Source of the DNA: Xanthomonas sp. GPE 39
Lineage (GTDB): Bacteria; Pseudomonadota; Gammaproteobacteria; Xanthomonadales; Xanthomonadaceae
Reading direction: 5' to 3'
Assembly (NCBI RefSeq): GCF_000963005.1
Contig: NZ_JZHZ01000007.1
Span: 431,227 to 495,226 of the forward strand
Length of the DNA stretch: 64,000 nt
The notes beneath the pieces are model-generated. The model was not told the DNA's origin, searched no databases, and saw only the letters and a program-made list of their open reading frames with translations. How positions within the stretch are numbered: position 1 is the stretch's first letter; each line of letters starts with the position of its first letter. Of this stretch, positions 1 through 64,000 are shown one piece after another. The position numbers were made by a program, and so were the translations under genes.

Positions 1-861
1 CAGACCACCGGTTATCCGATCGGTGCCGCACTCGGCGGTGTGATCGCCGGCTTGATCCTCGAACATTGGCATTTGCACTGGCACGCGGTCTTTCTGTTCG
101 GCGCGGGGTGTTCGCTGCTGTGCATGCCGCTGGTGCTGGCGTGCTTGCCAGAGTCGCTGGATTTCCTGATCAACCGGCGTCCGCCCAACGCGTTGGCACA
201 GCTCAACGCGACGTTGCGGCGCATGCGGCAGGCGCCATTACAGGAATTGCCCGCGTTGCCGCCGCGCGATGCCGTTCCACGCCGGGGCTATGCCGTGTTG
301 TTCGTCGGCGCGATGCGTCGCCGTTCGCTGTTGCTTGCACTGGCGTTCTTCTTGCACATGTTCGTGTTCTATTTCGTGCTGAGCTGGACACCCAAGTTAT
401 TGGTCGCCGCCGGTATGTCGGCGCAGCAGGGCATCACGGGCGGCACCTTGCTCAACCTGGGCGGTATTGTCGGCGGCGGCGTGTTCAGTTGGCTGGCAGT
501 GCGCTGGCCCTTGCGTTGGTTGACGCTGGGGATGTTCCTGCTGGCAGCGCTGGCGATGCTGGTTTTCGCCGGTTACAGCACCCAACTGGCGTCGGCTTTC
601 GCGATTGCCCTGGTCATCGGTGCGGCGGTGTTCGCGGCGATGTCCGGACTGTACGCGACCGCACCGGTGATATTCGATGCGTCGATCCGCGGCACCGGCC
701 TGGGATGGGCGATTGGAATCGGCCGCCTCGGCGCGATCCTGTCGCCGCCGACCGTGGGCCTGTTGATCGATGCAGGGTGGCAGCCGTCGCGGCTGTACAT
801 GGTCTTTACGTTGCCTTTATTGCTCGCTGCGGCGTCCTTGCTGGCGTTGCGTGCGCGTTAA
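1..861 (+). CDS. MFS transporter, C-terminal part (5' end outside window)
   Basis: The reading frame is open from base 1, so the N-terminus lies upstream of the window. About 286 residues are visible, with at least six hydrophobic segments and a 'PESLDFL' motif of the kind found after TM6 of the aromatic acid/H+ symporter (AAHS, PcaK-like) branch of the major facilitator superfamily. This would be an inner-membrane proton-coupled importer, but the substrate cannot be read from this part. It ends at TAA with no clear terminator, and the following RND operon is in the same direction. Family is fairly sure, substrate unknown. Confidence 0.8.
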   Translation, partial: QTTGYPIGAALGGVIAGLILEHWHLHWHAVFLFGAGCSLLCMPLVLACLPESLDFLINRRPPNALAQLNATLRRMRQAPLQELPALPPRDAVPRRGYAVLFVGAMRRRSLLLALAFFLHMFVFYFVLSWTPKLLVAAGMSAQQGITGGTLLNLGGIVGGGVFSWLAVRWPLRWLTLGMFLLAALAMLVFAGYSTQLASAFAIALVIGAAVFAAMSGLYATAPVIFDASIRGTGLGWAIGIGRLGAILSPPTVGLLIDAGWQPSRLYMVFTLPLLLAAASLLALRAR

Positions 862-920
862 ATCCTCTGGCCGTCGTCGGCCCGCGCGTCCGCGTCGATG
901 GCGGCGGCTAACGCGAAATG

Positions 921-933
921 TTCGATGATCGAA
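921..933. promoter_or_regulatory. Short perfect palindrome upstream of RND operon
   Basis: TTCGATGATCGAA has two 6-base arms around one central base. It lies about 170 bp before the adaptor gene of the efflux operon, where a repressor site would be expected. A second inverted repeat (CAACAC-N4-GTGTTG, 1024-1039) lies closer. No regulator gene is adjacent, so operator function is inference only. Confidence 0.25.
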
Positions 934-1102
934 ATGTGCCTTCGCCGCCATAAAATCAACGTTAAATACGGTCGGGTCGATGCGCGTTTTACCCAGTTTT
1001 CCGCGTCATTTGTGAAGGCCGTACAACACCTTTGTGTTGCCGATGGTGCAGTGCGACACGTGAGTGGAGTATCGTTGACGGTTTCATCACAGTCGCTTGC
1101 CC

Positions 1103-2290
1103 ATGTCCGACGTCGTTCCGGGGCTCCGTCGCCTCTCCTGTTGTGCGCTGTTGTCTCTGGTTGTTGGCGTTGGTGGCTGCTCTGGCGATAAGCCGTCCGC
1201 TACGGCGCTGCCGCGAGTCGGGGTGATGACCTTGAGCGCCCATGCGCTTCCTGTCGAGCGCACCCTGCCTGGGCGCACGGTGGCTTACGAGACGGCGGAT
1301 GTGCGGCCGCAGGTCGGCGGGCTGCTACGCCAGCGACTGTTCGTGGAGGGCCAGGAGGTCAAGGCCGGGCAGCCGCTGTACCAGATCGATCCGGCGCCCT
1401 ATCAGGCGGCCTACGACATCGCCCGTGGCAATCTGGTTCAGGCCGAGGCGGCTCTGGCCAGTGCGCGGCCCAAGGCCGAGCGTTACCGCACCCTGGTCGG
1501 GATGGACGCGGCCAGCAAGCAGGACACCGACGATGCGATTTCCGCGCTGCGCCAGGATGAGGCGGCGGTGATCGCGGCCAAGGCGGGGCTGCAGGCGGCA
1601 CGGATCAATCTGGATTACACCCGAATCACCGCGCCCATTTCTGGCCGCATCGGCACCTCGGCCTATACCGTCGGCGCGCTGCTCACCGCCGCGCAGGATG
1701 CCGCGCTGACCACGATTCAGCGGCTGGACCCGATCTATCTGGATGTCACCCAGTCCAGTACGCAGATCCTCGCGCTGCGGCGCCAGCTCGACGCTGGCCG
1801 CATCCGCGCCATCGATGGCAAGGCGCAGGTGCAGGTGCGCTTGGAGGATGGCACCACCTATCCGCATGCGGGCACACTGGAGTTCGTCGGGACCCAGGTC
1901 AATGCCGGTACCGGTAACGTCACCTTGCGCGCGGTGGTCCCCAACCCGGAACATCTGCTGTTGCCGGGCATGTATCTGCGGGCGGTGTTGCCGATGGCCA
2001 CCAATCAGGACGCGATGTTGGTGCCGCAGCAGGCGGTCGCCCGGGACAGCAAGGGTGAGCCGCTGGTCAAGCTGCTCGATGCGCAAAATCGGGTGGTGGA
2101 GCGCCGCATCCACACCGGCGATACGTTGGGTCACGATTGGGTGGTGGAGTCCGGACTCAAACCGGGCGAGCGGCTCATCGTGGTCAACGGGAGCCGCGCC
2201 GAGATCGGCAAGACGGTGACGCCGTATCCGGTCAGCGCCGCCGAACTCGACGCCGCGCCAGCGGTGCCGGGCGCTGCCCAGGCCGACTGA
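1103..2290 (+). CDS. RND efflux periplasmic adaptor (MexA/AcrA family)
   Basis: A 395-residue membrane fusion protein that would link the inner-membrane RND pump to the outer-membrane channel. An N-terminal lipoprotein signal ends in a lipobox-like 'VGGC', so the mature protein is probably lipid-anchored in the periplasm. The lipoyl half-motifs (around 'VRPQVGGLL' and 'TRITAPISGRIG') flank a helical hairpin, as is usual for the family. ATG at 1103 is preferred to the TTG two codons upstream. The pump gene starts 10 bp downstream. Substrate cannot be inferred. Confidence 0.92.
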   Translation: MSDVVPGLRRLSCCALLSLVVGVGGCSGDKPSATALPRVGVMTLSAHALPVERTLPGRTVAYETADVRPQVGGLLRQRLFVEGQEVKAGQPLYQIDPAPYQAAYDIARGNLVQAEAALASARPKAERYRTLVGMDAASKQDTDDAISALRQDEAAVIAAKAGLQAARINLDYTRITAPISGRIGTSAYTVGALLTAAQDAALTTIQRLDPIYLDVTQSSTQILALRRQLDAGRIRAIDGKAQVQVRLEDGTTYPHAGTLEFVGTQVNAGTGNVTLRAVVPNPEHLLLPGMYLRAVLPMATNQDAMLVPQQAVARDSKGEPLVKLLDAQNRVVERRIHTGDTLGHDWVVESGLKPGERLIVVNGSRAEIGKTVTPYPVSAAELDAAPAVPGAAQAD

Positions 2291-2300
2291 GGACTTCCGC

Positions 2301-5300
2301 ATGTCGCGTTTCTTCGTCAACCACCCGATGGTGGCCTGGGTCATGGCCATCGTGATCGTGCTGATGGGCATGTTGGCCATTCATGCGCTGCCGGTCGAGC
2401 GCTATCCGCATATGGCGCCGCCGACCATCACGGTGCGCGCCACCTACAACGGTGCCTCGGCGCAGACCGTGGAGAACACTGTCACCCAGTTGATCGAGCA
2501 GTCGCAGCAAAGCCTGGATCATCTGCTGTACATGACTTCCACCAGTGCTTCGGATGGCACCGCGCAGGTCAATCTGGTGTTCCAGACCGGCACCAACGCC
2601 GACACCGCGCAGGTGCAGGTGCAGAACCAGTTGCAGTCGGTGATGTCGATACTGCCGCAGGCGGTGCAGCAGAACGGCTTGATCATCACCAAGTCCAGTG
2701 GTTCGCTGTTCGAAGTGGTGGCGTTCACTTCCGACGACGGCAGCATGGACAGCTTCGATGTCGCCAATTACATGGAATCGCGCATCGACGACCAGATCAG
2801 CCGCGTCAGCGGCGTGGGCAATATCCAGCCGATTGGTTCGGAATACGCCATGCGCATCTGGCTGGACCCGGAAAAGCTGCGCAAGTACGCCTTGATGCCA
2901 TCGGACGTGGAGAACGCGCTGCAATCGCAGAACACCGACGTGTCGGCCGGCGAACTCGGTGGCCAGCCGTCGCTGCGTGGGCAGCGCCTGGATGCGACCG
3001 TGACCACCCGCAGCCGCCTGCAGACGCCGGCGCAGTTCGGTGCGATCGTGCTCAAGAGCGATCCCGGTGGCGCCGCCGTGCACCTATCCGACGTGGCCAA
3101 GATCGGCCTGGGCCCGGTGACCTATGGCACGCTTTCCCGCTTCAATGGCAAGCCCTCGGCGTCGCTGGGGATCGAGCTCAACTCCGACGCCAACGCCGTC
3201 GAGGTGTCCGAGGCGATCGAACGGCGCCTGGATGAGCTCAAACAGTATTGGCCGCACGGCTACAACTACCATATCGCTTTCAGCAGCACTCCGTTCGTCA
3301 CCACCTCGATCAAGGAAGTGGTCATCACCCTGATCGAGGCGGTGCTGTTGGTCGTGGCGGTGATGTACCTGTTCCTGCAGAACTGGCGCGCCACGCTGAT
3401 CCCGACCATCGCGGTGCCGGTGGTGCTGATGGGGACCTTCGGTGTGCTCGCCGCGTTCGGTTACTCGATCAACACGTTGACCATGTTCGCGATGGTGCTG
3501 GCGATTGGCTTGCTGGTGGACGATGCGATCGTGGTCGTGGAGAACGTGGAGCGAGTCATGGGCCAGGAAGGGCTGCCACCGAAAGAAGCAACCTTGCGCT
3601 CGATGCAGCAGATCGGCGGCGCGTTGATAGGCATCGTGCTGGTACTGACGGCGGTGTTCGTGCCGATGGCCTTCTTCAACGGCGTCACTGGCGTGATCTA
3701 CCGGCAGTTCTCGATCACCATCGCCGCCTCGATGATCCTGTCGGTATTGGTCGCGATGACCCTGACCCCGGCGCTATGCGTGACCATTCTCAAGCCGCTG
3801 CATCAGGGCGAGGCGCCGATCGGTTCGCATGGGCGTCTGGGCTGGTTCTTCGTCTGGTTCAACACGCGCTTTCGGCATCTGTCCGAGCGCTATCGCGCGC
3901 TGGTCGAGCGCGTGCTTGGACAGCGTGCGCTGGGCCTGCTCGCCTACGCGTTGCTGCTGGGCGTCACCGGTCTACTGCTGTGGCGTTTGCCCGGCGCCTT
4001 TTTGCCCGACGAAGACGAGGGCATGCTCAATGTGCTGGTCAAGCTGCCGGCGGGCTCCACCCTGGAGCAGACCCAACAGGTGGCAGACCGGTTGACCCAG
4101 GTCGCGATGAAGGATCCTGGCGTTCGCTCGGTTCTGTCTTCCGCTGGCTTCAGCGTCACCGGTTCCGGTCAGAACGTCGGCATGGCCTTCGTGCGGCTGA
4201 AGGATTGGGACGACCGCGACGACGATGCCGACACCATTGCCGAGCGTCTCAAAAAGGCCTTGGCCGACGTGCCCGATGCGGATCTGTTCGTGACCTCGCC
4301 GCCGGCGATCACCGGCCTCGGCGACGCGTCCGGTTTCACCTTCGAGTTGATGGACTACGAAGGCGCCGGCCATGCCGCTCTGCTTGCCGCGCGCGACAAG
4401 TTGCTGCATCTGGCCGCGCATGATCCCAAGCTAGTGAACGTGCGCTATGCCAGTCTGGAGGATGCGCCGGTGTACATGGTCAAGATCGACGACAACAAGG
4501 CGCAGGCGCTGGGCGTGGATCCGGGCGACATCAATGCCACGCTCAACAGCGTGCTCGGTGGCGACTTCGTCAACAACTTCATCTACAAGGGCCGCATCAA
4601 GAAGGTCTACGTCCAGGGCGACGCAGATGCACGCATGGCGCCGCACGACCTGGAGCGCTGGACGGTGCGCAACACCAACAGCGACATGGTGCCGATGTCC
4701 GCCTTCACCACCTCCCGCTGGAGCAGCGCGCCGGCGGCGTTGGAACGCTACAACGGCGTGTCGGCGATGGAACTCACCGGCCAGGCAGTGAAGGGCGTCA
4801 GCTCCGGCGCGGCGATGGACGAGATGGCGGAGTTGAGCAAGCAACTACCGCATGGCTTTGGCTATGCCTGGTCGGACATGGCCTATCAAGAGAAGTTGTC
4901 TGCCAACCAGGCACCGGCGCTGTACGCGATCTCGCTGCTGTTCGTGTTCCTGTGCTTGGCGGGGTTGTACGAGAGTTGGTCGATCCCGTTCGCGGTGATG
5001 CTTGCGGTGCCGGTGGGCGTGTTCGGCGCGGTGCTGCTGATGACCCTGCGTGGCTTGGAGAACGACGTGTACTTCCAGGTGGGCCTGCTCACGACGGTTG
5101 GCTTGGCGGCTAAAAACGGCATCCTCGTCGTCGAGTTCGCCCGCGAGTTGGAACAGCGCGGTGAAAGCCTGCTGGCCGCGACCCTGCATGCGGTACAAAT
5201 GCGCTTGCGGCCGATCCTGATGACCTCGCTGGCCTTCCTGCTTGGTGTGTTGCCGTTGATGTTCAGTCACGGCGCTGGTTCTGCCGCGCGTCACTCGCTG

Positions 5301-5429
5301 GGCACTGGCGTCACTGGCGGTACGTTGGCCTCGATCACCCTGGGCCTGTTCTTCGTGCCGTTGTTCTACGTGATCGTGCGCCGCCTGTTCCCCGAGCGCA
5401 GGGTGGCGAGCGAGGAGGTGGGTTCATGA
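2301..5429 (+). CDS. RND multidrug efflux pump, inner-membrane transporter (AcrB/MexB family, HAE1)
   Basis: At 1042 residues this is the normal length for the HAE1 family. The N-terminus ('MSRFFVNHPMVAWVMAIVIV') is the typical first TM segment. The central TM4 motif 'GLLVDDAIVVVENVERVM' carries the two acidic residues of the proton relay, and the C-terminal half repeats the fold. It would trimerise and drive drug/H+ antiport from periplasm and inner membrane. It lies between the adaptor and, with a 4-base ATGA overlap, the outer-membrane factor gene. An intact gene. Confidence 0.95.
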   Translation: MSRFFVNHPMVAWVMAIVIVLMGMLAIHALPVERYPHMAPPTITVRATYNGASAQTVENTVTQLIEQSQQSLDHLLYMTSTSASDGTAQVNLVFQTGTNADTAQVQVQNQLQSVMSILPQAVQQNGLIITKSSGSLFEVVAFTSDDGSMDSFDVANYMESRIDDQISRVSGVGNIQPIGSEYAMRIWLDPEKLRKYALMPSDVENALQSQNTDVSAGELGGQPSLRGQRLDATVTTRSRLQTPAQFGAIVLKSDPGGAAVHLSDVAKIGLGPVTYGTLSRFNGKPSASLGIELNSDANAVEVSEAIERRLDELKQYWPHGYNYHIAFSSTPFVTTSIKEVVITLIEAVLLVVAVMYLFLQNWRATLIPTIAVPVVLMGTFGVLAAFGYSINTLTMFAMVLAIGLLVDDAIVVVENVERVMGQEGLPPKEATLRSMQQIGGALIGIVLVLTAVFVPMAFFNGVTGVIYRQFSITIAASMILSVLVAMTLTPALCVTILKPLHQGEAPIGSHGRLGWFFVWFNTRFRHLSERYRALVERVLGQRALGLLAYALLLGVTGLLLWRLPGAFLPDEDEGMLNVLVKLPAGSTLEQTQQVADRLTQVAMKDPGVRSVLSSAGFSVTGSGQNVGMAFVRLKDWDDRDDDADTIAERLKKALADVPDADLFVTSPPAITGLGDASGFTFELMDYEGAGHAALLAARDKLLHLAAHDPKLVNVRYASLEDAPVYMVKIDDNKAQALGVDPGDINATLNSVLGGDFVNNFIYKGRIKKVYVQGDADARMAPHDLERWTVRNTNSDMVPMSAFTTSRWSSAPAALERYNGVSAMELTGQAVKGVSSGAAMDEMAELSKQLPHGFGYAWSDMAYQEKLSANQAPALYAISLLFVFLCLAGLYESWSIPFAVMLAVPVGVFGAVLLMTLRGLENDVYFQVGLLTTVGLAAKNGILVVEFARELEQRGESLLAATLHAVQMRLRPILMTSLAFLLGVLPLMFSHGAGSAARHSLGTGVTGGTLASITLGLFFVPLFYVIVRRLFPERRVASEEVGS

Positions 5430-6865
5430 GCACTCCCTTGCGTGTGAGCGTGGCTGCTGCCACGTTGCTGGGGTTGGCCGGTTGCACTTTGGCACCGACC
5501 TACGTGCGTCCGGCGGCACCGGTGCCGGCGCATCTTGCCGCCGCCGATGCAAGCGCCGCGCACGCTGCGGGCCCGGTCGCCGATACGCTGGCGATGCCGG
5601 ATTGGCAGGCGGTATTTCTGGATCCGCGCCTGCGCCAAACCATCGCGCTGGCGTTGCAAAACAACCGCGACCTGCGCGTGGCGATGCTCTCCATCGACAA
5701 GGCGCGCGCGCAGTACCGCATCCAGCGTGCCGCGCAGTTGCCATCGCTGGACGCCAGCGCCAGCCAGACGCGCCAGCGGGTCGACGCTGCCAGCAGCGAC
5801 ACGGGCGTCTCGCAGATCAACACCAGTGACACCTTGCAGGTCGGCTTCAGCAGTTGGCAGTTGGATTTGTTCGGACAATTGCGCAGCCTCAAGCAGGAGG
5901 CATTGCAGAACTGGCTGGCCAGCGCGCAAACCCAGCGCAGCGTGCGCCTGAGCCTGATTGCCCAGGTTGCCGAGGCATGGCTGACGGTCGCCGCCGACCA
6001 AGCGCAACTGGCGCTCGCGCAGCAGACCCTGGACAGCCAGACGCAGACGCTGCAATTGACCGAACGCCAGCACAGCGTCGGCACCGTGTCGGCGTTGGAC
6101 CTGGCCCAGCAGCAGACCAGTGTCGAAGCCGCGCGGGTGAGCGTGGCCAGCGCCGCCACGCAGCTCGCGCAGGCACGCGATGCCTTGCAATTGCTGGTGG
6201 GTGCCCCGGTGGACGCGGCGCTGTTGCCGAGCGAGCATGCCATCGACCACAGCGTTGCATTGGCACCGGTGCCGGCGCATCTGTCTTCTGCGGTGCTACT
6301 GCAACGTCCAGACGTACTCGCTGCAGAGCACAGCTTGCAGGCGGCCAATGCCGACATCGGCGCGGCCCGCGCGGCGTTCTTCCCGTCGCTGAGCCTTACC
6401 GCCTCCACCGGCCGCAGCAGCGATGCGTTGTCCACGTTGTTCTCTGCCGGCACACGCACCTGGTCGTTCGTGCCCAGCATCACCACGCCGATCTTCCATG
6501 CCGGCGCGTTGAAGGCATCCCTCGACGCCTCCAAGATCGGCAAGGACATTGCGGTGGCGCAGTACGAGAAGGCGATCCAGTCGGCCTTTGCCGAAGTTGC
6601 CGATGCCCTGGCCGCGCAGGATCACATGCAGATGCAGCTCACCGCGCAGCAGGCGTTGGTCGCTGCCAGTCAGCGCAGCTACACGCTGGCCGACGCGCGC
6701 TACCGCGCTGGCCTGGATGGTCACCTGGCGGTACTGGATGCCCAGCGCTCGCTGTTCGCCGCGCAGCAGGCGTTGATCTCGCTGCGTTTGCAGGATGCCA
6801 GCAACCGAGTGACGCTGTACCAAGTGCTGGGTGGCGGTGCCGATGCCCAGGCCGGCACGCCCTGA
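5426..6865 (+). CDS. Outer-membrane efflux channel lipoprotein (OprM/NodT family)
   Basis: A 479-residue TolC-like outer-membrane factor with a lipobox ('LAGC') and two OEP repeats rich in Ala/Gln coiled-coil helices. It starts inside the stop of the pump gene (ATGA), indicating translational coupling, and completes the tripartite efflux operon. Its position and length fit the lipidated OprM type rather than classical TolC. Confidence 0.93.
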   Translation: MSTPLRVSVAAATLLGLAGCTLAPTYVRPAAPVPAHLAAADASAAHAAGPVADTLAMPDWQAVFLDPRLRQTIALALQNNRDLRVAMLSIDKARAQYRIQRAAQLPSLDASASQTRQRVDAASSDTGVSQINTSDTLQVGFSSWQLDLFGQLRSLKQEALQNWLASAQTQRSVRLSLIAQVAEAWLTVAADQAQLALAQQTLDSQTQTLQLTERQHSVGTVSALDLAQQQTSVEAARVSVASAATQLAQARDALQLLVGAPVDAALLPSEHAIDHSVALAPVPAHLSSAVLLQRPDVLAAEHSLQAANADIGAARAAFFPSLSLTASTGRSSDALSTLFSAGTRTWSFVPSITTPIFHAGALKASLDASKIGKDIAVAQYEKAIQSAFAEVADALAAQDHMQMQLTAQQALVAASQRSYTLADARYRAGLDGHLAVLDAQRSLFAAQQALISLRLQDASNRVTLYQVLGGGADAQAGTP

Positions 6866-6900
6866 CCTGCTGCGCTCGGCCACGCTCGCGATTGCTGCTA

Positions 6901-6943
6901 ACGCGGTCAGTGCCTGCTTGTGCAGGCCCCTGCCTGACCGCGT
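6901..6943. repeat. Imperfect hairpin after efflux operon
   Basis: ACGCGGTCAG (6901-6910) pairs with CTGACCGCGT (6934-6943) around a GC-rich middle that can itself fold. No T-run follows, so this is not a classical intrinsic terminator. It may be a mRNA 3'-stabilising hairpin or a dispersed palindrome. Confidence 0.4.
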
Positions 6944-7112
6944 GCCATCCGTGCCGACGCCGGTGCTGTTGTCGCATCGCGTGGTGCGCCGCGCGCGAGT
7001 TCATCGGCACATTGTCCGCGCTCGGCGCTGCGCCGTAGTGGTACGTGTGACCCGATACTGTGGCAGGCTTGCGCCATAATCACAGTTCCTCACGCATGGT
7101 ATTCGGCGACCG

Positions 7113-7970
7113 ATGAAAATCCCGCAGGGCCTGCAACCGCTAATCGATGACGGTGTCATCGATGGCGTGCTGCGTCCGCTCAAAAGTGGCAAGGAGGCTG
7201 CGGTCTACGTGGTCCAGGCTGGCGACGACGTGTTGTGCGCCAAGGTATACAAGGACATGGCCCAGCGCAGTTTCCAGGCGCGGGTGCAGTACCAGGAAGG
7301 GCGCAAGGTGCGCGGTAGCCGCCAGGCGCGAGCGATGGGCAAGGCCACCAAGTTCGGTCGCCGCGAACAGGAGGCCGCGTGGAAAGACACCGAGGCCAAC
7401 ACGTTGTATCAACTGGTCGATGCGGGCGTGCATGTGCCGCAGCCGCGCGGCTATTTCCACGGTGTGCTGTTGATGGAACTGGTCACTGATGCCGATGGTC
7501 AGAGCGCGCCACGCTTGAGCGAAGTGGAACTGTCGCCGGAGCAGGCATGCGCCTTCCACGCCCGTTTGATCGGCGATGTGGCGAAGATGCTGTGCCTGGG
7601 CCTGATCCATGGCGATCTGTCCGAATACAACGTGTTGGTTGCCGCCGATGGCCCGGTGGTGATCGATTTTCCGCAGGTGGTCAGCGCTGCCGGCAACAAC
7701 GCCGCGCGTGCCATGCTGTTGCGCGACGTGCACAACCTGCGCGACTGCCTGGGCCGCTTCGCCCCCGATCTCAACGCCACCCACTACGGCGAGGAAATGT
7801 GGGCGCTCTACGAAAAGGGCGCATTGCGCTCGGATACTCCGCTCACTGGCCGCTTTGCGTTCGACACCCGTCGTGCGGACGTGCGCGCGGTGCGTGCCTC
7901 GATCGAGGATGCACGGCAGGAAGCGCTCATCCGTCAGCAGGGTCGCGAAGCCGCCGCCAGCGACGACTGA
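7113..7970 (+). CDS. RIO-type serine protein kinase
   Basis: 285 residues with the RIO1-like fold. The ATP-binding lysine is in 'CAKVYK' (about residue 44), the catalytic loop is 'HGDLSEYNVL' (Asp about 168, Asn about 173), and the metal-binding Asp is in 'VIDFPQ' (about 185). There is no eukaryote-type activation loop. Bacterial RIO kinases are widespread but their targets are poorly known. It is flanked by intergenic regions of over 200 bp on each side, so it is probably monocistronic. Confidence 0.9.
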   Translation: MKIPQGLQPLIDDGVIDGVLRPLKSGKEAAVYVVQAGDDVLCAKVYKDMAQRSFQARVQYQEGRKVRGSRQARAMGKATKFGRREQEAAWKDTEANTLYQLVDAGVHVPQPRGYFHGVLLMELVTDADGQSAPRLSEVELSPEQACAFHARLIGDVAKMLCLGLIHGDLSEYNVLVAADGPVVIDFPQVVSAAGNNAARAMLLRDVHNLRDCLGRFAPDLNATHYGEEMWALYEKGALRSDTPLTGRFAFDTRRADVRAVRASIEDARQEALIRQQGREAAASDD

Positions 7971-8241
7971 TCCGCTGTACGGCGGGCACCTTCGCGCAAG
8001 CGCATGTTGCGATGCAATGCGGTGTCGCCGTGCCGCCACTCTGGCCTGGGCCGGCGATGCCAGTGTGTATCGCCTTGTCTTGCTTGCGCTTTGTGTGCAT
8101 CGCAGGGCGTCATCTGCGCTGAACGCATGGCCGTGCGGCGATCCATCTCCCGCATGGTCATTTCGTTTATTTGCAGAAATGGTTATGAGAAATAACAATC
8201 TGGACGCCACCGTCTGCATAGCTGCCCCGGGAGGGCCAACC

Positions 8242-9201
8242 ATGTACTTCGATCCAGACGTCGTTCGTTTTTTCGCTCAGGTGCAGCAGTCCGGGCAACC
8301 GCCGATGGAGCAATTGCCGTTGCCCGCCGCGCGCGCGACGTTTTCTGCATTAGGGGCGCAGTTCGGTTTTCCGCCGTTGGAGATGGCCGAAGTGCGCACA
8401 GCGCAGGCGCCAGGACCGCGCGGACCGGTGCCGTTGCGCCTGTACCGGCCGATTGGCATGGAGTCGCTGCCGGCACCCACCTGCGTCTATGTGCATGGCG
8501 GTGGTGGAGTGCTCGGCGATCTCGACTCGCACGACGATGTCTGCCGGCACCTGGCCGCGCGCGCTGGCTGTCAGTTGCTGGCGGTGGATTACCGGCTCGC
8601 GCCAGAACATCCGGCGCCGGCCGGCATCGAGGACGTGATCGCGGTGGTGCAGTGGCTGGCCGCCAATCCCGCCGAGGTCGGCGCTGATCCACAGCGTCTG
8701 GCGATTGCCGGCGACAGCATCGGCGGCGCGATGGCGGCAAGTGCTGCGTTGGCCGCGCGCGATGCCGGCATCTCGCTGCGCTGTCAGGTGCTGATGTATC
8801 CACTGACCGACGCACGGCCGGACAATCCGTTCCCCTCGCGTGTGCACAACGCGGTCATTCCGCCGCTGACCGAAGCGGCGATGCGCTTTTTCGACAGTCA
8901 ATTACTCCCAGACCCGGCAGTGACGACGGACTGGCGCATTTCACCGGCGCTGGCTGCGGACGTGGCCGGCGCCGCGCCCGCACTGGTGATACTGGCTGAT
9001 CGCGATGCGCTGTACGATGAGGGGCTGCACTACGCGCAGCGGCTGCGCCAAGCCGGGGTGGAAGTGACCATGCGCGTCTACCCAGGGATGATCCATGGCT
9101 TCATCAACATGGGGGCGGTGTTACGCGCGGCGGGCGAGACCATGGACCTGGCCGCGTTGCAACTGCGCCAGCGCCTGCTGCCGGTCGCCGCACAGGGGTA
9201 G
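8242..9201 (+). CDS. Alpha/beta hydrolase, hormone-sensitive-lipase (HSL) family esterase
   Basis: 319 residues from ATG at 8242, preceded by GGGAGGG. The frame is open upstream, but this start matches family length. HSL hallmarks are visible: oxyanion-hole 'HGGGG' (about 85-89), nucleophile elbow 'GDSIGG' (Ser about 159), acid in 'DRDALYDEG', and His in 'MIHGFINM'. It probably hydrolyses short-chain esters in the cytoplasm. It converges on mnmG, with stops only 17 bp apart. Confidence 0.88.
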   Translation: MYFDPDVVRFFAQVQQSGQPPMEQLPLPAARATFSALGAQFGFPPLEMAEVRTAQAPGPRGPVPLRLYRPIGMESLPAPTCVYVHGGGGVLGDLDSHDDVCRHLAARAGCQLLAVDYRLAPEHPAPAGIEDVIAVVQWLAANPAEVGADPQRLAIAGDSIGGAMAASAALAARDAGISLRCQVLMYPLTDARPDNPFPSRVHNAVIPPLTEAAMRFFDSQLLPDPAVTTDWRISPALAADVAGAAPALVILADRDALYDEGLHYAQRLRQAGVEVTMRVYPGMIHGFINMGAVLRAAGETMDLAALQLRQRLLPVAAQG

Positions 9202-9218
9202 CGCGCGTACTTGCCAGT

Positions 9219-11111
9219 TCAGGCCACCCGGCTGCGCCGCGCGCGTTCCAGGTGCACCAGCAGCAGCGAAATCGCCGCCGGGGTCATGCCGGGGATGCGT
9301 TGCGCCTGACCGACGGTCTGCGGGCGCACGCGTTCGAGTTTCTGCTGCACTTCGGCCGATAGCCCGCGCACCTGCGCGTAGTCGAACGTGGTCGGGATCG
9401 CCGTGTCCTCGTGGCGTTGCTGACGCGCGATTTCTTCGCGTTGGCGCTCCAGATAGCCGGCGTATTTGATGCCGATCTCGACCTGTTCGGCCACCTGCGT
9501 GTCGGCCACACCCGGGCCTAGCGACGGCACCCGCATCAGCGCGGCGTAGTCCAGTTCCGGTCGTTTGATCAGGTCCAGGACGTTGGTCTCGCGGCTGACC
9601 GCCACGCCCAGCGTCTGTGCCACCTCGCGGCCCAGCGCGTTGCCCGGCGTGGCCCAGAGCGCGCGCAGGCGTTCGCTCTCGCGTGTGACCGCCTCCTGCT
9701 TGGTCTGGAACCGCGCCCAGCGCGCCGCATCGACCAGACCTAGCTCGCGGCCGATACTGGTCAGGCGCGCGTCGGCGTTGTCTTCGCGCAACTGCAGCCG
9801 GTATTCGGCGCGACTGGTGAACATGCGGTACGGCTCGCTGGTGCCGTGAGTGATTAGATCGTCGATCAGGACGCCGATGTAAGCCTGGTCGCGGCGCGGC
9901 GACCACGCTGCCAGCCCCTGCACTTGACGCGCCGCATTGAGCCCGGCGATCAGACCCTGCGCGGCGGCTTCCTCGTAGCCTGTGGTGCCGTTGATCTGCC
10001 CGGCGAAGAACAGCCCCGGCATGGCCTTGGTCTCCAGCGAGGCCTTCAGTCCGCGCGGGTCGAAGAAGTCGTATTCGATCGCGTAGCCGGGGCGGGTGAT
10101 ATGCGCTCGCTCGAAACCGCGGATCGAACGCACCAACTCCAGTTGCACGTCGAACGGCAGCGAGGTGGAGATGCCGTTGGGATAGATCTCGACCACATCC
10201 AGACCTTCCGGCTCGACGAAGATCTGGTGGCTGGCTTTCTCGGCGAAGCGCACCACTTTGTCCTCGATTGAGGGACAGTAGCGCGGACCGATGCCCTCGA
10301 TCTGGCCGGTGTACAGCGGCGAGCGGTCCAGTGCGCCGCGGATGATGGCGTGGGTGCGTTCGGTGGTGTGGGTGATCCAGCACGACACCTGGCGCGGATG
10401 CTGGGCGACATCGCCGAGGAAGGACATCACCGGCAGGGGAGCGTCGCCGGGCTGCTCTTCCATTGCCGTGTAGTCCAGGCTGCGGCCATCGATGCGTGGC
10501 GGGGTACCGGTCTTGAGTCGGTCCACGCCGAAGCGGCCGTCGCGCAGCGCCTGCGCCAGCGCGGTGGCTGGCGGGTCGCCAGCACGGCCGCCCGCGTATT
10601 GGGTCTGGCCGATGTGGATCTTGCCGGCCAGGAAGGTGCCGGCGGTCAGCACCACCGCCACCGCCTCGAAGCGCAGCCCGGTCTGGGTCAGCACGCCGCG
10701 CACGCGCTCGCCGTCCATGACCAGATCGTCGACGGCGGCCTGGAATACGGTCAGGTTGGGTTGAGCCTCGACCAGGCGTCTGATCGCGCTGCGGTACAGG
10801 CTACGGTCGGCCTGGCAGCGGGTGGCGCGCACGGCCGGACCCTTGGAGGCATTGAGGGTGCGCCACTGGATGCCGGCCAGATCGGCGGCGTGCGCCATGG
10901 CCCCGCCCAGTGCGTCGATTTCCTTGACCAGATGGCCTTTGCCGATACCGCCGATGGCCGGGTTGCAGCTCATTGCTCCCACGGTTTCCATGTTGTGGGT
11001 CAGCAGCAGGGTGCGCGCGCCGGCACGGGCGGAGGCCAGCGCCGCCTCGGTGCCGGCATGGCCGCCGCCGATCACGATCACGTCATAGCGGTAGAAGGAG
11101 GAATCGCTCAT
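9219..11111 (-). CDS. mnmG: tRNA uridine 5-carboxymethylaminomethyl modification enzyme, FAD subunit
   Basis: 630 residues, the standard GidA/MnmG length. The N-terminal FAD-binding motif '[14 protein letters not shown]' and the conserved '[20 protein letters not shown]' block are clear. With MnmE it installs the cmnm5 group at U34 of certain tRNAs in the cytoplasm. The gene reads away from an unusual 490 bp intergenic region holding a Clp-like site and a sigma-54-type promoter pointing the other way. Confidence 0.97.
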
Positions 11112-11189
11112 GGGGGAATCGTCAGTCGGCGTGGGTACCGACGAAAGTGTGGTACACGTTCAAGGACATGTAAAACGTGAAAGATTATT

Positions 11190-11205
11190 TGTGATTCATA
11201 TCACA
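11190..11205. promoter_or_regulatory. Clp/CRP-type binding palindrome
   Basis: TGTGATTCATATCACA fits TGTGA-N6-TCACA exactly, the consensus shared by E. coli CRP and Xanthomonas Clp. It lies 78 bp upstream of the divergent mnmG start and 24 bp before the sigma-54-type element on the plus strand, so it could act on either. Binding is inferred from the match. Confidence 0.55.
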
Positions 11206-11228
11206 ATTTGTGAGTTCGAGGCTCAAGT

Positions 11229-11244
11229 TGGCACGTAATCTGCA
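11229..11244 (+). promoter_or_regulatory. Sigma-54-type (-24/-12) promoter
   Basis: TGGCACGTAATCTGCA matches the RpoN consensus TGGCACG-N4-TTGCA except one base, with GG and GC exactly 12 bases apart. It points away from mnmG toward a non-coding stretch ending in a strong terminator, so it most likely drives a small RNA rather than a protein gene. Confidence 0.6.
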
Positions 11245-11254
11245 GATATCTCTA

Positions 11255-11370
11255 CTGCACCCAACGTGGCAATGCGTCAGGGGCGCATGACTGGAATTGG
11301 AACAGGGGCCAGTCACGCGTGCGTCGGGGGAGCCGGGGCCGGTAGTCGGGGGACTACCGGCCCTTTTTTT
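11255..11370 (+). ncRNA. Putative sigma-54-dependent small RNA
   Basis: The start is placed about 12 bases after the -12 element and the end at the T-run of the terminator, giving about 115 nt. No credible ORF with a ribosome site lies inside. A hairpin (GACTGG...CCAGTC, 11290-11315) precedes the terminator stem, and CAGGGG occurs twice. The combination of RpoN promoter, short untranslated stretch and strong terminator resembles sRNA genes such as Pseudomonas crcZ, though I see no sequence relation to claim. Inference only. Confidence 0.45.
11336..11370 (+). terminator. Strong intrinsic terminator
   Basis: A 12-bp perfect stem (GGGCCGGTAGTC pairs with GACTACCGGCCC), a GGGG loop and a run of seven or more T residues. 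Confidence 0.85.
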
Positions 11371-11406
11371 GTGTCCGTGGCCTGGGTCGATCAATCTTTA
11401 AAAGCA

Positions 11407-11432
11407 AAAAGCCCCGGCTCAGCGGGGCTTTT
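11407..11432. terminator. Bidirectional intrinsic terminator
   Basis: AAAAGCCCCG pairs with CGGGGCTTTT around a 6-base loop. A/T runs on both sides allow termination in either direction. It separates the putative small RNA from the downstream lipoprotein gene, which reads toward it. Confidence 0.75.
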
Positions 11433-11605
11433 CGTTTTAGGCGCCGACATCCGACAGGGCTGGAACAGGGGGGATCCAAATTCCCTGCCGGACATCGACA
11501 TAAAACGGATGGGTAACGCTTCAGGTCGTAAAGCGACGCAAGCGGTCACACCGTGGGAAATAGAGTGCGTCTTGCAGGGGCACCGATGCAAGACCCTTAT
11601 AAGCT

Positions 11606-12073
11606 TTAGAACGTGTGGTGTGTCACATTGCTGTGCCCCAGGTTACTGGGGTGCGGTGCAATCATCCTCGGCATGATCGATGGCCGTTGCCGTAGAGACT
11701 GTGACCGCGGTGCGCCGCCGACGGTTTGTTGACGCATTGGTGACGGAATACCGATGCCTCCGCTCGGTGGCATGAGCACCGGACGCTCGCGTGGCGGGCG
11801 ATCACCGCCGTGGTAGCCGTCGCGATGGGAGTAGTACGGAACCCCGTAACTGTAATACCCGTAGTATCCGAAGGACCCGTAGTAGCCGGGACCATAGATG
11901 TAGGGAGGCATCCCGTATGGGGAGTAGTACTCGGAGTAGCCGGCGGGGTAGCGATACTCGACCGAGGGGGCGCCACGGTAGTATCCGCCCTCGCTACCGC
12001 CGGCATAATCGTAAGTGGCGCAGCCACCCAACACGGCGAGCAATCCAGCGGCGCAGATCAGGCGCAGTGTCAT
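11606..12073 (-). CDS. Tyr/Gly-rich lipoprotein of unknown function
   Basis: 155 residues. The N-terminus 'MTLRLICAAGLLAVLGGC' is a lipoprotein signal with a clear lipobox. The mature part is unusually rich in Tyr, Gly and Pro ('YGPGYYGSFGYYGYYSYG'), followed by a basic, Ser/Pro-rich tail. Such tyrosine/glycine-rich envelope proteins occur in Xanthomonads, but I know no assigned role. The gene stands alone. Confidence 0.75.
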   Translation of the reverse strand: MTLRLICAAGLLAVLGGCATYDYAGGSEGGYYRGAPSVEYRYPAGYSEYYSPYGMPPYIYGPGYYGSFGYYGYYSYGVPYYSHRDGYHGGDRPPRERPVLMPPSGGIGIPSPMRQQTVGGAPRSQSLRQRPSIMPRMIAPHPSNLGHSNVTHHTF

Positions 12074-12602
12074 GGTATTTGCTCTCCAATAAGCTGACTG
12101 ACAGATTCGGCCTGCTGCATTGAATGCGTCCTTAATTTGTGTGTTGGTGGGTTAAATACTTAAGTCGAGTGCAACAGCGGTCGCTTGGCAGTGGCGGCGG
12201 ACGCTGTGCGTTCGGGACGATACGTTAACCTTTTGCGCATGGTCTCATGTTGCTTGCCCGAATTCGGCGACGTCATGGCGCTGGCGCGTCTTGCCGCCCA
12301 TGCCCAGCTCACCCCGATGGTGCTGCATTCGGGAGTGCTGGAGGCTGCCGTCGGCCCGTGTGGTGGGCGCAGGGCCGCCGACAACATGCGCAACAGTCTG
12401 GCCCGCCACGCCCTCGCCCTGCCGCACGACTGTGCCGAAGTCCGCGTGCGCGAGGATGCGATGAGGGCGCGATGAGGGGCGGTGCGCTCATCAAACCCAA
12501 GGCAGAGGCGTCCTTGCCGACGGCCCGGATGGCGGTGCTGAGTGGCTTGGCGGTGGGCTGCGGTGCGGGCATCCTGTGCGCCTGCCATGCCGATTCGGAG
12601 AC
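12074..12602. other. Region between lipoprotein and YdcF-like gene, little supported
   Basis: About 530 bp. 12110-12180 is AT-richer and may hold promoters. One possible plus-strand ORF (12239-12475) is listed separately. I see no RNA gene or repeat. Confidence 0.5.
12239..12475 (+). CDS. Possible small protein, unrecognised
   Basis: 78 residues if started at ATG 12239; the frame also opens at TTG 12185. Internal Ala/Leu-rich composition ('LARLAAHAQLTPMVLHSGVL') is plausible coding but not diagnostic. It precedes the YdcF-like gene in the same direction. It may be a chance ORF in GC-rich DNA. Confidence 0.25.
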   Translation: MVSCCLPEFGDVMALARLAAHAQLTPMVLHSGVLEAAVGPCGGRRAADNMRNSLARHALALPHDCAEVRVREDAMRAR

Positions 12603-13223
12603 GTGTTCGTGAAGGACGGTTCGAAGTCGCGGCGATGGCGCGGCGGCCTGTTCTGGATCACTCGCCTGGGTGTTCTGCTGGGGCTGTGGCTATTGGGCGT
12701 GGCGATCTACATCGTCTGGGTCGGTGATCGCGACCAGGCCGCGCCGGCCGATGCCATCATCGTACTCGGTGCCGCCGCCTATGACGCCAAGCCCTCGCCT
12801 GTTTTCGAAGAGCGCATCCGTCACGCCCTGGAGTTGTACCGGCTTGGTTATGCGCCAACGTTGATCTTCACTGGTGGCTTCGGCAACGGTGCTCGTTTCG
12901 CCGAGGCGCAGGTGGCCCGCCGCTATGCGTTGCGCCAGGGTATTCCGGCCGACGCGGTCCTGATCGAGACGGTTTCGCGGACGACCCGACAGAACCTGAT
13001 CCAAGCCCGTCAGATCATGCGTGTGCATGGTCTGCATCGGGTCATTGTGGTCAGCGATCCCCTGCACATGGCGCGTGCGCTGCGGCTGTGTCGGGAATTG
13101 CAGATCGAGGCCCTGGCTTCTTCGACGCCGAGCAGTCGCTTCCGCAGTTTCCAGACGCGGTGGCGTTTTCTGCTTCAGGAGGTCTATTTCTTCCATCGCG
13201 ATCTGTTGGAGCAGGCCAACTGA
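12603..13223 (+). CDS. YdcF/ElyC-like DUF218 membrane protein
   Basis: About 206 residues from GTG 12603; GTG 12609 and an upstream ATG at 12576 are also possible. One N-terminal TM segment ('LGVLLGLWLLGVAIYIVWV') is followed by a DUF218 domain with the conserved 'IIVLGAAAYD', 'FTGGFG' and 'SDPLHMARA' motifs. Family members such as E. coli ElyC and SanA are linked to envelope and peptidoglycan homeostasis; the exact activity is unknown. Confidence 0.82.
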   Translation: MFVKDGSKSRRWRGGLFWITRLGVLLGLWLLGVAIYIVWVGDRDQAAPADAIIVLGAAAYDAKPSPVFEERIRHALELYRLGYAPTLIFTGGFGNGARFAEAQVARRYALRQGIPADAVLIETVSRTTRQNLIQARQIMRVHGLHRVIVVSDPLHMARALRLCRELQIEALASSTPSSRFRSFQTRWRFLLQEVYFFHRDLLEQAN

Positions 13224-13373
13224 CGCCGCGTGCCAGCGTGCCGTCCTGAGCGTAATGCGCAGCGATGATCTCGCCCACAGGCGGCAGGGTCGTCCGGATC
13301 GGCAATCGCAACACCCCGCAGGATTGGATGATGCACGCTTGGGAGCTTGCCGAAGTCAGACGCCGGTCGCGTG

Positions 13374-14270
13374 CTATTGGACGGCGTCGCGGCGGCGGAT
13401 CGGGATTGCTGATAGCGGTACTGCGGCGATCTCGCCGTGGCCCTCGCGGATCGGCGTGCCTGGCGGTGGTGCCCAGGCGTGTGCGTAGATCACTTCCCAA
13501 CTGCTGGGTAGCTTGCCTTCGGCGGTGCGTAGCGCGGCGTAGGCGGCGCTGGCGGCGGCGAAACGACCGCGTCCGGTCAGCGTGTGGCGGCGCGTGTGCA
13601 GCGCGTTGGTGGCGCCGATTGCGCGCAGTTCAAGCATCAGTGCGGTGAGATCGGGATAGGTCAGGGTGAACAGGTCGCGGTCCAGCACCGGATCGCGGAA
13701 TCCCGCCAGCATCAGTGCATCGCCAAACTGCGCGATCGGCGCGAAGCGGCTCACGTGCGGTGTTTCGCGATCTGCCTGGGCGAAGGCCTCGCGCAGTTCG
13801 ACCAGCGTGTCCGGGCCGAAGCTGGAGCACAACAACAGGCCGCCTGGGCGCAGGACGCGACGGAAGCCGGCGAACACCGCCGGTAGATCCTCGACCCACT
13901 GCAGGCACAGATTGCTGAAAATCACATCGACGCTATGCTCGGCCAGCGGCAGTGCGCGCGCATCGGCGCAGACGCGACCGAACGGTTTCCACCAGCTCGC
14001 CTGCCGCTTGGCTTGCTGCAACATCGGGAGCGCCTGATCCAGGGCAATCACCTGTGCACGTGGCCAGCGCTTTTTCATCGTCGCCGTGGCATGTGCCGGT
14101 CCGCTGCCCACGTCCAGCACCACCTGCGGCACGCGGTCGCCGAGATAGTCCAGCGATTCCAACAGGCGTTTTTCGACCTCGTGCTGTAGGGCAGCGGCGG
14201 CGTCGTAGCTGCTGGCGGCACGCGAAAATGCCCGGCGGATATGCTGAGGATCGAATGTGGAGGACGTCAT
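13374..14270 (-). CDS. bioC: Malonyl-[acyl-carrier protein] O-methyltransferase
   Basis: 298 residues from ATG 14270 ('MTSSTFDPQHIRRAF'); an ATG seven codons upstream is possible. SAM-dependent class I methyltransferase with motif I 'VVLDVGSGPAHAT'. 'FSNLCLQWVEDLP' and 'LLLCSSFGPDTLVELREAF' are typical of BioC. It methylates malonyl-ACP so that fatty acid synthesis can build the pimeloyl chain for biotin. First-step partner of BioH encoded upstream on the same strand. The C-terminus is longer than in E. coli. Confidence 0.92.
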   Translation of the reverse strand: MTSSTFDPQHIRRAFSRAASSYDAAAALQHEVEKRLLESLDYLGDRVPQVVLDVGSGPAHATATMKKRWPRAQVIALDQALPMLQQAKRQASWWKPFGRVCADARALPLAEHSVDVIFSNLCLQWVEDLPAVFAGFRRVLRPGGLLLCSSFGPDTLVELREAFAQADRETPHVSRFAPIAQFGDALMLAGFRDPVLDRDLFTLTYPDLTALMLELRAIGATNALHTRRHTLTGRGRFAAASAAYAALRTAEGKLPSSWEVIYAHAWAPPPGTPIREGHGEIAAVPLSAIPIRRRDAVQ

Positions 14271-14435
14271 CTGCGTATTATCGCCGGTCATCTATTGCTG
14301 CGGCCAGACGCATGCTGCCGTGGTCGCGAGGCGGTGCGCGGTCCTGCGCAGCGGCGATGCAGGGGCGCGCCATGCCTGTTACATCGCCGGTTGCGCAGAT
14401 GCTTTCGCGAGTCCTGCTCCTGACACGATACGGCG

Positions 14436-15197
14436 TTACGCCAGCGTGGAAAGAAATCCGTCTAGCGCCTCGGCGACGTCGTCGGCATGACCGAGGAACG
14501 GCGCGTGACCACCGCCTTTGATGCACAACGATTGCGCGTTCGGTGCGAGCGCGGCGGCGGCGGCCATGCCTGCGGGTGGAACCAGGCGGTCACGTTGGCC
14601 ACCGATCCAGAGACTGGGCACGCGCAGGCTGGGTAGGGCACGGCGCAGGTCGCTGCGTTCCAGTAGCGTCAGTCCATCCTGCAGTACCTGCGCATCGGGT
14701 TCGCCACGTGCGCAGAGGGTGGCGCGCAGTGTGCGCAATTCGGCCTGCGCGTGCGCCGAGCCGAGCGTGTCCAGTGCCAGGAACCGGTCCAGCGTGCCGC
14801 GGTAGTCCTGGGTCAGGTCGTGGCCGAACTGGGCGAATACCTCCGGCGCCACCGCGTGCGGCCAGTCGCTACCGCGAACGAAACGTGGCGTTGCCGCCAG
14901 CATCGCCACGCCACGTACCTGCGGTTGGGTCGCGGCGGCATGCAGTGCGAACAGGCCGCCCAGCGACCAGCCCAGCCACACCGCTGGCGGCGTGGCTGCG
15001 GCGATCGCGCTGACCACATGCGGCAGTGCCAGTGGCGTGTCGTCGCCACGGCTGTGGCCATGTCCGGGCAGATCCACCACGTGCATGCGGTACTGCGCCG
15101 ACAGGCGTTCGAGCAGCGGTGCGAAGATGCCGCCGTTCAGTGCCCAACCATGCAGTAGGACCAGATCGGGGCCGTGTCCCAGGGTTTCGATGTGCAT
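14436..15197 (-). CDS. bioH: Pimeloyl-[acyl-carrier protein] methyl ester esterase
   Basis: 253 residues, alpha/beta hydrolase. 'LLHGWALNGGIF' opens the fold; the nucleophile is in 'GWSLGG' (Ser about 78), the acid in 'GGQRDRLV' and the His in 'GGGHAPF'. It removes the methyl ester from pimeloyl-ACP methyl ester, closing the BioC/BioH route. Located between bioF and bioC on the same strand, consistent with one biotin operon. Confidence 0.93.
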   Translation of the reverse strand: MHIETLGHGPDLVLLHGWALNGGIFAPLLERLSAQYRMHVVDLPGHGHSRGDDTPLALPHVVSAIAAATPPAVWLGWSLGGLFALHAAATQPQVRGVAMLAATPRFVRGSDWPHAVAPEVFAQFGHDLTQDYRGTLDRFLALDTLGSAHAQAELRTLRATLCARGEPDAQVLQDGLTLLERSDLRRALPSLRVPSLWIGGQRDRLVPPAGMAAAAALAPNAQSLCIKGGGHAPFLGHADDVAEALDGFLSTLA

Positions 15198-15448
15198 CGT
15201 CGCTCGTCGTTGCGAAGGTAAAGGGGAGGTCGTGGCAATCCCATGCAGCGCGCCACGTACAGCGTCAGCAGGAGCGAGGCTGCGTGGTGTTCGGGATGTC
15301 GTGCCAGCCGATGCAGCCGCTGACCAGCCCGATGCAGGTCAGCGCGCGACATCGGCGATCGGCAATGGCGAGGCCGCGAATACGCCGGCCATGGCAGCCG
15401 AATTCGAACAGCCTCGTCCACGGGCACATGCGGCGCGCGTCCCTTTGC

Positions 15449-16654
15449 TCAGGCGGGCACGCTGAGCGGATGCGCCGCCAGACGGTCTCGGGCCAATGCC
15501 AAGGCATCCAGCAGCGCCTGCACTTGCGTTTGTGTGTGCAAGGCCGACAGCGTCACTCGCAGCCGCGACTTGCCTTCCGGCACGGTTGGCGGGCGAATCG
15601 CAGAGACTAGAAATCCGGCGTCTTCCAGCGCTGCCGACAGCGCCAGCGCGCTGGCCTCCTCGCCGCACAACAGTGGCTGGATCGGCGTCTCCGAGGCCAT
15701 CAATTCCAGGCCATGGCGGCGCGCACCGCCGCGGAATGCTGCGATCAATTCGACCAGGCGCTCGCGCCGCCATTGGTCACGCCGCGCCAACTTGACCGCC
15801 GCCAGCGTGGCGGCGGCCTGCGCTGGGGGTAGCGCGGTGGTGTAGAGATACGGGCGTGCGGTTTCGGCCAGGTGCTGGATCAGCACGGGGTCGCCGACCA
15901 CCACCGCGCCATAACCGCCGAGCGCCTTGCCCAGCGTCACCAACTGCAATGGCACATCGTCCGCACCGAGTCCGGCTTCGGCGACGCAGCCGCGGCCATG
16001 CCGACCGACAACGCCGACGCCGTGGGCATCGTCCACATACAACAACGCCTGTTGTGTACGCGCGACCAGCGCCAACGAGCGCAGCGGGGCGACGTCGCCA
16101 TCCATGCTGAATACCCCGTCGGTGGCCAGCATGGCTGCGCCCTCGGCGGCGTGTTTGAGCTGGCGCATCGCACCCTCGGCATCCAGGTGCGGATACCGAC
16201 GCAGGCGGCAGCCGGCCAGACGGGTAGCGTCGAGCAGGCTGGCGTGATTGAGCCGGTCCTGCACGCACACGTCGTCCTCTTCGCTCAACAGCGCCTGTTG
16301 TACTGCGAGATTGGCGATGAAGCCGCTGCCGAACAGCAGTGCACGCGGGTAGCCGAGCCAGTCGGCGATCTCGCGTTCCAGCGTGTCGTGTAGCGCGTGG
16401 TGGCCGCAGATCAGGTGCGAGGCGGTTGACCCAACCCCCTCGCGTGCGACGGCGTCCTGCAGCGCCGCGATTACTTCAAATTGCTGCGCCAAGCCAAGGT
16501 AATCGTTGCTGCAGAAGCCGGTCAGCCAGCGGTTGTCCAGTTCCAGGCGGACGCCGTCGCGTCGACCGACGCTGCGGCGCACGCGTAGGCGGCCATGTGC
16601 CTCGCGCAAGCTGCGCAAGGATTGGAGACGGTCGTGCAGATTGGGACGGGCCAT
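15449..16654 (-). CDS. bioF: 8-amino-7-oxononanoate synthase
   Basis: 401 residues from ATG 16654 ('[11 protein letters not shown]'), the start seen in Xanthomonas homologues as I remember them. Fold-type I PLP enzyme with 'FCSNDYLGL' near the N-terminus, '[10 protein letters not shown]' (cofactor Asp/His) and the Schiff-base lysine in '[12 protein letters not shown]'. It condenses pimeloyl-ACP with alanine. About 250 bp separates it from bioH, and no gene is visible there. Confidence 0.95.
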
Positions 16655-16754
16655 GGCGATGGGGCCTGACTGGCTGGCTAGCGTAGCGTGTCGTGGTGAC
16701 GGCCGATATGACCCGGCCGATGGATGTGCCGCGACCACACCACGCCGACAGATA

Positions 16755-17798
16755 TCAGACTAGCGCGACGTTGCGGAATGGGTCGGTTGGCGCGGTGATG
16801 TCTGCATGCACGGTGCCGGGATGATCGTGCGCCTCGGCATCCACCATCACCTGCATCGGCCGCAGCCCCAGCCGCGCGAACAGCGCCTGATCGCGTTCGG
16901 TGTCCGGATTGCCGGTGGTCAACAGCTTCTCGCCATAGAAGATCGAGTTGGCGCCGGCGCAGAAGCACAGTGCCTGCAATTCGTCGCTCATGCTCTCGCG
17001 TCCGGCCGACAACCGCACCATCGCCTGCGGCATGGCGATACGGGCGACGGCGATGGTGCGCACGAATTCGAACGGATCCAGTTCGACGGTACCATGCAGT
17101 GGCGTGCCGGCGACCTGCACCAGGCGGTTGATCGGCACCGAGTCCGGATGCACCGGCAGATTGGCGAGGGCTTGCAGTAGCCCGGCGCGTTGGTCGCGTG
17201 ACTCGCCCATGCCGACGATGCCGCCGCAGCAGGTTTTCAGGCCGGCGTCGCGCACGTGGGCCAGGGTGTCCAGGCGATCCTGGTACTGGCGGGTGTGGAT
17301 GATGGTGTCGTAGAAGTCCGGCGCGGTGTCCAGATTGTGGTTGTAGTAGTCCAGGCCGGCAGCCTTCAGCGCTTGCGCCTGCGCGCCGTCGAGCATGCCC
17401 AGGGTGGCACAGGTTTCCAGGCCCAGTGCTTTCACTTCACGGATCATCTCCGCCACCTTGGGGATGTCGCGTTCCTTGGGCGAGCGCCAGGCCGCGCCCA
17501 TGCAGAACCGCGACGCGCCAGCGGCCTTGGCCTGACGCGCCTTGGTCAGCACCGCTTCGGTGCTCATCAATTTCTGTGCTTCCACACCGGTGTCGTAACG
17601 CTGCGCCTGCGGGCAGTAAGCGCAGTCTTCGGGGCAGCCGCCGGTCTTCACCGAGAGCAGCGTGGACACTTGCACCTGCGCCGGGTCGAAGTGCTCGCGG
17701 TGGACCTGGGCGGCGCGATGCAGCAGTTCCGGGAATGGCAGATCGAACAGCGCGAGCAATTCCTGGCGTTGCCAGTCGTGTCGGACGACAGCGTGCAT
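16755..17798 (-). CDS. bioB: Biotin synthase
   Basis: 347 residues from ATG 17798. Radical SAM enzyme with the cluster motif 'CPEDCAYC' (Cys about 55, 59, 62) and downstream conserved '[10 protein letters not shown]' and '[10 protein letters not shown]'. It inserts sulfur into dethiobiotin. First gene of the bioB-F-H-C cluster and divergent from comF by about 50 bp, so its promoter lies in or next to the comF start. Confidence 0.96.
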
Positions 17799-17847
17799 GG
17801 GGGTTTCCTGACGGTATGCGGCTTGGAAAACAGGCAGTCTGGTGAGC

Positions 17848-18579
17848 ATGGAAAGCCCTGTCAACTTCACTATCGCAAATCGGGTTGACGGCGGCTGGCG
17901 ATGGTTACAGCGTCGCTTGTTGCCGGAGCGTTGCCTGGTCTGCACCGAGCCAGGCACGCCTGGGCTGGATCTATGTCCGGCCTGCTGCGATGCCTTACCG
18001 TGGAACGCTCATGCCTGTCGGTGCTGTGCGCTGCCACTGCCGGGACTGGATGCGGACCAGCGTTGCGGTGCGTGCCAACGTCGCCCGCCGCCGTTGCATC
18101 TGGTGGTCAGCGCCTGCGTGTATGCCGCGCCGGTCGATGGCCTGCTGCGCCGCTTCAAATTCCATCAGGATCTGGTTGCCGGGCGCCTGCTGGCGGCGCT
18201 GTTGCAGGCGCGCTGCGCGGGGTTGCCGCGTCCGCAGGCATTGCTGCCGATACCGCTGCATACCGCGCGGCTGCGTGAGCGTGGTTACGACCAAGCGCTG
18301 GAATTGGCGCAGCCGCTGGCGCGCGCGCTGGATGTGCCGGTGTGCCACGGTTTGCAACGCGTGCGTGCGACAGCCGCGCAGTCTGAATTGGATGCACGGG
18401 CACGTCGGCGCAATCTGCGTCGTGCGTTCGCAGTGGCCGATCCGGCGGCGTTGCCGGCGCATGTGGCATTGATCGACGATGTGATGACCACAGGCGCGAC
18501 GTTGCATGCAGCCGCGCATGCGTTGCGCCGCGCGGGCGTGACCAGGGTCGATGCCTGGGTGGTGGCGCGGGTGCCGTGA
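17848..18579 (+). CDS. comF: ComF family phosphoribosyltransferase-like protein
   Basis: 243 residues from ATG 17848; a GTG two codons upstream is possible. Two cysteine pairs ('CLVC...CPAC' and 'CRCC...CGAC') form a zinc-binding N-terminus, and the C-terminus holds the PRT loop '[13 protein letters not shown]'. ComF proteins support DNA uptake and competence. Divergent from bioB, as is usual in Xanthomonads. A GTCAAC-N18-GTTGAC inverted repeat sits inside the first codons (17860-17889). Confidence 0.9.
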
Positions 18580-18727
18580 GCGCCACGCTGCGCCAGAGCG
18601 CCTCTGCGGAGCAGGTCATGGATAGATGCGGCGTGCGGCGTATTTCTCGCGCAGCGTGGATAGCCGATAACCGCGATGGCTTTTGCTGTGATGGGGCGAG
18701 CAATTGCGCGTCGTGGTCGCGCTGACG

Positions 18728-19630
18728 CTACTGTGCGCGCAGCGCCAGCGCCACGGCGATACCAGTGAAGATCGCCAGGCCGACCCAATTGTTGTGCAGA
18801 AACGCGCGGAAACACGCAGCGCGTTCGCGCTGGCGTGCGATGAAGAATTCGCTTGCCACCAGCAGCGCGGCGATCCCTAACCCGGCCCAGTAGTAGATTC
18901 CCAACGCGGCGCGTTGGCCGACGCAGACCAGCGCGACGAACATCAGCGTGTACAAGATGCCGAGGATGAGCAGGTCCAGTTCGCCGAACAGAATCGCGGT
19001 GGACTTGGAGCCGACGCGCAGATCGTCCTCGCGGTCGACCATCGCGTACCAGGTGTCGTAGGCGGTGGACCACAGGATGTTGGCCGCGTACAGCAGCCAG
19101 CCCAGCGCGGGCACCTCGCCGCGCACCGCCGCGAAGGCCATCGGAATGCCCCAGCCGAAGGCCATGCCCAGGTAAACCTGCGGCAGATAGGTATAGCGTT
19201 TCAGATACGGATAACTTGCGGCAAGCAACAGACCGACCACGCTCAGGCCGATGGTCAATCGGTTCATCGTCAGCACCAGCGCGAAGGCGGCGAGCATCAG
19301 CAACGCGAACACCGCCAGCGCCTCGCGACCGCTGACCGCGCCCGTGGCTAGCGGACGGTGGCGGGTACGTTCGACGTGCGGATCCAGCCAGCGATCAGCG
19401 TAGTCGTTGATCACGCAGCCGGCCGAGCGGGTCAGCCAGACGCCGGCAGTGAACACACACAGCGTCCAGAGCGGCGGCAGCCCGTCGGCGGCCAGCCACA
19501 GCGCCCACCAGGTTGGCCAGAGCAGCAAGAGCGCGCCGATCGGACTGTCGCCACGCAGCAGCTTCCAGTACTGGCCGATGCGCGGGCGCGCAGGCGGCGC
19601 AACGGGTGTTTCATAACGTTCGTCACTCAT
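18728..19630 (-). CDS. ubiA: 4-hydroxybenzoate octaprenyltransferase
   Basis: 300 residues, about eight TM segments. Both Asp-rich prenyl diphosphate/Mg motifs are present ('[20 protein letters not shown]' and '[12 protein letters not shown]'). It attaches the polyprenyl tail to 4-hydroxybenzoate in ubiquinone synthesis at the inner membrane. Confidence 0.95.
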
Positions 19631-19834
19631 CGCACAAGGGTAGCAGTCGCGTTGTGCGGGCGGCAGTCGGCGCTGGCACGGGTGGGTGTGGCGGTGGTCG
19701 CAGTCTTGGTACGGGCATGCGATGTCGGGACACGTCGGTGCGCGCGCGTGTCGGCGTGAAGGAGCGTGGCCCCTGCACGCGTGCAGGTCAGGGGGAGACG
19801 CGGCATCGGATTGCCGTTAGAATGCGCGTCCGTT

Positions 19835-19911
19835 GCGCCCGTAGCTCAGCCGGATAGAGTAGTGGCTTCCGAAGCCATTGGTCGGGGGTTCGAATCCCTC
19901 CGGGCGCACCA
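19835..19911 (+). tRNA. tRNA-Arg (anticodon CCG)
   Basis: 77 bases with encoded CCA. The acceptor stem GCGCCCG pairs with CGGGCGC, the D-arm is GCTCAGCCGGATAGAGT, the anticodon stem GTGGC/GCCAT holds loop TTCCGAA (anticodon CCG), and the T-arm contains GGTTCGAATCC. It is followed by its own terminator. tRNA genes are common integration targets, but no duplicated 3' end was found in this window. Confidence 0.97.
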
Positions 19912-19920
19912 GTTATCTAG

Positions 19921-19949
19921 AACCCAACCGCTCTCGGTTGGGTTTTTTT
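19921..19949 (+). terminator. Intrinsic terminator of tRNA-Arg
   Basis: AACCCAACCG pairs with CGGTTGGGTT around CTCT, followed by a T-run. Confidence 0.9.
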
Positions 19950-20510
19950 CTGCCCGGAACCCCAGTGTTGGCGGGGCTTCTGGCATTGGCCTCTTGAGCA
20001 TGCAACTGCCACAGGTGCCGTTTTCGGTGTTCATTCCTACGTTTTTCTCTCTCCGTTCTCTGCTGACCTCTTGAACATACAAGAGGCAGGATCGTGTGTT
20101 GACGAGGGTTTACGCGCCATCGGTTTGCTTCTTCGCATGCTCTAGCAGAGGCGACCGAGAATGCGATTTGCGGTGTACAAAAACCGCCCCTAGTTGAGGT
20201 GTGAAAAATCATGAATTTCGCTGCCCTCCACCAGATCAGATCTAGCGCATCGGTGAGCGCTGACCAGTAGGCGTCAACGCATATGCGCTGAGCGCATCGC
20301 GCAGATCAAGGTTCGTCATTGGCGATGAGGTGTCGTCAAATACTTGAGTTGCATGGCTGTGATGTGTCTCTTAGGGGCGACGGGTTGTGAAACCTTGCCG
20401 TTGGTCAAGATTGCCCGCTTCATTTGTCAACAGGTGACTTGTTGCAACAAGTACCTTGGGAGAGCCTGAAATGCAGGCGAAATCTCCCCATTCAGGGGAA
20501 AGGAAAACTC
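19950..20510. other. 560 bp without a convincing gene
   Basis: No supported ORF. It holds one clean inverted repeat (20067-20086) and AT-richer stretches before the secreted-protein gene that could be its promoter. The drop in GC compared with ubiA may mark the start of accessory DNA beside the tRNA. Confidence 0.5.
20067..20086. repeat. Inverted repeat CCTCTTG-N6-CAAGAGG
   Basis: Perfect 7-base arms around AACATA. A diverged half (CCTCTTGAGCATGCAA) occurs about 75 bp upstream. Function unknown; it could be a protein-binding site or small hairpin. Confidence 0.4.
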
Positions 20511-20948
20511 ATGGAAATCAAGACAAATACCATGCTGAACATTGTGTTGGCGGGGGTTCTCCAAACCGTTGCCATATCTGCTCAAGCTTGCTGCCCTGAT
20601 ACTACCCACGGAGCGCCTATTGCCCCGATGATGGCCACCGGTCTTGGGGAAAGTGCTCCGAAGGCCTCTGATCTCTCACTAGATCCGTCGTGGCACATCT
20701 ACGAGTTTAATCGCGATGGCGTGAGATATTTGCAGATCAGTGATTTGACAGGGACAGTGCGCGCCGCAGTGGGCAATATCAGCGGCACGTTGTGGGTGCT
20801 GCCCATGGGCGTGGACGTGTCACGCGTGTCGTTACCAGCGAAGGGGAGCGACCCAAGGGGCACGTTGGTGTGCCAGACATCGGCGTTCATCGTGCGTGCC
20901 ATACCTGGTAGCCATGGTAATAAGTGGGAGATCAAAGCCGCAGATTGA
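20511..20948 (+). CDS. Secreted small protein of unknown function
   Basis: 145 residues from ATG 20511, preceded by an AGGGGAAAGGA ribosome site. Residues 1-27 form a signal peptide ending near 'ISAQA', so the product is exported. The mature part has three Cys ('ACC' and 'LVC') and a compact beta-rich look. I do not recognise the family. Its last 17 bases overlap, tail to tail, with the MASE1 gene. Confidence 0.6.
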   Translation: MEIKTNTMLNIVLAGVLQTVAISAQACCPDTTHGAPIAPMMATGLGESAPKASDLSLDPSWHIYEFNRDGVRYLQISDLTGTVRAAVGNISGTLWVLPMGVDVSRVSLPAKGSDPRGTLVCQTSAFIVRAIPGSHGNKWEIKAAD

Positions 20949-22452
20949 TCCTTTTATCTAATACTTCGGAAACGAGGAAGCTAATGCTGTAGGCATGGCG
21001 GCGCCGGCAGGTGCCGCCATGCGTTTTGAGCCTGGCGGCTAGTTCCCAATCCGCATCGTGTACAACGTACTTGGCAGGATTCTGCGGCGATGCGTAGGCG
21101 ATAACGCACACCGCGATCCCCTGATGGTGTCGCGTGCGCCAGACCCTTGCTTTGATAAGATGCCTACTCGCTAGTGGTAGCGTATCGATCACATTGAGTA
21201 CGCTGCGATAAGCGGCCAATTGTAATCCCAATGATAGGCGTTTTGGCTCACCCTTTAGGATGAGCCGGAACTCCGTATTACACAGGTTACTAAACGTCAA
21301 AGATCGCAATATTTCATAAAGCCCATGGGTTTCGATGCCGAGCGGGTACAGGGCGTTCACGTACTCGTCGAGCAGCCTAGCTTGAATCATTCCAGTTCGT
21401 GTCATTTCCATCGCTGCAGCATGCTGGCCCTTGGAGCGAAGGTAGGCCACGATGTCCTTCCGCAGTTTGTTGATGTGCACATTAATGTCGGTGTACTCGA
21501 CGACGCGCCGTCTAAGGGTGCGTTCGGCTTGCAGATAGCTGGCTTGTGCAAAATCCAGGGCTTCTTCTCGATCATGACGGAAGCGACGCGCCCTTTCAAA
21601 CGCGGAGGACAAACGGGAGCCGAATACGAAAATTCCAGTGGCGATTGCCGCAAGTGCCAGTTGTACGAAAAACGCATTGGCGTTGTAAGCGCCATAAGTT
21701 TTTGCATCGGGTAGCATGATGCCGATAGCGACGTTGGCTAGTAAGATGCCGATTGCCGCTCCGCTCCAGCCGTGTAGCAGTGTCAGCATAATTGCCGGAA
21801 TTACCATCATCGCCATGAGCATTTGATTCAATAGGCGGTCTTGGGTAATAACTGCCATCATCACCATTGCTACCACCACTCCAGTGCTCAGGATGCCATC
21901 CTTCAAAAATCTGGAGTTGGCCGCCTCGTATTCCTTGCGCCGTAGCCACAGCAGCGTAGGCATGATGAACATCAGCATGCCCATGTAGTCGCCGAGCCAG
22001 TAACGTACCAGCATCTCTATTGGCTGAATTTCAAGGATGCTGTGGCCCTCTAAAAAGGCACTTAAGGCCATGTTGCATAGAGTGCTCCAAAGTGCCAGCG
22101 TCAATGTAAGTGGTAGCAGCAGGCATTCTTGCTCAAGCAGTCGAACCATATGACGCCTGGCGGTATGTACGATCAGAGCCACGCACGGCATCAGTAGAAA
22201 GGGACTCGTGTATGCCCACATCCGATTGGTGCCGTCCTCATGCACCATTGGCACGCGGATCACTAGGAGTGCTGCTGCATCGCCCAGCAGCAGATAAGGC
22301 CATAGCCGGTAAGGCAGGAAGAGTAGGGACGCTGCGCGCAGTCCTGCTGGTAAGTACCATTGATCGACTGAGAGCTGCCAAGCTAACAGGAAGGAAGCAC
22401 AGTAAGCCGCACTCAGGAAGACTCCCCTGGCGATGTCTCTTATCATTTCCAC
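20932..22452 (-). CDS. MASE1-domain membrane sensor with degenerate kinase-like C-terminus
   Basis: 506 residues. The first 290 or so form eight or more TM segments of MASE1 type ('LLFLPYRLWPYLLLGDAAAL'). A coiled stretch follows, then a region ('LSLGLQLAAYRSVLNVID') reminiscent of the N-box area of histidine-kinase ATPase domains but without clear G-boxes or a phospho-acceptor His motif. It is probably a membrane sensor that has lost kinase activity. GC is lower than in the host genes, suggesting transfer. It lies next to the left part of the prophage and could be host or cargo. Confidence 0.65.
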   Translation of the reverse strand: MEMIRDIARGVFLSAAYCASFLLAWQLSVDQWYLPAGLRAASLLFLPYRLWPYLLLGDAAALLVIRVPMVHEDGTNRMWAYTSPFLLMPCVALIVHTARRHMVRLLEQECLLLPLTLTLALWSTLCNMALSAFLEGHSILEIQPIEMLVRYWLGDYMGMLMFIMPTLLWLRRKEYEAANSRFLKDGILSTGVVVAMVMMAVITQDRLLNQMLMAMMVIPAIMLTLLHGWSGAAIGILLANVAIGIMLPDAKTYGAYNANAFFVQLALAAIATGIFVFGSRLSSAFERARRFRHDREEALDFAQASYLQAERTLRRRVVEYTDINVHINKLRKDIVAYLRSKGQHAAAMEMTRTGMIQARLLDEYVNALYPLGIETHGLYEILRSLTFSNLCNTEFRLILKGEPKRLSLGLQLAAYRSVLNVIDTLPLASRHLIKARVWRTRHHQGIAVCVIAYASPQNPAKYVVHDADWELAARLKTHGGTCRRRHAYSISFLVSEVLDKRINLRL

Positions 22453-22890
22453 CCCTCCTTTCCCTGGCTTTTATGACTGAAATATATTCCAAATTTTTCA
22501 GTAAATGGTAGACAATTATATATTGTTATTTTTTTAATTAATTGAGTGTTTTGATTCTTATTTCCCCGGGTGTGGCTTGGCACATATTTGTCAGTCATTC
22601 TTAAATGACTGATGTGCGCCTCGCCACTTGTTCGGCGGTTGTGATGGCATGGGTCAACTTGCTGCAGTGTTGATTAATGAGGGCTTTTTATTTGATACCG
22701 ATGTGCAAACCGTCGTCTTATTGGGTACGGCATTGTGCCGGGGCTGTCAAACGCATGGCGATCTGGGGATGCAGCGCGCGCGCATGAGTCCGGCACTGGA
22801 TCACAGTACCCGCCGTCATGCAGAGGCTGCCGGCAATCAACGTGGTGGGCTGAGCAGGCATGGACGCAAAGCCGTCAAGGCATGAGGGCG
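22453..22890. other. AT-rich junction between MASE1 gene and prophage lysis genes
   Basis: 22480-22560 is very AT-rich and probably holds the MASE1 promoter. The rest has only weak ORFs on both strands (22628-22885 plus; a minus frame ending at 22718) with no recognisable product. The left end of the prophage may lie here, but I found no repeat shared with the right end. Confidence 0.4.
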
Positions 22891-23268
22891 TTACGCGGCT
22901 CCTTTTACGCGCTCGGCCACATGCAGTCCGCCCAATCCCAACATGCCGAGCGTGAGGGTGGCGAGCGGCCCAATGTCGAGTGAGGGCAGGTTGAGAGGAT
23001 GACCGACGGCTGCTGCCACCGCGTTGGTGAGTGGCCCGCCGACGAAGTTCCAGCAATACCCGGCGACGCAGACCCAGCCCAGCCCCCCGCGCCAGTGTTG
23101 CAGAGGGTCCGAACTCTGCGCTTCGGCTTTGTCGATGTCGGTCTGCGTTTGAATGAGCGCAAGCGTCGCCGCCAATTTGGCCTTGTCCTCCTCGGTCTTG
23201 TCGGGGAAGAACATCCCGATGATGCTTTTGGCGGCTTCTGCCGCCGTACCGATGCCGCTGATGTCCAT
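22891..23268 (-). CDS. Holin, 3-TM type
   Basis: 125 residues. A charged N-terminal helix region ('FFPDKTEEDKAKLAATLALIQTQ') precedes hydrophobic segments 'LGWVCVAGYCWNFVGGPL' and 'LATLTLGMLGLGG'. This is the layout of the GTA-type 3-TM holin family. It would form the membrane lesion that times lysis. Last gene of the late operon. Confidence 0.75.
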   Translation of the reverse strand: MDISGIGTAAEAAKSIIGMFFPDKTEEDKAKLAATLALIQTQTDIDKAEAQSSDPLQHWRGGLGWVCVAGYCWNFVGGPLTNAVAAAVGHPLNLPSLDIGPLATLTLGMLGLGGLHVAERVKGAA

Positions 23269-23278
23269 GGTGATCTCC

Positions 23279-23755
23279 TCAAGCGTGGCAGGCGACAGGT
23301 TCGCAGCCCTGCGCCCATTGATAGTCGACGGTGTGGGTACCGCTGCCGACGAATGCGATCAGCCTGGTCAGCGTCATGCGGCTGTCGAGGATGGCAAGTT
23401 GCGCGCCCCCGTCGTCGTTGACCAGCGCTCCGTAGCGGCTACCGACCAGCGTGCATCCATGCACCTGGGTTTCCATGCCTTGAGACACATTGCCGGCGAA
23501 ATTTCCGCAGTGGATCAGGCAGTTCTGCCGCCCATGCTTGTCCTCCAGGCGCAGCACGTCGCAGTCGAGGTGATCGGAGTGCCAGATCGTGGCGCGGTAA
23601 CGATCGTTCATGATGCAGGACACGCCTGGTGCGTTGTCCTGCCATGGCAGTTCCAGGGTGTCGCAGGTAAAGGCTTGGCCAGCGTCGTTCGTGGCGATCA
23701 ACTCGCCGGGGGTGCCATTGGGCGTGGAGTGTTTTCGGGTGATTACGATGTTCAT
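23279..23755 (-). CDS. DUF5675-family phage protein, probable lysis function
   Basis: 158 residues from ATG 23755 ('MNIVITRKHSTPNGTPGEL'). The pattern 'CDTLELPWQDNAPGVSCI...YRATIWHS' is typical of DUF5675, commonly found beside phage holins. The enzyme activity is unproven. Since no other endolysin is visible here, this gene is the best endolysin candidate. The upstream gene overlaps by 4 bases. Confidence 0.65.
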   Translation of the reverse strand: MNIVITRKHSTPNGTPGELIATNDAGQAFTCDTLELPWQDNAPGVSCIMNDRYRATIWHSDHLDCDVLRLEDKHGRQNCLIHCGNFAGNVSQGMETQVHGCTLVGSRYGALVNDDGGAQLAILDSRMTLTRLIAFVGSGTHTVDYQWAQGCEPVACHA

Positions 23756-24045
23756 TTGAAGCCTCCGCTCTTGGTAAAGGTATAGCCGGCCAGCGCAAGC
23801 AGGCCGGCGATCAGGATGCGTTTTGTCCAGCCCACGACGCCGCGTCCGATCACGCGTTCGAACTGAGCCTGTAGTGCGTCGGACAATGCTTGGGACAGTA
23901 CTGGCGCTGATTTCTCGAACGCCTCGCACAGCGCGTCCGCCAATGCCTGTCGGTCGCTTTCCGACAGCACGCCGCAGGCATGGCGTGTGGTTTGTAGGCC
24001 ATGCAGCCGGTCAATAGGACGGCCGCATTCACAGACATCACTCAT
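23752..24045 (-). CDS. Small membrane protein in lysis cluster
   Basis: 97 residues from ATG 24045. The N-terminus 'MSDVCECGRPIDRLHGLQTT' plus a further His-Ala-Cys resembles a small zinc-binding knuckle. The C-terminus is a single TM segment ('ILIAGLLALAGYTF'). Position between DUF5675 and the P4H gene suggests an antiholin or spanin-like accessory, but no signature proves it. Confidence 0.55.
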   Translation of the reverse strand: MSDVCECGRPIDRLHGLQTTRHACGVLSESDRQALADALCEAFEKSAPVLSQALSDALQAQFERVIGRGVVGWTKRILIAGLLALAGYTFTKSGGFK

Positions 24046-24116
24046 GTTTGATTCCTCTGGTTGAAACGTGAAATGCGGCCTAAGTTGCAAAGGCCAGCTT
24101 TAGGGCTGGGTCAGCC

Positions 24117-24788
24117 CTATCGGGGATAGCGCCCCTCGCGCAGCCACTTGACGGCGATCCACTTCTCGCCGTTGATGACGGAATTGCCGCTGTGCAGTGT
24201 CAGTGGGTCGGGTTGGCCGTCTGCCGTGCGGTAGGAGAAAAAGCAGGCATTGCCCTGGACGGCCGCCACCTTGACGCCGGCACGAGGAAACTCCGTCTCC
24301 CCGCCGAGGGGCACGTTGTTCAGATAGGCGATGAACGTGGCGATGCGTTGCCCGCCCAATTCCGGTCGGACGATGTCGGCCGAGGTTGGACTCTCCGGTG
24401 GAAAGTAGTCCCAGTGCGGGATGTAGTGCTGTCCGGGCAGGTAGTGCAGCACCTGTAGACCTTCGCCGTTTTCCACTGGGATGCCGGTGAGTGCGGCGAT
24501 GCGCTGCTCGATGTCGGCCACCAGCGCCACTTCTCCGCGCGAAAAATGGCAACCGGAACTGGTGCGCGTCTCATCGATGCGCGTCCCTTGTGCGTGATGC
24601 ACGACGGAGGACGGTTTCATTCGCGGTCCGGCCAGATCGATCAGATCGCGGCAATCGACTTGGTCCAAAAATCCGCCAAGCACGACGATGTTGGGAGACC
24701 GGACCGCCATCAGCACCTGGTGCGCCCGTCCGCCGGCACACAGCTGCGCCTCGGGATAGGTCATTCGGATGGTCGCCGGATCATCCAT
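24117..24788 (-). CDS. Prolyl-4-hydroxylase-like 2-oxoglutarate/Fe(II) dioxygenase
   Basis: 223 residues from ATG 24788, overlapping the cupin stop by 8 bases. The C-terminal half is a P4Hc domain: iron ligands in 'HWD' (His125, Asp127) and 'TLHSG' (His199), 2OG-binding Lys209 in 'GEKWIAVKW', and the conserved 'RIATFIAYLNNV..GGETEFP' strand pair. Bacterial relatives hydroxylate proline in proteins. The same operon encodes a tail protein with 83 consecutive prolines upstream, an obvious candidate substrate. Family is sure; substrate is inference. Confidence 0.85.
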   Translation of the reverse strand: MDDPATIRMTYPEAQLCAGGRAHQVLMAVRSPNIVVLGGFLDQVDCRDLIDLAGPRMKPSSVVHHAQGTRIDETRTSSGCHFSRGEVALVADIEQRIAALTGIPVENGEGLQVLHYLPGQHYIPHWDYFPPESPTSADIVRPELGGQRIATFIAYLNNVPLGGETEFPRAGVKVAAVQGNACFFSYRTADGQPDPLTLHSGNSVINGEKWIAVKWLREGRYPR

Positions 24789-25485
24789 GATGCGCAGCCG
24801 CCAGATAGGTGCGGTTGAGCATTGGGTGAGCCTGATCGGTTGGTCCCCAATCGCCATCGGGGTGGAACACGATGACATTGAGCGGCTGATCGTCAGTGCG
24901 GAAGCGATGCAATTCGCGCTCTTCGATGCAGAACAAGGTGCCGGCGGTGAGTGGGATCTCGCGACCTGCAAAGCAGGCAAAGCCGGAGCCGTTGGCGACC
25001 ACGCCTAAGCGGATCGAGGGGTGGATGTGGAACGACTGGTGCACACCGGCAGGGAACGACAAGTGGTTGAGGCTTGGGTCACCTTTGCGCGGCGGGTAGA
25101 CCAGCAACGAGTCCGAGCAGTTGTCGATGTAGCACAGCCGTCCAGACATCTCGATTGGCCCGCCGACCAGTCCTTGTCCACGGAACCCATGCCGGATCAC
25201 GGCAAAGGCCATAACGCCCTCGTCCAGAATCAACACGGCATGCTCGCTGCTGGTGGCATGGCAGAAGTATTGCCCTTGGGTTGCTTGACGCAGAACCTGC
25301 GGTTTGTCCGTGTTGCCCGTGCCCACGATGATCGATGCCGTCCGACCTATGGGGGCGGAAACGACAAATCCATACAGCGTACAAAACGGTGGGATGTTGA
25401 TGTGGTTCTTGATGGGTTTGGACAGCAACCAGGACTGGCACGGGTACATGCTCTGCCGGGCATCGATATAGGCGCCGGTTTTCAT
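24781..25485 (-). CDS. Cupin-domain protein
   Basis: 234 residues. The C-terminal half shows cupin motif 1 ('HQSFHIHPSIRLG') and motif 2 ('LTAGTLFCIEERELHRF'), giving three His as likely metal ligands. The N-terminal half may be a second, degenerate jelly roll. It could be a metal-dependent oxygenase or sugar/peptide-modifying enzyme. Start and stop overlap both neighbours (ATGA with the 110-residue gene, 8 bases with P4H), so all three are translated together. Confidence 0.65.
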   Translation of the reverse strand: MKTGAYIDARQSMYPCQSWLLSKPIKNHINIPPFCTLYGFVVSAPIGRTASIIVGTGNTDKPQVLRQATQGQYFCHATSSEHAVLILDEGVMAFAVIRHGFRGQGLVGGPIEMSGRLCYIDNCSDSLLVYPPRKGDPSLNHLSFPAGVHQSFHIHPSIRLGVVANGSGFACFAGREIPLTAGTLFCIEERELHRFRTDDQPLNVIVFHPDGDWGPTDQAHPMLNRTYLAAAHHG

Positions 25486-25814
25486 GATGAGGCTTCTGCC
25501 TTGGTGGTGTTGACGACGATGCCGTTGGTCTTGTTGTAGACGCTGGCAGCGCTGGAGACCTTGCTGAGGTCACTGCTGTTGGCGGCCTGGAAGCTGTCAT
25601 ATGCCTCCTGGCTTTCCCAGACGGTCGTCGTCGTTTTGGTGAGTCCGTCGGCCGACATTACGACCGAGCGGGACAGTACGGCCGGATGCGTGCGAACCGC
25701 ATGGTTGACGTTGGCGATGGACGTTGCGACCTCGGGATCGAGATCGGCGCTGTCTTTGAATCCAGGCACTTCGTTGGCAGGGCGGGTGGTGGTTTTCGTA
25801 ACGGTGAAAGGCAC
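25482..25814 (-). CDS. 110-residue protein of unknown function
   Basis: Starts at GTG 25814 behind GGAGGAATC; two broken copies nearby keep the same ribosome site, which fixes the start. 'TVTKTTTRPANEVPGFKDS' opens the protein, and 'TKTTTTVWESQEAYDSFQAA' resembles the core of the dimeric ferredoxin-like/ABM fold, though this is weak. Coupled to the cupin gene by ATGA. Its 5' end was copied twice (26789-26866; 27653-27784) with the cassette insertions to its right. Confidence 0.65.
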   Translation of the reverse strand: MPFTVTKTTTRPANEVPGFKDSADLDPEVATSIANVNHAVRTHPAVLSRSVVMSADGLTKTTTTVWESQEAYDSFQAANSSDLSKVSSAASVYNKTNGIVVNTTKAEASS

Positions 25815-25876
25815 GGCGATTCCTCCTTCGGAAGGATGGGGTGAAAAATGGAGAGTGGGAGCGGGGTGGGGATGAC

Positions 25877-26010
25877 TCAGCAACAGTCCGCTCGAGTCGA
25901 AGCGGTGTGGGGAGTCAGAGCGGAGAAAGCCTGCAAGCCTGACTGATCGACCGGAGTGCCATTGGTGGTGATGGCGGTTGCCGGCGGATGATTGATGGGG
26001 ACGCCAGAAA
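25877..26010 (-). pseudogene. 3' remnant of the asparagine-synthetase-like gene
   Basis: The minus-strand frame reads 'PPATAITTNGTPVDQSGLQAF', clearly matching the C-terminus of the intact gene at 27883 ('PPVAAITTDGTPVDQAALQAF'). No upstream part of the gene is present. It marks the ancestral junction between that gene and the 110-residue gene before the plus-strand cassettes were inserted. Confidence 0.8.
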
Positions 26011-26071
26011 TCCAATCAGCTTCCCGTTTGCCTGATATCTTTACAGTTCGATCAACGAACTCGATACCAAC

Positions 26072-26758
26072 ATGCTCAAGCAGGAATCTCTCGTTTCGCT
26101 GTTCTCGTTGCTGCACGAAATGACGATTTTTAAACCTTTCAAACCGGTGTATCGATCACAAGTATGGTTGCATCGGTCAGTAATTTCCATTTACTTTATA
26201 AATCTTGCATTTTCGATAATTGCAATGATTGCGTTATTGCTTCAATATATATTTCCTTCGGAAATCCATCTATTATTCTTTAAGGCTTCATTGGTTCCGC
26301 TAATTATCTCTAGTGCGGCCCACTTTGTGACTATGGGATTGAACGAAATTGTCTATTACTGGACCCGTCGTAAGCAGGCGTTGCCAGTGCAATTTTTGCA
26401 CCTAAAACTCGATATGTTGGCCTATGCAGGTTTCCTGGCCCAGCTTCAATGCTATGAAAAATCCGCATTGGAATACGCATTGTTACAGTACCGGAGTCAC
26501 TTTTATAGTTTGGAGGGCCGTTTTGATTTTATTATTGGAGATCTTCGAAAGAAAGGTGTGTTTCCCGCGTTCTTGGCTTTATTTATAGCATTTTCAATGG
26601 TGGTAAAGGAAAATAATATCATGCACTTTTTTGTGCCTTTTGTTGTGGTCGGATGTTCTTATATTGTGGGTCTTTACACCCGTGTCCGTCAGGAACGCGC
26701 CCAGCAGGTGATGGATTTGCTCAATTACGCCATTCTTCATGCCGATGTGATGACGTAA
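26072..26758 (+). CDS. AT-rich membrane protein, copy A
   Basis: 228 residues, four predicted TM segments (around 30-55, 62-82, 160-178, 184-203) with a central cytoplasmic part. It shares the first 14 residues ('MLKQESLVSLFSLL') and a conserved block 'GDLRKKGVFPAF' with copy B. It is read against the late operon and is much AT-richer than its neighbours, typical of a phage moron expressed during lysogeny. Superinfection exclusion or abortive infection is a guess. No good Shine-Dalgarno is visible. Confidence 0.7.
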   Translation: MLKQESLVSLFSLLHEMTIFKPFKPVYRSQVWLHRSVISIYFINLAFSIIAMIALLLQYIFPSEIHLLFFKASLVPLIISSAAHFVTMGLNEIVYYWTRRKQALPVQFLHLKLDMLAYAGFLAQLQCYEKSALEYALLQYRSHFYSLEGRFDFIIGDLRKKGVFPAFLALFIAFSMVVKENNIMHFFVPFVVVGCSYIVGLYTRVRQERAQQVMDLLNYAILHADVMT

Positions 26759-26788
26759 AAAGGCTGAAATGATGATCGAGGTCGAAAA

Positions 26789-26866
26789 CTAGAGATCGAC
26801 GCTGTATTTGAATTCAGTTAATTCGTTGCCATGGCGGGTGGTGGTTTTCGTCACGCTGAAAGGCAC
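26789..26866 (-). pseudogene. 5' remnant of the 110-residue gene (copy 2)
   Basis: The ribosome site GGAGGAATC and GTG start are kept, then 25 residues ('PFSVTKTTTRHGNEL...') before a TAG stop. The rest is missing. Confidence 0.8.
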
Positions 26867-26987
26867 GGCGATTCCTCCTTTTGACGAATGAGTTCAATAA
26901 ATAGGTAGTTAGATAAATAGGTGGTTAGAGGTGGTAGCTCCGTTTATCTGATACCTTGATAGCTCAATCAACGAACTCGATACCAAC

Positions 26988-27683
26988 ATGCTCAAGCAAG
27001 AATCTCTCGTTTCGCTGTTCTCTTTGTTGCAGGAAATGACAGTTGTCAATCGTGATAAAGAGGTGTTCAGGTTGCCGGTGTGGATACGTAGACTGGAAAG
27101 AATTACAGGATATTTTTATTTTGGCGTTGCGATAGTATTATTTTTTTTCGCCTTGCTTCAATGCGCGTTTCATTCGTCGACAATATTGTTTTTCATTGAT
27201 TTGTTTTATATTGTATTGTGCTTTTCTGGAATGGCCTGCCTAATTGTATTAATATTGGGCCAAGGTGTATTTTTCTGGATTAATCGAAAAAATGGGTTTT
27301 CCGTTCAATTTTTACGTCTAAAGACTGACATGTTGGGCGATGCAGATTACCTGGATCGGCTTCAATACTATGACAAGAAATGGTTGGGATACGGCCTGCT
27401 GCAATACAAGAGACATTTCAATAATTTAGATGGTCGTTTTAGTTTTTTTGTCGGAGATTTGCGAAAAATCGGTATATTCCCTGCGTTTATAGTTTTGGTG
27501 GCGACTGCATCAACATTAATAAAAAATAATGATTCAAAGTACTTCTGGGCGCCTTTGATATTTGCTGCAATTTTTTATTTGGCTGGAATCTTTGTTCGTG
27601 CTCGTCAAGAGCGTACACAGCAGGTGATTGATCTGCTCGATTACGCCATTTTTCATTCCGAGATGGTGACGGAGCAAAAATGA
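26988..27683 (+). CDS. AT-rich membrane protein, copy B
   Basis: 231 residues, paralogue of copy A with four TM segments. The central block 'QFLRLKTDMLGDADYLDRLQ' and 'GDLRKIGIFPAF' is shared, while the first TM pair has diverged. The upstream 30 bp are also shared with copy A (CAACGAACTCGATACCAAC before the ATG), so promoter and gene were duplicated as a unit. Divergence in the TM parts with conservation of ends suggests diversifying paralogues rather than a recent duplicate. Confidence 0.7.
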   Translation: MLKQESLVSLFSLLQEMTVVNRDKEVFRLPVWIRRLERITGYFYFGVAIVLFFFALLQCAFHSSTILFFIDLFYIVLCFSGMACLIVLILGQGVFFWINRKNGFSVQFLRLKTDMLGDADYLDRLQYYDKKWLGYGLLQYKRHFNNLDGRFSFFVGDLRKIGIFPAFIVLVATASTLIKNNDSKYFWAPLIFAAIFYLAGIFVRARQERTQQVIDLLDYAIFHSEMVTEQK

Positions 27684-27784
27684 TTTTTGACGATCAAGGT
27701 TGCTAACCCGAGATCGATGCTGTCTTTGAATCCTTGCACTTCGCCGACCTGTTGGGCGTTGGTTTTCGTAACGATGAAAGGCAA
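27653..27784 (-). pseudogene. 5' remnant of the 110-residue gene (copy 3)
   Basis: Begins at TTG 27784 behind the same GGAGGAATC site. 'PFIVTKTNAQQVGEVQGFKDSIDL' aligns with the intact gene for about 24 residues, then runs into unrelated sequence and stops after 43 residues, overlapping the 3' end of membrane gene B. Confidence 0.75.
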
Positions 27785-27882
27785 GGCGATTCCTCCTTCG
27801 GAACGATGGGTTCGGAAATGGAGAGCGGGTGGCGGGGTGTGGAGGTGACTCAGCAACGGTCCGCGCGAGTCGAAGTGCTGGC

Positions 27883-28899
27883 TCAGTCAGAACGAACGAA
27901 CGCCTGCAAAGCGGCCTGATCGACCGGAGTGCCATCGGTGGTGATAGCAGCCACCGGTGGATACTTGAACACCTTGCACAGCGAGCCGATCTTCACCTTG
28001 GTCAGATAGCTCTGATCGCCGGTGAAGGCTACGATGTAGCGCTTGGCCGGCATTTTGTAGGTGTCGATGCTGGCGCCAAGTTTGTCGGCCGGATGGGTGA
28101 TGCTCCAATGCTGGAATGCCGGCGTGTCGAAGAAATGCTGGATCTTGCCGAGCAGCGCGCGATAGTCCGAACCTGGCGGCTCATAGAGCAGTTGCCGGTA
28201 CTTCACGTGCTGCCATTTCTGGGAGAAGTTCCACCACCACAGGAAATCCTGTGCGCTGACCAGAGGGTAGGGAGCTTCGTCGGCGATTGGTGCGTAGCGT
28301 CGATAGAGCGCGGTACCGGTCTGCTCGTTTGCGGCGATGCTGCCGAACAGACGAGGCAGGACCAGGGCATGCGGCTGTGCCAGGCTTTCAAACCCCAATC
28401 GTCGCGTGGCCTCCAACATCAAATCGGACCCAAACAACTGGTCACCGAGCTCTCCGGTGACCACTACTTCGTCGTACAGCCCGACTTTGCCGACGGTGCG
28501 TTCGACGGACAGCCTGCCGGCGATCTGGGCTTGGTAGAACCCTGGATTCTCGGCGATGCTGTGGCTCGACAGGTACACAGTGAGCCGGTCGAGTTCGTTG
28601 CCAGGCAAGGCTTTGAGCAAGGCGACTAGCGCCACGGTCGAATCGATCCCACCAGACCACATGACGTGCAGTCGCGCATGTGCATCGAGCAGCGCGCGCG
28701 CGCGTGCATCACAGCAGTGCGCGAAAGAGATCTGCTGTGTTGTTGTCGCATCGGGTATCGGACAGCAGGCGTCAAAGCGCAGAAGATCGGGGTTACATGC
28801 CAGGCGGGAAGTTGTGAGGACGCCTCGGATGACCTGGCGTAAACCGCTCGCGAACGGATTGCACTGCACCAGATTGCGGGCGACCAGTAAGTCAGTCAT
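27883..28899 (-). CDS. Asparagine-synthetase-like PP-loop ATPase without glutaminase domain
   Basis: 338 residues. The ATP pyrophosphatase loop 'WSGGIDSTVALV' (SGGIDS at 82-87) and second signature 'TGELGDQLFGSD' (148-159) are those of the asparagine synthetase C-terminal domain, where the Asp of the second motif binds Mg/ATP. The class II glutaminase domain and its N-terminal Cys are absent, as in lasso-peptide cyclases, beta-lactam synthetase and sugar amidating enzymes. It would adenylate a carboxylate and form an amide or ring. It starts inside the stop of the 197-residue gene. The substrate is unknown; a virion protein is possible. Confidence 0.75.
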   Translation of the reverse strand: MTDLLVARNLVQCNPFASGLRQVIRGVLTTSRLACNPDLLRFDACCPIPDATTTQQISFAHCCDARARALLDAHARLHVMWSGGIDSTVALVALLKALPGNELDRLTVYLSSHSIAENPGFYQAQIAGRLSVERTVGKVGLYDEVVVTGELGDQLFGSDLMLEATRRLGFESLAQPHALVLPRLFGSIAANEQTGTALYRRYAPIADEAPYPLVSAQDFLWWWNFSQKWQHVKYRQLLYEPPGSDYRALLGKIQHFFDTPAFQHWSITHPADKLGASIDTYKMPAKRYIVAFTGDQSYLTKVKIGSLCKVFKYPPVAAITTDGTPVDQAALQAFVRSD

Positions 28900-29485
28900 G
28901 GCCGCCGTACCTCACGAACAGCGCATCCAGATCGTGGTGATCACGTGCGGCACAAACAGCAGCCAGCGCATGTAGGCGGCGGACCTCGGACTGGACCAAC
29001 GTGTCCTGTCGGTCGGCGTATTCCATCCGTACCCGCGTTGCCGCAGTGGCCAGCGTGGTGTTCCAGGCGGTAGCCATCGCGTTGAGCAGCGGTAACGCCT
29101 CACCATCACCGTGATCGTCCAACTGCTGGCATTGGGCATGGGCGAGATCAAGTACCTGGTCCTGTAGTGGCAACGAGCGTGAGGCGAATACAGTCCGTTG
29201 CGCTCGCAACGCCGCATGCACTTGGTCAATCAGTAGCAACCGTCGGTAGTGGAAGCGGTAGTCGTGCAGATCTGGTGGTGCGGCTTCCACCACGCTGCCG
29301 CGCAGCCGGTATCGATACGGGGTGAGGTAGCTGAAGTCGTCTGGCACTTCCCCCCAGTGGTGGAAAGGTTCGTAACGCTCGTCGATTTCGCGGGCAAGGT
29401 GCTGTCGATCAATGTCGACGTAGTTGATGACATACAGGATCACACCGGTCGGCATGAACTGCAGACCGGCCATTTGCAGGTACAT
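28892..29485 (-). CDS. Unknown protein in tail-fibre-chaperone position
   Basis: 197 residues from ATG 29485, which has GGGAG at good spacing; an ATG two codons upstream is too close to that site. Composition is rich in Arg, Asp, Leu and His with no TM segment. It follows the polyproline tail gene by 15 bp, where Mu-like phages keep a tail-fibre assembly chaperone, but no family resemblance is evident. It overlaps the asparagine-synthetase-like gene by 8 bases. Confidence 0.6.
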   Translation of the reverse strand: MYLQMAGLQFMPTGVILYVINYVDIDRQHLAREIDERYEPFHHWGEVPDDFSYLTPYRYRLRGSVVEAAPPDLHDYRFHYRRLLLIDQVHAALRAQRTVFASRSLPLQDQVLDLAHAQCQQLDDHGDGEALPLLNAMATAWNTTLATAATRVRMEYADRQDTLVQSEVRRLHALAAVCAARDHHDLDALFVRYGGHD

Positions 29486-29500
29486 GATCATCTCCCTGGA

Positions 29501-30049
29501 TTAACCATCTGGTGGGGACGGTGGTGGCGGAGGCGGAGGCGGAGGCGGAGGTGGAGGTGGAGGTGGAGGTGGAGGTGGAGGTGGAGGCGGAGGCGGAGGC
29601 GGAGGCGGAGGTGGAGGTGGAGGTGGCGGTGGCGGTGGCGGTGGCGGTGGCGGTGGAGGTGGAGGTGGAGGTGGAGGCGGAGGTGGAGGCGGAGGTGGAG
29701 GCGGAGGCGGAGGTGGAGGTGGCGGTGGAGGTGGAGGTGGAGGCGGCGGCGGAGGAGGTGGTGGCGGTGCCGGTGGTTTGTAGTTCGCCAGTGCGTTGGT
29801 GATCGCGGCATTGATCAATGCTTCAATCGCCTGCACGAGCTGATTGAGTGCGTTGTGATCGGGGGCGAGGCCACCGGCCAGGATCACGTTGCGGATCTCT
29901 TCGCTGACCTGATAGAACCAGTAATCCCCAGGTGTCGTTGCCGGTGTATTGGTGGTCGGATTGCCGTCGGTCGGATAACCGATTGACGGATTGGCGGGTA
30001 GAACGGGGGGAGTTTGGGCGGCATTGGCCTCCCAGACGCGGTTGTCCAT
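29501..30049 (-). CDS. Tail protein with 83-residue polyproline tract
   Basis: 182 residues from ATG 30049 behind TAGGAGATC. Residues 1-91 look like the N-terminal part of phage tail-fibre proteins ('DYWFYQVSEEIRNVILAGGL', 'ALNQLVQAIEALINAAIT'). 'PPA' is then followed by 83 uninterrupted prolines and 'SPPDG'. There is no receptor-binding domain. It lies directly after gp48, the usual fibre slot. A chain this long would form a stiff polyproline II rod of roughly 25 nm and would need EF-P for translation. The repeat is hexameric (CCACCT, CCGCCT), so slippage stays in frame. Confidence 0.75.
   Translation of the reverse strand: MDNRVWEANAAQTPPVLPANPSIGYPTDGNPTTNTPATTPGDYWFYQVSEEIRNVILAGGLAPDHNALNQLVQAIEALINAAITNALANYKPPAPPPPPPPPPPPPPPPPPPPPPPPPPPPPPPPPPPPPPPPPPPPPPPPPPPPPPPPPPPPPPPPPPPPPPPPPPPPPPPPPPPPSPPDG
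29519..29767. repeat. Proline-coding hexanucleotide microsatellite
   Basis: 249 bases of GGNGGN repeats on the plus strand (GGTGGA, GGCGGA, GGTGGC), encoding only proline on the minus strand. The variants occur in blocks, pointing to expansion by slippage or unequal exchange. Purine-rich, G-rich strand. Confidence 0.95.
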
Positions 30050-30057
30050 GTGATCTC

Positions 30058-30681
30058 CTACGTGTAGCTGAAGAGCAGCGTGGTGTGAGCGGGCTTGAGC
30101 CGCCGCATCACGCACTCGAGCAATGTGTTGCGCCAGGTCGCCAGCGGATCGCAGACACGGCCATTGACCGTGAGCGTCCTGCGCGTGTCCCCGAGCGGTG
30201 CGTGGATCGTCCAGGTGTAGACCCAGCGGCCATTGGTCAGCGGGTTGTTGACCGGCGAGATGACGGTGTCGATGGCCTGCCAGCCCTCGGTGATCGTGAT
30301 GGTGGAACCCAATGTGCGGGCCACGGCCACGAAGTAGGCGCGCGACTGGCCGCCGATCTGGGTGAGTCGTGAGACCAGGGCGGTCCGTCGCTGTGCAAGC
30401 GTCTGTTGACCGCTGAGCGAGGTGACGCACAGATCGGGCAAGCCGGCGACACGTTCCCAATCGGGAAACAATGCATCGGTGGTGCGCGGATCGGCCTCCT
30501 CGATGAGTTGCCAGCTGCTGGCATCGCACCGTGCCAGTTCCTGTGCCAGGCCGGTCAGTAATCGGGTGATGGCCGCGTCGGGGTCATCGGTCCAGGCTGG
30601 CCCATAGGGCAGAAGTTTTTGCAGCGATGCCAGGTAGTCGGCGGCGTTCAGTGGCTGGCTGATCTGTTGCATCACTGCCAT
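30058..30681 (-). CDS. Baseplate/tail protein, Mu gp48 (YmfQ, DUF2313) family
   Basis: 207 residues. ATG 30681 is chosen because AAGGTGG precedes it; it overlaps the gp47 stop. 'LLPYGPAWTDDPDAAITRLL' and 'LARCDASSWQLIEEADPRT' are characteristic of the DUF2313 family, which caps the baseplate wedge where the fibre protein attaches. Followed after 8 bp by the polyproline gene. Confidence 0.85.
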   Translation of the reverse strand: MAVMQQISQPLNAADYLASLQKLLPYGPAWTDDPDAAITRLLTGLAQELARCDASSWQLIEEADPRTTDALFPDWERVAGLPDLCVTSLSGQQTLAQRRTALVSRLTQIGGQSRAYFVAVARTLGSTITITEGWQAIDTVISPVNNPLTNGRWVYTWTIHAPLGDTRRTLTVNGRVCDPLATWRNTLLECVMRRLKPAHTTLLFSYT

Positions 30682-31733
30682 GCCACCTTGCCCATGACTG
30701 GGATCTGGCTGCTCGGCAACACGACGTTGGTGATCGGCGTGAGCAGGACGTAATCCCATTCCTGGGCTGCAGAGGAAATCGCAGAGCGCATGTGCGACAG
30801 CAGGATTGTGCCGCCGGGCTGACCTTCACGGGCGAGCAGATCGGTCAGCTCGGCCACAACGGCCTGTTGAACCGCCAGGGTGTTGGGACTCAATCCTGCG
30901 ATTGCAAAATTGATCGGCACGGCGAGCGGTGCATAGACCGTCACATGTGCGGTGACCGGGCGAACCGTGTCGATGTAGGTCGCCACGGCTGCGATTTGCG
31001 CGGTCGAGGGAAGGATCGCGGCGCCGGTGCCATTTCCATCGCAGACGAACGCCACGCCCACGGTGCCTTCTCCGAATTGTTCGGCCACGACCCAGGCGCG
31101 TGTAGCACCGCCGCCGGGTGCTGCCAGGGTCCATTGCACGTAGTCGTTGGCATCTCCGCCTTGCGGCGGTTTTTGGATGCGGTTGAGTAGTTTCTCGCGC
31201 AGACTATCGTCTAACTCGCGGTCGCCGCCGCCGCTCAGCGCGCCGAGGACGGCCGTGGTCTGCACGCCCAGTACCGGGGTGACCAGATTGACCGTCTGCC
31301 CGGCGTAGTTGTTGCTGGCGGCGGACGGGACGACTGCGGTGACGCTGGTCGTGGCCTGGAGCCCACTGACTGTGATGTCGGCTGTCGTTTGGAACTGTGT
31401 GCCATCGAGCGTTTGCACCAGAGTTCCGACCGGAATGTCTGCTGCATTCGGGGCCACGGTGAAGGTGATGGTGCCGGTGGCGGGGGTTGCGGTCAGGCGC
31501 TGCACGCGCCAGATGGATGCCCAGCGTTCGAGGAACTCGGCCTCGGCGGTGTCGATGATGATCTGGCGGCTGATCCATTCGATAAAACCGTATAACCCAT
31601 GGGCCACGCCCGCCAGGACGCGGGCGTAGACCTGCGCGTCGGCGCGTCGCAACACGTTGTCCTGCTGCAGCCGTTGGAACACGTCGTTCGTGGTGCGATT
31701 GATCAGGTCCGACAGGGAGGGACGGTTAAACAT
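30672..31733 (-). CDS. Baseplate wedge protein, Mu gp47 / gpJ family
   Basis: 353 residues. The N-terminus 'MFNRPSLSDLINRTTNDVFQRL' and 'PPQGGDANDYVQWTLAAPGG' are typical of the baseplate J-like family. Forms the baseplate periphery in contractile tails. Overlaps both neighbours by about 8-10 bases. Confidence 0.9.
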   Translation of the reverse strand: MFNRPSLSDLINRTTNDVFQRLQQDNVLRRADAQVYARVLAGVAHGLYGFIEWISRQIIIDTAEAEFLERWASIWRVQRLTATPATGTITFTVAPNAADIPVGTLVQTLDGTQFQTTADITVSGLQATTSVTAVVPSAASNNYAGQTVNLVTPVLGVQTTAVLGALSGGGDRELDDSLREKLLNRIQKPPQGGDANDYVQWTLAAPGGGATRAWVVAEQFGEGTVGVAFVCDGNGTGAAILPSTAQIAAVATYIDTVRPVTAHVTVYAPLAVPINFAIAGLSPNTLAVQQAVVAELTDLLAREGQPGGTILLSHMRSAISSAAQEWDYVLLTPITNVVLPSSQIPVMGKVAWQ

Positions 31734-32193
31734 TCAAGAGACTCCAGAGGTTGTCGAACCTCAGCACGGCGTTGGCGTTGCCATCGGCGGCGAACAGCGT
31801 GCATTGCAGGGCCAGCGTGGACAGATCCTGGCGCTCGGCGCGCACGGCGATGCGCGCAGCGACACCGTCCTCGATCAGCCACTGCAGGGCTTCTTCGGCG
31901 TAGTCCTGTGCGCGTTGCACCGTGCTTGGGGTGAGCTTGGCGCGCGCCAGCAGCCACAGACGTGAGCCGATGCGGTCGTTGGCCACCACGGGATAGGTGT
32001 CGCCCCACCAGCCCATGCGAAAGCCACGCGGGTCGGGCAAGGTGTCGTCGGCATTGGCCCGTCGCCAAGTGAACAAGCTGATGAGGACGGCGCGCACCAA
32101 CGGATGGACCTTGTCGTTGTCGATGTCCTGGAGCAGGCCGAGCGGGGTTGTCTGGCCGCCAAAAACGGCGGTCAGGGGCATGGCGTCGCGCAT
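31726..32193 (-). CDS. Baseplate wedge protein, Mu gp46 (gp25-like) family
   Basis: 155 residues. 'VRAVLISLFTWRRANADDTLPDPRGFRMGWWGD' is split by the usual family landmarks: the RRA motif and the 'GWWGD' block of phage GP46. Gp25-like proteins link the sheath to the baseplate. 15 bp downstream of the gp45 gene. Confidence 0.9.
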   Translation of the reverse strand: MRDAMPLTAVFGGQTTPLGLLQDIDNDKVHPLVRAVLISLFTWRRANADDTLPDPRGFRMGWWGDTYPVVANDRIGSRLWLLARAKLTPSTVQRAQDYAEEALQWLIEDGVAARIAVRAERQDLSTLALQCTLFAADGNANAVLRFDNLWSLLNV

Positions 32194-32208
32194 GGTGTGG
32201 ACGTGGGT

Positions 32209-32868
32209 CTATTGCGTTGAATTGGGCGGTTTGCTGGTGAAGCTGTCGCCGTGACTGTCGGTGCCGCTGTGCGTGTGGCCGTTGAAAACCGCACGCATAC
32301 CCACCATGGTTTTGGTGCCGCGTTGATCGCCGACATCTTGTGCCGCCGTGATGCTGGCCTCGCAGGTGATGTTCTGCGTGACGTCCAACGTTCCGACCAC
32401 CTTGCTGTTGGCATTGATCGTGAGGCCGGCGTTGAAGGTCATGACCCCGCTGCCGTCACCTTGCAGTACCACGGTCGATCCGGCCTTGTCGGTCAGCTTG
32501 ATGCCATTGCGCATGAGGTAGACCGATTGCCCCTGGTCGTCATGCAGGATGACTTCGCCGCTCTCCAAGCTTTTAACGCGATAGCGTCGGTCGGCCACGC
32601 ACATGACGACGCCATGGGAGCGGTCTCCATCGAGGAACAGGGCGATGCATTCGGCGCCGGGCTGAGGATGGCTGGTCAAGCCATACGGCTCGAAATGCTC
32701 GACGTCGGCCTTGGATTCGCCGGCCAGCAGGCGTAGTTGCAGGCTTTGCATCTTGCTCGCCGCGTTGACCAGGGACACGGTGCCTCTGGCGACCATGTTC
32801 GATAGCCGCCTGGCATAGGGCGCCATCAGACGGTTGAACTCCATCATCTGTGCTGTCTCATTCCACAT
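32209..32868 (-). CDS. Baseplate hub/spike protein, Mu gp45 (gpV-like) family
   Basis: 219 residues from ATG 32868. 'MVARGTVSLVNAASKMQSLQ' and 'HFEPYGLTSHPQPGAECIAL' match phage baseplate assembly protein V. The C-terminal repeats ('GLTINANSKVVGTLDVTQNI') form a beta-helical spike, and the end has 'FNGHTHSG', the His motif that binds iron at spike tips. Overlaps the gpP-like gene. Confidence 0.9.
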   Translation of the reverse strand: MWNETAQMMEFNRLMAPYARRLSNMVARGTVSLVNAASKMQSLQLRLLAGESKADVEHFEPYGLTSHPQPGAECIALFLDGDRSHGVVMCVADRRYRVKSLESGEVILHDDQGQSVYLMRNGIKLTDKAGSTVVLQGDGSGVMTFNAGLTINANSKVVGTLDVTQNITCEASITAAQDVGDQRGTKTMVGMRAVFNGHTHSGTDSHGDSFTSKPPNSTQ

Positions 32869-34165
32869 CGGCCCAGGTGTCGGCGCCGCCGTGCTTGATG
32901 CCTTTGCCTGACTTGGCCGCCTTGGAGCGGTAACCATCGGGGGGACCGACACGCAGCTGCGTGCGCAGTCCGTCTTCGTCGAGCAGGTAATGCGCCTCGG
33001 CAATGACCATGGTCTGGTCGAAGCCGATCAGCGCGTCGCGCACAGTCACCAGCAGGTTCGGCATCCACAGTTGTCCGTCACCTTGGCGCCAGCCGGCGAC
33101 CGTGTACGTGGTTTCGAGCGCCTTGGCGGCGCGGTGTGCGCGTTCGTACAGCGCGCGGTCCTGACAGGTGCCGGCATCGGCATGGCCGGCCTGCTTGAGG
33201 ACCAGGACACGGAAGCGTTTGGAACGTGCATCGGCCAGACTGGCGGTGACCGGCGTGCCGGTGTCGGCGATGCCTCCTTCCAATTCGGCCATGTCGTCAT
33301 CGTCACCCTGGACCTCGTTGGCATCGACGCCAAAGTCGCCGTCATTGCCTGCACGCTGGCCTTTGACGACATAGCTGGACATCACCGTCTTGAAGTCGAG
33401 TTCGCAGCTGCCGTCTTGGATGTTCTGGCCCAACTCGAGCGTGGTGGTGGCAGTGCCGGTGCTGCCGACATCGATGAACACCAGATCGCCCAGGGCATTG
33501 TCGGTGGACAACACATGGCGCAGGCGCATCAACCGGTCGATGCTCTCGAATACGGTTTCCCCGATCTGGACGTGGTGTTCGGTGATCGGCGCGCCGGTAT
33601 CGATTTCGGTCAGCACGCGCACGCCATAGGGGGCGGCCAGCGCGGCGGCGATGGTTTCCAGTTTGGCGTTACGCCAGACGTTGGTGTTGGCCGCTGCCGG
33701 CGTCACGACGGTGCCGGTCTTGCCGTCCTTGCCTTTGACGTCTGCCCACAGGCTGTGACTTGCGGTCGGTGCGCGGCCGGTATCGGGCGTGCAGCAGTCG
33801 ACCAGATCGCAGGTGCGGCTGCGGCCTTTGACGGTGACGCTGATGCGCTGGCCGTCATATTGGATCGGGGTGGCATCGACATAACCGGTCAGTACCAGGT
33901 CGTTGCCGATGAAAACCTGGCAGGCGTCAAAAGGACGGATGCGACGCCACAGTGGTGGAGCCGTGTCCGCCGTTGCTGCTGCTGTCGATCCTGGCCAGCG
34001 ATCCGTGACTTCCAGTTCGAAGCTACGCGCCTGTCGCTCGATCCCAGCTTCGATGCGGATCTTCTTCCAGCCGCTGAAGTCCTGGCCTCCCACCACCAGA
34101 CGCACCCGATTCTCCGGCTGACCGACCGGATCGCCTGCATCACGGGTCGTCATGTCAGGCTGCAA
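32858..34165 (-). CDS. Tail/baseplate hub protein, Mu gpP (gp44) family
   Basis: 435 residues from ATG 34165; ATG 34153 is equally possible since neither has a strong ribosome site. 'RVRLVVGGQDFSGWKKIRIE' and 'VTVKGRSRTCDLVDCC' identify the gp27-like hub of Mu tails. It overlaps the gpN-like gene by 11 bases. Confidence 0.88.
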   Translation of the reverse strand: MQPDMTTRDAGDPVGQPENRVRLVVGGQDFSGWKKIRIEAGIERQARSFELEVTDRWPGSTAAATADTAPPLWRRIRPFDACQVFIGNDLVLTGYVDATPIQYDGQRISVTVKGRSRTCDLVDCCTPDTGRAPTASHSLWADVKGKDGKTGTVVTPAAANTNVWRNAKLETIAAALAAPYGVRVLTEIDTGAPITEHHVQIGETVFESIDRLMRLRHVLSTDNALGDLVFIDVGSTGTATTTLELGQNIQDGSCELDFKTVMSSYVVKGQRAGNDGDFGVDANEVQGDDDDMAELEGGIADTGTPVTASLADARSKRFRVLVLKQAGHADAGTCQDRALYERAHRAAKALETTYTVAGWRQGDGQLWMPNLLVTVRDALIGFDQTMVIAEAHYLLDEDGLRTQLRVGPPDGYRSKAAKSGKGIKHGGADTWADVE

Positions 34166-35417
34166 TCACGCAAAGCGCATTTGGAGGGACGAAGCCTGGA
34201 TGGCGGATACCGTTGCGTAACTGGATCTCGGCATCGCGCGAGGCATCGGCATACAACTCGTAGGCCAGGGCCAGCATTGGCATCGTCTCCGGTGGCGTCC
34301 AGGATGTCAGGCGTGCCGCGCTCTGCGCTCGTGTCGTCAAGTCCGCATAGATCGCTGCGCTGGCTGTCTGCAACGCCTCGTAGGCGGCGTCTGCGCAGCG
34401 GTGCATTTCGGCGTCGAGGGTGGAGAGCAGTGTGTCGCGCGCCGCCAGCATCCTGTCTTGGGTGACCTGCTGTGGGGTGATCGGCGTGCTGCCCTGCGGC
34501 TGGCTGATGCCGGCTTGCACGCTGTCCTGCTCGGTGCCGACCAGGGACGAAATGCCCACGGCCTGCACGAGTAGCAGTTGTCGACCCAGGTTATACAGCG
34601 CGCCGGCATTGGTATCGATCTGTCGGCGTGAGGGTGTGGCCGCGATGATCGTGGGGCGTGCCAGCATGGATTTCGACGCCACCGTTGTGGTGAGCAACTT
34701 GACCACGTTGGACCAGGCCGCGACGGTGCCTGCGCTGCCGGACATGCCGAAGGCAGTGAGCAGCGTGTGCCCCAGCATTGCTGGATTGCGCAGGAAAGAG
34801 GCCGCCTGGGTAACCAGATTGGCGAGCGAGTTGGCTTCGGATGAGAAATTCGTCAGCACTTGCGCGCTCTGGCCTGCTCCCACGACACCCAGCATGGTGG
34901 CCAGTTGTCCTTGGGCGGCTGCTGCGACGAAACTCTGGAAGCCGGCGACCGTGAAGTTGTCCGTGAAATCTTGGATCGCCGCCGTGGCCAGTCCATCGGC
35001 AGCGAGCCGGCTGGCTGCCTGGGTGGAGCGAGTCGGATTGGGGAAGGTGAGGTCGCCGGACTCGACGAAGGACAGGGACACGGTCGCCACGCCCAGCGCT
35101 GCATCGAAGCGTACGCGTGCCGGTGCTGATAGGCACACCTGCATCGTGCCCAGCCAGGGATGCACGAGCGTGCCTGGTCCGGCTGTTTCCAGCATGGAGA
35201 GTAAGGCATTGGCTTGATCGATGTAGTCGGTGCCGATCAGAAAGGCGTCCAGGGCGATTTCGCGGGTGGCGCGGCCGAGGTCCTCGACCCAGGGCGTGTC
35301 GCGCTGGGGGTACTCATGGATCTGCACGCGACGACCGACACCACAGTCGGCGCCATTGACCTGGAACGCCATCCCGCGAAAGGAGGCCGGATGCAGGGAG
35401 TCGGAATACTTGGCCAT
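34155..35417 (-). CDS. DNA circularisation N-like tail protein, Mu gpN (gp43) family
   Basis: 420 residues. The N-terminal domain ('LHPASFRGMAFQVNGADCGV', 'PYP'-like 'HEYPQRDTPWVEDLGR') is the DNA_circ_N domain of Mu gpN. It connects the tape measure to the hub. 15 bp after the tape measure gene. Confidence 0.9.
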   Translation of the reverse strand: MAKYSDSLHPASFRGMAFQVNGADCGVGRRVQIHEYPQRDTPWVEDLGRATREIALDAFLIGTDYIDQANALLSMLETAGPGTLVHPWLGTMQVCLSAPARVRFDAALGVATVSLSFVESGDLTFPNPTRSTQAASRLAADGLATAAIQDFTDNFTVAGFQSFVAAAAQGQLATMLGVVGAGQSAQVLTNFSSEANSLANLVTQAASFLRNPAMLGHTLLTAFGMSGSAGTVAAWSNVVKLLTTTVASKSMLARPTIIAATPSRRQIDTNAGALYNLGRQLLLVQAVGISSLVGTEQDSVQAGISQPQGSTPITPQQVTQDRMLAARDTLLSTLDAEMHRCADAAYEALQTASAAIYADLTTRAQSAARLTSWTPPETMPMLALAYELYADASRDAEIQLRNGIRHPGFVPPNALCVIAA

Positions 35418-35432
35418 TAGAGTCGTCCAGCG

Positions 35433-37241
35433 CTATGGCATCAGCAGCGCATGCGCGCTGTAACCGGCATCGACATTGATCGGCATGGTGCCGCCACGAA
35501 CCTGCTCGACGCGCGAGCCGGCGGGCAGACCATCGATCTTGATGTTGACCTGGCCCTCCACTTTGGAGGTGCCGGCTGATTTCCCCAGCAAGGAGGGCCG
35601 GTCGCCGGCAACGGGGGATGCCAGCGCCGAAAAGGGTGTGCCTCGGGAAGGACGGCTGGGCGCGGGGTCCACCGATGCGTGGTCCTCGGCGCCGATGCCG
35701 AGGGCATGACCGACGGACTTGGCCGCATCGACCATCCAACTCAATTTGTCCGACAACCAACTGACGAAATCGCCGAACCACGTCTTGAGCGGCTCCCAGT
35801 GTTCAATGATCGTGTTGGCGATCCAGCCAATCGGACCGAGGCAGGTGAGGATCAGTTCGCCATGCGCCTTGATCCAGTTCCAGAAGCTGTTGAACCAGCC
35901 CTTCACCGTGTCCCAGTTTTCGACGATGAGCCAGGCTGCCGAGGCGATGGCGAGGATGATGCCGAGGGGGTTGGCCATCATGGCGGCGCCAACGGCGCGA
36001 ATGCCACCGGCGACCAGGGCAAAGGCGCTGGACATCAGGCCACTCATGGAAACGGTCGTGGTGGTCAGCAGTGTCCAGCCCGAGCGCAAGAGCGCCAACG
36101 GACCAGTGACCAACTGTGATGCGCCCAGTCCCATGCGTAGCATCGACAGCAGCGCTGCATTACTGGCGACATAGGCTCTGGCTGCCATCCCCAGCAACGC
36201 GATCCCCGCGCGCCCGACGGAGGCGACTAGACCGCCCAGGGCCATGATGGTCTGGGCATTCATCACGACCGCCAAACCGATCAGGGCATTGCGCGGGCCG
36301 CCGACGAAGTCGACCAGCTTGCCAATGCCGTGTCCGAGCGCCAGCACACTGCGGGCCATGCCGCGCCAGTCGATGCTGGACAACCCGCGCCCCAAGTCCT
36401 TGGCGATGCGACCGACCTCGGCGGACACCAGTTTTTTGTTGGCCGCCATCCAGTCGTTGAATCCATCCAGCAGCGGTTTGATCGCCGGCACCAGGTTCTT
36501 GGCAATGATGATCTGGAAACCCTTACTGACGATCTCCAGATCGCGCAGCGATTTGGCGAATTCGCGCGAGCGACCAATGTCTTCCTCGTTCATGACGCCC
36601 TTGAAGCGGGACATGCGCGCCTGTGCTTGTTCGATGCCTTCGCCACCGGCCTCCAGCAGCGGTACGATTTCCTGCCACTTCTTCCCGAACAGCGCCATCC
36701 CCATGCGCGCACGCACGGCGGGATTTTCGTTGCGCACGAAGGCGTCGGCCAGCTCTGGCAGCACGCCCATGCCCGAACGCAACTGACCGGACGCATCGTG
36801 CATGGCGATGCCCAGATGGGTCAGTAGTGCGGCCGCTTCCTTGCCCCGTCCGTTGGCCGCTCGTCCTAGGGTCAGGTTGAGTTTGCCCATGGCCCCTTCC
36901 ATCTGTTCGACCGCCACGCCGTTTTGTTCGGCGACGTACTTCATGCGCTGGAACTGTTCCACGCTCATGCCAGCGCGCGTGGCGCCGTGATGCACGGCCT
37001 CGCCCAACTCGGCATAGGTGTGCACCGCATCCTTGACCTTGGCCAGGCCAAAACCGGCCGCCAGACCGCCGACGATGCCGATGGGCAAGCCAAACTTGCT
37101 CGCCAGACCGGAGGCGGACTTGCCGATATCGGTGAGGTATTTGCGCGCGGCTTGTGCGGGGGCCTCGACCGACTTCAGCGCATGGATGAGGCTTTGCGCA
37201 TTGGCCGACAAAATGGCCTTGAGTTCAAAACGATCAGACAT
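35433..37241 (-). CDS. Tail tape measure protein
   Basis: 602 residues, Ala-rich and helical. Several hydrophobic patches lie in the second half ('GPLALLRSGWTLLTTT', 'VAGGIRAVGAAMMANPLGI'), and Trp-rich repeats ('VENWDTVKGWFNSFWNWI') are typical of tape measures. At about 1.5 Angstrom per residue the tail would be about 90 nm, a short myovirus tail. It follows the frameshifted chaperone pair, the canonical order. Confidence 0.92.
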   Translation of the reverse strand: MSDRFELKAILSANAQSLIHALKSVEAPAQAARKYLTDIGKSASGLASKFGLPIGIVGGLAAGFGLAKVKDAVHTYAELGEAVHHGATRAGMSVEQFQRMKYVAEQNGVAVEQMEGAMGKLNLTLGRAANGRGKEAAALLTHLGIAMHDASGQLRSGMGVLPELADAFVRNENPAVRARMGMALFGKKWQEIVPLLEAGGEGIEQAQARMSRFKGVMNEEDIGRSREFAKSLRDLEIVSKGFQIIIAKNLVPAIKPLLDGFNDWMAANKKLVSAEVGRIAKDLGRGLSSIDWRGMARSVLALGHGIGKLVDFVGGPRNALIGLAVVMNAQTIMALGGLVASVGRAGIALLGMAARAYVASNAALLSMLRMGLGASQLVTGPLALLRSGWTLLTTTTVSMSGLMSSAFALVAGGIRAVGAAMMANPLGIILAIASAAWLIVENWDTVKGWFNSFWNWIKAHGELILTCLGPIGWIANTIIEHWEPLKTWFGDFVSWLSDKLSWMVDAAKSVGHALGIGAEDHASVDPAPSRPSRGTPFSALASPVAGDRPSLLGKSAGTSKVEGQVNIKIDGLPAGSRVEQVRGGTMPINVDAGYSAHALLMP

Positions 37242-37265
37242 GATGGGGCGTGTATTGGGATGGCA

Positions 37266-37738
37266 TCACGGACTGTCCTGCAGGCGCTGGGCGATGCGCT
37301 CGGCGTGTTGGTTCCACAGTTCGAATTCGGCCAGGCTCAAACTCAGGACGTGGCGCGGGGAAGTCTTGAAGAACCAGGCGACTTCGAAGACGCGTTCGGT
37401 GAGTTGCTCACTCGATCCGGCGGTGCTGTGTCTTCCCCGAAAAAACCCAGCACCGCCTGCGTGGCGCGGCCAAAATCACCCAGCGACAGTGCTTTGACGC
37501 TGGACAGTGGAATGGCGGCCAGTCGCGCCACGTAATGGGCGACCACATTCATCCGCACTTCGACGGCAGGCTCTTCCATGCCATTGCCGGGGAGCAGTCG
37601 CATCGGTTGCCCGAGGTCGATCACATCGGCCGTGGTGGGATGGCGCAGGATCAGGCAATCGATTTCTTCGCCGTGTGCGATCACCGCGTAGCTCAGGGGA
37701 AGCGTGAGAGATTCTTGCGTCGAAATTGGATGACTCAT
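37266..37738 (-). CDS. Tail assembly chaperone, -1 frameshift fusion product
   Basis: The 0-frame gene (37343-37738) shifts by -1 at TTTTTTC (37439-37445). It then reads on through 'EQLTERVFEVAWFFKTSPRH' and 'LAEFELWNQHAERIAQRL' to TGA at 37266. The -1 frame is open from the slip site to that stop and has no start of its own. This mirrors lambda G/GT and Mu gp41/gp42. Joined at the expected place, just before the tape measure gene. Confidence 0.85.
37343..37738 (-). CDS. Tail assembly chaperone, short form (Mu gp41-like)
   Basis: 131 residues. 'PLSYAVIAHGEEIDCLILRH' and 'NVVAHYVARLAAIPLSSVKAL' match the phage tail protein E / Mu gp41 family. The last 30 or so residues after the slip site are low-complexity, as usual for a frame read only when slippage fails. 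Starts inside the tail tube stop. Confidence 0.88.
   Translation of the reverse strand: MSHPISTQESLTLPLSYAVIAHGEEIDCLILRHPTTADVIDLGQPMRLLPGNGMEEPAVEVRMNVVAHYVARLAAIPLSSVKALSLGDFGRATQAVLGFFGEDTAPPDRVSNSPNASSKSPGSSRLPRATS
37439..37445 (-). other. Programmed -1 ribosomal frameshift heptamer
   Basis: On the minus strand the heptamer is T TTT TTC in the zero frame, a classical X XXY YYZ slippery site, preceded by GGG and followed by GC-rich sequence able to fold. Confidence 0.8.
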
Positions 37739-38103
37739 TGGTTGTTACTCCATTGTCCCTGGCTTCCCGAGAATTCGATCTCGATCGTGCCCTCAATCGG
37801 TTTGGCTTTTGGCTCGCCACGCACGAAGGCGTTGGAGAGCGTGTAGACGACACCGTTAGCCAGTTCAGCGGTCACGGTGAGGGTGGTGTTGGTGCGCAGG
37901 GTGTTCACCGGGAAATCCGGGGTGAACAGCGCCAGCACCTTGATGTAGGGCTCCAGTGCCGTTTCCTTGAAGCCAGCCGGCCCGGACAGGCCCATGACGG
38001 CCTCGCGCTTAAATTCGGTGAGTGGGATTTCGATGTCGCCGGAGATTTCGAACTGTGCGCCGTCGATCTTGATGAAGCAGATGCCTGCAATGCGTTGTGC
38101 CAT
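37735..38103 (-). CDS. Tail tube protein (Mu gpM-like)
   Basis: 122 residues. 'GDIEIPLTEFKREAVMGLSG' is the signature stretch of Mu-type tube proteins. Polymerises into the inner tube through which DNA passes. 12 bp after the sheath stop and 4-base overlap with the chaperone gene. Confidence 0.9.
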   Translation of the reverse strand: MAQRIAGICFIKIDGAQFEISGDIEIPLTEFKREAVMGLSGPAGFKETALEPYIKVLALFTPDFPVNTLRTNTTLTVTAELANGVVYTLSNAFVRGEPKAKPIEGTIEIEFSGSQGQWSNNQ

Positions 38104-38115
38104 GGCTGAATCCTG

Positions 38116-39681
38116 TCAGTTCACGATCTGGTTGGTCGGGTACTGCAGGCGGAACTGGTTCAGCACCGCGAACACCCGCAATTGATTGACGTAGTCCGGC
38201 GGGAACAGCACATTGATGCGGTTGGTATCGCGGGGATCACGCTCGACGATCAGGTGCTGTTTGAAGGTGTCCAGGTTCTCGACGATGCCCAGGTATTCCA
38301 TCTGGCCGTAGATGGCGCATAGCTCGCCCTTGATCACCGCCGGGGTCACGATGGCCTGGCCTGCGGCGAAGCGGGTGCCGTCATCGGCCAACTTGTGCCT
38401 GGGGTACTTGGAGGTGATCACGCTCTTGAGCGCACGTAGCACATAGACCGAGGTGTGCAGGGTTTCCGAATCCAGATAGCTGCTATCGGGGGCGCCGAAG
38501 CTGTTTTTCTGGTAGGTGGTGATGGCGCGCTCTATCCGAAGCTGGCCACCAGAAACGAAGCTGGTGGCGATCCCGAAGTTGAGTAGCGCCTGCCTGTCCT
38601 CGAACAAAAAGCGGTTGCCCGCACGCGGTGCAAGCAGTCCCAGCAACGGTGTGGTCTGCGTTGGGCGCGCAGGATCGGCTGCGATGTCCACGGCATTGGC
38701 GCCACCGTAAGCGGCTGCGTATTCCCAGCAGGGATTGGGGCAATCGGCATCGATGGCAGCGAGGGTGTGGTGCTGGTCGTTGCGGGTTATGCCGAAGGCG
38801 ACCAGATTGCTGAGCGTGCCGCGCAGGGCGCTATAGGCATGGCCATAGATCTGCTTGGCGTAGGACCAACGGCCGGTGATGTCGTCCAGTTCCAGTTGCA
38901 AGTCAGTCAGTGCTAGTGCATTGGCATAGGGGTGGATGATGAAGTCGTAGGTGTCATCGCCCATGCCGGGGATGGCGGTGGTGACCATCGACGGATCGGT
39001 TAATCCACCGGACAGTGTCGGGCCGGAATAGGCCAGGCTCACCCCCGCCGGTACGCTTTCCCCGGCACTCCAGCCCAGGAAGGAGTCGAGGATGGTGATG
39101 TCATTAGCGCTTTGCCCGCTCCACTTGCTGCCGAGCATGACCACGGCCGAGCTTTCGACAATGGATGGCATCGGGTGTATGGCATCGGAGTTCTCGCCGA
39201 TCCAGGCGGTCAACGGCAGGTCTGCGGTGGCATTGATCCTGCTGACCATGTTGGTGGCAATGTCGGTGGTGCTATCTCCCATCTGGACGCCGACACTGAC
39301 GCGCTGACCGGCGATGTACAGGGCGATGGCCCCTGGTGCAGTGGCCTGGCCGTTGATGACGATGGTACCCATGGCCGGGGTGGACGCCGGGTCGTCCCGC
39401 ACCCCAATGCACCACAGGTTGCACGAACCGGCATCCTGCAAGCGATAGAAGGCCACCATGCGCGCCAGCATCGAACCCTGGCCGAACAGGACCATGGCCG
39501 ACTTCGGATCGGTGACCAAGACGGCTGTGTTCGGTGTCGCCGTTCCCGAGTACAACATCTGACCGATCAGCAACGTATTCAGTGCTTGCCCGCCCAGATT
39601 GGCCTGACTGTTGTCCATCTCCGCATAGAACAGCGGCACGCGCTGGTTGGAGGGGATGTGTTCGAAAGAAATGCCGCTCAT
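38116..39681 (-). CDS. Contractile tail sheath protein (Mu gpL-like)
   Basis: 521 residues, normal for Mu-type sheaths. 'ISFEHIPSNQRVPLFYAEMD' is the family N-terminus, and 'LPVTLFG'-type core strands are replaced by 'VLFGQGSMLARMVAFYRLQD'. The C-terminal 'PRDTNRINVLFPPDYVNQLR' joins the sheath handshake. Shows that the phage is a myovirus. Confidence 0.92.
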   Translation of the reverse strand: MSGISFEHIPSNQRVPLFYAEMDNSQANLGGQALNTLLIGQMLYSGTATPNTAVLVTDPKSAMVLFGQGSMLARMVAFYRLQDAGSCNLWCIGVRDDPASTPAMGTIVINGQATAPGAIALYIAGQRVSVGVQMGDSTTDIATNMVSRINATADLPLTAWIGENSDAIHPMPSIVESSAVVMLGSKWSGQSANDITILDSFLGWSAGESVPAGVSLAYSGPTLSGGLTDPSMVTTAIPGMGDDTYDFIIHPYANALALTDLQLELDDITGRWSYAKQIYGHAYSALRGTLSNLVAFGITRNDQHHTLAAIDADCPNPCWEYAAAYGGANAVDIAADPARPTQTTPLLGLLAPRAGNRFLFEDRQALLNFGIATSFVSGGQLRIERAITTYQKNSFGAPDSSYLDSETLHTSVYVLRALKSVITSKYPRHKLADDGTRFAAGQAIVTPAVIKGELCAIYGQMEYLGIVENLDTFKQHLIVERDPRDTNRINVLFPPDYVNQLRVFAVLNQFRLQYPTNQIVN

Positions 39682-39983
39682 GTCGTCCTCTGAGAAGCGC
39701 TGGCCGCATCAGCGGTGGCCGGTGGTGGTGGAGTGTTAGTCGATACCGCAGTGGGTGAGGGAGCGACTGAAGTAGGCGCAGCAGCGGTCGTTGCAGCGGC
39801 GCTCTTTGCCGCATCGCCTGCTGGCGCGAGCGTTGGCGGTGTTTCGCTCAGCGTGATGTCGCCCTCGTGCAGTCGGCGTTGCCAGTATTGGGTCACCGGG
39901 CCGATGTTTTGGCCTGTCGCCGGCAGTAGGGTGCGTGTGCCTGGGATGGGCACTGAGCGGCCCGGTTTGGGAATGGCGTACAT
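39678..39983 (-). CDS. DUF2635 tail protein (Mu gp38-like) with extended low-complexity tail
   Basis: 101 residues from ATG 39983. The first 45 ('IPKPGRSVPIPGTRTLLPAT', 'TQYWQRRLHEGDI') are a complete DUF2635. The remaining 56 are an Ala/Thr/Pro/Ser extension including PPPP, not usual for this 60-residue family. Overlaps the sheath gene by 4 bases. Confidence 0.85.
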   Translation of the reverse strand: MYAIPKPGRSVPIPGTRTLLPATGQNIGPVTQYWQRRLHEGDITLSETPPTLAPAGDAAKSAAATTAAAPTSVAPSPTAVSTNTPPPPATADAASASQRTT

Positions 39984-40067
39984 ATTTGGCTCCAATGCAA
40001 AGTGCCCGCGACGACCTGCAGCCGTGGCGGGCGGTGATGAACAACGTTGCAGACCTTTGCGATCAGC

Positions 40068-40751
40068 TCACGGAACGGAAAGGTTGAATTCCACGCGCCC
40101 ATCCGGACCGCGCTCACGCGGTGCGCGCACGGTGGACTGTGCGAGATCGCTGTTGGGGTTGGTCGGATAGGTGGCGGTGGGATCGAAGATGGGCGTGCCG
40201 ACGTCGACTTCGAGGTTGACGGCGGAGCCGGGTAACCATTGGCCTTGAGCATCCTCGGTGCCGAAGGTGGGCAAGGTGCTCAATGCACCAGCTTCCCAAC
40301 CATCGCTGGCACCAATCCACATGTGCGCGCCGAATTCGAACTGATACCAAAGTCGGGCGCGATCCATCGCCAGCAAGCTACCGCCCTCATAGAAGATGCC
40401 GTTGTAATCGGTGGCTGGATTGACGGTGTTGACGGGGCCGGGTATCCAGCCAAGCAGGGCACGCCAAATTTCGGCTCGGATGGCATGCACACCGTCGCAG
40501 GCATGTTGTCCCTTTTCGTCGGTCCGGTTATCCAGTGCCACGATCACGCCGAAGCTGTCGGTCATGTCCTGTCCGACGGCGTTGAGGGCCGTCGGAGGTT
40601 CGGGCCTGTCGTCCAGCGGAATCACAAAGGCGCACGGGACCGGCAGTGCGCTGGCTTCTTGCACCGGCTTGAATTGGGCAGCGCCGGCCACCCGGCCACT
40701 AAACGATGGGCACAGCGCGCGCAATTGCGCGACGATGCGTTCGAGCTGCAT
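40068..40751 (-). CDS. Tail terminator-like protein (Mu gp37 position)
   Basis: 227 residues. 'LERIVAQLRALCPSFSGRVA' and 'VPCAFVIPLDDRPEPPT' fit the gp37-like tail terminator family, which caps the tail at the neck. An insertion-like C-terminal part is Pro/Thr-rich. 14 bp after the gp10-like gene. Confidence 0.75.
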   Translation of the reverse strand: MQLERIVAQLRALCPSFSGRVAGAAQFKPVQEASALPVPCAFVIPLDDRPEPPTALNAVGQDMTDSFGVIVALDNRTDEKGQHACDGVHAIRAEIWRALLGWIPGPVNTVNPATDYNGIFYEGGSLLAMDRARLWYQFEFGAHMWIGASDGWEAGALSTLPTFGTEDAQGQWLPGSAVNLEVDVGTPIFDPTATYPTNPNSDLAQSTVRAPRERGPDGRVEFNLSVP

Positions 40752-40765
40752 GGCGTCTGCGTGTC

Positions 40766-41203
40766 TCAGCGAGGACGCAGCGCCTGGCGCAGCGCATCAC
40801 GCACTTGTTCGCGGATCTGGTTGCCGCGATTGGCCAGGGCGGTGGTCATGAAGTTGCCGCGCGCGCGGATGTTGCGTGTCGTGCTGCCATAGAACAGCAC
40901 GGCCGGGTAATAAAAGTTGCCGGGGATGGCACGCACGCCCACCTTGATCCAGCCGCCCTTGGAGCCCTTGCCGATGACGCCAATCGCGCGACGCATGGCG
41001 CCTGTCACTTGGCCGGGAAATTCGCCAGGTTCGGAGACCACCCGTGCTGACACCAGGGTGCGCGCCTCCTTGCGCACGACGGCTGCGCCCTTGACCAAGG
41101 CACGGCGCATGGCCTTGCGGTCGTAATCGATTGTGCGATGGAATTTCAAACCGACGTACAGCTGTATGCCGGCGATCTGTCCCTGTGTACTGTCGTGTTC
41201 CAT
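40766..41203 (-). CDS. Head-tail joining protein (HK97 gp10-like)
   Basis: 145 residues from ATG 41203. Arg/Ala-rich with 'RALVKGAAVVRKEARTLVS' and 'YPAVLFYGSTTRNIRARGNF', the pattern of small basic neck proteins. Position between head closure and tail terminator fits. Confidence 0.7.
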   Translation of the reverse strand: MEHDSTQGQIAGIQLYVGLKFHRTIDYDRKAMRRALVKGAAVVRKEARTLVSARVVSEPGEFPGQVTGAMRRAIGVIGKGSKGGWIKVGVRAIPGNFYYPAVLFYGSTTRNIRARGNFMTTALANRGNQIREQVRDALRQALRPR

Positions 41204-41211
41204 GGTCGTTC

Positions 41212-41601
41212 TCAGGCAATGGGAGCGCCAAGCACCATCGCATCGATGGCGCCCAGGTCCTTGGTGGTGATGCGGATGAAAAGGTCCGCATCCTGGAAAT
41301 TTTGTGCATCGAGGATGCGATAGCGATGCCGGTGGTACTCGATCACCCGGTCTTGCGAAAAGTAATCCGCTGTCGTTTCGGCGCCGTAGCGCACCCAAAA
41401 ATAGTGGGTGGGCTCTTCGGCGGTGGTGACTCCCATGCGTGATGCGATTCCGCGAATGGGCTCGACTTTGGCCCAACGGCTAATCGCCGCATCGAAGAGC
41501 GCGTCGATGTTGAAGTTGATGCTCGGCGCGTCTGTCCAGCGGTAGATCACGATGCGCCGATTGAGTTCTCCGGTATCGGGGAGTAGGAGGGCTTCACTCA
41601 T
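41212..41601 (-). CDS. Head closure / head-tail adaptor protein
   Basis: 129 residues, beta-rich. 'ELNRRIVIYRWTDAP' start and 'YRILDAQNFQDADLFIRITT' end are typical of phage head closure (gpFII / SPP1 gp16-like) proteins. ATGA overlap with the connector gene. Confidence 0.75.
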   Translation of the reverse strand: MSEALLLPDTGELNRRIVIYRWTDAPSINFNIDALFDAAISRWAKVEPIRGIASRMGVTTAEEPTHYFWVRYGAETTADYFSQDRVIEYHRHRYRILDAQNFQDADLFIRITTKDLGAIDAMVLGAPIA

Positions 41602-42239
41602 AGCAAGACAATTCGGTAAGGGTCCAACAGCGCATCCACGTAGGGCAGCTTGCTCATATTTCCGCGCGTAAATGCCACCTCGCCACGCTGGTTGTAGAGG
41701 CTGTCCACACGCAACTTGATCCAGTGTTTGATGCCCTCTGGCACCTGGGTGGAGTCCGCGTAGCCGGCGAGGAACTGGACATTGACCGCGCCGATCTGCG
41801 GCAGGGTCGGTTGCCAGGTCTGGCCGAAGATCGGTGTGATGCGTGTCAGATCATCGGTGGAGGTCACCACGTAGTCCGTGGGCGGCAGCGTGACGAGATT
41901 ACGATTCATGTCTTGGTAGACGATCGACGTCACGGCTTGCACTGGCCCCTTCGCAATGAGGATGGCGTGTTCGGGGATGGAGTAAGTCGTACCTGCCGGC
42001 ACGCCAATCAGGCTCGGACCTGGGAAAGCGTCCAGCACCAGATTCCAGGTGGCCGAGAGCAACTGACGGTTGGTCAGTGTCTCGGCCATCTGCCTGGCAC
42101 TGCTGATGAGTGCCAGGATGAGCGCGTCGTCCTCAGCGACGTCCACGCGCAGGTGCAGTTTGACTTGCGCCAGTGAGACCGGCTCGGCGATGCCCGTGAA
42201 GGCATCCACCGCCGGTGGTGTCACCAGATGGAATGGCAT
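41598..42239 (-). CDS. Head-tail connector (phiE125 gp8 / HK97 gp6-like)
   Basis: 213 residues. 'SLAQVKLHLRVDVAEDDALI' followed by 'ISSARQMAETLTNRQLL' is the hallmark of gp6-like connectors that form the ring below the portal. Starts on the last base of the preceding stop codon. Confidence 0.9.
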   Translation of the reverse strand: MPFHLVTPPAVDAFTGIAEPVSLAQVKLHLRVDVAEDDALILALISSARQMAETLTNRQLLSATWNLVLDAFPGPSLIGVPAGTTYSIPEHAILIAKGPVQAVTSIVYQDMNRNLVTLPPTDYVVTSTDDLTRITPIFGQTWQPTLPQIGAVNVQFLAGYADSTQVPEGIKHWIKLRVDSLYNQRGEVAFTRGNMSKLPYVDALLDPYRIVLL

Positions 42240-42841
42240 CAGCCTGGGGTGTCAGTGCTTGCCGAGGCGGTATCCGGTGGCGTGGTCGCAGGCAGATCGG
42301 TCGGTGCAGTTGCAGGGACCTGCGGTGCGGTCGTTGGTGCATCCGTCGCTTGCGCGTTGACCGTTGCAGACACTGCCACATCGGCGGTGACACACGCGGT
42401 GTCGGTTGCAGCCGTGGGCGTCGTGTTGGCGATTGCCGTCGGGTTCGCAACCGCGGTGGAGTCAGCACAAGGGGTTGTCGCCGAGGTGGGCGCAATGGTG
42501 ATTGGGTCATTGGCTGCGGTCGTGCCGACGGTACCGACAATGCCGGTGGCAGTGGTGCCACTGTCAGCGGCTTGGCCCGGCGTTGCTGCGCTGGTCTGTG
42601 CGGAGGTGTCGGTGTCGCTGGTGGGTTGCTGCACCGATCCCTGCGCGAGGCTTTGGTCGGTCTGTGGGGTGTCGGTGCGTGTGGCGGTGACATCGATCAC
42701 CACGATCTGAGCGTGTCCGGCTTCGACGTGGGCGAGGGTTTCGTCATTGGCAGGATAGGTCTGGCCCTTGGCGTACTTGACGCATTGCACGCCTGCACCG
42801 TTGACGTGGAAGAAGTCGGCGAAATAGCGGATGAGATCCAT
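42239..42841 (-). CDS. Virion-region protein with Ala/Thr/Asp-rich mucin-like tail
   Basis: 200 residues from ATG 42841. Residues 1-50 are globular ('YFADFFHVNGAGVQCVKYAK', 'HVEAGHAQIVVID'). Residues 55-200 are almost only Ala, Thr, Pro, Asp, Val and Ser in irregular repeats with a few Cys. It lies between the connector and the capsid-side gene. The N-terminal part resembles small phage proteins between capsid and connector genes; the tail is an expansion like that in the DUF2635 gene. Confidence 0.65.
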   Translation of the reverse strand: MDLIRYFADFFHVNGAGVQCVKYAKGQTYPANDETLAHVEAGHAQIVVIDVTATRTDTPQTDQSLAQGSVQQPTSDTDTSAQTSAATPGQAADSGTTATGIVGTVGTTAANDPITIAPTSATTPCADSTAVANPTAIANTTPTAATDTACVTADVAVSATVNAQATDAPTTAPQVPATAPTDLPATTPPDTASASTDTPG

Positions 42842-42906
42842 GGAAAAACTCCTTTGATGAGGGTGGAGCGGTTGGGGAAACGGTGTGGATGAGGGCTGAT
42901 CCAAGA

Positions 42907-43362
42907 TCAGCCGGTGATCTGCAATACGGATGCAGCGTTGAGAGCGCTGGCAGGTTCGAAACGTGGATTGATGCCCAGCAGCAGACCAGCGATGGTGCCG
43001 ACGGAGGAGAGCGTGATTTGCAATTGCACGAAGGCGTAGCCGTTGTTGGTGTCGAGTTCATCGACCGAGCAATCGATCAGCGCCTGCAGGTTGGCCGCAT
43101 TGCCGATGGTGATCGGCGTCAGCGCTTTGGCTTGGCCATTGGCGGCAGTGATGAGTTTGGCGTTGGTGCCTGTGGCGTCGAGTGCTTGCAATAGCTGTGC
43201 GTTCAGCACGCCGCCTACGTTGGCACCGATCACGATCAATGCCAGCAGGCGATGGACGTTGCTGACAGCGATCCAGTCGGTTTGCGCAGTATTGGCGTTG
43301 ACGGGGCTCGTGCTGCCCACAATGGCCAATTGCTCCGACCCCTTGGTATTGGGAAAACCCAT
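42907..43362 (-). CDS. Head-region protein of unknown function
   Basis: 151 residues from ATG 43362 behind AAGGACATTCC. It has beta-rich stretches ('HRLLALIVIGANVGGVLNAQ', 'YAFVQLQITLSSVGTIAGLL'). Its position directly after the major capsid gene suggests a decoration or head-completion protein, without sequence proof. Confidence 0.6.
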   Translation of the reverse strand: MGFPNTKGSEQLAIVGSTSPVNANTAQTDWIAVSNVHRLLALIVIGANVGGVLNAQLLQALDATGTNAKLITAANGQAKALTPITIGNAANLQALIDCSVDELDTNNGYAFVQLQITLSSVGTIAGLLLGINPRFEPASALNAASVLQITG

Positions 43363-43390
43363 GGAATGTCCTTGTGTGTGTGATGTGGGT

Positions 43391-44776
43391 TCAGCGCGCG
43401 CCGAGCTGGACAAAAGGCGAGAGCGTGGCTACGCCCTTGGCGGGTGCGACGGCCTGTGCGATCTTGCTTTGCCCATCCATGCGGAAGGTCGTGCGGAAGG
43501 CCACCGCATCGGCATCGAAGTACAGATGCATGCTGGTGGCGCTCTGCAGGCCGCCGGCCTTGGTGATCGTCTGGTAGTACCGCAGGTCTACCAGCAGCAC
43601 GTCACCTTGACTGGAGAGTGGGGCAGGGTGCTGGGAGAAGATCACCGGCATTCCCAGCAAGGTATTGCGCTGCACCTGTGTGAGCGAGCCGCCGAGGTTG
43701 ATCTGGTAGCCAATGGGCATGAATGCCGGCATGCCGTTCCAGGTGATGCCGTAGAGCTTGGCTTGGACCGACTTGTTGATGATCCATACGCCCCTGTTCT
43801 CAGAGCCAGGCATGAAGCGCGACTGCATGTTGAGCAGGTTCTCCAGCGACAACGTCTGGCTGGCCTGATTCTGATCCTTGGGCACGGTGATCACCGCGCC
43901 GGACTGGAAGGCGCCCAGCGGAACGCCATCGCCTTGTCCGTTGAGGATGGCCTCGTTGGTCTTCCAGCGGATGCGTTCGGCGATTTGCTGTGGCAGATAG
44001 GAGGTCAGTGCGTTGGTGTCCTCCAGCAACTCGGAGGTGATCGGCACCAGTGTCATGAGCTTTTTGAGTCGCAGGGTGGTCAGGCCCAGTTGCGGCTTGG
44101 TCGCCTGGGCCACCGACGCTTCACCTTGCCAATAGGCCCGCACGCCGTTCGATCCCCACGGCGTGGTCTCATCCCGAGGAAAGGCGATGCTGTTGCCGGA
44201 GATCTCGACGTTGTCGGTCATGGGCAGCAGACCGTCCTCGCCTAGCGAGAGGGTGAAGATGTCCTGGGAAAACTGCGGCGGTATGGCAAAGCCGCCGTCC
44301 ACGCCGGCCGATTCATTGGCTGCCAGTCCGGGAGCGACGGCGCCGATTCCGGACCCCACCAGCAGCCGCTCGTCGACCATGCCGCCTGAGCGACGTGCGC
44401 TCTCGGCTTGTCGCACGGATTTGAGGAATTCACCGACGCTGGCAAAGCCGCGACGTGGGTCGAGTTCTCGGTTGTCGCTGACGCTGATGATGCTCGCGCC
44501 GGCCGGCATGCTGACGGCAGCAGGAGACGGCGACGCGGCGGCGCTTGATGCCAACGCCACCGCGACGCTGGCCGAGCGTGCTTCATCGGCTACCAGGCTC
44601 ATCTCCCGGTCGATGGCGGCAGACGCTGTTTCGATCTGCGCGCGTAGTGCGTCGAAGTGGCTGACCTCTTCGACCGTCAGATCGCGGTTCTCGGCGGCGG
44701 CGCCTTCGGTCAAGGCGCGGGCTTCCTTGACGAGCTTGGCCTTCTTGGCCTGAAGTTCTCGTAGGTGTTTGCTCAT
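43391..44776 (-). CDS. Major capsid protein, HK97 family
   Basis: 461 residues. The N-terminal 110 or so residues are a coiled-coil scaffolding (delta) domain ('LRELQAKKAKLVKEARAL', 'HFDALRAQIETASAAIDREM'), normally removed by the protease encoded upstream. The HK97 fold follows ('PQFSQDIFTLSLGEDGLLPM', 'LVPITSELLEDTNALTSYLP'). Two intrinsic terminators lie just upstream, so it probably has its own promoter or antitermination. Confidence 0.93.
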   Translation of the reverse strand: MSKHLRELQAKKAKLVKEARALTEGAAAENRDLTVEEVSHFDALRAQIETASAAIDREMSLVADEARSASVAVALASSAAASPSPAAVSMPAGASIISVSDNRELDPRRGFASVGEFLKSVRQAESARRSGGMVDERLLVGSGIGAVAPGLAANESAGVDGGFAIPPQFSQDIFTLSLGEDGLLPMTDNVEISGNSIAFPRDETTPWGSNGVRAYWQGEASVAQATKPQLGLTTLRLKKLMTLVPITSELLEDTNALTSYLPQQIAERIRWKTNEAILNGQGDGVPLGAFQSGAVITVPKDQNQASQTLSLENLLNMQSRFMPGSENRGVWIINKSVQAKLYGITWNGMPAFMPIGYQINLGGSLTQVQRNTLLGMPVIFSQHPAPLSSQGDVLLVDLRYYQTITKAGGLQSATSMHLYFDADAVAFRTTFRMDGQSKIAQAVAPAKGVATLSPFVQLGAR

Positions 44777-44792
44777 TGCGGGTTCTCCAAAT

Positions 44793-44820
44793 GAAAAAAC
44801 CCGTGCGGGTGAGCGCGGGT
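44793..44820 (-). terminator. Terminator immediately upstream of major capsid gene
   Basis: On the minus strand ACCCGCGCTCACCCGCACGGG can fold and is followed by TTTTTTCATTT, only 17-30 bases before the capsid start. The same GGGTTTTTTCATTT tail ends the terminator before the methyltransferase gene. Confidence 0.6.
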
Positions 44821-44855
44821 ATAAAAAAAGCCGCCGAGGCTTCCCTCAGGCGGCT
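44821..44855 (-). terminator. Strong terminator between protease and capsid genes
   Basis: Minus-strand stem AGCCGCC-tgaggg...cctc-GGCGGCT followed by seven T. It closes the packaging part of the operon. Confidence 0.8.
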
Positions 44856-44895
44856 GTGCGTTGGTTCTGCCCGGTCATGTCGGACAGTGGGGAAT

Positions 44896-45837
44896 TCACA
44901 TCAAGGCCAGCGTGTTCCTGGCTTGGGTGAGGCGGGACGTGGCGCGGCTCTGCGCGCGGCCACGCTTTTGCATCATCGCGATCACGTCATCGAAGGTCGC
45001 GATGCCATCGACCATCTTTTGGCCCAGGGCCGCGTCTGCGCCCAGCACGCGGCCCTGGCCCATGCCATCGCGCACGCTTGCAATCGGCTGGCCACGCCCT
45101 TTGGCGACGGCTTTGGTGAACGCGCCGTAGTAGTCATCTACGCGCGATTGCATAAAGCCAAGCGCTTGCTCGTCCAGCGGTCCGTATGGATTGCCTTCGA
45201 CCTTGTATTTGCCAGCCGAGATCAAGGTGGGGGTGACGCCGTCAGCGGCCAGCGCTTGCGAATAGTCGAAGTGCGCTTGCCACACCCCGATGGAGCCGAC
45301 TTCGCCGCCGGGGGTGACGTACAACTCCCCAGCGGCGCAGCCGATCCAGTAGGCCGCGCTGGCGGCCAGGCTGTTGGCCACGGCCACGACCGGCTTGGTC
45401 GAGCGCGCCGACTGGATCTGGTCCGCCAGTTCGGCAACACCGTAGACGCTGCCGCCGGGGCTGTCGATGTCGATCAGGATCTGGCTGACCGTGTCATCGG
45501 CGAGCGCCTGGCGCAAGGCGGCACCAAGCAACTGCGTGCTGGTGGTGCCAGGGCCAGACACATCCTCGACCATGTTGCCGCGCTGTGTCACCACGCCATA
45601 CAGCGGGAGTATCGCGATGCCATCGCCTGACGCCGATTGCGCACTTTGACGTTTGATCTGACGTGCCTGGCGGTCTGCCATCACGCGCTCGAGGAGGTCT
45701 TCACCGGCCGGCGCATGCTTGCTCCAACGGTCAAACACGGCAGTCAGCGCATGCAGATGCTCGGGCATCAAGGCCCAGGGGGTGGTCAGGAACTCGGCCA
45801 GCAGTAGTTCCCCGCGCATGTCACGTTTCATCGTCAT
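44896..45837 (-). CDS. Prohead protease, S49/SppA-type (lambda gpC-like)
   Basis: 313 residues from ATG 45837; ATG 45831 is possible. Serine/lysine dyad of the S49 family: Ser about 160 in 'NSLAASAAYWIG' and Lys about 210 in 'LISAGKYK', with 'IDIDSPGGSVYG' forming the oxyanion region. It would trim the scaffold domain of the capsid protein. Overlaps the portal gene. Confidence 0.9.
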   Translation of the reverse strand: MTMKRDMRGELLLAEFLTTPWALMPEHLHALTAVFDRWSKHAPAGEDLLERVMADRQARQIKRQSAQSASGDGIAILPLYGVVTQRGNMVEDVSGPGTTSTQLLGAALRQALADDTVSQILIDIDSPGGSVYGVAELADQIQSARSTKPVVAVANSLAASAAYWIGCAAGELYVTPGGEVGSIGVWQAHFDYSQALAADGVTPTLISAGKYKVEGNPYGPLDEQALGFMQSRVDDYYGAFTKAVAKGRGQPIASVRDGMGQGRVLGADAALGQKMVDGIATFDDVIAMMQKRGRAQSRATSRLTQARNTLALM

Positions 45838-47119
45838 CGTCTTGTTCGTTGATCTTGCTGGGTTCGGCGTTGTCGTCATCCGGCGGCGCTTGTGTCGGTG
45901 TGGGCTGCTGATTGGGGCCGGTGGCGCCCATGTTGAGCGCCACCAAGGGTTCGTCCAATCCAGGCAGCGGTGCGTAGTTCTCGGCCATGCGGACCTCATT
46001 GCGGGTAAGCGCTCCCATGCTGACCATCGCCGAGTAGTAAGTCGCTCGGCTGTTGGCGTCACCGCGCATCAAGGCCGCGAAATCGAATTCGCAGTCCATG
46101 TCTTCTTCATCGAGCATTAGGTCGGCGCGGATGCTGGCTTCCCAGCGCTCGGCCCAGGGGCGCATGGTGTAGCGGACGAACTCGATTGACTGCTGTTCGA
46201 TGTTGTTATTGGTCGCACGATCGAGGTCCGCAATCATGTGTGGCGGAACACGGAACAAGCGCGCAATGTCGGTGACCTGAAATTTGCGTAGCTCGAGGAA
46301 CTGCGCTTCCTTGTTGGTCACGCCGACCTCGTGGTACTTCATGCCTGCTTCCAGGACCAGCACCTTGCCCCGGTTCATCGCGCCTTGCGCGTGCTGGTAA
46401 GACTCTCGGAAGTTGTCGCGGGCAGGTTTGTCCTTGAAGGTGCCGGGGTATTCGATCCAGCCGCCCGTGGGCTTGGCATCGTTGGCAAAAAAGCGCGAGC
46501 CGTACTCCTGGGCGGTGAGCGCCAGGCCAACACTCTCGCGCGCCATCTCGATAGGCGACAGGCCGATCATGCCGTCGGAGGACAGCCCCCGCAGATGCCA
46601 GACAGCGCCGCGCGGCAGAATGGTCTGATTGCCGAAGCGGTCGATGATGCGGTAGCTGTATTCATCGGCTTGGGTGTTGGAGAGCACCAGGCTGACCCGA
46701 TCCGGGTGGATTGGGATCAGATCGGTGATCTGGCCGGCTGCATCGCTGAGGATGCGACAGAACGCATTGCCGCGCAGCGCCAGGTGGCCCATGAGCATTT
46801 CGCGCCACTCGAATGGGTTCTGATACCGATTCGGGCGGACGTGGAATAGCCGGTACAACCAGTGATCGGTCACCTCCACCTTGCCACGGCTGTGTGGGCT
46901 GTACAGGATGAAAGGCAAGGAGGCCATGCTTTCGGCCAGGATGCGCACGCAGGCATAGACGGCTGACAGACGCAGCGCCGACTCGCTCGAAATCCGTGCG
47001 CCACTGGTGGTGCGCAGAGTGACCGGCTCGAACCAGAACGATCCCCATGCGCTGCGGTCGTTCGCATCAGCGCGCGCGCGGCCGAAATGGCCGAGGAAAT
47101 CGGCAAGGCGTCCCATCAC
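45821..47119 (-). CDS. Portal protein, HK97 family
   Basis: 432 residues. 'SALRLSAVYACVRILAESMA' and 'FRVPPHMIADLDRATNNNIE' are diagnostic. Forms the dodecameric DNA entry ring. The C-terminus is a Pro/Asp-rich acidic tail. Overlaps terL by 4 bases. Confidence 0.95.
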   Translation of the reverse strand: MMGRLADFLGHFGRARADANDRSAWGSFWFEPVTLRTTSGARISSESALRLSAVYACVRILAESMASLPFILYSPHSRGKVEVTDHWLYRLFHVRPNRYQNPFEWREMLMGHLALRGNAFCRILSDAAGQITDLIPIHPDRVSLVLSNTQADEYSYRIIDRFGNQTILPRGAVWHLRGLSSDGMIGLSPIEMARESVGLALTAQEYGSRFFANDAKPTGGWIEYPGTFKDKPARDNFRESYQHAQGAMNRGKVLVLEAGMKYHEVGVTNKEAQFLELRKFQVTDIARLFRVPPHMIADLDRATNNNIEQQSIEFVRYTMRPWAERWEASIRADLMLDEEDMDCEFDFAALMRGDANSRATYYSAMVSMGALTRNEVRMAENYAPLPGLDEPLVALNMGATGPNQQPTPTQAPPDDDNAEPSKINEQDDDDET

Positions 47120-48858
47120 AACACCATCAATTGGTAGCTGCTGTCGATGACGATGCCGTCGCCAGGTTTGATCGCGCGCGAGAACGCCATGATCAGGGCG
47201 ACGATGCCGTCGATCTTGTTCTCTGGTCGCTCCTTACGTGGATAGATGTTGTCCTTCGCGTCCAAGTGCGCGACGACATTGCTGGCCATCCACGCCAGCA
47301 CCGGGTCGCCGTCATGGACGAGTTTTTTCTGCAGCACCAGCGCCTCCAGGGTTTTCATCGGTTCTGAGAAATTGAGTACCGTTGGGCGCACTTCGATCAT
47401 CGGCAGACCTTCGGCCAGCATCCGCGTGGACAACTGCGTGGCCTGGAACGGATCGAAGGCCACGGCCTGGATTTCAAAACGCGAGGCCATCTGGATCAGG
47501 TCCGCCTCGATCCAACTAAAATCGATCACATTGCCCACGGTGACCGTCAGCCGCCCGCTACGCATCCAGCCGGGATATTGGCTGTTGCCGGCGGCCTGGA
47601 CCGTGTCCTCGGGCAGGTAATACTTGCCGAAGACCGCGTAGGCATCGGCGATGTCCGGGTGTTGGAACACCACCATGAGCGCGGCGATGTCTGTCTTGCT
47701 GGCCAGATCCAGGCCGATCCAACAGGGTTGCCCATCGAAGTCATCCAGGTCCAGGGTGGAGTCAGCACATGCATCCCAGGCGCGCATGTCCATCCACGCG
47801 GTGTGGGCGTTGACCCATTCGTTGAGGTGCTTGGTCTTGAAGTTGTTGATGGCGCTGGGTAGTTGCATGGCCTTGGCCTGCAGCGGTCCCAACACCTCCG
47901 GACGCACCGAGATGCCCCAGTTCGGATTGGCCTTGATCAGCGCCTGCTCGGTGTCCCAGCTATCGCCCTCATCCAGACCGTAGATGATCCCGAACTGGGT
48001 ATCGTCCTGGATCACACCATCGAGCAGCTTGGTAACGAAGGTCCTCACCTCATAGCAGATGCCAGCGCGGTTGCTGCCGGCGGTGGTGATCACCCACAGC
48101 AGCGAGTTGTCACGTTTACCCATGCCGGTTTCGACGACGTCGTAGACCGTGCGCGTCTTGTGGGCATGCAGTTCGTCGATGCAGCCGAAGTGGATGTTGA
48201 GCCCATCCAGCGTCGAGCCCTCGGCTGACAACGCTTCGAACTTGGAGCCGCTGCCCAGCACATGCATGTTGTGTGCGCCAACGTTCACCGCGAAGCGACT
48301 GCGGAACCCGGCGCTGCGTCGCGCCATGGTCTGTGCGTCGCCGAACACGATGCGCGCTTGGTCCCGCGTGGTGGCCAGGCTGTACACCTCGGCACCGCCC
48401 TCGCCATCGGCCGTGAGCATGTACAGGCTCACCGCCGAGGACAGGGTGGATTTGGCATTGCCGCGTGGCACCTCGATGTAGGAGCGACGAAACCGTCGCT
48501 TGCCATCGGGCCGCACCCAACCAAATGCGGTAGAGAGGATGAACACCTGCCACGGTTCCAACTGGATCGATGCGCCGGCCAGTGGACCTTTGACGTGCGG
48601 TAGCCGCTCGATGAAGGCGCACAGGTTGTCGGCCGGCAAAAAGGTGCGACCCTGCTTGTCCTTGAGCTTCGGATTGAAGCGGTAGGGACTGGCTTTGCCG
48701 GTGTAGCGCGCCAGGTCGTCCAGTTGGCGTTGGCAGGCGCGTTGCACCCAGCGGCAGGCGAGGATGTCGCCGGCGACCACGGCTTCGGCATAGCGATAGG
48801 CGAGCGTGGCGTAATGTGAGGTTGCTATCGCGCTACCTAGCCGGCGATGTCTGCCCAA
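47116..48858 (-). CDS. Terminase large subunit
   Basis: 580 residues. ATPase with Walker A-like 'VPRGNAKSTLSS' and acidic 'IDELHAH'; nuclease domain begins at 'WIGLDLASKTDIAAL' (metal-binding Asp). Terminase_1/HK97-type. Packages and cuts DNA. Overlaps the terS end by 22 bases. Confidence 0.95.
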   Translation of the reverse strand: MGRHRRLGSAIATSHYATLAYRYAEAVVAGDILACRWVQRACQRQLDDLARYTGKASPYRFNPKLKDKQGRTFLPADNLCAFIERLPHVKGPLAGASIQLEPWQVFILSTAFGWVRPDGKRRFRRSYIEVPRGNAKSTLSSAVSLYMLTADGEGGAEVYSLATTRDQARIVFGDAQTMARRSAGFRSRFAVNVGAHNMHVLGSGSKFEALSAEGSTLDGLNIHFGCIDELHAHKTRTVYDVVETGMGKRDNSLLWVITTAGSNRAGICYEVRTFVTKLLDGVIQDDTQFGIIYGLDEGDSWDTEQALIKANPNWGISVRPEVLGPLQAKAMQLPSAINNFKTKHLNEWVNAHTAWMDMRAWDACADSTLDLDDFDGQPCWIGLDLASKTDIAALMVVFQHPDIADAYAVFGKYYLPEDTVQAAGNSQYPGWMRSGRLTVTVGNVIDFSWIEADLIQMASRFEIQAVAFDPFQATQLSTRMLAEGLPMIEVRPTVLNFSEPMKTLEALVLQKKLVHDGDPVLAWMASNVVAHLDAKDNIYPRKERPENKIDGIVALIMAFSRAIKPGDGIVIDSSYQLMVL

Positions 48859-49298
48859 GGGTCCAGGGCGTCTTCAGCGGTTTCCATGGGCAAGCTGACA
48901 CGCGAGCGCGATGCCGGCGTAAAGCCCATCTCGGTTGCCGCCTTGGTCATGATCTGCGCCTGCTTGTTGGCGATGGACAGATACGGTGACTGCATCGGCA
49001 CGCCGGTGTTGGGTGCCTTCAATAGCAATCCGCTCTTGTTGATGCCGGTCTGTGCCTTGCGATACAGATCAGCGGCACAGGCCCACACTTCCAGCACCGA
49101 CATGTCCAGGCGCTTGAGCAGATGCGGTGGCGCGCATTCCAGCGCGTAGCGCCAGGCTGACTTTGCGCCCTCGCTCATGTAGTCGGGTGGCTCTGTCAGA
49201 TCACCTTGTGGCTTGGGTTCGCCCAGGTTGGTGCGGCACTTTTGCAGCGTGCCTTTGATCTGCTTGACGGTGGTGGGAAGACGCTTGCGTCCGGCCAT
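48837..49298 (-). CDS. Terminase small subunit, P27 family
   Basis: 153 residues. 'GRKRLPTTVKQIKGTLQKCR' opening and 'LDMSVLEVWACAADLYRKAQ' are typical of P27-family small terminases. Recognises the packaging site, which in such phages usually lies at or just upstream of this gene, i.e. where the CRISPR array sits. Confidence 0.92.
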   Translation of the reverse strand: MAGRKRLPTTVKQIKGTLQKCRTNLGEPKPQGDLTEPPDYMSEGAKSAWRYALECAPPHLLKRLDMSVLEVWACAADLYRKAQTGINKSGLLLKAPNTGVPMQSPYLSIANKQAQIMTKAATEMGFTPASRSRVSLPMETAEDALDPWADIAG

Positions 49299-49438
49299 AT
49301 TGATTCCTTGCAGGGGGGACCCCCCCCTGTTTCATTTTGCACGCGAGAAAAATTGATGGAGCGAGCGGTCTTTTGCGATTGCATCGCAAGGATTTGACCC
49401 CCCTACCCAGCATCGGGTCCGATTGATGCCCCGAACAT

Positions 49439-49706
49439 TGCATGAGCTGCCTATGCGGCAGTGAACAAGACCGAACTGGCCGTTGGAGACCAGGTGAATT
49501 TCTGAGCTGCCTATACGGCAGTGAACGATGATCAAGGACGGGCGCGAAGGGCGTAAGTTTTCTGAGCTGCCTACACGGCAGTGAACCGCGGACGGTGTTC
49601 GTTGTCCCGCCGCAAGAATTTCTGAGCTGCCTACACGGCAGTGAACTCGCCAGCGTGTTCACGTTGGCCCATACGCGATTTCTGAGCTGCCTACACGGCA
49701 GTGGAT
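49439..49706 (-). CRISPR. Orphan type I-F mini-CRISPR array, 5 repeats and 4 spacers
   Basis: Repeats of 28 bp start at 49439, 49499, 49559, 49619 and 49679, exactly 60 bp apart, so all four spacers are 32 bp. Read on the minus strand, the repeat begins GTTCACTGCCGTGTAGGCAG and ends CTCAGAAA, the canonical type I-F (Ypest) repeat with CTGCC/GGCAG hairpin cut by Csy4/Cas6f. Three inner repeats differ at one or two bases. The 49439 repeat is degenerate at its 3' end (trailer side), and the 49679 repeat differs in its first bases. Spacer 32 and period 60 are standard for I-F. No cas gene is in the window, so host Csy1-4 would be needed. The array reads in the direction of the late genes, between HNH and terS. 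Confidence 0.95.
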
Positions 49707-49756
49707 CGAGCATGCCATGACTGTTGTCATTGTGCATCTGTCCAGATTGTTTTTCA

Positions 49757-50122
49757 TCAAACACCTTCGCGTCCCTGGCGCGATTCCTGCGCCGTCTTGA
49801 GTACGTGACAGCGATGACAGATCGCCTGGCAGTTGTTTGGATGATCGGTGCCGCCCTGCGACTTTGGGACGATGTGGTCCACCGCCACGGCTGGCGTCAA
49901 GCGTCCTGACTGTTTGCATGGCTGGCACAGTCCTTGATCGCGCTGCATGACGACGGCGCGCAGTTTCTGCCACTTTGCGCCGTAGCCACGTTGATGTGCA
50001 TTGCGTCGGTCTTGGTACCACCCCGACTTGTCACGTTGATGGTCGGCGCAGTAGCCAGAACCATCCGAAACCAGCTTGCCGCAACCAGGGTGGCGGCATG
50101 GCGTGGGGGCTTTGCAGGGCAT
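49757..50122 (-). CDS. HNH endonuclease
   Basis: 121 residues from ATG 50122. An N-terminal Cys/His knuckle ('CRHPGCGKLVSDGSGYCADH') precedes an HNH core with 'CQPCKQSGR', 'VDHIVPKSQGGTDHPNNCQA' and 'CHRCH'. HNH proteins next to terminase genes assist in DNA cleavage during packaging in many HK97-type phages. The CRISPR array begins 50 bp after its stop. Confidence 0.92.
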   Translation of the reverse strand: MPCKAPTPCRHPGCGKLVSDGSGYCADHQRDKSGWYQDRRNAHQRGYGAKWQKLRAVVMQRDQGLCQPCKQSGRLTPAVAVDHIVPKSQGGTDHPNNCQAICHRCHVLKTAQESRQGREGV

Positions 50123-50188
50123 CGGAGCCTGTTCAAGAAGGAAACAAAAAAATAAGCAAAAAATGTGCAAAAACCACTTGGCTTTTTA

Positions 50189-50215
50189 GGTGATTGGAGC
50201 GTTCATGCGATCACC
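50189..50215 (+). promoter_or_regulatory. Promoter/operator of DUF3489 gene
   Basis: GGTGAT...ATCACC inverted repeat overlapping a possible -10, with TTGGCT 6 bases upstream as -35. The same arrangement stands before the paralogue at 50818-50844, with the arms conserved, which supports function. Confidence 0.5.
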
Positions 50216-50240
50216 AACCAACACGCCGAGGACAATTCAA

Positions 50241-50705
50241 ATGACCACCCAGCTCACACCCACCCAGCACGCCATCCTGACCCACGCCCATCAGCATACC
50301 GAGGGCAAGATCACTTGGGTTCCCGACAATCTCAACGGTGGTGCGCGCAAAAAAGTGCTCGAATCACTGTTCAATCGCGCATTTATCAAGCCAAACCGCA
50401 ATGCTTGGATCATCAGCGCCCAGGGCTACAAAGCGTTGGGCGTGTCGCGCAAGGCGCCAGTCAGTGCCAAGGCGCCAGAGGCCGTCCAAGCCAAACCGCG
50501 CACTCGCGAAAACAGCAAACAGGCTCAGGTGATTGCAATGCTCAAGCGCCATGAAGGCGCCACCATCGCGCAGATTTGCGAGGCAACCGGCTGGCAGCCA
50601 CATACGGTGCGCGGCACTTTTGCCGGAGCATTCAAGAAAAGGCTGGGTTTGAGCATTATCTCGGATAAAGCCAATGGTGGTGAGCGTGTCTACCGCGTCG
50701 AATGA
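50241..50705 (+). CDS. DUF3489 protein
   Basis: 154 residues from ATG 50241 behind GAGGA. N-terminal winged-helix-like part ('LTPTQHAILTHAHQHTEGKI', 'LFNRAFIKPNRNAWIISAQG') and C-terminal DUF3489 ('MLKRHEGATIAQICEATGWQ', 'HTVRGTFAGAFKKRLGL'), a predicted DNA-binding module often seen in phages. Transcribed against the phage operons. Probably a regulator. Confidence 0.8.
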   Translation: MTTQLTPTQHAILTHAHQHTEGKITWVPDNLNGGARKKVLESLFNRAFIKPNRNAWIISAQGYKALGVSRKAPVSAKAPEAVQAKPRTRENSKQAQVIAMLKRHEGATIAQICEATGWQPHTVRGTFAGAFKKRLGLSIISDKANGGERVYRVE

Positions 50706-50817
50706 AAAAAAATAGGGTGAAATATGCGTGGAGTTAAGAATTCGTAGAGCATTGGATAATGCTCAAGAAGAAAACAAAAAATAATCAGAAAATATGCAAA
50801 AACTACTTGGATTTCTA

Positions 50818-50844
50818 GGTGATTAGAGCGTACATACAGTCACC
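50818..50844 (+). promoter_or_regulatory. Promoter/operator of truncated DUF3489 paralogue
   Basis: GGTGA...TCACC repeat with TTGGAT upstream, aligned base by base with 50189-50215. The flanking A-rich leader (about 50764-50810) is also duplicated. Confidence 0.5.
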
Positions 50845-50867
50845 AACCAACACGTAGGAAGATTCAA

Positions 50868-51161
50868 ATGACCAGCCGAATCACACCAATCCAACTCGCC
50901 ATTCTGGCCAACGCCGATGATTACAACGAGGGCAAGATCACTTGGGTTCCCGGCAACGTCAAAGGCGCTGACCGCCAGAGGGTGATCGACGGCCTCCGCA
51001 ATCGGAATCTGATCAAGCGCATCGGCGATGACTGGTTCATCGCCGACGAGGGCTACAAGGCGCTGGAATTTCCGCTCAAGGCGATGGCCAGGGTCAAGCC
51101 GATAGAGGCCGTTACCGAACAAGCCAAGCCGCGCACTCGCGAAAAAAGCGCTAACGATTGA
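50868..51161 (+). CDS. Paralogue of N-terminal half of the DUF3489 protein
   Basis: 97 residues. Aligns with residues 1-95 of the upstream protein ('ITPIQLAILANADDYNEGKI', 'LIKRIGDDWFIADEGYKALE', 'AKPRTRE') but stops before the DUF3489 domain. It could compete for the same DNA or partner. Duplicated together with its promoter; ends before a terminator. Confidence 0.75.
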   Translation: MTSRITPIQLAILANADDYNEGKITWVPGNVKGADRQRVIDGLRNRNLIKRIGDDWFIADEGYKALEFPLKAMARVKPIEAVTEQAKPRTREKSAND

Positions 51162-51170
51162 CCGAGGAAA

Positions 51171-51195
51171 AGAAGCCAGGCATTGCCTGGCTTCT
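51171..51195. terminator. Intrinsic terminator, probably bidirectional
   Basis: AGAAGCCAGGC pairs with GCCTGGCTTCT around ATT, between the convergent paralogue and methyltransferase genes. Confidence 0.7.
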
Positions 51196-51274
51196 TGCTC
51201 GGGTATTGCATGACAGCGGTGACGGTGCGCAGCACCGTCACCGGTTGCTGCAAGGCGAGGGCAGGCGGGGGGAT

Positions 51275-52531
51275 TTACGCCATCCCTGGCTGCTCGGCCT
51301 CCAGCGTTGAACCAAATTTCACACCATCGCTGGCGCGTATTGCTGCTTGCCCGGTGTAGTCCTGCCAGCGGCGCACGATCACGTCGACATACTTCGGATC
51401 AAGTTCGATCAAGCGCGCGCGCCGGCCGGACTTTTCGCAGGCAATGAGCGTGGAGCCGGAGCCGCCGAACGGATCGAGCACGATGTCCTTGGTCTTGCTG
51501 CTGTTGCGCACGGCGCGCTCGACCAATTCGACCGGCTTCATGGTCGGATGCAGGTCGTTCTTATGCGGCTTCTTGATCTGCCAGACATCGCCCTGGTCGC
51601 GAGCGCCACACCAAAAGTGATCGATGCCCTCGCGCCAGCCGTACAGGATGGGCTCGTACTGGCGCTGGTAGTCCGCACGGCCCATCGTGAAGGTGTTCTT
51701 GGCCCAGATGATGAAGGTCGACCAGTGACCACCGGCTGCACGGAAGGCCGATTGCAGCGTATCGAGTTCGCTGGAACTCATGGCGATGTACACCGCGCCC
51801 TTGGTGCATCCCAGGATGTTCATGCATGCTTCGGTCAGGAAGCCGCCAAAGCCTTCGCCCAAGTTATCGTTCAGGATCGGGCGGTCCTTGCTGCGCATCC
51901 TGTCCTTGGCGGTGTTGGCGTAATTCACGTTGTAGGGCGGATCGGTGAAGGCCATGTCGGGCAATTCGTCGCCGAGCAGCAGGGTGTAGTCGTCGGCCTT
52001 GGTGGCGTCGCCGCACAGCAGCCTGTGCTCGCCCAACAGCCACACGTCGCCTGTTTTGGAGATGGGCGTTGCGGGTACCTCCGGCACATTGTCGTCGTCG
52101 GTGAGCCCGTCCTTGGTGGCGTCGTCACCGGCGATCAGCGCTTCCCATTCTTCCGGGGAGAAGCCGGTCAGGCCGAGATCGAAGCCGGCGTCTTGCAATT
52201 CGGACAATTCGATGCCGAGCAGGCTGTCATCCCAGGCGGCGTTCTCGCCGATCTTGTTGTCGGCCAGGATCAGCGCGCGGCGTTGCGTGTCGCTCAAGTG
52301 ATCCAACGGGACGACCGGCACCTCGGCCATGCCAAGCTGACGAGCCGCCAGCAAACGACCGTGTCCGGCGATCACATTGTTCTGGCCGTCGATCAGGATC
52401 GGCGCACCCCAGCCGAACTCGCGAATGCTGGCGGCGATCTGCGCGACCTGAGCCTGTGAATGCTGTTTGGCATTGCGGGCATAGGGGATCAGCGAATCGA
52501 CCGGGCGGTAGTGGATCTGCAGTGCGCTCAT
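51275..52531 (-). CDS. ParB-like/DNA methyltransferase fusion
   Basis: 418 residues from ATG 52531. Residues 5-95 form a ParB/Srx-like domain ('IAGHGRLLAARQLGM'). Residues 160-400 form an amino-methyltransferase with catalytic 'DPPYNV' (197-202) and SAM motif 'DPFGGSGST' (353-361), so beta-class N6-adenine or N4-cytosine. It may protect phage DNA from host restriction or regulate expression. An intrinsic terminator directly upstream separates it from the earlier genes. Confidence 0.9.
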   Translation of the reverse strand: MSALQIHYRPVDSLIPYARNAKQHSQAQVAQIAASIREFGWGAPILIDGQNNVIAGHGRLLAARQLGMAEVPVVPLDHLSDTQRRALILADNKIGENAAWDDSLLGIELSELQDAGFDLGLTGFSPEEWEALIAGDDATKDGLTDDDNVPEVPATPISKTGDVWLLGEHRLLCGDATKADDYTLLLGDELPDMAFTDPPYNVNYANTAKDRMRSKDRPILNDNLGEGFGGFLTEACMNILGCTKGAVYIAMSSSELDTLQSAFRAAGGHWSTFIIWAKNTFTMGRADYQRQYEPILYGWREGIDHFWCGARDQGDVWQIKKPHKNDLHPTMKPVELVERAVRNSSKTKDIVLDPFGGSGSTLIACEKSGRRARLIELDPKYVDVIVRRWQDYTGQAAIRASDGVKFGSTLEAEQPGMA

Positions 52532-52545
52532 CGGGGCCTGGAAAT

Positions 52546-52582
52546 GAAAAAACCCGCCATGAGTCGTCCTCATCGGCGGGTT
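52546..52582 (-). terminator. Terminator upstream of methyltransferase gene
   Basis: Minus-strand stem AACCCGCC...GGCGGGTT, extended by ATGAG/CTCAT, followed by TTTTTTCATTT. It ends the early transcript or acts as an attenuator. Confidence 0.75.
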
Positions 52583-52741
52583 GATGGTGTTGGCCAGTTG
52601 TGTCGCCATGCTGTGTGCAGTGGCTGACAGGTCTGTCCAGAAGGTAGCGGAAATACTACCCCCGGACGGCCTGTTGTGTTGCACGCCGCGATGACGTCAA
52701 AACAGACAGGTATGGCAAAGCGTGGACAATCAGCGCAAGCA

Positions 52742-53170
52742 TTACCCTGGGTTGCCCACGCTTTTGGAGGGCAACCGCAGTCCGTCGCGGTTGAGGTGTT
52801 CGGCCACGATCTCCAGTGCCTTGTGCCAACGTCGCCATGCGGTGGTGCGATCACAGGCGAAGCGGGTCGTGATGTCCCGCCAGCCATAGCGCTTGGCGCG
52901 CATCCACACCAGGTGACGTTGTTCCACTTCGAGCCACAGCACCCATCGCATCGTCTCCAGCATGCGCTCGACATCCTGCGGACTCGGTGGAAAGGGGCGA
53001 TAGGGTCGATCCTCTGTGGCGAATGCCTCCCACTGCTGCCGCAGGATGTGTGGCCAGGCGTTGAAGTAGCCGGGTGTGCGAACGCAAGGCAGTCGACGCC
53101 CCGTCGAGGCTGCCTCTTCGAAGCGATGCGCAATCTCCTGGATCGTCCACGGAGCATGCCGTTTAACCAT
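52742..53170 (-). CDS. DUF6362 family phage protein
   Basis: 142 residues from ATG 53170, overlapping the previous stop. 'RYRPFPPSPQDVERMLETMR', 'KRYGWRDITTRFACDRTTAW' are family landmarks, including a helix-turn-helix-like end. Frequently found just before phage terminase or methyltransferase blocks; role unknown, possibly a late regulator. Confidence 0.7.
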   Translation of the reverse strand: MVKRHAPWTIQEIAHRFEEAASTGRRLPCVRTPGYFNAWPHILRQQWEAFATEDRPYRPFPPSPQDVERMLETMRWVLWLEVEQRHLVWMRAKRYGWRDITTRFACDRTTAWRRWHKALEIVAEHLNRDGLRLPSKSVGNPG

Positions 53171-53366
53171 GGCGCTTGCTCCCATACAGGCGTTCGCCGA
53201 TGCGTCGCACGATTTCGCGCTCGATGAAATCCAGTCGCTCATCCTGCGCGTTGATGACCAGGATGGCTTGGTCGCGCCATCCTTGCCGTTTGATCGTCTC
53301 CACATCCACGCGCTCCGGCTGGAAGCGTCCAAGCGGGCTGCGGTAGGTCGGGGTCGGGATTTTCAT
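53163..53366 (-). CDS. Small phage protein, unrecognised
   Basis: 67 residues from ATG 53366, basic and Arg-rich ('VETIKRQGWRDQAILVINAQ', 'LDFIEREIVRRIGERLYG'). Placed one base after the RuvC-like stop, so co-translated. No family assigned. Confidence 0.6.
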   Translation of the reverse strand: MKIPTPTYRSPLGRFQPERVDVETIKRQGWRDQAILVINAQDERLDFIEREIVRRIGERLYGSKRHG

Positions 53367-53367
53367 T

Positions 53368-53832
53368 TCACACTCCCTGTGTCTCGATGGCCCAGTGCAG
53401 CAGGGCCAGTGCATCGGCTTGGTTGTCATCGATGGGGGTATGACCACGTCGCCGAGCGGCGGCGATCATGTCGTCTTTGCTCGCGTTGCCCTTGCCGGTG
53501 GCGTGCTTCTTGATCGTGCCGACCGGTACGCCCTGGTAGGGAATCTGGTGGTGCTCGCACCATGCGGTCAGATGCCCCATGAAGCCGCCATAGGCATGGG
53601 CGGCATCGACGCCGGCATGTCGGCGCACCTCCTCGAAGTACACCGTGTGGATGTGACTGCCGGTGGAGAGCACTTCGTTGAGCCAGCGTCTGAAGCGCAG
53701 GAAGCGCATGCCGCCGCCTTCGAATCGCTGCGGGGTGAAATGTTCGGTGCCGCTGTTGATGGTGCCGTCCAGGTGCTGCAGCGCCCACCCGGTGTGAGTA
53801 CCCAGGTCCAGGGTCAGGATCGTCGTGTTCAT
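53368..53832 (-). CDS. RuvC-like Holliday junction nuclease
   Basis: 154 residues from ATG 53832. RNase H-like fold: 'ILTLDLGTHTGWAL' (first Asp), 'VYFEEVRRH' (second acidic residue) and 'TPIDDNQADALALLHWA' (final Asp pair). Phage RuvC-like enzymes resolve replication or recombination branches before packaging. The frame is open upstream into the big inverted repeat, but that part is not typical protein. Confidence 0.82.
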   Translation of the reverse strand: MNTTILTLDLGTHTGWALQHLDGTINSGTEHFTPQRFEGGGMRFLRFRRWLNEVLSTGSHIHTVYFEEVRRHAGVDAAHAYGGFMGHLTAWCEHHQIPYQGVPVGTIKKHATGKGNASKDDMIAAARRRGHTPIDDNQADALALLHWAIETQGV

Positions 53833-53857
53833 CGTCAAGTGCTCCAAGTCGGGAGGG

Positions 53858-53957
53858 GGCGAGTGACGGATGCGACGGGTTTTCTGTATAACTTCTCTTA
53901 TGTGCGCGCGCACGTGTAGCGCATTAATCAGAAAACCCGTCACATCCGTCACTCGCC
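53858..53957. repeat. Large inverted repeat, 29-bp arms
   Basis: Left arm 53858-53886 and right arm 53929-53957 are complementary over 29 bases with one mismatch. The 42-base centre contains the self-complementary GTGCGCGCGCAC and ATTAAT. The arms hold direct sub-repeats of GTGACGG/GTGACGGG type. It sits in the gap between the primase-helicase and RuvC genes. Confidence 0.9.
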
Positions 53958-53965
53958 CTGTTGTT

Positions 53966-56239
53966 TCAGTCATCGCGATAGGGGGTGTGATGGTTGTGCG
54001 GCTTGGGTCTGAGGGTGATGCCGGCCATGCCGCGCGCGCCTCCGGTCAACCGGCACTTGTCGAACTTGCGCGTCGCCATCAACTCGGAGAAGCGTTTGAC
54101 CGAGCCAACGTATTCGCCTGCACGCTCTGCCCATTCGCGCCAGTCCGCGAAGAGTTCGGAGACGCCCTTGCGGTAGGTTTTGGCCAGCAGGCAGCGCTCC
54201 TCGATCCATTGACCGAGTGCGTCCTCGGCCTCGAAATACTCCTCGGTCGCCGAAGCTACGCAGGCGGCTGGCTTCAAACCCTGGTGTTGCCAGAGACCGC
54301 AGCCTTCCACGGCCCAGGCCAGAATCCCATCGCGCTCTTTGAGCAGCTTCTCCGTGAGGCGACCATCGCGCCGTTCGGGTGGGATGGTGACGGTGAACGG
54401 GATCAGGTGCAGTCGCCGCTTCATCGCCTCGTCCACGTTGCGAATCGAGGGCTTGTGATTGCCTGCGATCACCAACTTGAATTGCGGCACGTACTCGAAG
54501 AAGTCCTGGCGCATGAAGCGCGCCGAGACCTTGTCGCCACCGGTGATGGCTTTGACCTTCGATTCGTTCCAGCGCCGTCCCTGCTCGGTTTCGATGCTGC
54601 AGACGAAACGTGCACCACGCAGGCCGGCAAGATCGGTCGGATGCCGGTCCGTGCGTGCCTCCATGAACGTCTCCATCGGCGCGTTGGCCGCGTAGTCGCC
54701 CAGGATTGTCGTCAGCACATTGACGAACACCGACTTGCCGTTTGCGCCCGTGCCGTACAGGAAGAACAGCGCGTGTTCGCTGGTGACGCCTGTCAGGCAG
54801 TATCCGACCATCATTTGCAGGTAGGCGATCAACTCGGTGTCCCCTCCTGTGATGTCGGCGAGGAACGCGCACCAGATCGGACAGCTTGCGTCCACCCTGC
54901 TCTGAGGTGTGGCCGTGGTGACCTTGGTCATCCTGTCATCGCGACGGTGCGCCCGCATCGTGCCCGTGCGCAGATCGACCACTCCGCCGGGTGTGTTGAG
55001 CGCCCAGACGTTGGCGTCCCACTCTTCGGCGGTCGAGGCATGTTGGGGGTCCGAGCGCGCGATCTTCTCGACCGAGGAAATCGTGGCCGAACTGGCGAGC
55101 TTGCTCGTGAGCCTGGGGGTGTCGGCCTTGAGCGAGGCCATCCGGCAGATGCCGCGCGCAAGATGCCAGACGTACAGCACCTGATCGGGATTCCAGCGCG
55201 CGCCCGTCCACACCAGCCATTTGCCCCACAGCGCGCAGTAGCGCCAGTCCTGGCCATAGCGGCGGGTGAAGGCCGAAGCCAACCCGTCCTCGGTTGTCCA
55301 GTCCAGACCGTTCAACAGGTCCGGTGAGGAGGATTCTTCGACAGGTGGCGTCACCGGTATCCGTTCGCCAGCGGCGAGGAAACCGCCGACGTCGAATCCC
55401 TTGGAGATGGCATCGGCCGCGTCCCAGCCTTCCGGCTTGTCATCAGGTGGGACCAGAATGACAACGCTGGTTGCGCCCGCGCCGAGAATCGCCTGCGAGG
55501 CGCGGTTGGCATAGTCCCACCCTGGGGGATCGCGGTCAGGCCAGATCAGCACCGACTTTCCCGCCAATGGCGACCAGTCGGTTTTGTTGATCGGGGCGTT
55601 GGCACCATTCATCGCGGTGGTCGCCACAACGCCGATGCCGATCAAGGCTTGCGCGCATTTTTCCCCTTCGACCAGCACGACCTGGCTGGCCGTCACCAAC
55701 CCCGGCTGGTTGTACAGGGGGCGAGGGTCGGGTGGGCTCATCTTGCCGCGCTTGGCATCCCACGGCCTGTACTGCTTCTTGCGCCCGTGCGGATCGTAGC
55801 GGTAGACGATGGCGATCAACTTGCCGTCGGCATCGAGGTAGTTCCACTTGGCGGTGGCGGGGCCGAGATCGGCCACGGACGCTTGCCTGCCGGCCTTGCG
55901 CACCGGGGCCGAACGGACGCGGCCGAGCAGATCGGCGGCCTCATCCAGCACCTTCGGGAAGTCGGTATGAATGTCGGCGCCAAGGTGGGCGGCGATCAGA
56001 TCAAAGAGATCCCCGCCCTGGCCAGTGGCACGATCGATCCACAGGCCCGCCTTTTCTCCTGCCAGGACCACTTCGAGACTGTCGCCCGCATTGCCCAGCG
56101 TGTCGCCGATGAAGAACGTCGTGCCGCGCTTCTTGCCTGCGGGAAACACGGTGGCCAACACGGACTCCAGGCGTGCGATCAGGCTGGTGCGTATCTCGAC
56201 GCGTTCGATGTTGCTGCGATGTTTGTTGGAGTCGATCAT
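53966..56239 (-). CDS. Primase-helicase (TOPRIM + D5/P4-type SF3 helicase)
   Basis: 757 residues. TOPRIM-like part with 'VVLVEGEKCAQAL' (Glu191) and 'LIWPDRDPPG' (233-242). Then a D5 N-terminal region and an SF3 helicase with Walker A 'GTGANGKS' (496-503), 'CSIETEQGRRWNESKVKAIT' and 'LVIAGNHKPSIRNVDEAMKR'. It would prime and unwind phage DNA at its own origin. Its last bases adjoin the large inverted repeat; iteron-like repeats lie further upstream. Confidence 0.93.
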   Translation of the reverse strand: MIDSNKHRSNIERVEIRTSLIARLESVLATVFPAGKKRGTTFFIGDTLGNAGDSLEVVLAGEKAGLWIDRATGQGGDLFDLIAAHLGADIHTDFPKVLDEAADLLGRVRSAPVRKAGRQASVADLGPATAKWNYLDADGKLIAIVYRYDPHGRKKQYRPWDAKRGKMSPPDPRPLYNQPGLVTASQVVLVEGEKCAQALIGIGVVATTAMNGANAPINKTDWSPLAGKSVLIWPDRDPPGWDYANRASQAILGAGATSVVILVPPDDKPEGWDAADAISKGFDVGGFLAAGERIPVTPPVEESSSPDLLNGLDWTTEDGLASAFTRRYGQDWRYCALWGKWLVWTGARWNPDQVLYVWHLARGICRMASLKADTPRLTSKLASSATISSVEKIARSDPQHASTAEEWDANVWALNTPGGVVDLRTGTMRAHRRDDRMTKVTTATPQSRVDASCPIWCAFLADITGGDTELIAYLQMMVGYCLTGVTSEHALFFLYGTGANGKSVFVNVLTTILGDYAANAPMETFMEARTDRHPTDLAGLRGARFVCSIETEQGRRWNESKVKAITGGDKVSARFMRQDFFEYVPQFKLVIAGNHKPSIRNVDEAMKRRLHLIPFTVTIPPERRDGRLTEKLLKERDGILAWAVEGCGLWQHQGLKPAACVASATEEYFEAEDALGQWIEERCLLAKTYRKGVSELFADWREWAERAGEYVGSVKRFSELMATRKFDKCRLTGGARGMAGITLRPKPHNHHTPYRDD

Positions 56240-56487
56240 TCGGCTCCCTCGGTCGCGTCACCAACGTTCGGCGTGTCCCTGCGCTGGACGAGCGTGCTGC
56301 GTGCCGCCCATGCGGACAGTTCTGAGAGGCGGTAGCGCACCAGACCCCCCAGCAGATAGTGCGGAATCCGATATTTGTTGCGCATCGCCTGGTCAGAGAA
56401 CCAGTAGTAGGGCAGGCGCAATGCCGCCGCCGCGTATTTGGCATCGACCATGGGTTCGATGCGCTCGACGGGATGGGGGTGGGTCAT
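56236..56487 (-). CDS. Small AlpA-like/HTH protein
   Basis: 83 residues. 'VDAKYAAAALRLPYYWFSDQ' and 'NKYRIPHYLLGGLVRYRLSE' look like a small winged HTH of the excisionase/AlpA group. ATGA overlap with the primase gene. Confidence 0.6.
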   Translation of the reverse strand: MTHPHPVERIEPMVDAKYAAAALRLPYYWFSDQAMRNKYRIPHYLLGGLVRYRLSELSAWAARSTLVQRRDTPNVGDATEGAE

Positions 56488-56489
56488 GT

Positions 56490-56765
56490 TCAGTTATCCC
56501 ATGCAACGTCGGCGATGCGGTCCGCCCCACACGCGGCGCGTTTGCGTAACTCGGTATGGAGTTCTTCCAACGCGTTGCGATGGCGGCTCAGTGCCACAGA
56601 CTTGGTGTGGATGGTCTGGATGGCGAAGGCCAGTTCGTCGACCGTGGCGTCTTGGAGCGCGACAACGACGTGTTGCCCGTCGGCCCGGTGATAGTGGATT
56701 TCCTCAGGCAGATGTTCGCCGTAGACGTAAAACAGCTTCTGGCGCAGTGATGTGATCAGGCTCAT
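56490..56765 (-). CDS. Small early protein, unrecognised
   Basis: 91 residues, 'HYHRADGQHVVVALQDATVD' then a helical end. Two bases from the next gene, same operon. No family recognised. Confidence 0.55.
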   Translation of the reverse strand: MSLITSLRQKLFYVYGEHLPEEIHYHRADGQHVVVALQDATVDELAFAIQTIHTKSVALSRHRNALEELHTELRKRAACGADRIADVAWDN

Positions 56766-56883
56766 GCGTGTCGCTCCGAATGGATGGGATGGGAAAGGGA
56801 CGGTGTGTCAGGGTCCAGGGGGTGTGCGGTACCGAACGCACATCGCGGCGATGTCGGTGTCTGATCGCGCATCGCCGTCGTGC

Positions 56884-57147
56884 TCACGGATATGCCCGAG
56901 CGAAGGTCGAGTAGCGCGAGACGCGTTGCTCGAAGGCTTCGACATCGCAGATCAGATAGGTGACGCGCGCTCCGAGCTTGCAGAAGACCGGGCCGAGGTG
57001 TTCCTGGCGCCAGCGGCGCAGGGTCTTGACGGAGAGTCCCCAGCGCGCGGCCAGTTCGCTCTCGTCAAGGGCGATGCGGGTGGTGCTACCGGGATCTTTG
57101 TTTTCACAAAGTTGACCGATTTGTGTGTCGGGAAGTCGGGTTGTCAT
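56884..57147 (-). CDS. Excisionase-like helix-turn-helix protein
   Basis: 87 residues from ATG 57147. 'LDESELAARWGLSVKTLRRW' followed by 'GPVFCKLGARVTYLICDVEA' is the MerR/AlpA-like HTH_17 pattern of phage excisionases and P4-type regulators. First gene after the iteron-like repeats. Confidence 0.75.
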   Translation of the reverse strand: MTTRLPDTQIGQLCENKDPGSTTRIALDESELAARWGLSVKTLRRWRQEHLGPVFCKLGARVTYLICDVEAFEQRVSRYSTFARAYP

Positions 57148-57193
57148 GTCGATACGCCTCTTGGGTGAAATGGGCGCAGCGAAGTTTCCACAC

Positions 57194-57240
57194 GAATTTA
57201 TGGTTCGTGTATGGTCGGATTTATGGTCGGATTTATGGTT
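57194..57240. repeat. Iteron-like tandem repeats, cluster 1
   Basis: Four units near GATTTATGGTCG, spaced about 12 bases (units centred at 57197, 57211, 57223 and 57235). Placed just upstream of the excisionase-like gene. Confidence 0.6.
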
Positions 57241-57339
57241 TTTGCGCCGCAGCCGGTATCTGCCGCGCTTGATCAGCCAGGGCACGCCTTCACGCCCGGC
57301 CTTGCCAGCGAAGGCATCACCGAGGGACTGGTGGCTGGT
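57241..57339 (-). pseudogene. Decayed duplicate of the 3' end of the amber-interrupted gene
   Basis: The minus strand reads 'LIKRGRYRLRRK', matching the end of the gene at 57368 ('LVKRGKYRLRRK'), with further matching bases upstream ('DAFAGKAGREG'). Only about 30 codons remain. It arose by tandem duplication that also copied the iteron-like repeats. Confidence 0.75.
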
Positions 57340-57376
57340 TCATGTATGGTTCGATTTATGTGCGGGTTTATGGTTT
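57340..57376. repeat. Iteron-like repeats, cluster 2
   Basis: Three units of the same GATTTATGG type (TGTATGGTTC, GATTTATGTGCG, GGTTTATGGTTT), overlapping the stop codon at 57368. Confidence 0.55.
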
Positions 57377-58306
57377 GCGCCGCAGCCGGTATTTGCCGCG
57401 CTTGACCAGCCAGAGCACGTCCTCGCGCTCGGCCTTGCCAGCGAAGGCATCATCGAAGGACTGGTAGCCTGTGTTGGCGATGCGGTTGACCTGCGCCCAC
57501 GACATCTCGGGAGCGGCCTGACCGTCGGTCCCCCACATGTGTTTGATGATCTTGGCGCGTTCCCGCGACAATTCACGCCAGGTCACGAAGTGGGGAAGCT
57601 TCAGGCGTTGGCCCTGTAAGAACTGCTCCGGTTCCGTTACCCCAGTGGACGTGACATGACCACGCAAGACCCGGTCGAAGGCGTTCGCATCGAAGACGTC
57701 CCTGCCGTCGTCCACGCGAACGAATTCGTGAAGAGATCGCATGGCGTGGTCACGTGGTAGCACGACGGTCAGCGAGGGCGGCGGCGCCAATAATAGGACG
57801 CCACTGCGTGGCCAGATGGCATCGGCCAGCGCCGTTGCCATCTCGATTTTCGGGGCGCGCTGGAAAGCCCGGGCCACGAACACCGGCACGAAATCGTGGG
57901 TGCCCATGATCCGTGCATCGCCAAGATGCCAGAGGTGATCGGGCACGCTGACACGGCGAGTGGAGCGCCGAGGTTCCTCGATGCCGATCAACCAGGCCAT
58001 ATCCTCGAGCCATACGTCCAACCGCAGGGTGTACAGGGCGATCTCCGTCAAGGGTCTGGTGATCGTCCTGCCGCGCTGCTGTGGACTGCGATACCGGTAG
58101 AGCGCCGCATCCGGGTCGGCTTGGACCTAGACCTCGTGTTGCGAGTCGAGGAACGGCACCATCACATGGGTGAGGTATCCGCTCTCGGTGATCCAGCGCC
58201 GATGCAAAAAATCGGCGCTGGATCGACCGAGTGTCTTGGCCATCACGGGTGCGTCAAGTCGTTGCAGCCGATCCAGGGCGTTGAAAAACTCCAAGTAAAC
58301 TGACAT
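57368..58306 (-). pseudogene. Early phage gene interrupted by in-frame amber codon
   Basis: From ATG 58306 ('MSVYLEFFNALDRLQRLDAP') the frame runs 59 codons to TAG at 58127-58129. It continues in the same frame without another stop for 252 codons ('VQADPDAALYRYRSPQQRGR' ... 'LVKRGKYRLRRKP'). One C-to-T change (CAG to TAG) explains it. The downstream part could restart at an internal TTG (58051). No function recognised. Either a mutated gene, a sequencing error, or readthrough. Confidence 0.7.
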
Positions 58307-58319
58307 CGCCTGCGCCCCT

Positions 58320-59750
58320 TCAGCCCTCGCGAAGCACGCCGATGCGAGCAAGCTGCTGCAGGACGCGCTTGCGATCATCCTCGGTCTTGCTCTTGTCGTT
58401 CAGACCGTTCGGTGCGGTGATCTGGACGGCGAGGTGATGCGCCTTGCGGTGCGGCTGTTTGGCCATCCGGAACACGAGTTTGACTTGTGTCACGGTGTAC
58501 CTGCTCAGGTCGTCAATGCCGTAGTCGTCGTTGGCGACCTCATAAATGTTGCGGGTGTCGCGCCGATCCCGGCCGATGAGCAGGGTGCTGGACAGGTGCT
58601 GCACGATGTCGCGTTCGTTGGCCTCGTCGGACGTCATTTGCTCGAACAGGTGCTCGACCTTGAGTTGGAGGATCGTGATTTTTTCCACGCCGGCCACACG
58701 CTCATGTTCCAAGCGCGCGAGCATCTCGGGTGTGGAAAAGCCAACGATGTCGAATTTGCGCAGGGGGATGTCGGCAATGCCGTCATTGCAGGCGAGTGCA
58801 ACATCGCGGAAGACAGTGGCCAACTCGCGGCGAATTTCACGATCCTCGCAATGCACGCTGAGCGCGCCGGTCTGTGGCTCCCATGAAAAACAGGCCGACA
58901 TCGCAACGGGCACTTCATGGTCTTCCACCTCGCCATCCTTGACCTGCTGGTAATGAGTGGTCGCGCCATTGAACGTGGCGGTGAGGGTGTGCAGGAGGAC
59001 GGAGTCGGCGTCATCTGCATCCTGCCCGCTGCTCGGATCGGTGTGCGCAAGATCACGCTGGGTGAATTGCTCGATGAGGATCTGGTCGGCCGGCACCTGC
59101 GGAAACAGCGCGGTGATGCGACTGCGCAAGGCGTCCTGGACATCGGGGCCGACTTGCGGCACGGCGCCCCTGGGGCCAAGGTAGTGGCTGGAGTAGTTGT
59201 CGCTCTTCCATTGCCGGTGCATCGCTTGCAGGCGCTCGGCATGGTCAAAGCGTGGATCAGGCTTGGCGCCGCTGGCAAGGAAGTCCTGCAACAGATACAG
59301 ATACAGCGCGCGACTGTGGCGGTCGCTGGGCATGACAAGGAACTCGGCGTCGCTGTGTTCGTCGAGCAGCGATTGGACGGCTTGAGCGCCGTACTCATCG
59401 TCCAGCAGCATGATGCGCTCGGCGGCGTGTTCGATGCGACGCCGGACCGTAGCGTCGAGCGTTGCGACCCGATGGAACATCGTCTTGCGCGATTCAACCG
59501 AGAGCGGTCCCCTGGCCGCATCGGTCAGCGTCGCCGTCTCGGGTAACGGGGAATCACTGGCGCGCTCGATCAGCAGCAAGACCTGGTGCGGATGCTTGAC
59601 CTTGCGCAGCAAGGTGACGAAGTGCTGCATGTCCGGCAGGATGAGCGGACCTGCATCATCCGATTGGCATGTGCGTTTCTGCTTGCCAGGCTGGTGATCA
59701 GAAGCGGGAATGGGGTGCTGTCCATCAAGAGGATCGACTGACATGGGCAA
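58320..59750 (-). CDS. Large early phage protein of unknown function
   Basis: 476 residues, acidic, no TM segment. Helical N-terminal half, and a C-terminal part with 'RYTVTQVKLVFRMAKQPHRK' that may be a nucleic-acid-binding or RNase-H-like end, but no family is secure. It lies 13 bp before the amber-interrupted gene and after the repressor, so it belongs to the early lysogeny region. Confidence 0.65.
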   Translation of the reverse strand: MPMSVDPLDGQHPIPASDHQPGKQKRTCQSDDAGPLILPDMQHFVTLLRKVKHPHQVLLLIERASDSPLPETATLTDAARGPLSVESRKTMFHRVATLDATVRRRIEHAAERIMLLDDEYGAQAVQSLLDEHSDAEFLVMPSDRHSRALYLYLLQDFLASGAKPDPRFDHAERLQAMHRQWKSDNYSSHYLGPRGAVPQVGPDVQDALRSRITALFPQVPADQILIEQFTQRDLAHTDPSSGQDADDADSVLLHTLTATFNGATTHYQQVKDGEVEDHEVPVAMSACFSWEPQTGALSVHCEDREIRRELATVFRDVALACNDGIADIPLRKFDIVGFSTPEMLARLEHERVAGVEKITILQLKVEHLFEQMTSDEANERDIVQHLSSTLLIGRDRRDTRNIYEVANDDYGIDDLSRYTVTQVKLVFRMAKQPHRKAHHLAVQITAPNGLNDKSKTEDDRKRVLQQLARIGVLREG

Positions 59751-59807
59751 ATTCCATTTCTCAAAATTACACGATTGCGCGAACTGTTAATTTGAAAATG
59801 CAAATAA

Positions 59808-59824
59808 TGCCGACGCGAAGTCGG
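59808..59824 (-). terminator. Small hairpin after 40-residue ORF
   Basis: GCCGAC-TTCGC-GTCGGC on the minus strand followed by ATTATTTG; a weak terminator or mRNA-stabilising hairpin between the repressor unit and the 476-residue gene. Confidence 0.4.
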
Positions 59825-59843
59825 CAGCGAGGCAGGCGTGACG

Positions 59844-59966
59844 TTAGTGCATCCTGGCCTCCTGAGAGACAATGCCGTCTCGCTCCACCCGCACGGAGTG
59901 GTCGCGCTCATCGGCCAGGGTGATCAGCGCCAGCGCTTGGCCGGGCATATCGGCAGCAGGCGACAC
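59844..59966 (-). CDS. Small protein downstream of repressor
   Basis: 40 residues. GTG 59966 directly follows the TGA of the repressor gene (TGAGTG), indicating coupling; an ATG six codons in is an alternative. 'ITLADERDHSVRVERDGIVS' is protein-like. Could be a repressor partner or anti-repressor peptide. Confidence 0.45.
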   Translation of the reverse strand: MSPAADMPGQALALITLADERDHSVRVERDGIVSQEARMH

Positions 59967-60251
59967 TCACGGATCCTTTTTGGGGTGCTTGCGGTACATC
60001 CGCACCAGACTTCCCACATCGTTGCGAATGTCGGGTGGAAGACGACTGGCCTCCACGAAGGCGTCGTCGGCGTTCAAGCCCAAGATGTCCGCTGCCTTCT
60101 GGATTAGTTCGTCCTTGGGCGGCTTTTCCATGTCGCGTTCTATGCGCGACCAGTAAGCGGGAGAGATCGCAAGTTGCCGCGCGAGGTCATTCATCTGAAT
60201 ACCTTTTTCCTTGCGCTTCTTGCGAATGAAGGCGCCAAATGTCATGGCCAT
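59967..60251 (-). CDS. XRE-family prophage repressor
   Basis: 94 residues. Cro/CI-type HTH ('IQMNDLARQLAISPAYWSRI') then 'KPPKDELIQKAADILGLNAD', typical of short XRE repressors without peptidase domain. Divergent from the integration module, so the 180 bp between them should hold both promoters and operators. Confidence 0.85.
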   Translation of the reverse strand: MAMTFGAFIRKKRKEKGIQMNDLARQLAISPAYWSRIERDMEKPPKDELIQKAADILGLNADDAFVEASRLPPDIRNDVGSLVRMYRKHPKKDP

Positions 60252-60435
60252 AACCTAATTCCGTTTTTGGTTAACGTGCCGATCATCCTATCGCTCACCT
60301 GAGCCGTTGCTAAATTATCTGCAGGTGCGCCATCGAGGGGGCCGACATCGAACCGCGGGCCATTACCCTGTGTTGCCATCCACTTCGGAGATTTCGACGC
60401 ACCATCCTCGACGGTTGCTATTCCCCGGAGCCGTC

Positions 60436-60627
60436 ATGAAGCACCTCGAACTTGCACCTGCTGCGACGCTGAGCGCCAGCGCGCGTGCCCAGGAGATCAC
60501 CACCATCCTTGCTGCGGCCATCGTCCGTACTTTGTGTCCGGAAGTGCGACCTAGTGCCGAGAGTGGACTTGGCTTTCTGCCCGACCAGAGCGTCTATACA
60601 ACTCCCTATCCGCAGGAGTTTCCATGA
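60436..60627 (+). CDS. Small protein preceding DUF2924 gene
   Basis: 63 residues from ATG 60436 ('MKHLELAPAATLSASARAQE'). ATGA overlap with the DUF2924 gene argues that it is translated. No family recognised. Confidence 0.5.
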   Translation: MKHLELAPAATLSASARAQEITTILAAAIVRTLCPEVRPSAESGLGFLPDQSVYTTPYPQEFP

Positions 60628-61076
60628 ACGACCAACACGCCTCTGTCGCTGCTCAGATCGCCGCGCTGTCCAGTCTGCCTATCGCCGATCTTTGGTCAGT
60701 GTGGGATCGCTATTTCACCAGCCGTCCCGTTTACCCCAACCGTGGCTTCATTGAATCGCGCATCGCCTACAAGATCCAGGAACACGCCTTTGGCGGTTTA
60801 TCGCACACCACGCGCCAGCGCCTGGAGGCCATTGGCGCCAAGCACTCCAAGATCAAGTTGCGGGCACGGCCGGAGGAGATCGCCTTTGCACCTGGCACAG
60901 TGTTGCTGCGCGAATGGGGAGAGCGGGAACACAAAGTCCTGGTCACGGCACAGGGACTGTTCGAGTACGGGGGCAGCACGTTCAAGAGCCTGACGGCCGT
61001 TGCCCGTCGCATCACCGGCACGCATTGGTCTGGCCCGCTGTTCTTTGGCCTGAAGCAGAAAGGCGGTGTCCGATGA
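60624..61076 (+). CDS. DUF2924 family protein
   Basis: 150 residues. 'LPIADLWSVWDRYFTSRP', 'IESRIAYKIQEHAFGGLSH' and the C-terminal 'YGGSTFKSLTAVARRITGTH' are typical of DUF2924. These genes travel immediately upstream of large serine recombinases and may assist integration. Overlaps the recombinase start. Confidence 0.85.
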   Translation: MNDQHASVAAQIAALSSLPIADLWSVWDRYFTSRPVYPNRGFIESRIAYKIQEHAFGGLSHTTRQRLEAIGAKHSKIKLRARPEEIAFAPGTVLLREWGEREHKVLVTAQGLFEYGGSTFKSLTAVARRITGTHWSGPLFFGLKQKGGVR

Positions 61077-62461
61077 GCGATTCCACGCAGATGGCCTCCA
61101 ACAAGGCGCGTAAACGCTGTGCCGTCTACTGCCGGGTATCGTCGGACGAGCGTCTGGATCAGGAGTTCAACTCCATCGATGCGCAGAAAGAGGCTGGCCA
61201 CGCCTATGTAATCAGCCAGCGCACCGAGGGGTGGATGCGGGTGGGCGACGACTACGACGATCCGGGCTTTTCCGGTGGCAACACAGATCGACCGGGTCTG
61301 AAGCGTCTGATGGCGGACATCGAGCGTGGTCAGATCGACATCGTGGTGGTCTACAAGATCGATCGTTTGACGCGCAGCCTGGCCGACTTTTCCAAGATGG
61401 TCGAGGTGTTCGAGCGCCACGGCGTGTCCTTCGTGTCGGTCACGCAGCAGTTCAATACGACCACCTCGATGGGACGGCTGATGCTCAACGTCCTGCTGTC
61501 CTTCGCCCAGTTCGAGCGCGAGGTCACCGGCGAGCGTATCCGCGACAAGATCGCGGCCTCCAAGCGCAAGGGACTCTGGATGGGCGGCGTGCCGCCCTTG
61601 GGCTACGACGTCGAGCACCGCAAGCTGGTGATCAACGAAACCGAGGCCACCGTGGTGCGCCGGATCTTTGCGCAGATGCTGACCATCGGCTCGCCCACCC
61701 AGATTGCTGCTAACTTGGCCGAGGAGGGCATCACCACCAAGGCGTGGAAGACGCAAGAGGGGCAGGAGCGCCTAGGCACACGCATCGACAAGAAATACCT
61801 GCACAAACTGCTGCGCAACCGCATCTACCTCGGCGAGTTGTCGCACAAGGGCAGTTGGTACACCGGTATGCATGAGGCCATCATCGATCCGGGGTTGTGG
61901 GGGCGGGTGCATGAGGTGCTGGCCCAGGACGGGCATCGCCGAGCGGCGGAGACCAAGACTCGCTCACGCAGCGATGCCTTGCTACGCGGCCTGCTGTATG
62001 CGCCCTCCGGGGAGCGGATGTATCCGACCTATTCGTCCAAGCAGGGGCGCAAGTACCACTACTACTTGTCCAAGTCCGAATTACGTTTCGGCGCCTCGGG
62101 CAAAAGTTGCGAGCGCCTGCCCGCGCCGGAGATTGAGGCGGCGGTGGTAGCCCAGATCCGCACGGTGCTGGCCAGCCCGGAGTCGGTGGTCGCCGTGGTG
62201 CGACACATTCAACGCACCGGCGCCAAGATCGACGAGGCCGCCACCGTGATGGCGATGAGGCAGCTCAACGACGTGTGGGATCAGCTGTTCCCGGTCGAAC
62301 GCCACCGGATCGCCAATCTGATGATCGAGCGCATCGACCTCGTCCACGCCGGCGAGATGCGCGGGATCAAGGTGAGGTGGCGGGAGATTGGCTGGAACGC
62401 GTTGATCGAGGAGTTTGTACCAAACAGCATCGGTGCCGAATTGCTGGAGGTCGAGGCTTGA
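61073..62461 (+). CDS. Large serine recombinase (integrase)
   Basis: 462 residues from ATG 61073. N-terminal resolvase domain with catalytic Ser about 23 ('VYCRVSSDE') and 'YKIDRLTRSLADF'. A recombinase domain follows ('KRKGLWMGGVPPLGYDVEHR'), then a zinc-ribbon region in which the usual cysteines are missing. It would integrate and, with a directionality factor, excise the prophage. It is the only integrase in the window. Confidence 0.93.
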   Translation: MSDSTQMASNKARKRCAVYCRVSSDERLDQEFNSIDAQKEAGHAYVISQRTEGWMRVGDDYDDPGFSGGNTDRPGLKRLMADIERGQIDIVVVYKIDRLTRSLADFSKMVEVFERHGVSFVSVTQQFNTTTSMGRLMLNVLLSFAQFEREVTGERIRDKIAASKRKGLWMGGVPPLGYDVEHRKLVINETEATVVRRIFAQMLTIGSPTQIAANLAEEGITTKAWKTQEGQERLGTRIDKKYLHKLLRNRIYLGELSHKGSWYTGMHEAIIDPGLWGRVHEVLAQDGHRRAAETKTRSRSDALLRGLLYAPSGERMYPTYSSKQGRKYHYYLSKSELRFGASGKSCERLPAPEIEAAVVAQIRTVLASPESVVAVVRHIQRTGAKIDEAATVMAMRQLNDVWDQLFPVERHRIANLMIERIDLVHAGEMRGIKVRWREIGWNALIEEFVPNSIGAELLEVEA

Positions 62462-62832
62462 TGGACGCGTCGATGGAAACCTTTGTACCGCTGACATTTG
62501 GCTCCCGTGGCGTGCAGCGCGCGCCGGCAGGCGAGGGCAGTGGCCACGACGCCACGCTGATAGAAGGGCTGGCGCGTGCCTTTTACTGGCAGCATCTGCT
62601 GGATATCGGGGCCATGCCGAGCGGAGCGGCTATCGCGCGCGCGGAGAACCTGGATCAGTCAGTAGTCAACGAGTCCAAGCGCATGACGCTGCTGGCCCCT
62701 GACATCGTGGAGCAGTGCATGGTGGGCAAGCAACCACGGCGGCTCACCCTGGCCTGGTTCCAGCGCAACCGCCTCATGGTCGACTGGGATGCACAGCGCC
62801 AGCTCATGGCCAGTCTCGAGGAGCCGCGATGA
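62461..62832 (+). CDS. Recombinase-associated HTH-like protein 1
   Basis: 123 residues, starting on the last base of the recombinase stop. 'LIEGLARAFYWQHLLDIGAM' and 'LDQSVVNESKRMTLLAPDIV' resemble ParB/KorB-type HTH regions. Paralogous to the next gene. Possible directionality or regulatory factor. Confidence 0.6.
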   Translation: MDASMETFVPLTFGSRGVQRAPAGEGSGHDATLIEGLARAFYWQHLLDIGAMPSGAAIARAENLDQSVVNESKRMTLLAPDIVEQCMVGKQPRRLTLAWFQRNRLMVDWDAQRQLMASLEEPR

Positions 62833-63344
62833 GTAAACAACATCGCGGGCGCGTCACGGGCGATCCGGTGACGTATCAGATCCCGCTGCCGGCAGGCGGG
62901 GTGCAGATGGAAACCTTCCTGCCCTGGACGTTGATACGCAGGGGATTCAAGCAGCAGGTCATCACCCCGTTGGATATGCCGCAGGAGTTCGGCGAGCAGG
63001 CCCGTCGTGAGCGACAGGTACGCAAGGTGCCGCAGGACACCGCGTTGATGCGCGCGCTCGGCTTGGCGCACCACTGGCAGCGTCTGCTGGACCAGGGGCG
63101 GTTCGATTCCATGACCGAGATCGCGCAGGCCGAAGGCATCGACCTCGGCCGGGCCAGCCGGATGAGCCGACTGGCGCAACTGGCCCCGGATGTGGTCGAG
63201 GCCATCGCCTCGGGGAGACTTGAGGTGAGTGTCAGTCAATTGCTACGCGGCAAACTGTCTGCATCTTGGCTGGCGCAGCGTGAGGCACTCGCGGTAGGCC
63301 AATGCTGTAGGAAAATTCCTACAACACGACAGTCAGATTCCTGA
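62829..63344 (+). CDS. Recombinase-associated HTH-like protein 2
   Basis: 171 residues. Shares the ordered blocks METF..P, 'LGLAHHWQRLLDQGRF' and 'RMSRLAQLAPDVVEA' with the previous protein, so the two are tandem paralogues. ATGA overlap. Last gene of the integration module; the right prophage end may be near. Confidence 0.6.
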   Translation: MSKQHRGRVTGDPVTYQIPLPAGGVQMETFLPWTLIRRGFKQQVITPLDMPQEFGEQARRERQVRKVPQDTALMRALGLAHHWQRLLDQGRFDSMTEIAQAEGIDLGRASRMSRLAQLAPDVVEAIASGRLEVSVSQLLRGKLSASWLAQREALAVGQCCRKIPTTRQSDS

Positions 63345-63654
63345 TTTTCATGGCCTGCCAGCGACGAGAGACTATGCATGCCGGACGCGGAGCCATGAAG
63401 GTCGCTCAACCCGCGTGGCGCCTGAGCAGCGCCAAGCCGGCACCGCGCTATCGCGATCACGCCCTGGGCAGTAGGCTGTCTCTCTCCCTTCCCACAGGTG
63501 AAGCCATGGCGGTGAGACCTCCGTTTGCCACGCCGTCCCGTGCAGCGCCCACCATTGTCCTGACCGCCGTGCCTGCCATGCGGCCAATCTGGACTGGCCG
63601 CATGAAAGCACGATCCGCCCTGACGGCATTCAACCTTTCTTGAGGTAACGCGCG
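63345..63654. other. 310 bp with no convincing gene
   Basis: Weak plus-strand frame (63395-63643) of doubtful coding value. Possible site of the right attachment junction; no repeat of left-end sequence was recognised. Confidence 0.4.
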
Positions 63655-64000
63655 ATGAGCCAGGACACCGACGATCACGACGATCAGAGCGAGAATCCCT
63701 ATCGCCCGCGCAAACTCAAGGTGCGCGATCCGCTGCACGATCTGCAGCTCCTGCGCGATATGGCCATCATCAATGCGCGGGTGCGCGCCGAACTGGGGCC
63801 ACTGCCACCTGGCGGATTGCCGGTGGAACCCAAGCGCAAACCCGCGCCGCCGCCGTACCGGCCTGCCGCCGCATCCGCGCCCCATCCCCCTGAGGACGAC
63901 CCGATGAAACTGCACCACCTTGCCGCCACCGCCCTCATGCCGCTGGCCCTGACCGCTGCGGGGTGCTCCAAAGGCATCGATGTCGGCAATGACGGCGCCA
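63655..64000 (+). CDS. Partial ORF with internal lipoprotein-like signal (runs off window)
   Basis: 115 codons visible, no stop. The first 83 residues are charged and Pro-rich ('NPYRPRKLKVRDPLHDLQLL'). From in-frame ATG 63904 the sequence 'MKLHHLAATALMPLALTAAG' followed by C is a textbook lipoprotein signal. Either two genes share a frame, with the real start at 63904, or this is an odd fusion. Function unknown. Confidence 0.5.
   Translation, partial: MSQDTDDHDDQSENPYRPRKLKVRDPLHDLQLLRDMAIINARVRAELGPLPPGGLPVEPKRKPAPPPYRPAAASAPHPPEDDPMKLHHLAATALMPLALTAAGCSKGIDVGNDGA

What the first reader, a model, noticed from the sequence alone, without database searches (positions are those of the whole stretch)
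49439..49706. Phage-borne orphan type I-F mini-CRISPR array between terS and HNH gene
Five 28-bp repeats at an exact 60-bp period give four 32-bp spacers. The repeat has the canonical I-F hairpin, with a degenerate trailer repeat on the side expected if transcribed on the minus strand. No cas genes are in this prophage, and the array lies inside the late operon. Complete I-F systems are known in Vibrio phage ICP1, and mini-arrays in archaeal viruses, but a cas-less I-F array parked at the packaging locus of a tailed prophage would be a distinct arrangement. It could borrow host Csy proteins to attack rival phages or block superinfection by relatives. By eye none of the four spacers matches elsewhere in this window, so it does not obviously target its own phage.
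Basis: partly seen in the sequence, partly recalled or inferred. Interest (0 to 1): 0.95.

Follow-up and report, generated by a model that had tools for sequence, protein, structure and literature searches.

The report
Phage-carried CRISPR guides against plasmids
A prophage in a close relative of the sugarcane pathogen Xanthomonas albilineans carries a small CRISPR array, with no CRISPR enzyme genes found beside it, and three of its four guide sequences match conjugative or mobilizable plasmids, so the virus would likely borrow its host's enzymes to keep rival plasmids out.

Summary
The array is real: five type I-F repeats and four 32-nt spacers between hnh and terS on the late strand. The host chromosome has a complete I-F cas set and a 54-spacer array with the same repeat. 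Four allelic prophage arrays (window, two in X. albilineans CFBP2523, one IMG/VR contig) sit at the same HNH-terS site with the same kind of degenerate end repeats but no shared spacer; sister phages have an empty site. Three of four window spacers, and 10 of 17 over the four arrays, match plasmids with at most 5 mismatches and a CC PAM; host main arrays give 7 of 86 on the same, partly hit-chosen, plasmids. In 50,697 phage records the best spacer hit is 23 of 25 bases at E=3. Best reading: an exchangeable guide cassette beside a cos-like region that would use host Csy proteins against plasmids. Expression and interference are untested. Cas-less arrays beside an HNH gene in X. albilineans prophages were already in print (PMC10269729); the rows I saw of my searches show no report of plasmid targets. 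A new variant of the known phage-borne mini-array.

The parts
49679..49706 (-). repeat 1 (leader-side; changed at positions 1 and 3 only, a part predicted to enter no crRNA)
49647..49678 (-). spacer Pw_1; 32/32 match with CC PAM in X. albilineans plasmid III (NC_017555), in a short ORF just upstream of virB2, and in a X. fragariae plasmid
49619..49646 (-). repeat 2 (canonical)
49587..49618 (-). spacer Pw_2; no match found
49559..49586 (-). repeat 3 (canonical)
49527..49558 (-). spacer Pw_3; 31/32 match with CC PAM in a gene of plasmid pEMT1 that by position next to traW corresponds to traU, and 29/32 in an annotated traU of a X. campestris plasmid
49499..49526 (-). repeat 4 (one loop change)
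49467..49498 (-). spacer Pw_4; 30/32 match with CC PAM in the MobF relaxase gene of a X. translucens plasmid, 28/32 in mobF of X. albilineans plasmid II
49439..49466 (-). repeat 5 (trailer; two loop changes and three changes in the last 8 nt, stem intact)
49707..49732 (-). conserved 26-nt leader-side element shared by all four prophage arrays, unlike the host I-F leader; role unknown
49411..49438 (-). trailer stretch shared by the array-bearing phages, absent from the empty site
49324..49410 (-). cos-like region between array and terS, shared with array-less sisters; the linear record of Marinobacter phage AS1 begins in the corresponding place (inferred cos)
49757..50170 (-). HNH endonuclease (PHROG 144, PF01844); a likely start codon is the ATG at 50122
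48837..49298 (-). terminase small subunit (PHROG 83)
47116..48858 (-). terminase large subunit (PHROG 9)

Best explanation
This prophage carries a type I-F CRISPR array with no cas genes found beside it, whose RNA is likely made with the late packaging operon and predicted to be cut and loaded by the host's own Csy proteins, and because three of its four guides match conjugative or mobilizable plasmids beside the correct CC motif it would make the cell destroy those plasmids. Shown: the array, the cognate host cas set, the plasmid matches and their PAMs, the allelic arrays with different spacers in sister prophages, the empty site in array-less sisters. Inferred: transcription, processing by Cas6f (Csy4), loading, plasmid interference, and the benefit to the phage (a lysogen kept free of competing plasmids and of whatever defence or anti-CRISPR genes they bring). 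Inferred too: spacers enter by recombination with other I-F arrays, since both end repeats are fixed, the inner repeats do not carry the A found at position 1 of the first repeat, and the leader is not the host's.
For: Host: Cas1f, Cas3f, Csy1, Csy3 and Csy4 over NCBIfam cut-offs (the Csy2 protein drew no NCBIfam hit), Csy2 over the Pfam cut-off, 54 spacers in the main array with the same repeat. Targets: Pw_1 32/32, Pw_3 31/32, Pw_4 30/32, all with CC PAM and no mismatch at seed positions 1-5, 7, 8. Over four arrays 10 of 17 prophage spacers have a plasmid match with at most 5 mismatches and CC PAM, against 7 of 86 host main-array spacers and 0 of 5 purD-orphan spacers (13 stretches of 12 plasmids, most chosen from prophage-spacer hits; Fisher p 1e-5; one of the six purD-orphan spacers was not in the set). 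On the three X. albilineans plasmids alone: 6 of 17 against 2 of 86 (p 2e-4). Of 37 matches with at most 6 mismatches, repeat copies on one plasmid included, 36 have CC; 107 spacers read backwards give none with at most 6, one at 7 and one at 8. Guides: in the window, C29 and C4 arrays 5 of 336 crRNA-forming repeat positions are changed, all in the loop, against 13 of 84 in the outward parts (changes shared by descent, so fewer events). Turnover: 4, 6, 2 and 5 spacers, none shared; P40_1 and P47_2 hit the same plasmid gene on opposite strands. The leader-proximal host spacer H_1 lies 38 bp from the Pw_1 protospacer, same strand, same plasmid, as primed adaptation would give.
Against: No expression data for this array; no sigma-70-like promoter was found at 49200-50300, so guides may be made only during lytic growth, when excluding plasmids helps less. 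PMC10810201 (one section and passages read) reports atypical processing from two short arrays of strain CFBP7063; whether they are homologous to this one is not known. Pw_2 and 6 other prophage spacers have no plasmid match on the panel. Three sister-array guides (P39_1, P39_5, P39_6) have one seed mismatch to their best plasmid match. Host arrays also target some of these plasmids (H_1, H_6, H_42, H_54; T_20, T_28, T_29), so plasmid targeting is enriched, not exclusive. One of the 37 matches (T_17, a host spacer) lacks CC. The plasmid panel is partly selected, and plasmid and phage collections need not be equally deep for Xanthomonas.
Confidence: 0.66

Rival explanations
1. Superinfection exclusion of rival phages: the guides would target related or competing phages.
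For: Best-known role of virus-borne mini-arrays (PMC6858448 passages, PMC11656645 section). P39_6 of a sister array is 27/32 like a gene of Pseudomonas phage Lebethron; 25 bases of Pw_4 match mycobacteriophages 23 of 25 at E=3 (PAM not checked).
Against: IMG/VR gave only the prophage's own record for the four window spacers; no spacer matches the window, C29 or 40 kb of C4 with at most 7 mismatches outside the arrays; the Lebethron match lacks CC, while P39_6 is 30/32 with CC in plasmid pEMT1.
Confidence: 0.12
2. RNA anti-CRISPR or sponge: the repeats mimic host repeats and tie up Csy proteins so that the phage escapes host immunity.
For: Solitary I-F repeats in prophages do this (RacrIF1, PMC10651486, passages read). 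Phage crRNAs would in any case compete with host crRNAs.
Against: Not a solitary repeat: 3, 5 and 7 repeats at 60-61-bp period with 32-33-nt spacers in the three intact arrays; a decoy needs no PAM-correct plasmid spacers, yet 10 of 17 have them; the host main array has no spacer with at most 7 mismatches in this prophage.
Confidence: 0.08
3. Passenger DNA: a piece of chromosomal array caught by an ancestral phage, kept without function and varying by neutral recombination.
For: Orphan I-F arrays without the host leader also sit beside purD and differ between two genomes, and the CFBP2523 one has 0 of 56 crRNA-forming positions changed, so clean repeats alone do not prove use. The window array has the same repeat as the host array.
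Against: The G000 purD orphan carries flank, loop, stem and handle changes in crRNA-forming parts (7 of 112) while the three intact prophage arrays carry loop changes only (5 of 336); kept at one site in four phages whose flanks have diverged; plasmid share far above the main arrays.
Confidence: 0.14

Closest known systems
Virus-borne mini-CRISPR arrays (SPV1/SPV2 of Sulfolobales, Medvedeva et al. 2019, PMC6858448; phage mini-arrays of Faure et al. 2019, as cited there and in PMC7099407)
   Same: cas-less, repeats of the host type, same place in related viruses with different spacers; phage versions lack the host leader and are thought to gain spacers by recombination (PMC7099407, PMC6858448, passages read).
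   Different: Those have 1-2 spacers, mostly against related viruses (PMC11656645, one section read); one SPV1 spacer matched an integrated plasmid (PMC6858448). Here 2-6 spacers, with plasmid matches for 10 of 17, beside a cos-like region.
CRISPR3/CRISPR4 of Brazilian X. albilineans strains (PMC10269729, passages read)
   Same: cas-less, repeats identical to the I-F array CRISPR2, HNH gene upstream; CRISPR3 within prophages. Very probably the same element (inference; sequences not compared).
   Different: That paper calls CRISPR4 an incomplete locus and links unique spacers to phage infections of the isolates; the passages I read give no targets and no benefit to the phage. [quoted passage not shown]
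I-F1 arrays of X. albilineans CFBP7063 (PMC10810201, one section and passages read)
   Same: X. albilineans, same cas type; five I-F1 arrays; self-targeting spacers point mainly to prophages or to one of three plasmids; crRNAs sequenced.
   Different: In what I read the arrays are not described as phage-borne; the supplement could not be opened here.
RacrIF1 and other solitary repeat units (PMC10651486, passages read)
   Same: I-F repeat carried by a prophage and bound by host Cas6f/Cas7f.
   Different: One repeat, no guide; inhibits immunity rather than redirecting it.
Vibrio phage ICP1 I-F CRISPR-Cas (in PMC11656645, one section read)
   Same: I-F array carried by a phage against another mobile element.
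   Different: ICP1 carries its own cas genes and an adaptation module.

Membership tests
type I-F CRISPR array | 28-nt repeat of the I-F class with hairpin | tested here: met
   RF01317 on all five, three above the gathering score; folds
type I-F CRISPR array | 32-nt spacers, 60-bp period | tested here: met
type I-F CRISPR array | cognate cas genes in the cell | tested here: met
type I-F CRISPR array | CC PAM at protospacers | tested here: met
   36 of 37 matches with at most 6 mismatches, host and prophage spacers together; the best matches of Pw_1, Pw_3 and Pw_4 all have CC
type I-F CRISPR array | leader like that of the host array, for adaptation | tested here: not met
   22 of 60 identical to the host leader; shuffled mean 14.6, maximum 27 of 2000 shuffles
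virus-borne mini-CRISPR array | in a virus genome without cas genes, host-type repeats | tested here: met
   41 ORFs scanned, not every ORF
virus-borne mini-CRISPR array | one or two spacers | tested here: not met
   4 here; 6, 2 and 5 in sister arrays
virus-borne mini-CRISPR array | spacers target related viruses | tested here: not met
   none found for the window spacers beyond chance-level hits; plasmid matches instead
solitary repeat unit / Racr | a single repeat with no array | tested here: not met
   five repeats
phage-encoded complete CRISPR-Cas (ICP1 type) | cas genes in the phage | tested here: not met
   Csy2 only at the chromosomal locus
any functional array | mature crRNAs are made | not testable with these tools
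   needs small RNA sequencing

The most novel reading that the evidence does not exclude
A lineage of temperate Xanthomonas phages keeps, beside its cos site, an exchangeable magazine of I-F guides aimed at conjugative plasmids: refilled by recombination instead of adaptation, loaded into host Csy, and priming the host's own array (its newest spacer sits 38 bp from the prophage guide's target). Phages that vaccinate their hosts against plasmids.
Probability: 0.35. Interest if true: 0.86.

Novelty: new variant of a known kind. Interest (0 to 1): 0.74.

Why it matters
Phage-borne mini-arrays are described as weapons between related viruses. Here four allelic prophage arrays are enriched for guides that match conjugative or mobilizable plasmids, with correct PAMs. 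If they work, temperate phages use host CRISPR to control which plasmids enter crop-associated Xanthomonas. The neighbouring newest host spacer makes a further question testable: whether phage crRNAs can prime host adaptation.

Tried and rejected
Phage protospacers: INPHARED with the four natural arrays, IMG/VR with exact wobble patterns for each window spacer, 198 family genomes for Pw_1 and 20 Xanthomonas genomes for Pw_2, Pw_3 and Pw_4: nothing beyond the prophage itself except weak hits. Lebethron (5 mismatches, no CC), B3 (9 mismatches) and ZL12 (6 mismatches, no CC) were rejected, and the Zymomonas record holds I-F repeats, no spacer match; the mycobacteriophage hit was left at E=3.

KfrA in Xanthomonas genomes as the target of P40_1/P47_2: no match in 15 loci from 20 genomes, nor by back-translated pattern (which found only the spacer itself or nothing); the match came later on a plasmid gene for a DNA-binding protein.

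My first plasmid search listed only 30 of 53 records and hid the spacer hits; one search listed all 53. Until then I believed there were no targets (first notebook entry).

A host-leader match and a sigma-70 promoter were looked for and not found. Anti-CRISPR in the prophage: 10 small ORFs against NCBIfam gave nothing; no dedicated Acr library was available.

Full report
What is there. Window 49439-49706 holds five 28-bp repeats and four 32-nt spacers at an exact 60-bp period, read on the minus strand. All repeats match Rfam RF01317, three over its gathering score. The array lies between an HNH gene (49757-50170) and terS (48837-49298), followed by terL and portal on the same strand; head, tail sheath, tape measure and baseplate genes follow. 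Csy2 occurs once in the genome, far away.

The host. The window's genome (G000, 3,534,477 bases in 8 contigs, of which C1 holds 3,517,237) is a Xanthomonas; at a 2-kb stretch around purD it is 89-92% identical to G001 and 81-89% to the other 18 genomes of the genus held. Two contigs of G001 have the lengths and arrays of X. albilineans CFBP2523 contigs; that this is the type strain is recalled. G000 has Cas1f, Cas3f, Csy1, Csy3, Csy4 and Csy2 beside a 54-spacer I-F array with the same repeat. The 7 small contigs sum to 17,240 bases, so no separate plasmid of 25 kb or more is assembled.

Sister phages. A search of 20 Xanthomonas genomes, G000 included, with the 1-kb locus and scans of GTDB genomes and IMG/VR with the HNH protein gave the same site in two prophages of CFBP2523 (L039 = contig C29, 6 spacers, P39; L040 = contig C4, 2 spacers, P40) and in IMG/VR contig L047 (5 spacers, P47, the block duplicated in tandem, with a stretch of about 250 bases inserted after the first repeat); IMG/VR L046 carries the window's own array. 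Eight close array-less relatives (L041, L048-L054; three distinct versions in the stretch compared) run from HNH straight into the cos-like region. So the array is an insertion just behind HNH.

Framed array. Repeat 1 begins with A instead of G in all four arrays; the last repeat ends in TGCA or AGCA; inner repeats are canonical apart from loop changes and, in L047, one repeat also changed at position 4. If spacers had been added at the leader end, the copied repeat would carry the A; it does not (inference). The leader-side 60 nt agree at 47-54 positions among the four prophage arrays but at 17-23 with the two host leaders. The conserved element occurs nowhere else in 20 Xanthomonas genomes at up to 3 mismatches. 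Among 108 spacers (17 prophage, 54 and 32 host main, 5 of 6 purD-orphan) none is shared; the only overlapping pairs are P40_1/P47_2 and two host spacers. PMC10269729 says that in Brazilian strains some spacers are shared. Recombination with other I-F arrays, proposed in general for phage mini-arrays (PMC7099407, PMC6858448, passages), fits best.

Guides look usable. If Cas6f cuts after position 20 (recalled, I-F), the changed outward parts of the end repeats would enter no crRNA. In the window, C29 and C4 arrays, 5 of 336 crRNA-forming positions are changed, all loop, against 13 of 84 outward ones. L047 is left out of this count because its first repeat is cut off; its figures are 5 of 168 and 5 of 28. 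Changes are shared by descent, so the p-value overstates the case, and one purD orphan is equally clean (0 of 56).

Targets. Phage collections gave only chance-level or PAM-less hits (sister arrays). The full plasmid list (53 records) shows Pw_1 in X. albilineans plasmid III and five X. fragariae plasmids, Pw_3 in two Paraburkholderia plasmids and two Xanthomonas traU genes, Pw_4 in five Xanthomonas mobF genes. Sister arrays behave alike: P39_1 in many Xanthomonas plasmids (60 of 140 records listed), P40_2 in kfrA of IncP plasmids (60 of 109 listed), P47_1 identical in two Paraburkholderia plasmids and P47_2 in X. albilineans plasmid III (all 41 listed). On the fetched plasmids: Pw_1 0, Pw_3 1, Pw_4 2 mismatches, CC PAM, clean seed. 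36 of 37 matches with at most 6 mismatches have CC, copies of repeated plasmid elements included, and the backwards control has none. Of 64 mismatches in 27 distinct pairs, 18 fall on every-sixth positions, expected share 16%.

Control. With at most 5 mismatches and CC: prophage arrays 10 of 17, host main arrays 4 of 54 and 3 of 32, purD orphans 0 of 5. The panel is biased towards prophage-spacer hits; on X. albilineans plasmids I-III alone (I and II fetched by accession, not from a hit list; 1.4 kb of them missing) it is 6 of 17 against 2 of 86. The host main array also hits Xanthomonas plasmids widely through H_6 (60 of 126 records listed, the rest unseen), so enrichment, not exclusivity, is the claim. 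PMC3542200 (passages read) says that CRISPR spacers of strain GPE PC73 match phage-related chromosomal sequences.

A sign of use. Host spacer H_1, leader-proximal and so by the usual rule the newest, is 32/32 in the same ORF of plasmid III as Pw_1, same strand, 38 bp away. A random place within 38 bp on a 27-kb circle has a chance of about 0.3% (my arithmetic, made after seeing it). Primed adaptation from a prophage guide would give this; so would the reverse history.

Place. In Marinobacter phage AS1 the linear record ends 19 nt behind HNH and starts 69 nt before terS, which corresponds to about 49361-49374 here. If that is cos, the array is the extreme right end of packaged DNA. This is inference.

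Literature. PMC10269729 reports the cas-less arrays; PMC10810201 reports I-F1 crRNAs and two short arrays with atypical processing; PMC6858448, PMC7099407 and PMC11656645 describe mini-arrays against related viruses. My searches show, in the rows listed (not all matching papers), no title or abstract start on phage-borne arrays against plasmids; the library is open-licence only, and Faure et al. 2019 was not seen.

Noticed in passing
L012:9982-10240 (G000:C1:389981-390239) and L076:1494-1641: An orphan I-F mini-array beside purD without the host leader, with different spacers in G000 and in X. albilineans CFBP2523; its repeats carry stem and handle changes in G000.
   Followed up: partly
L015 (G000:C1:3377883-3377914): Leader-proximal host spacer H_1 matches X. 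albilineans plasmid III 32/32, 38 bp from the prophage guide's target on the same strand.
   Followed up: partly
L047:4416-5950: Array block with part of HNH duplicated in tandem (929 bp apart), and, by eye, a small ORF with a signal-peptide-like start inserted behind the first repeat.
   Followed up: no
L015, host spacers H_29 and H_47: Two host main-array spacers overlap by 21 identical bases, offset by 11, as if the host array took up the same invader twice.
   Followed up: no
L024 (G008:C1:371794) and L025 (G009:C1:290899): Short I-F repeat arrays, the first decayed, in two other Xanthomonas genomes.
   Followed up: partly
window 26001-28000: A 43% GC stretch in a region otherwise mostly above 57% GC, with two plus-strand ORFs (26072-26758, 26988-27683) without PHROGs, Pfam or PADLOC hits.
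   Followed up: partly
window 51275-52684: ORF matching both ParB-like nuclease and DNA methyltransferase families (PHROG 620, 498) near the HNH gene.
   Followed up: no
L151, L152 (NZ_CP026110.1), L159, L154: The P47_1 target is an element present seven times in plasmid pEMT1; P39_1 likewise hits two places of X. albilineans plasmid II and three of a X. translucens plasmid.
   Followed up: no
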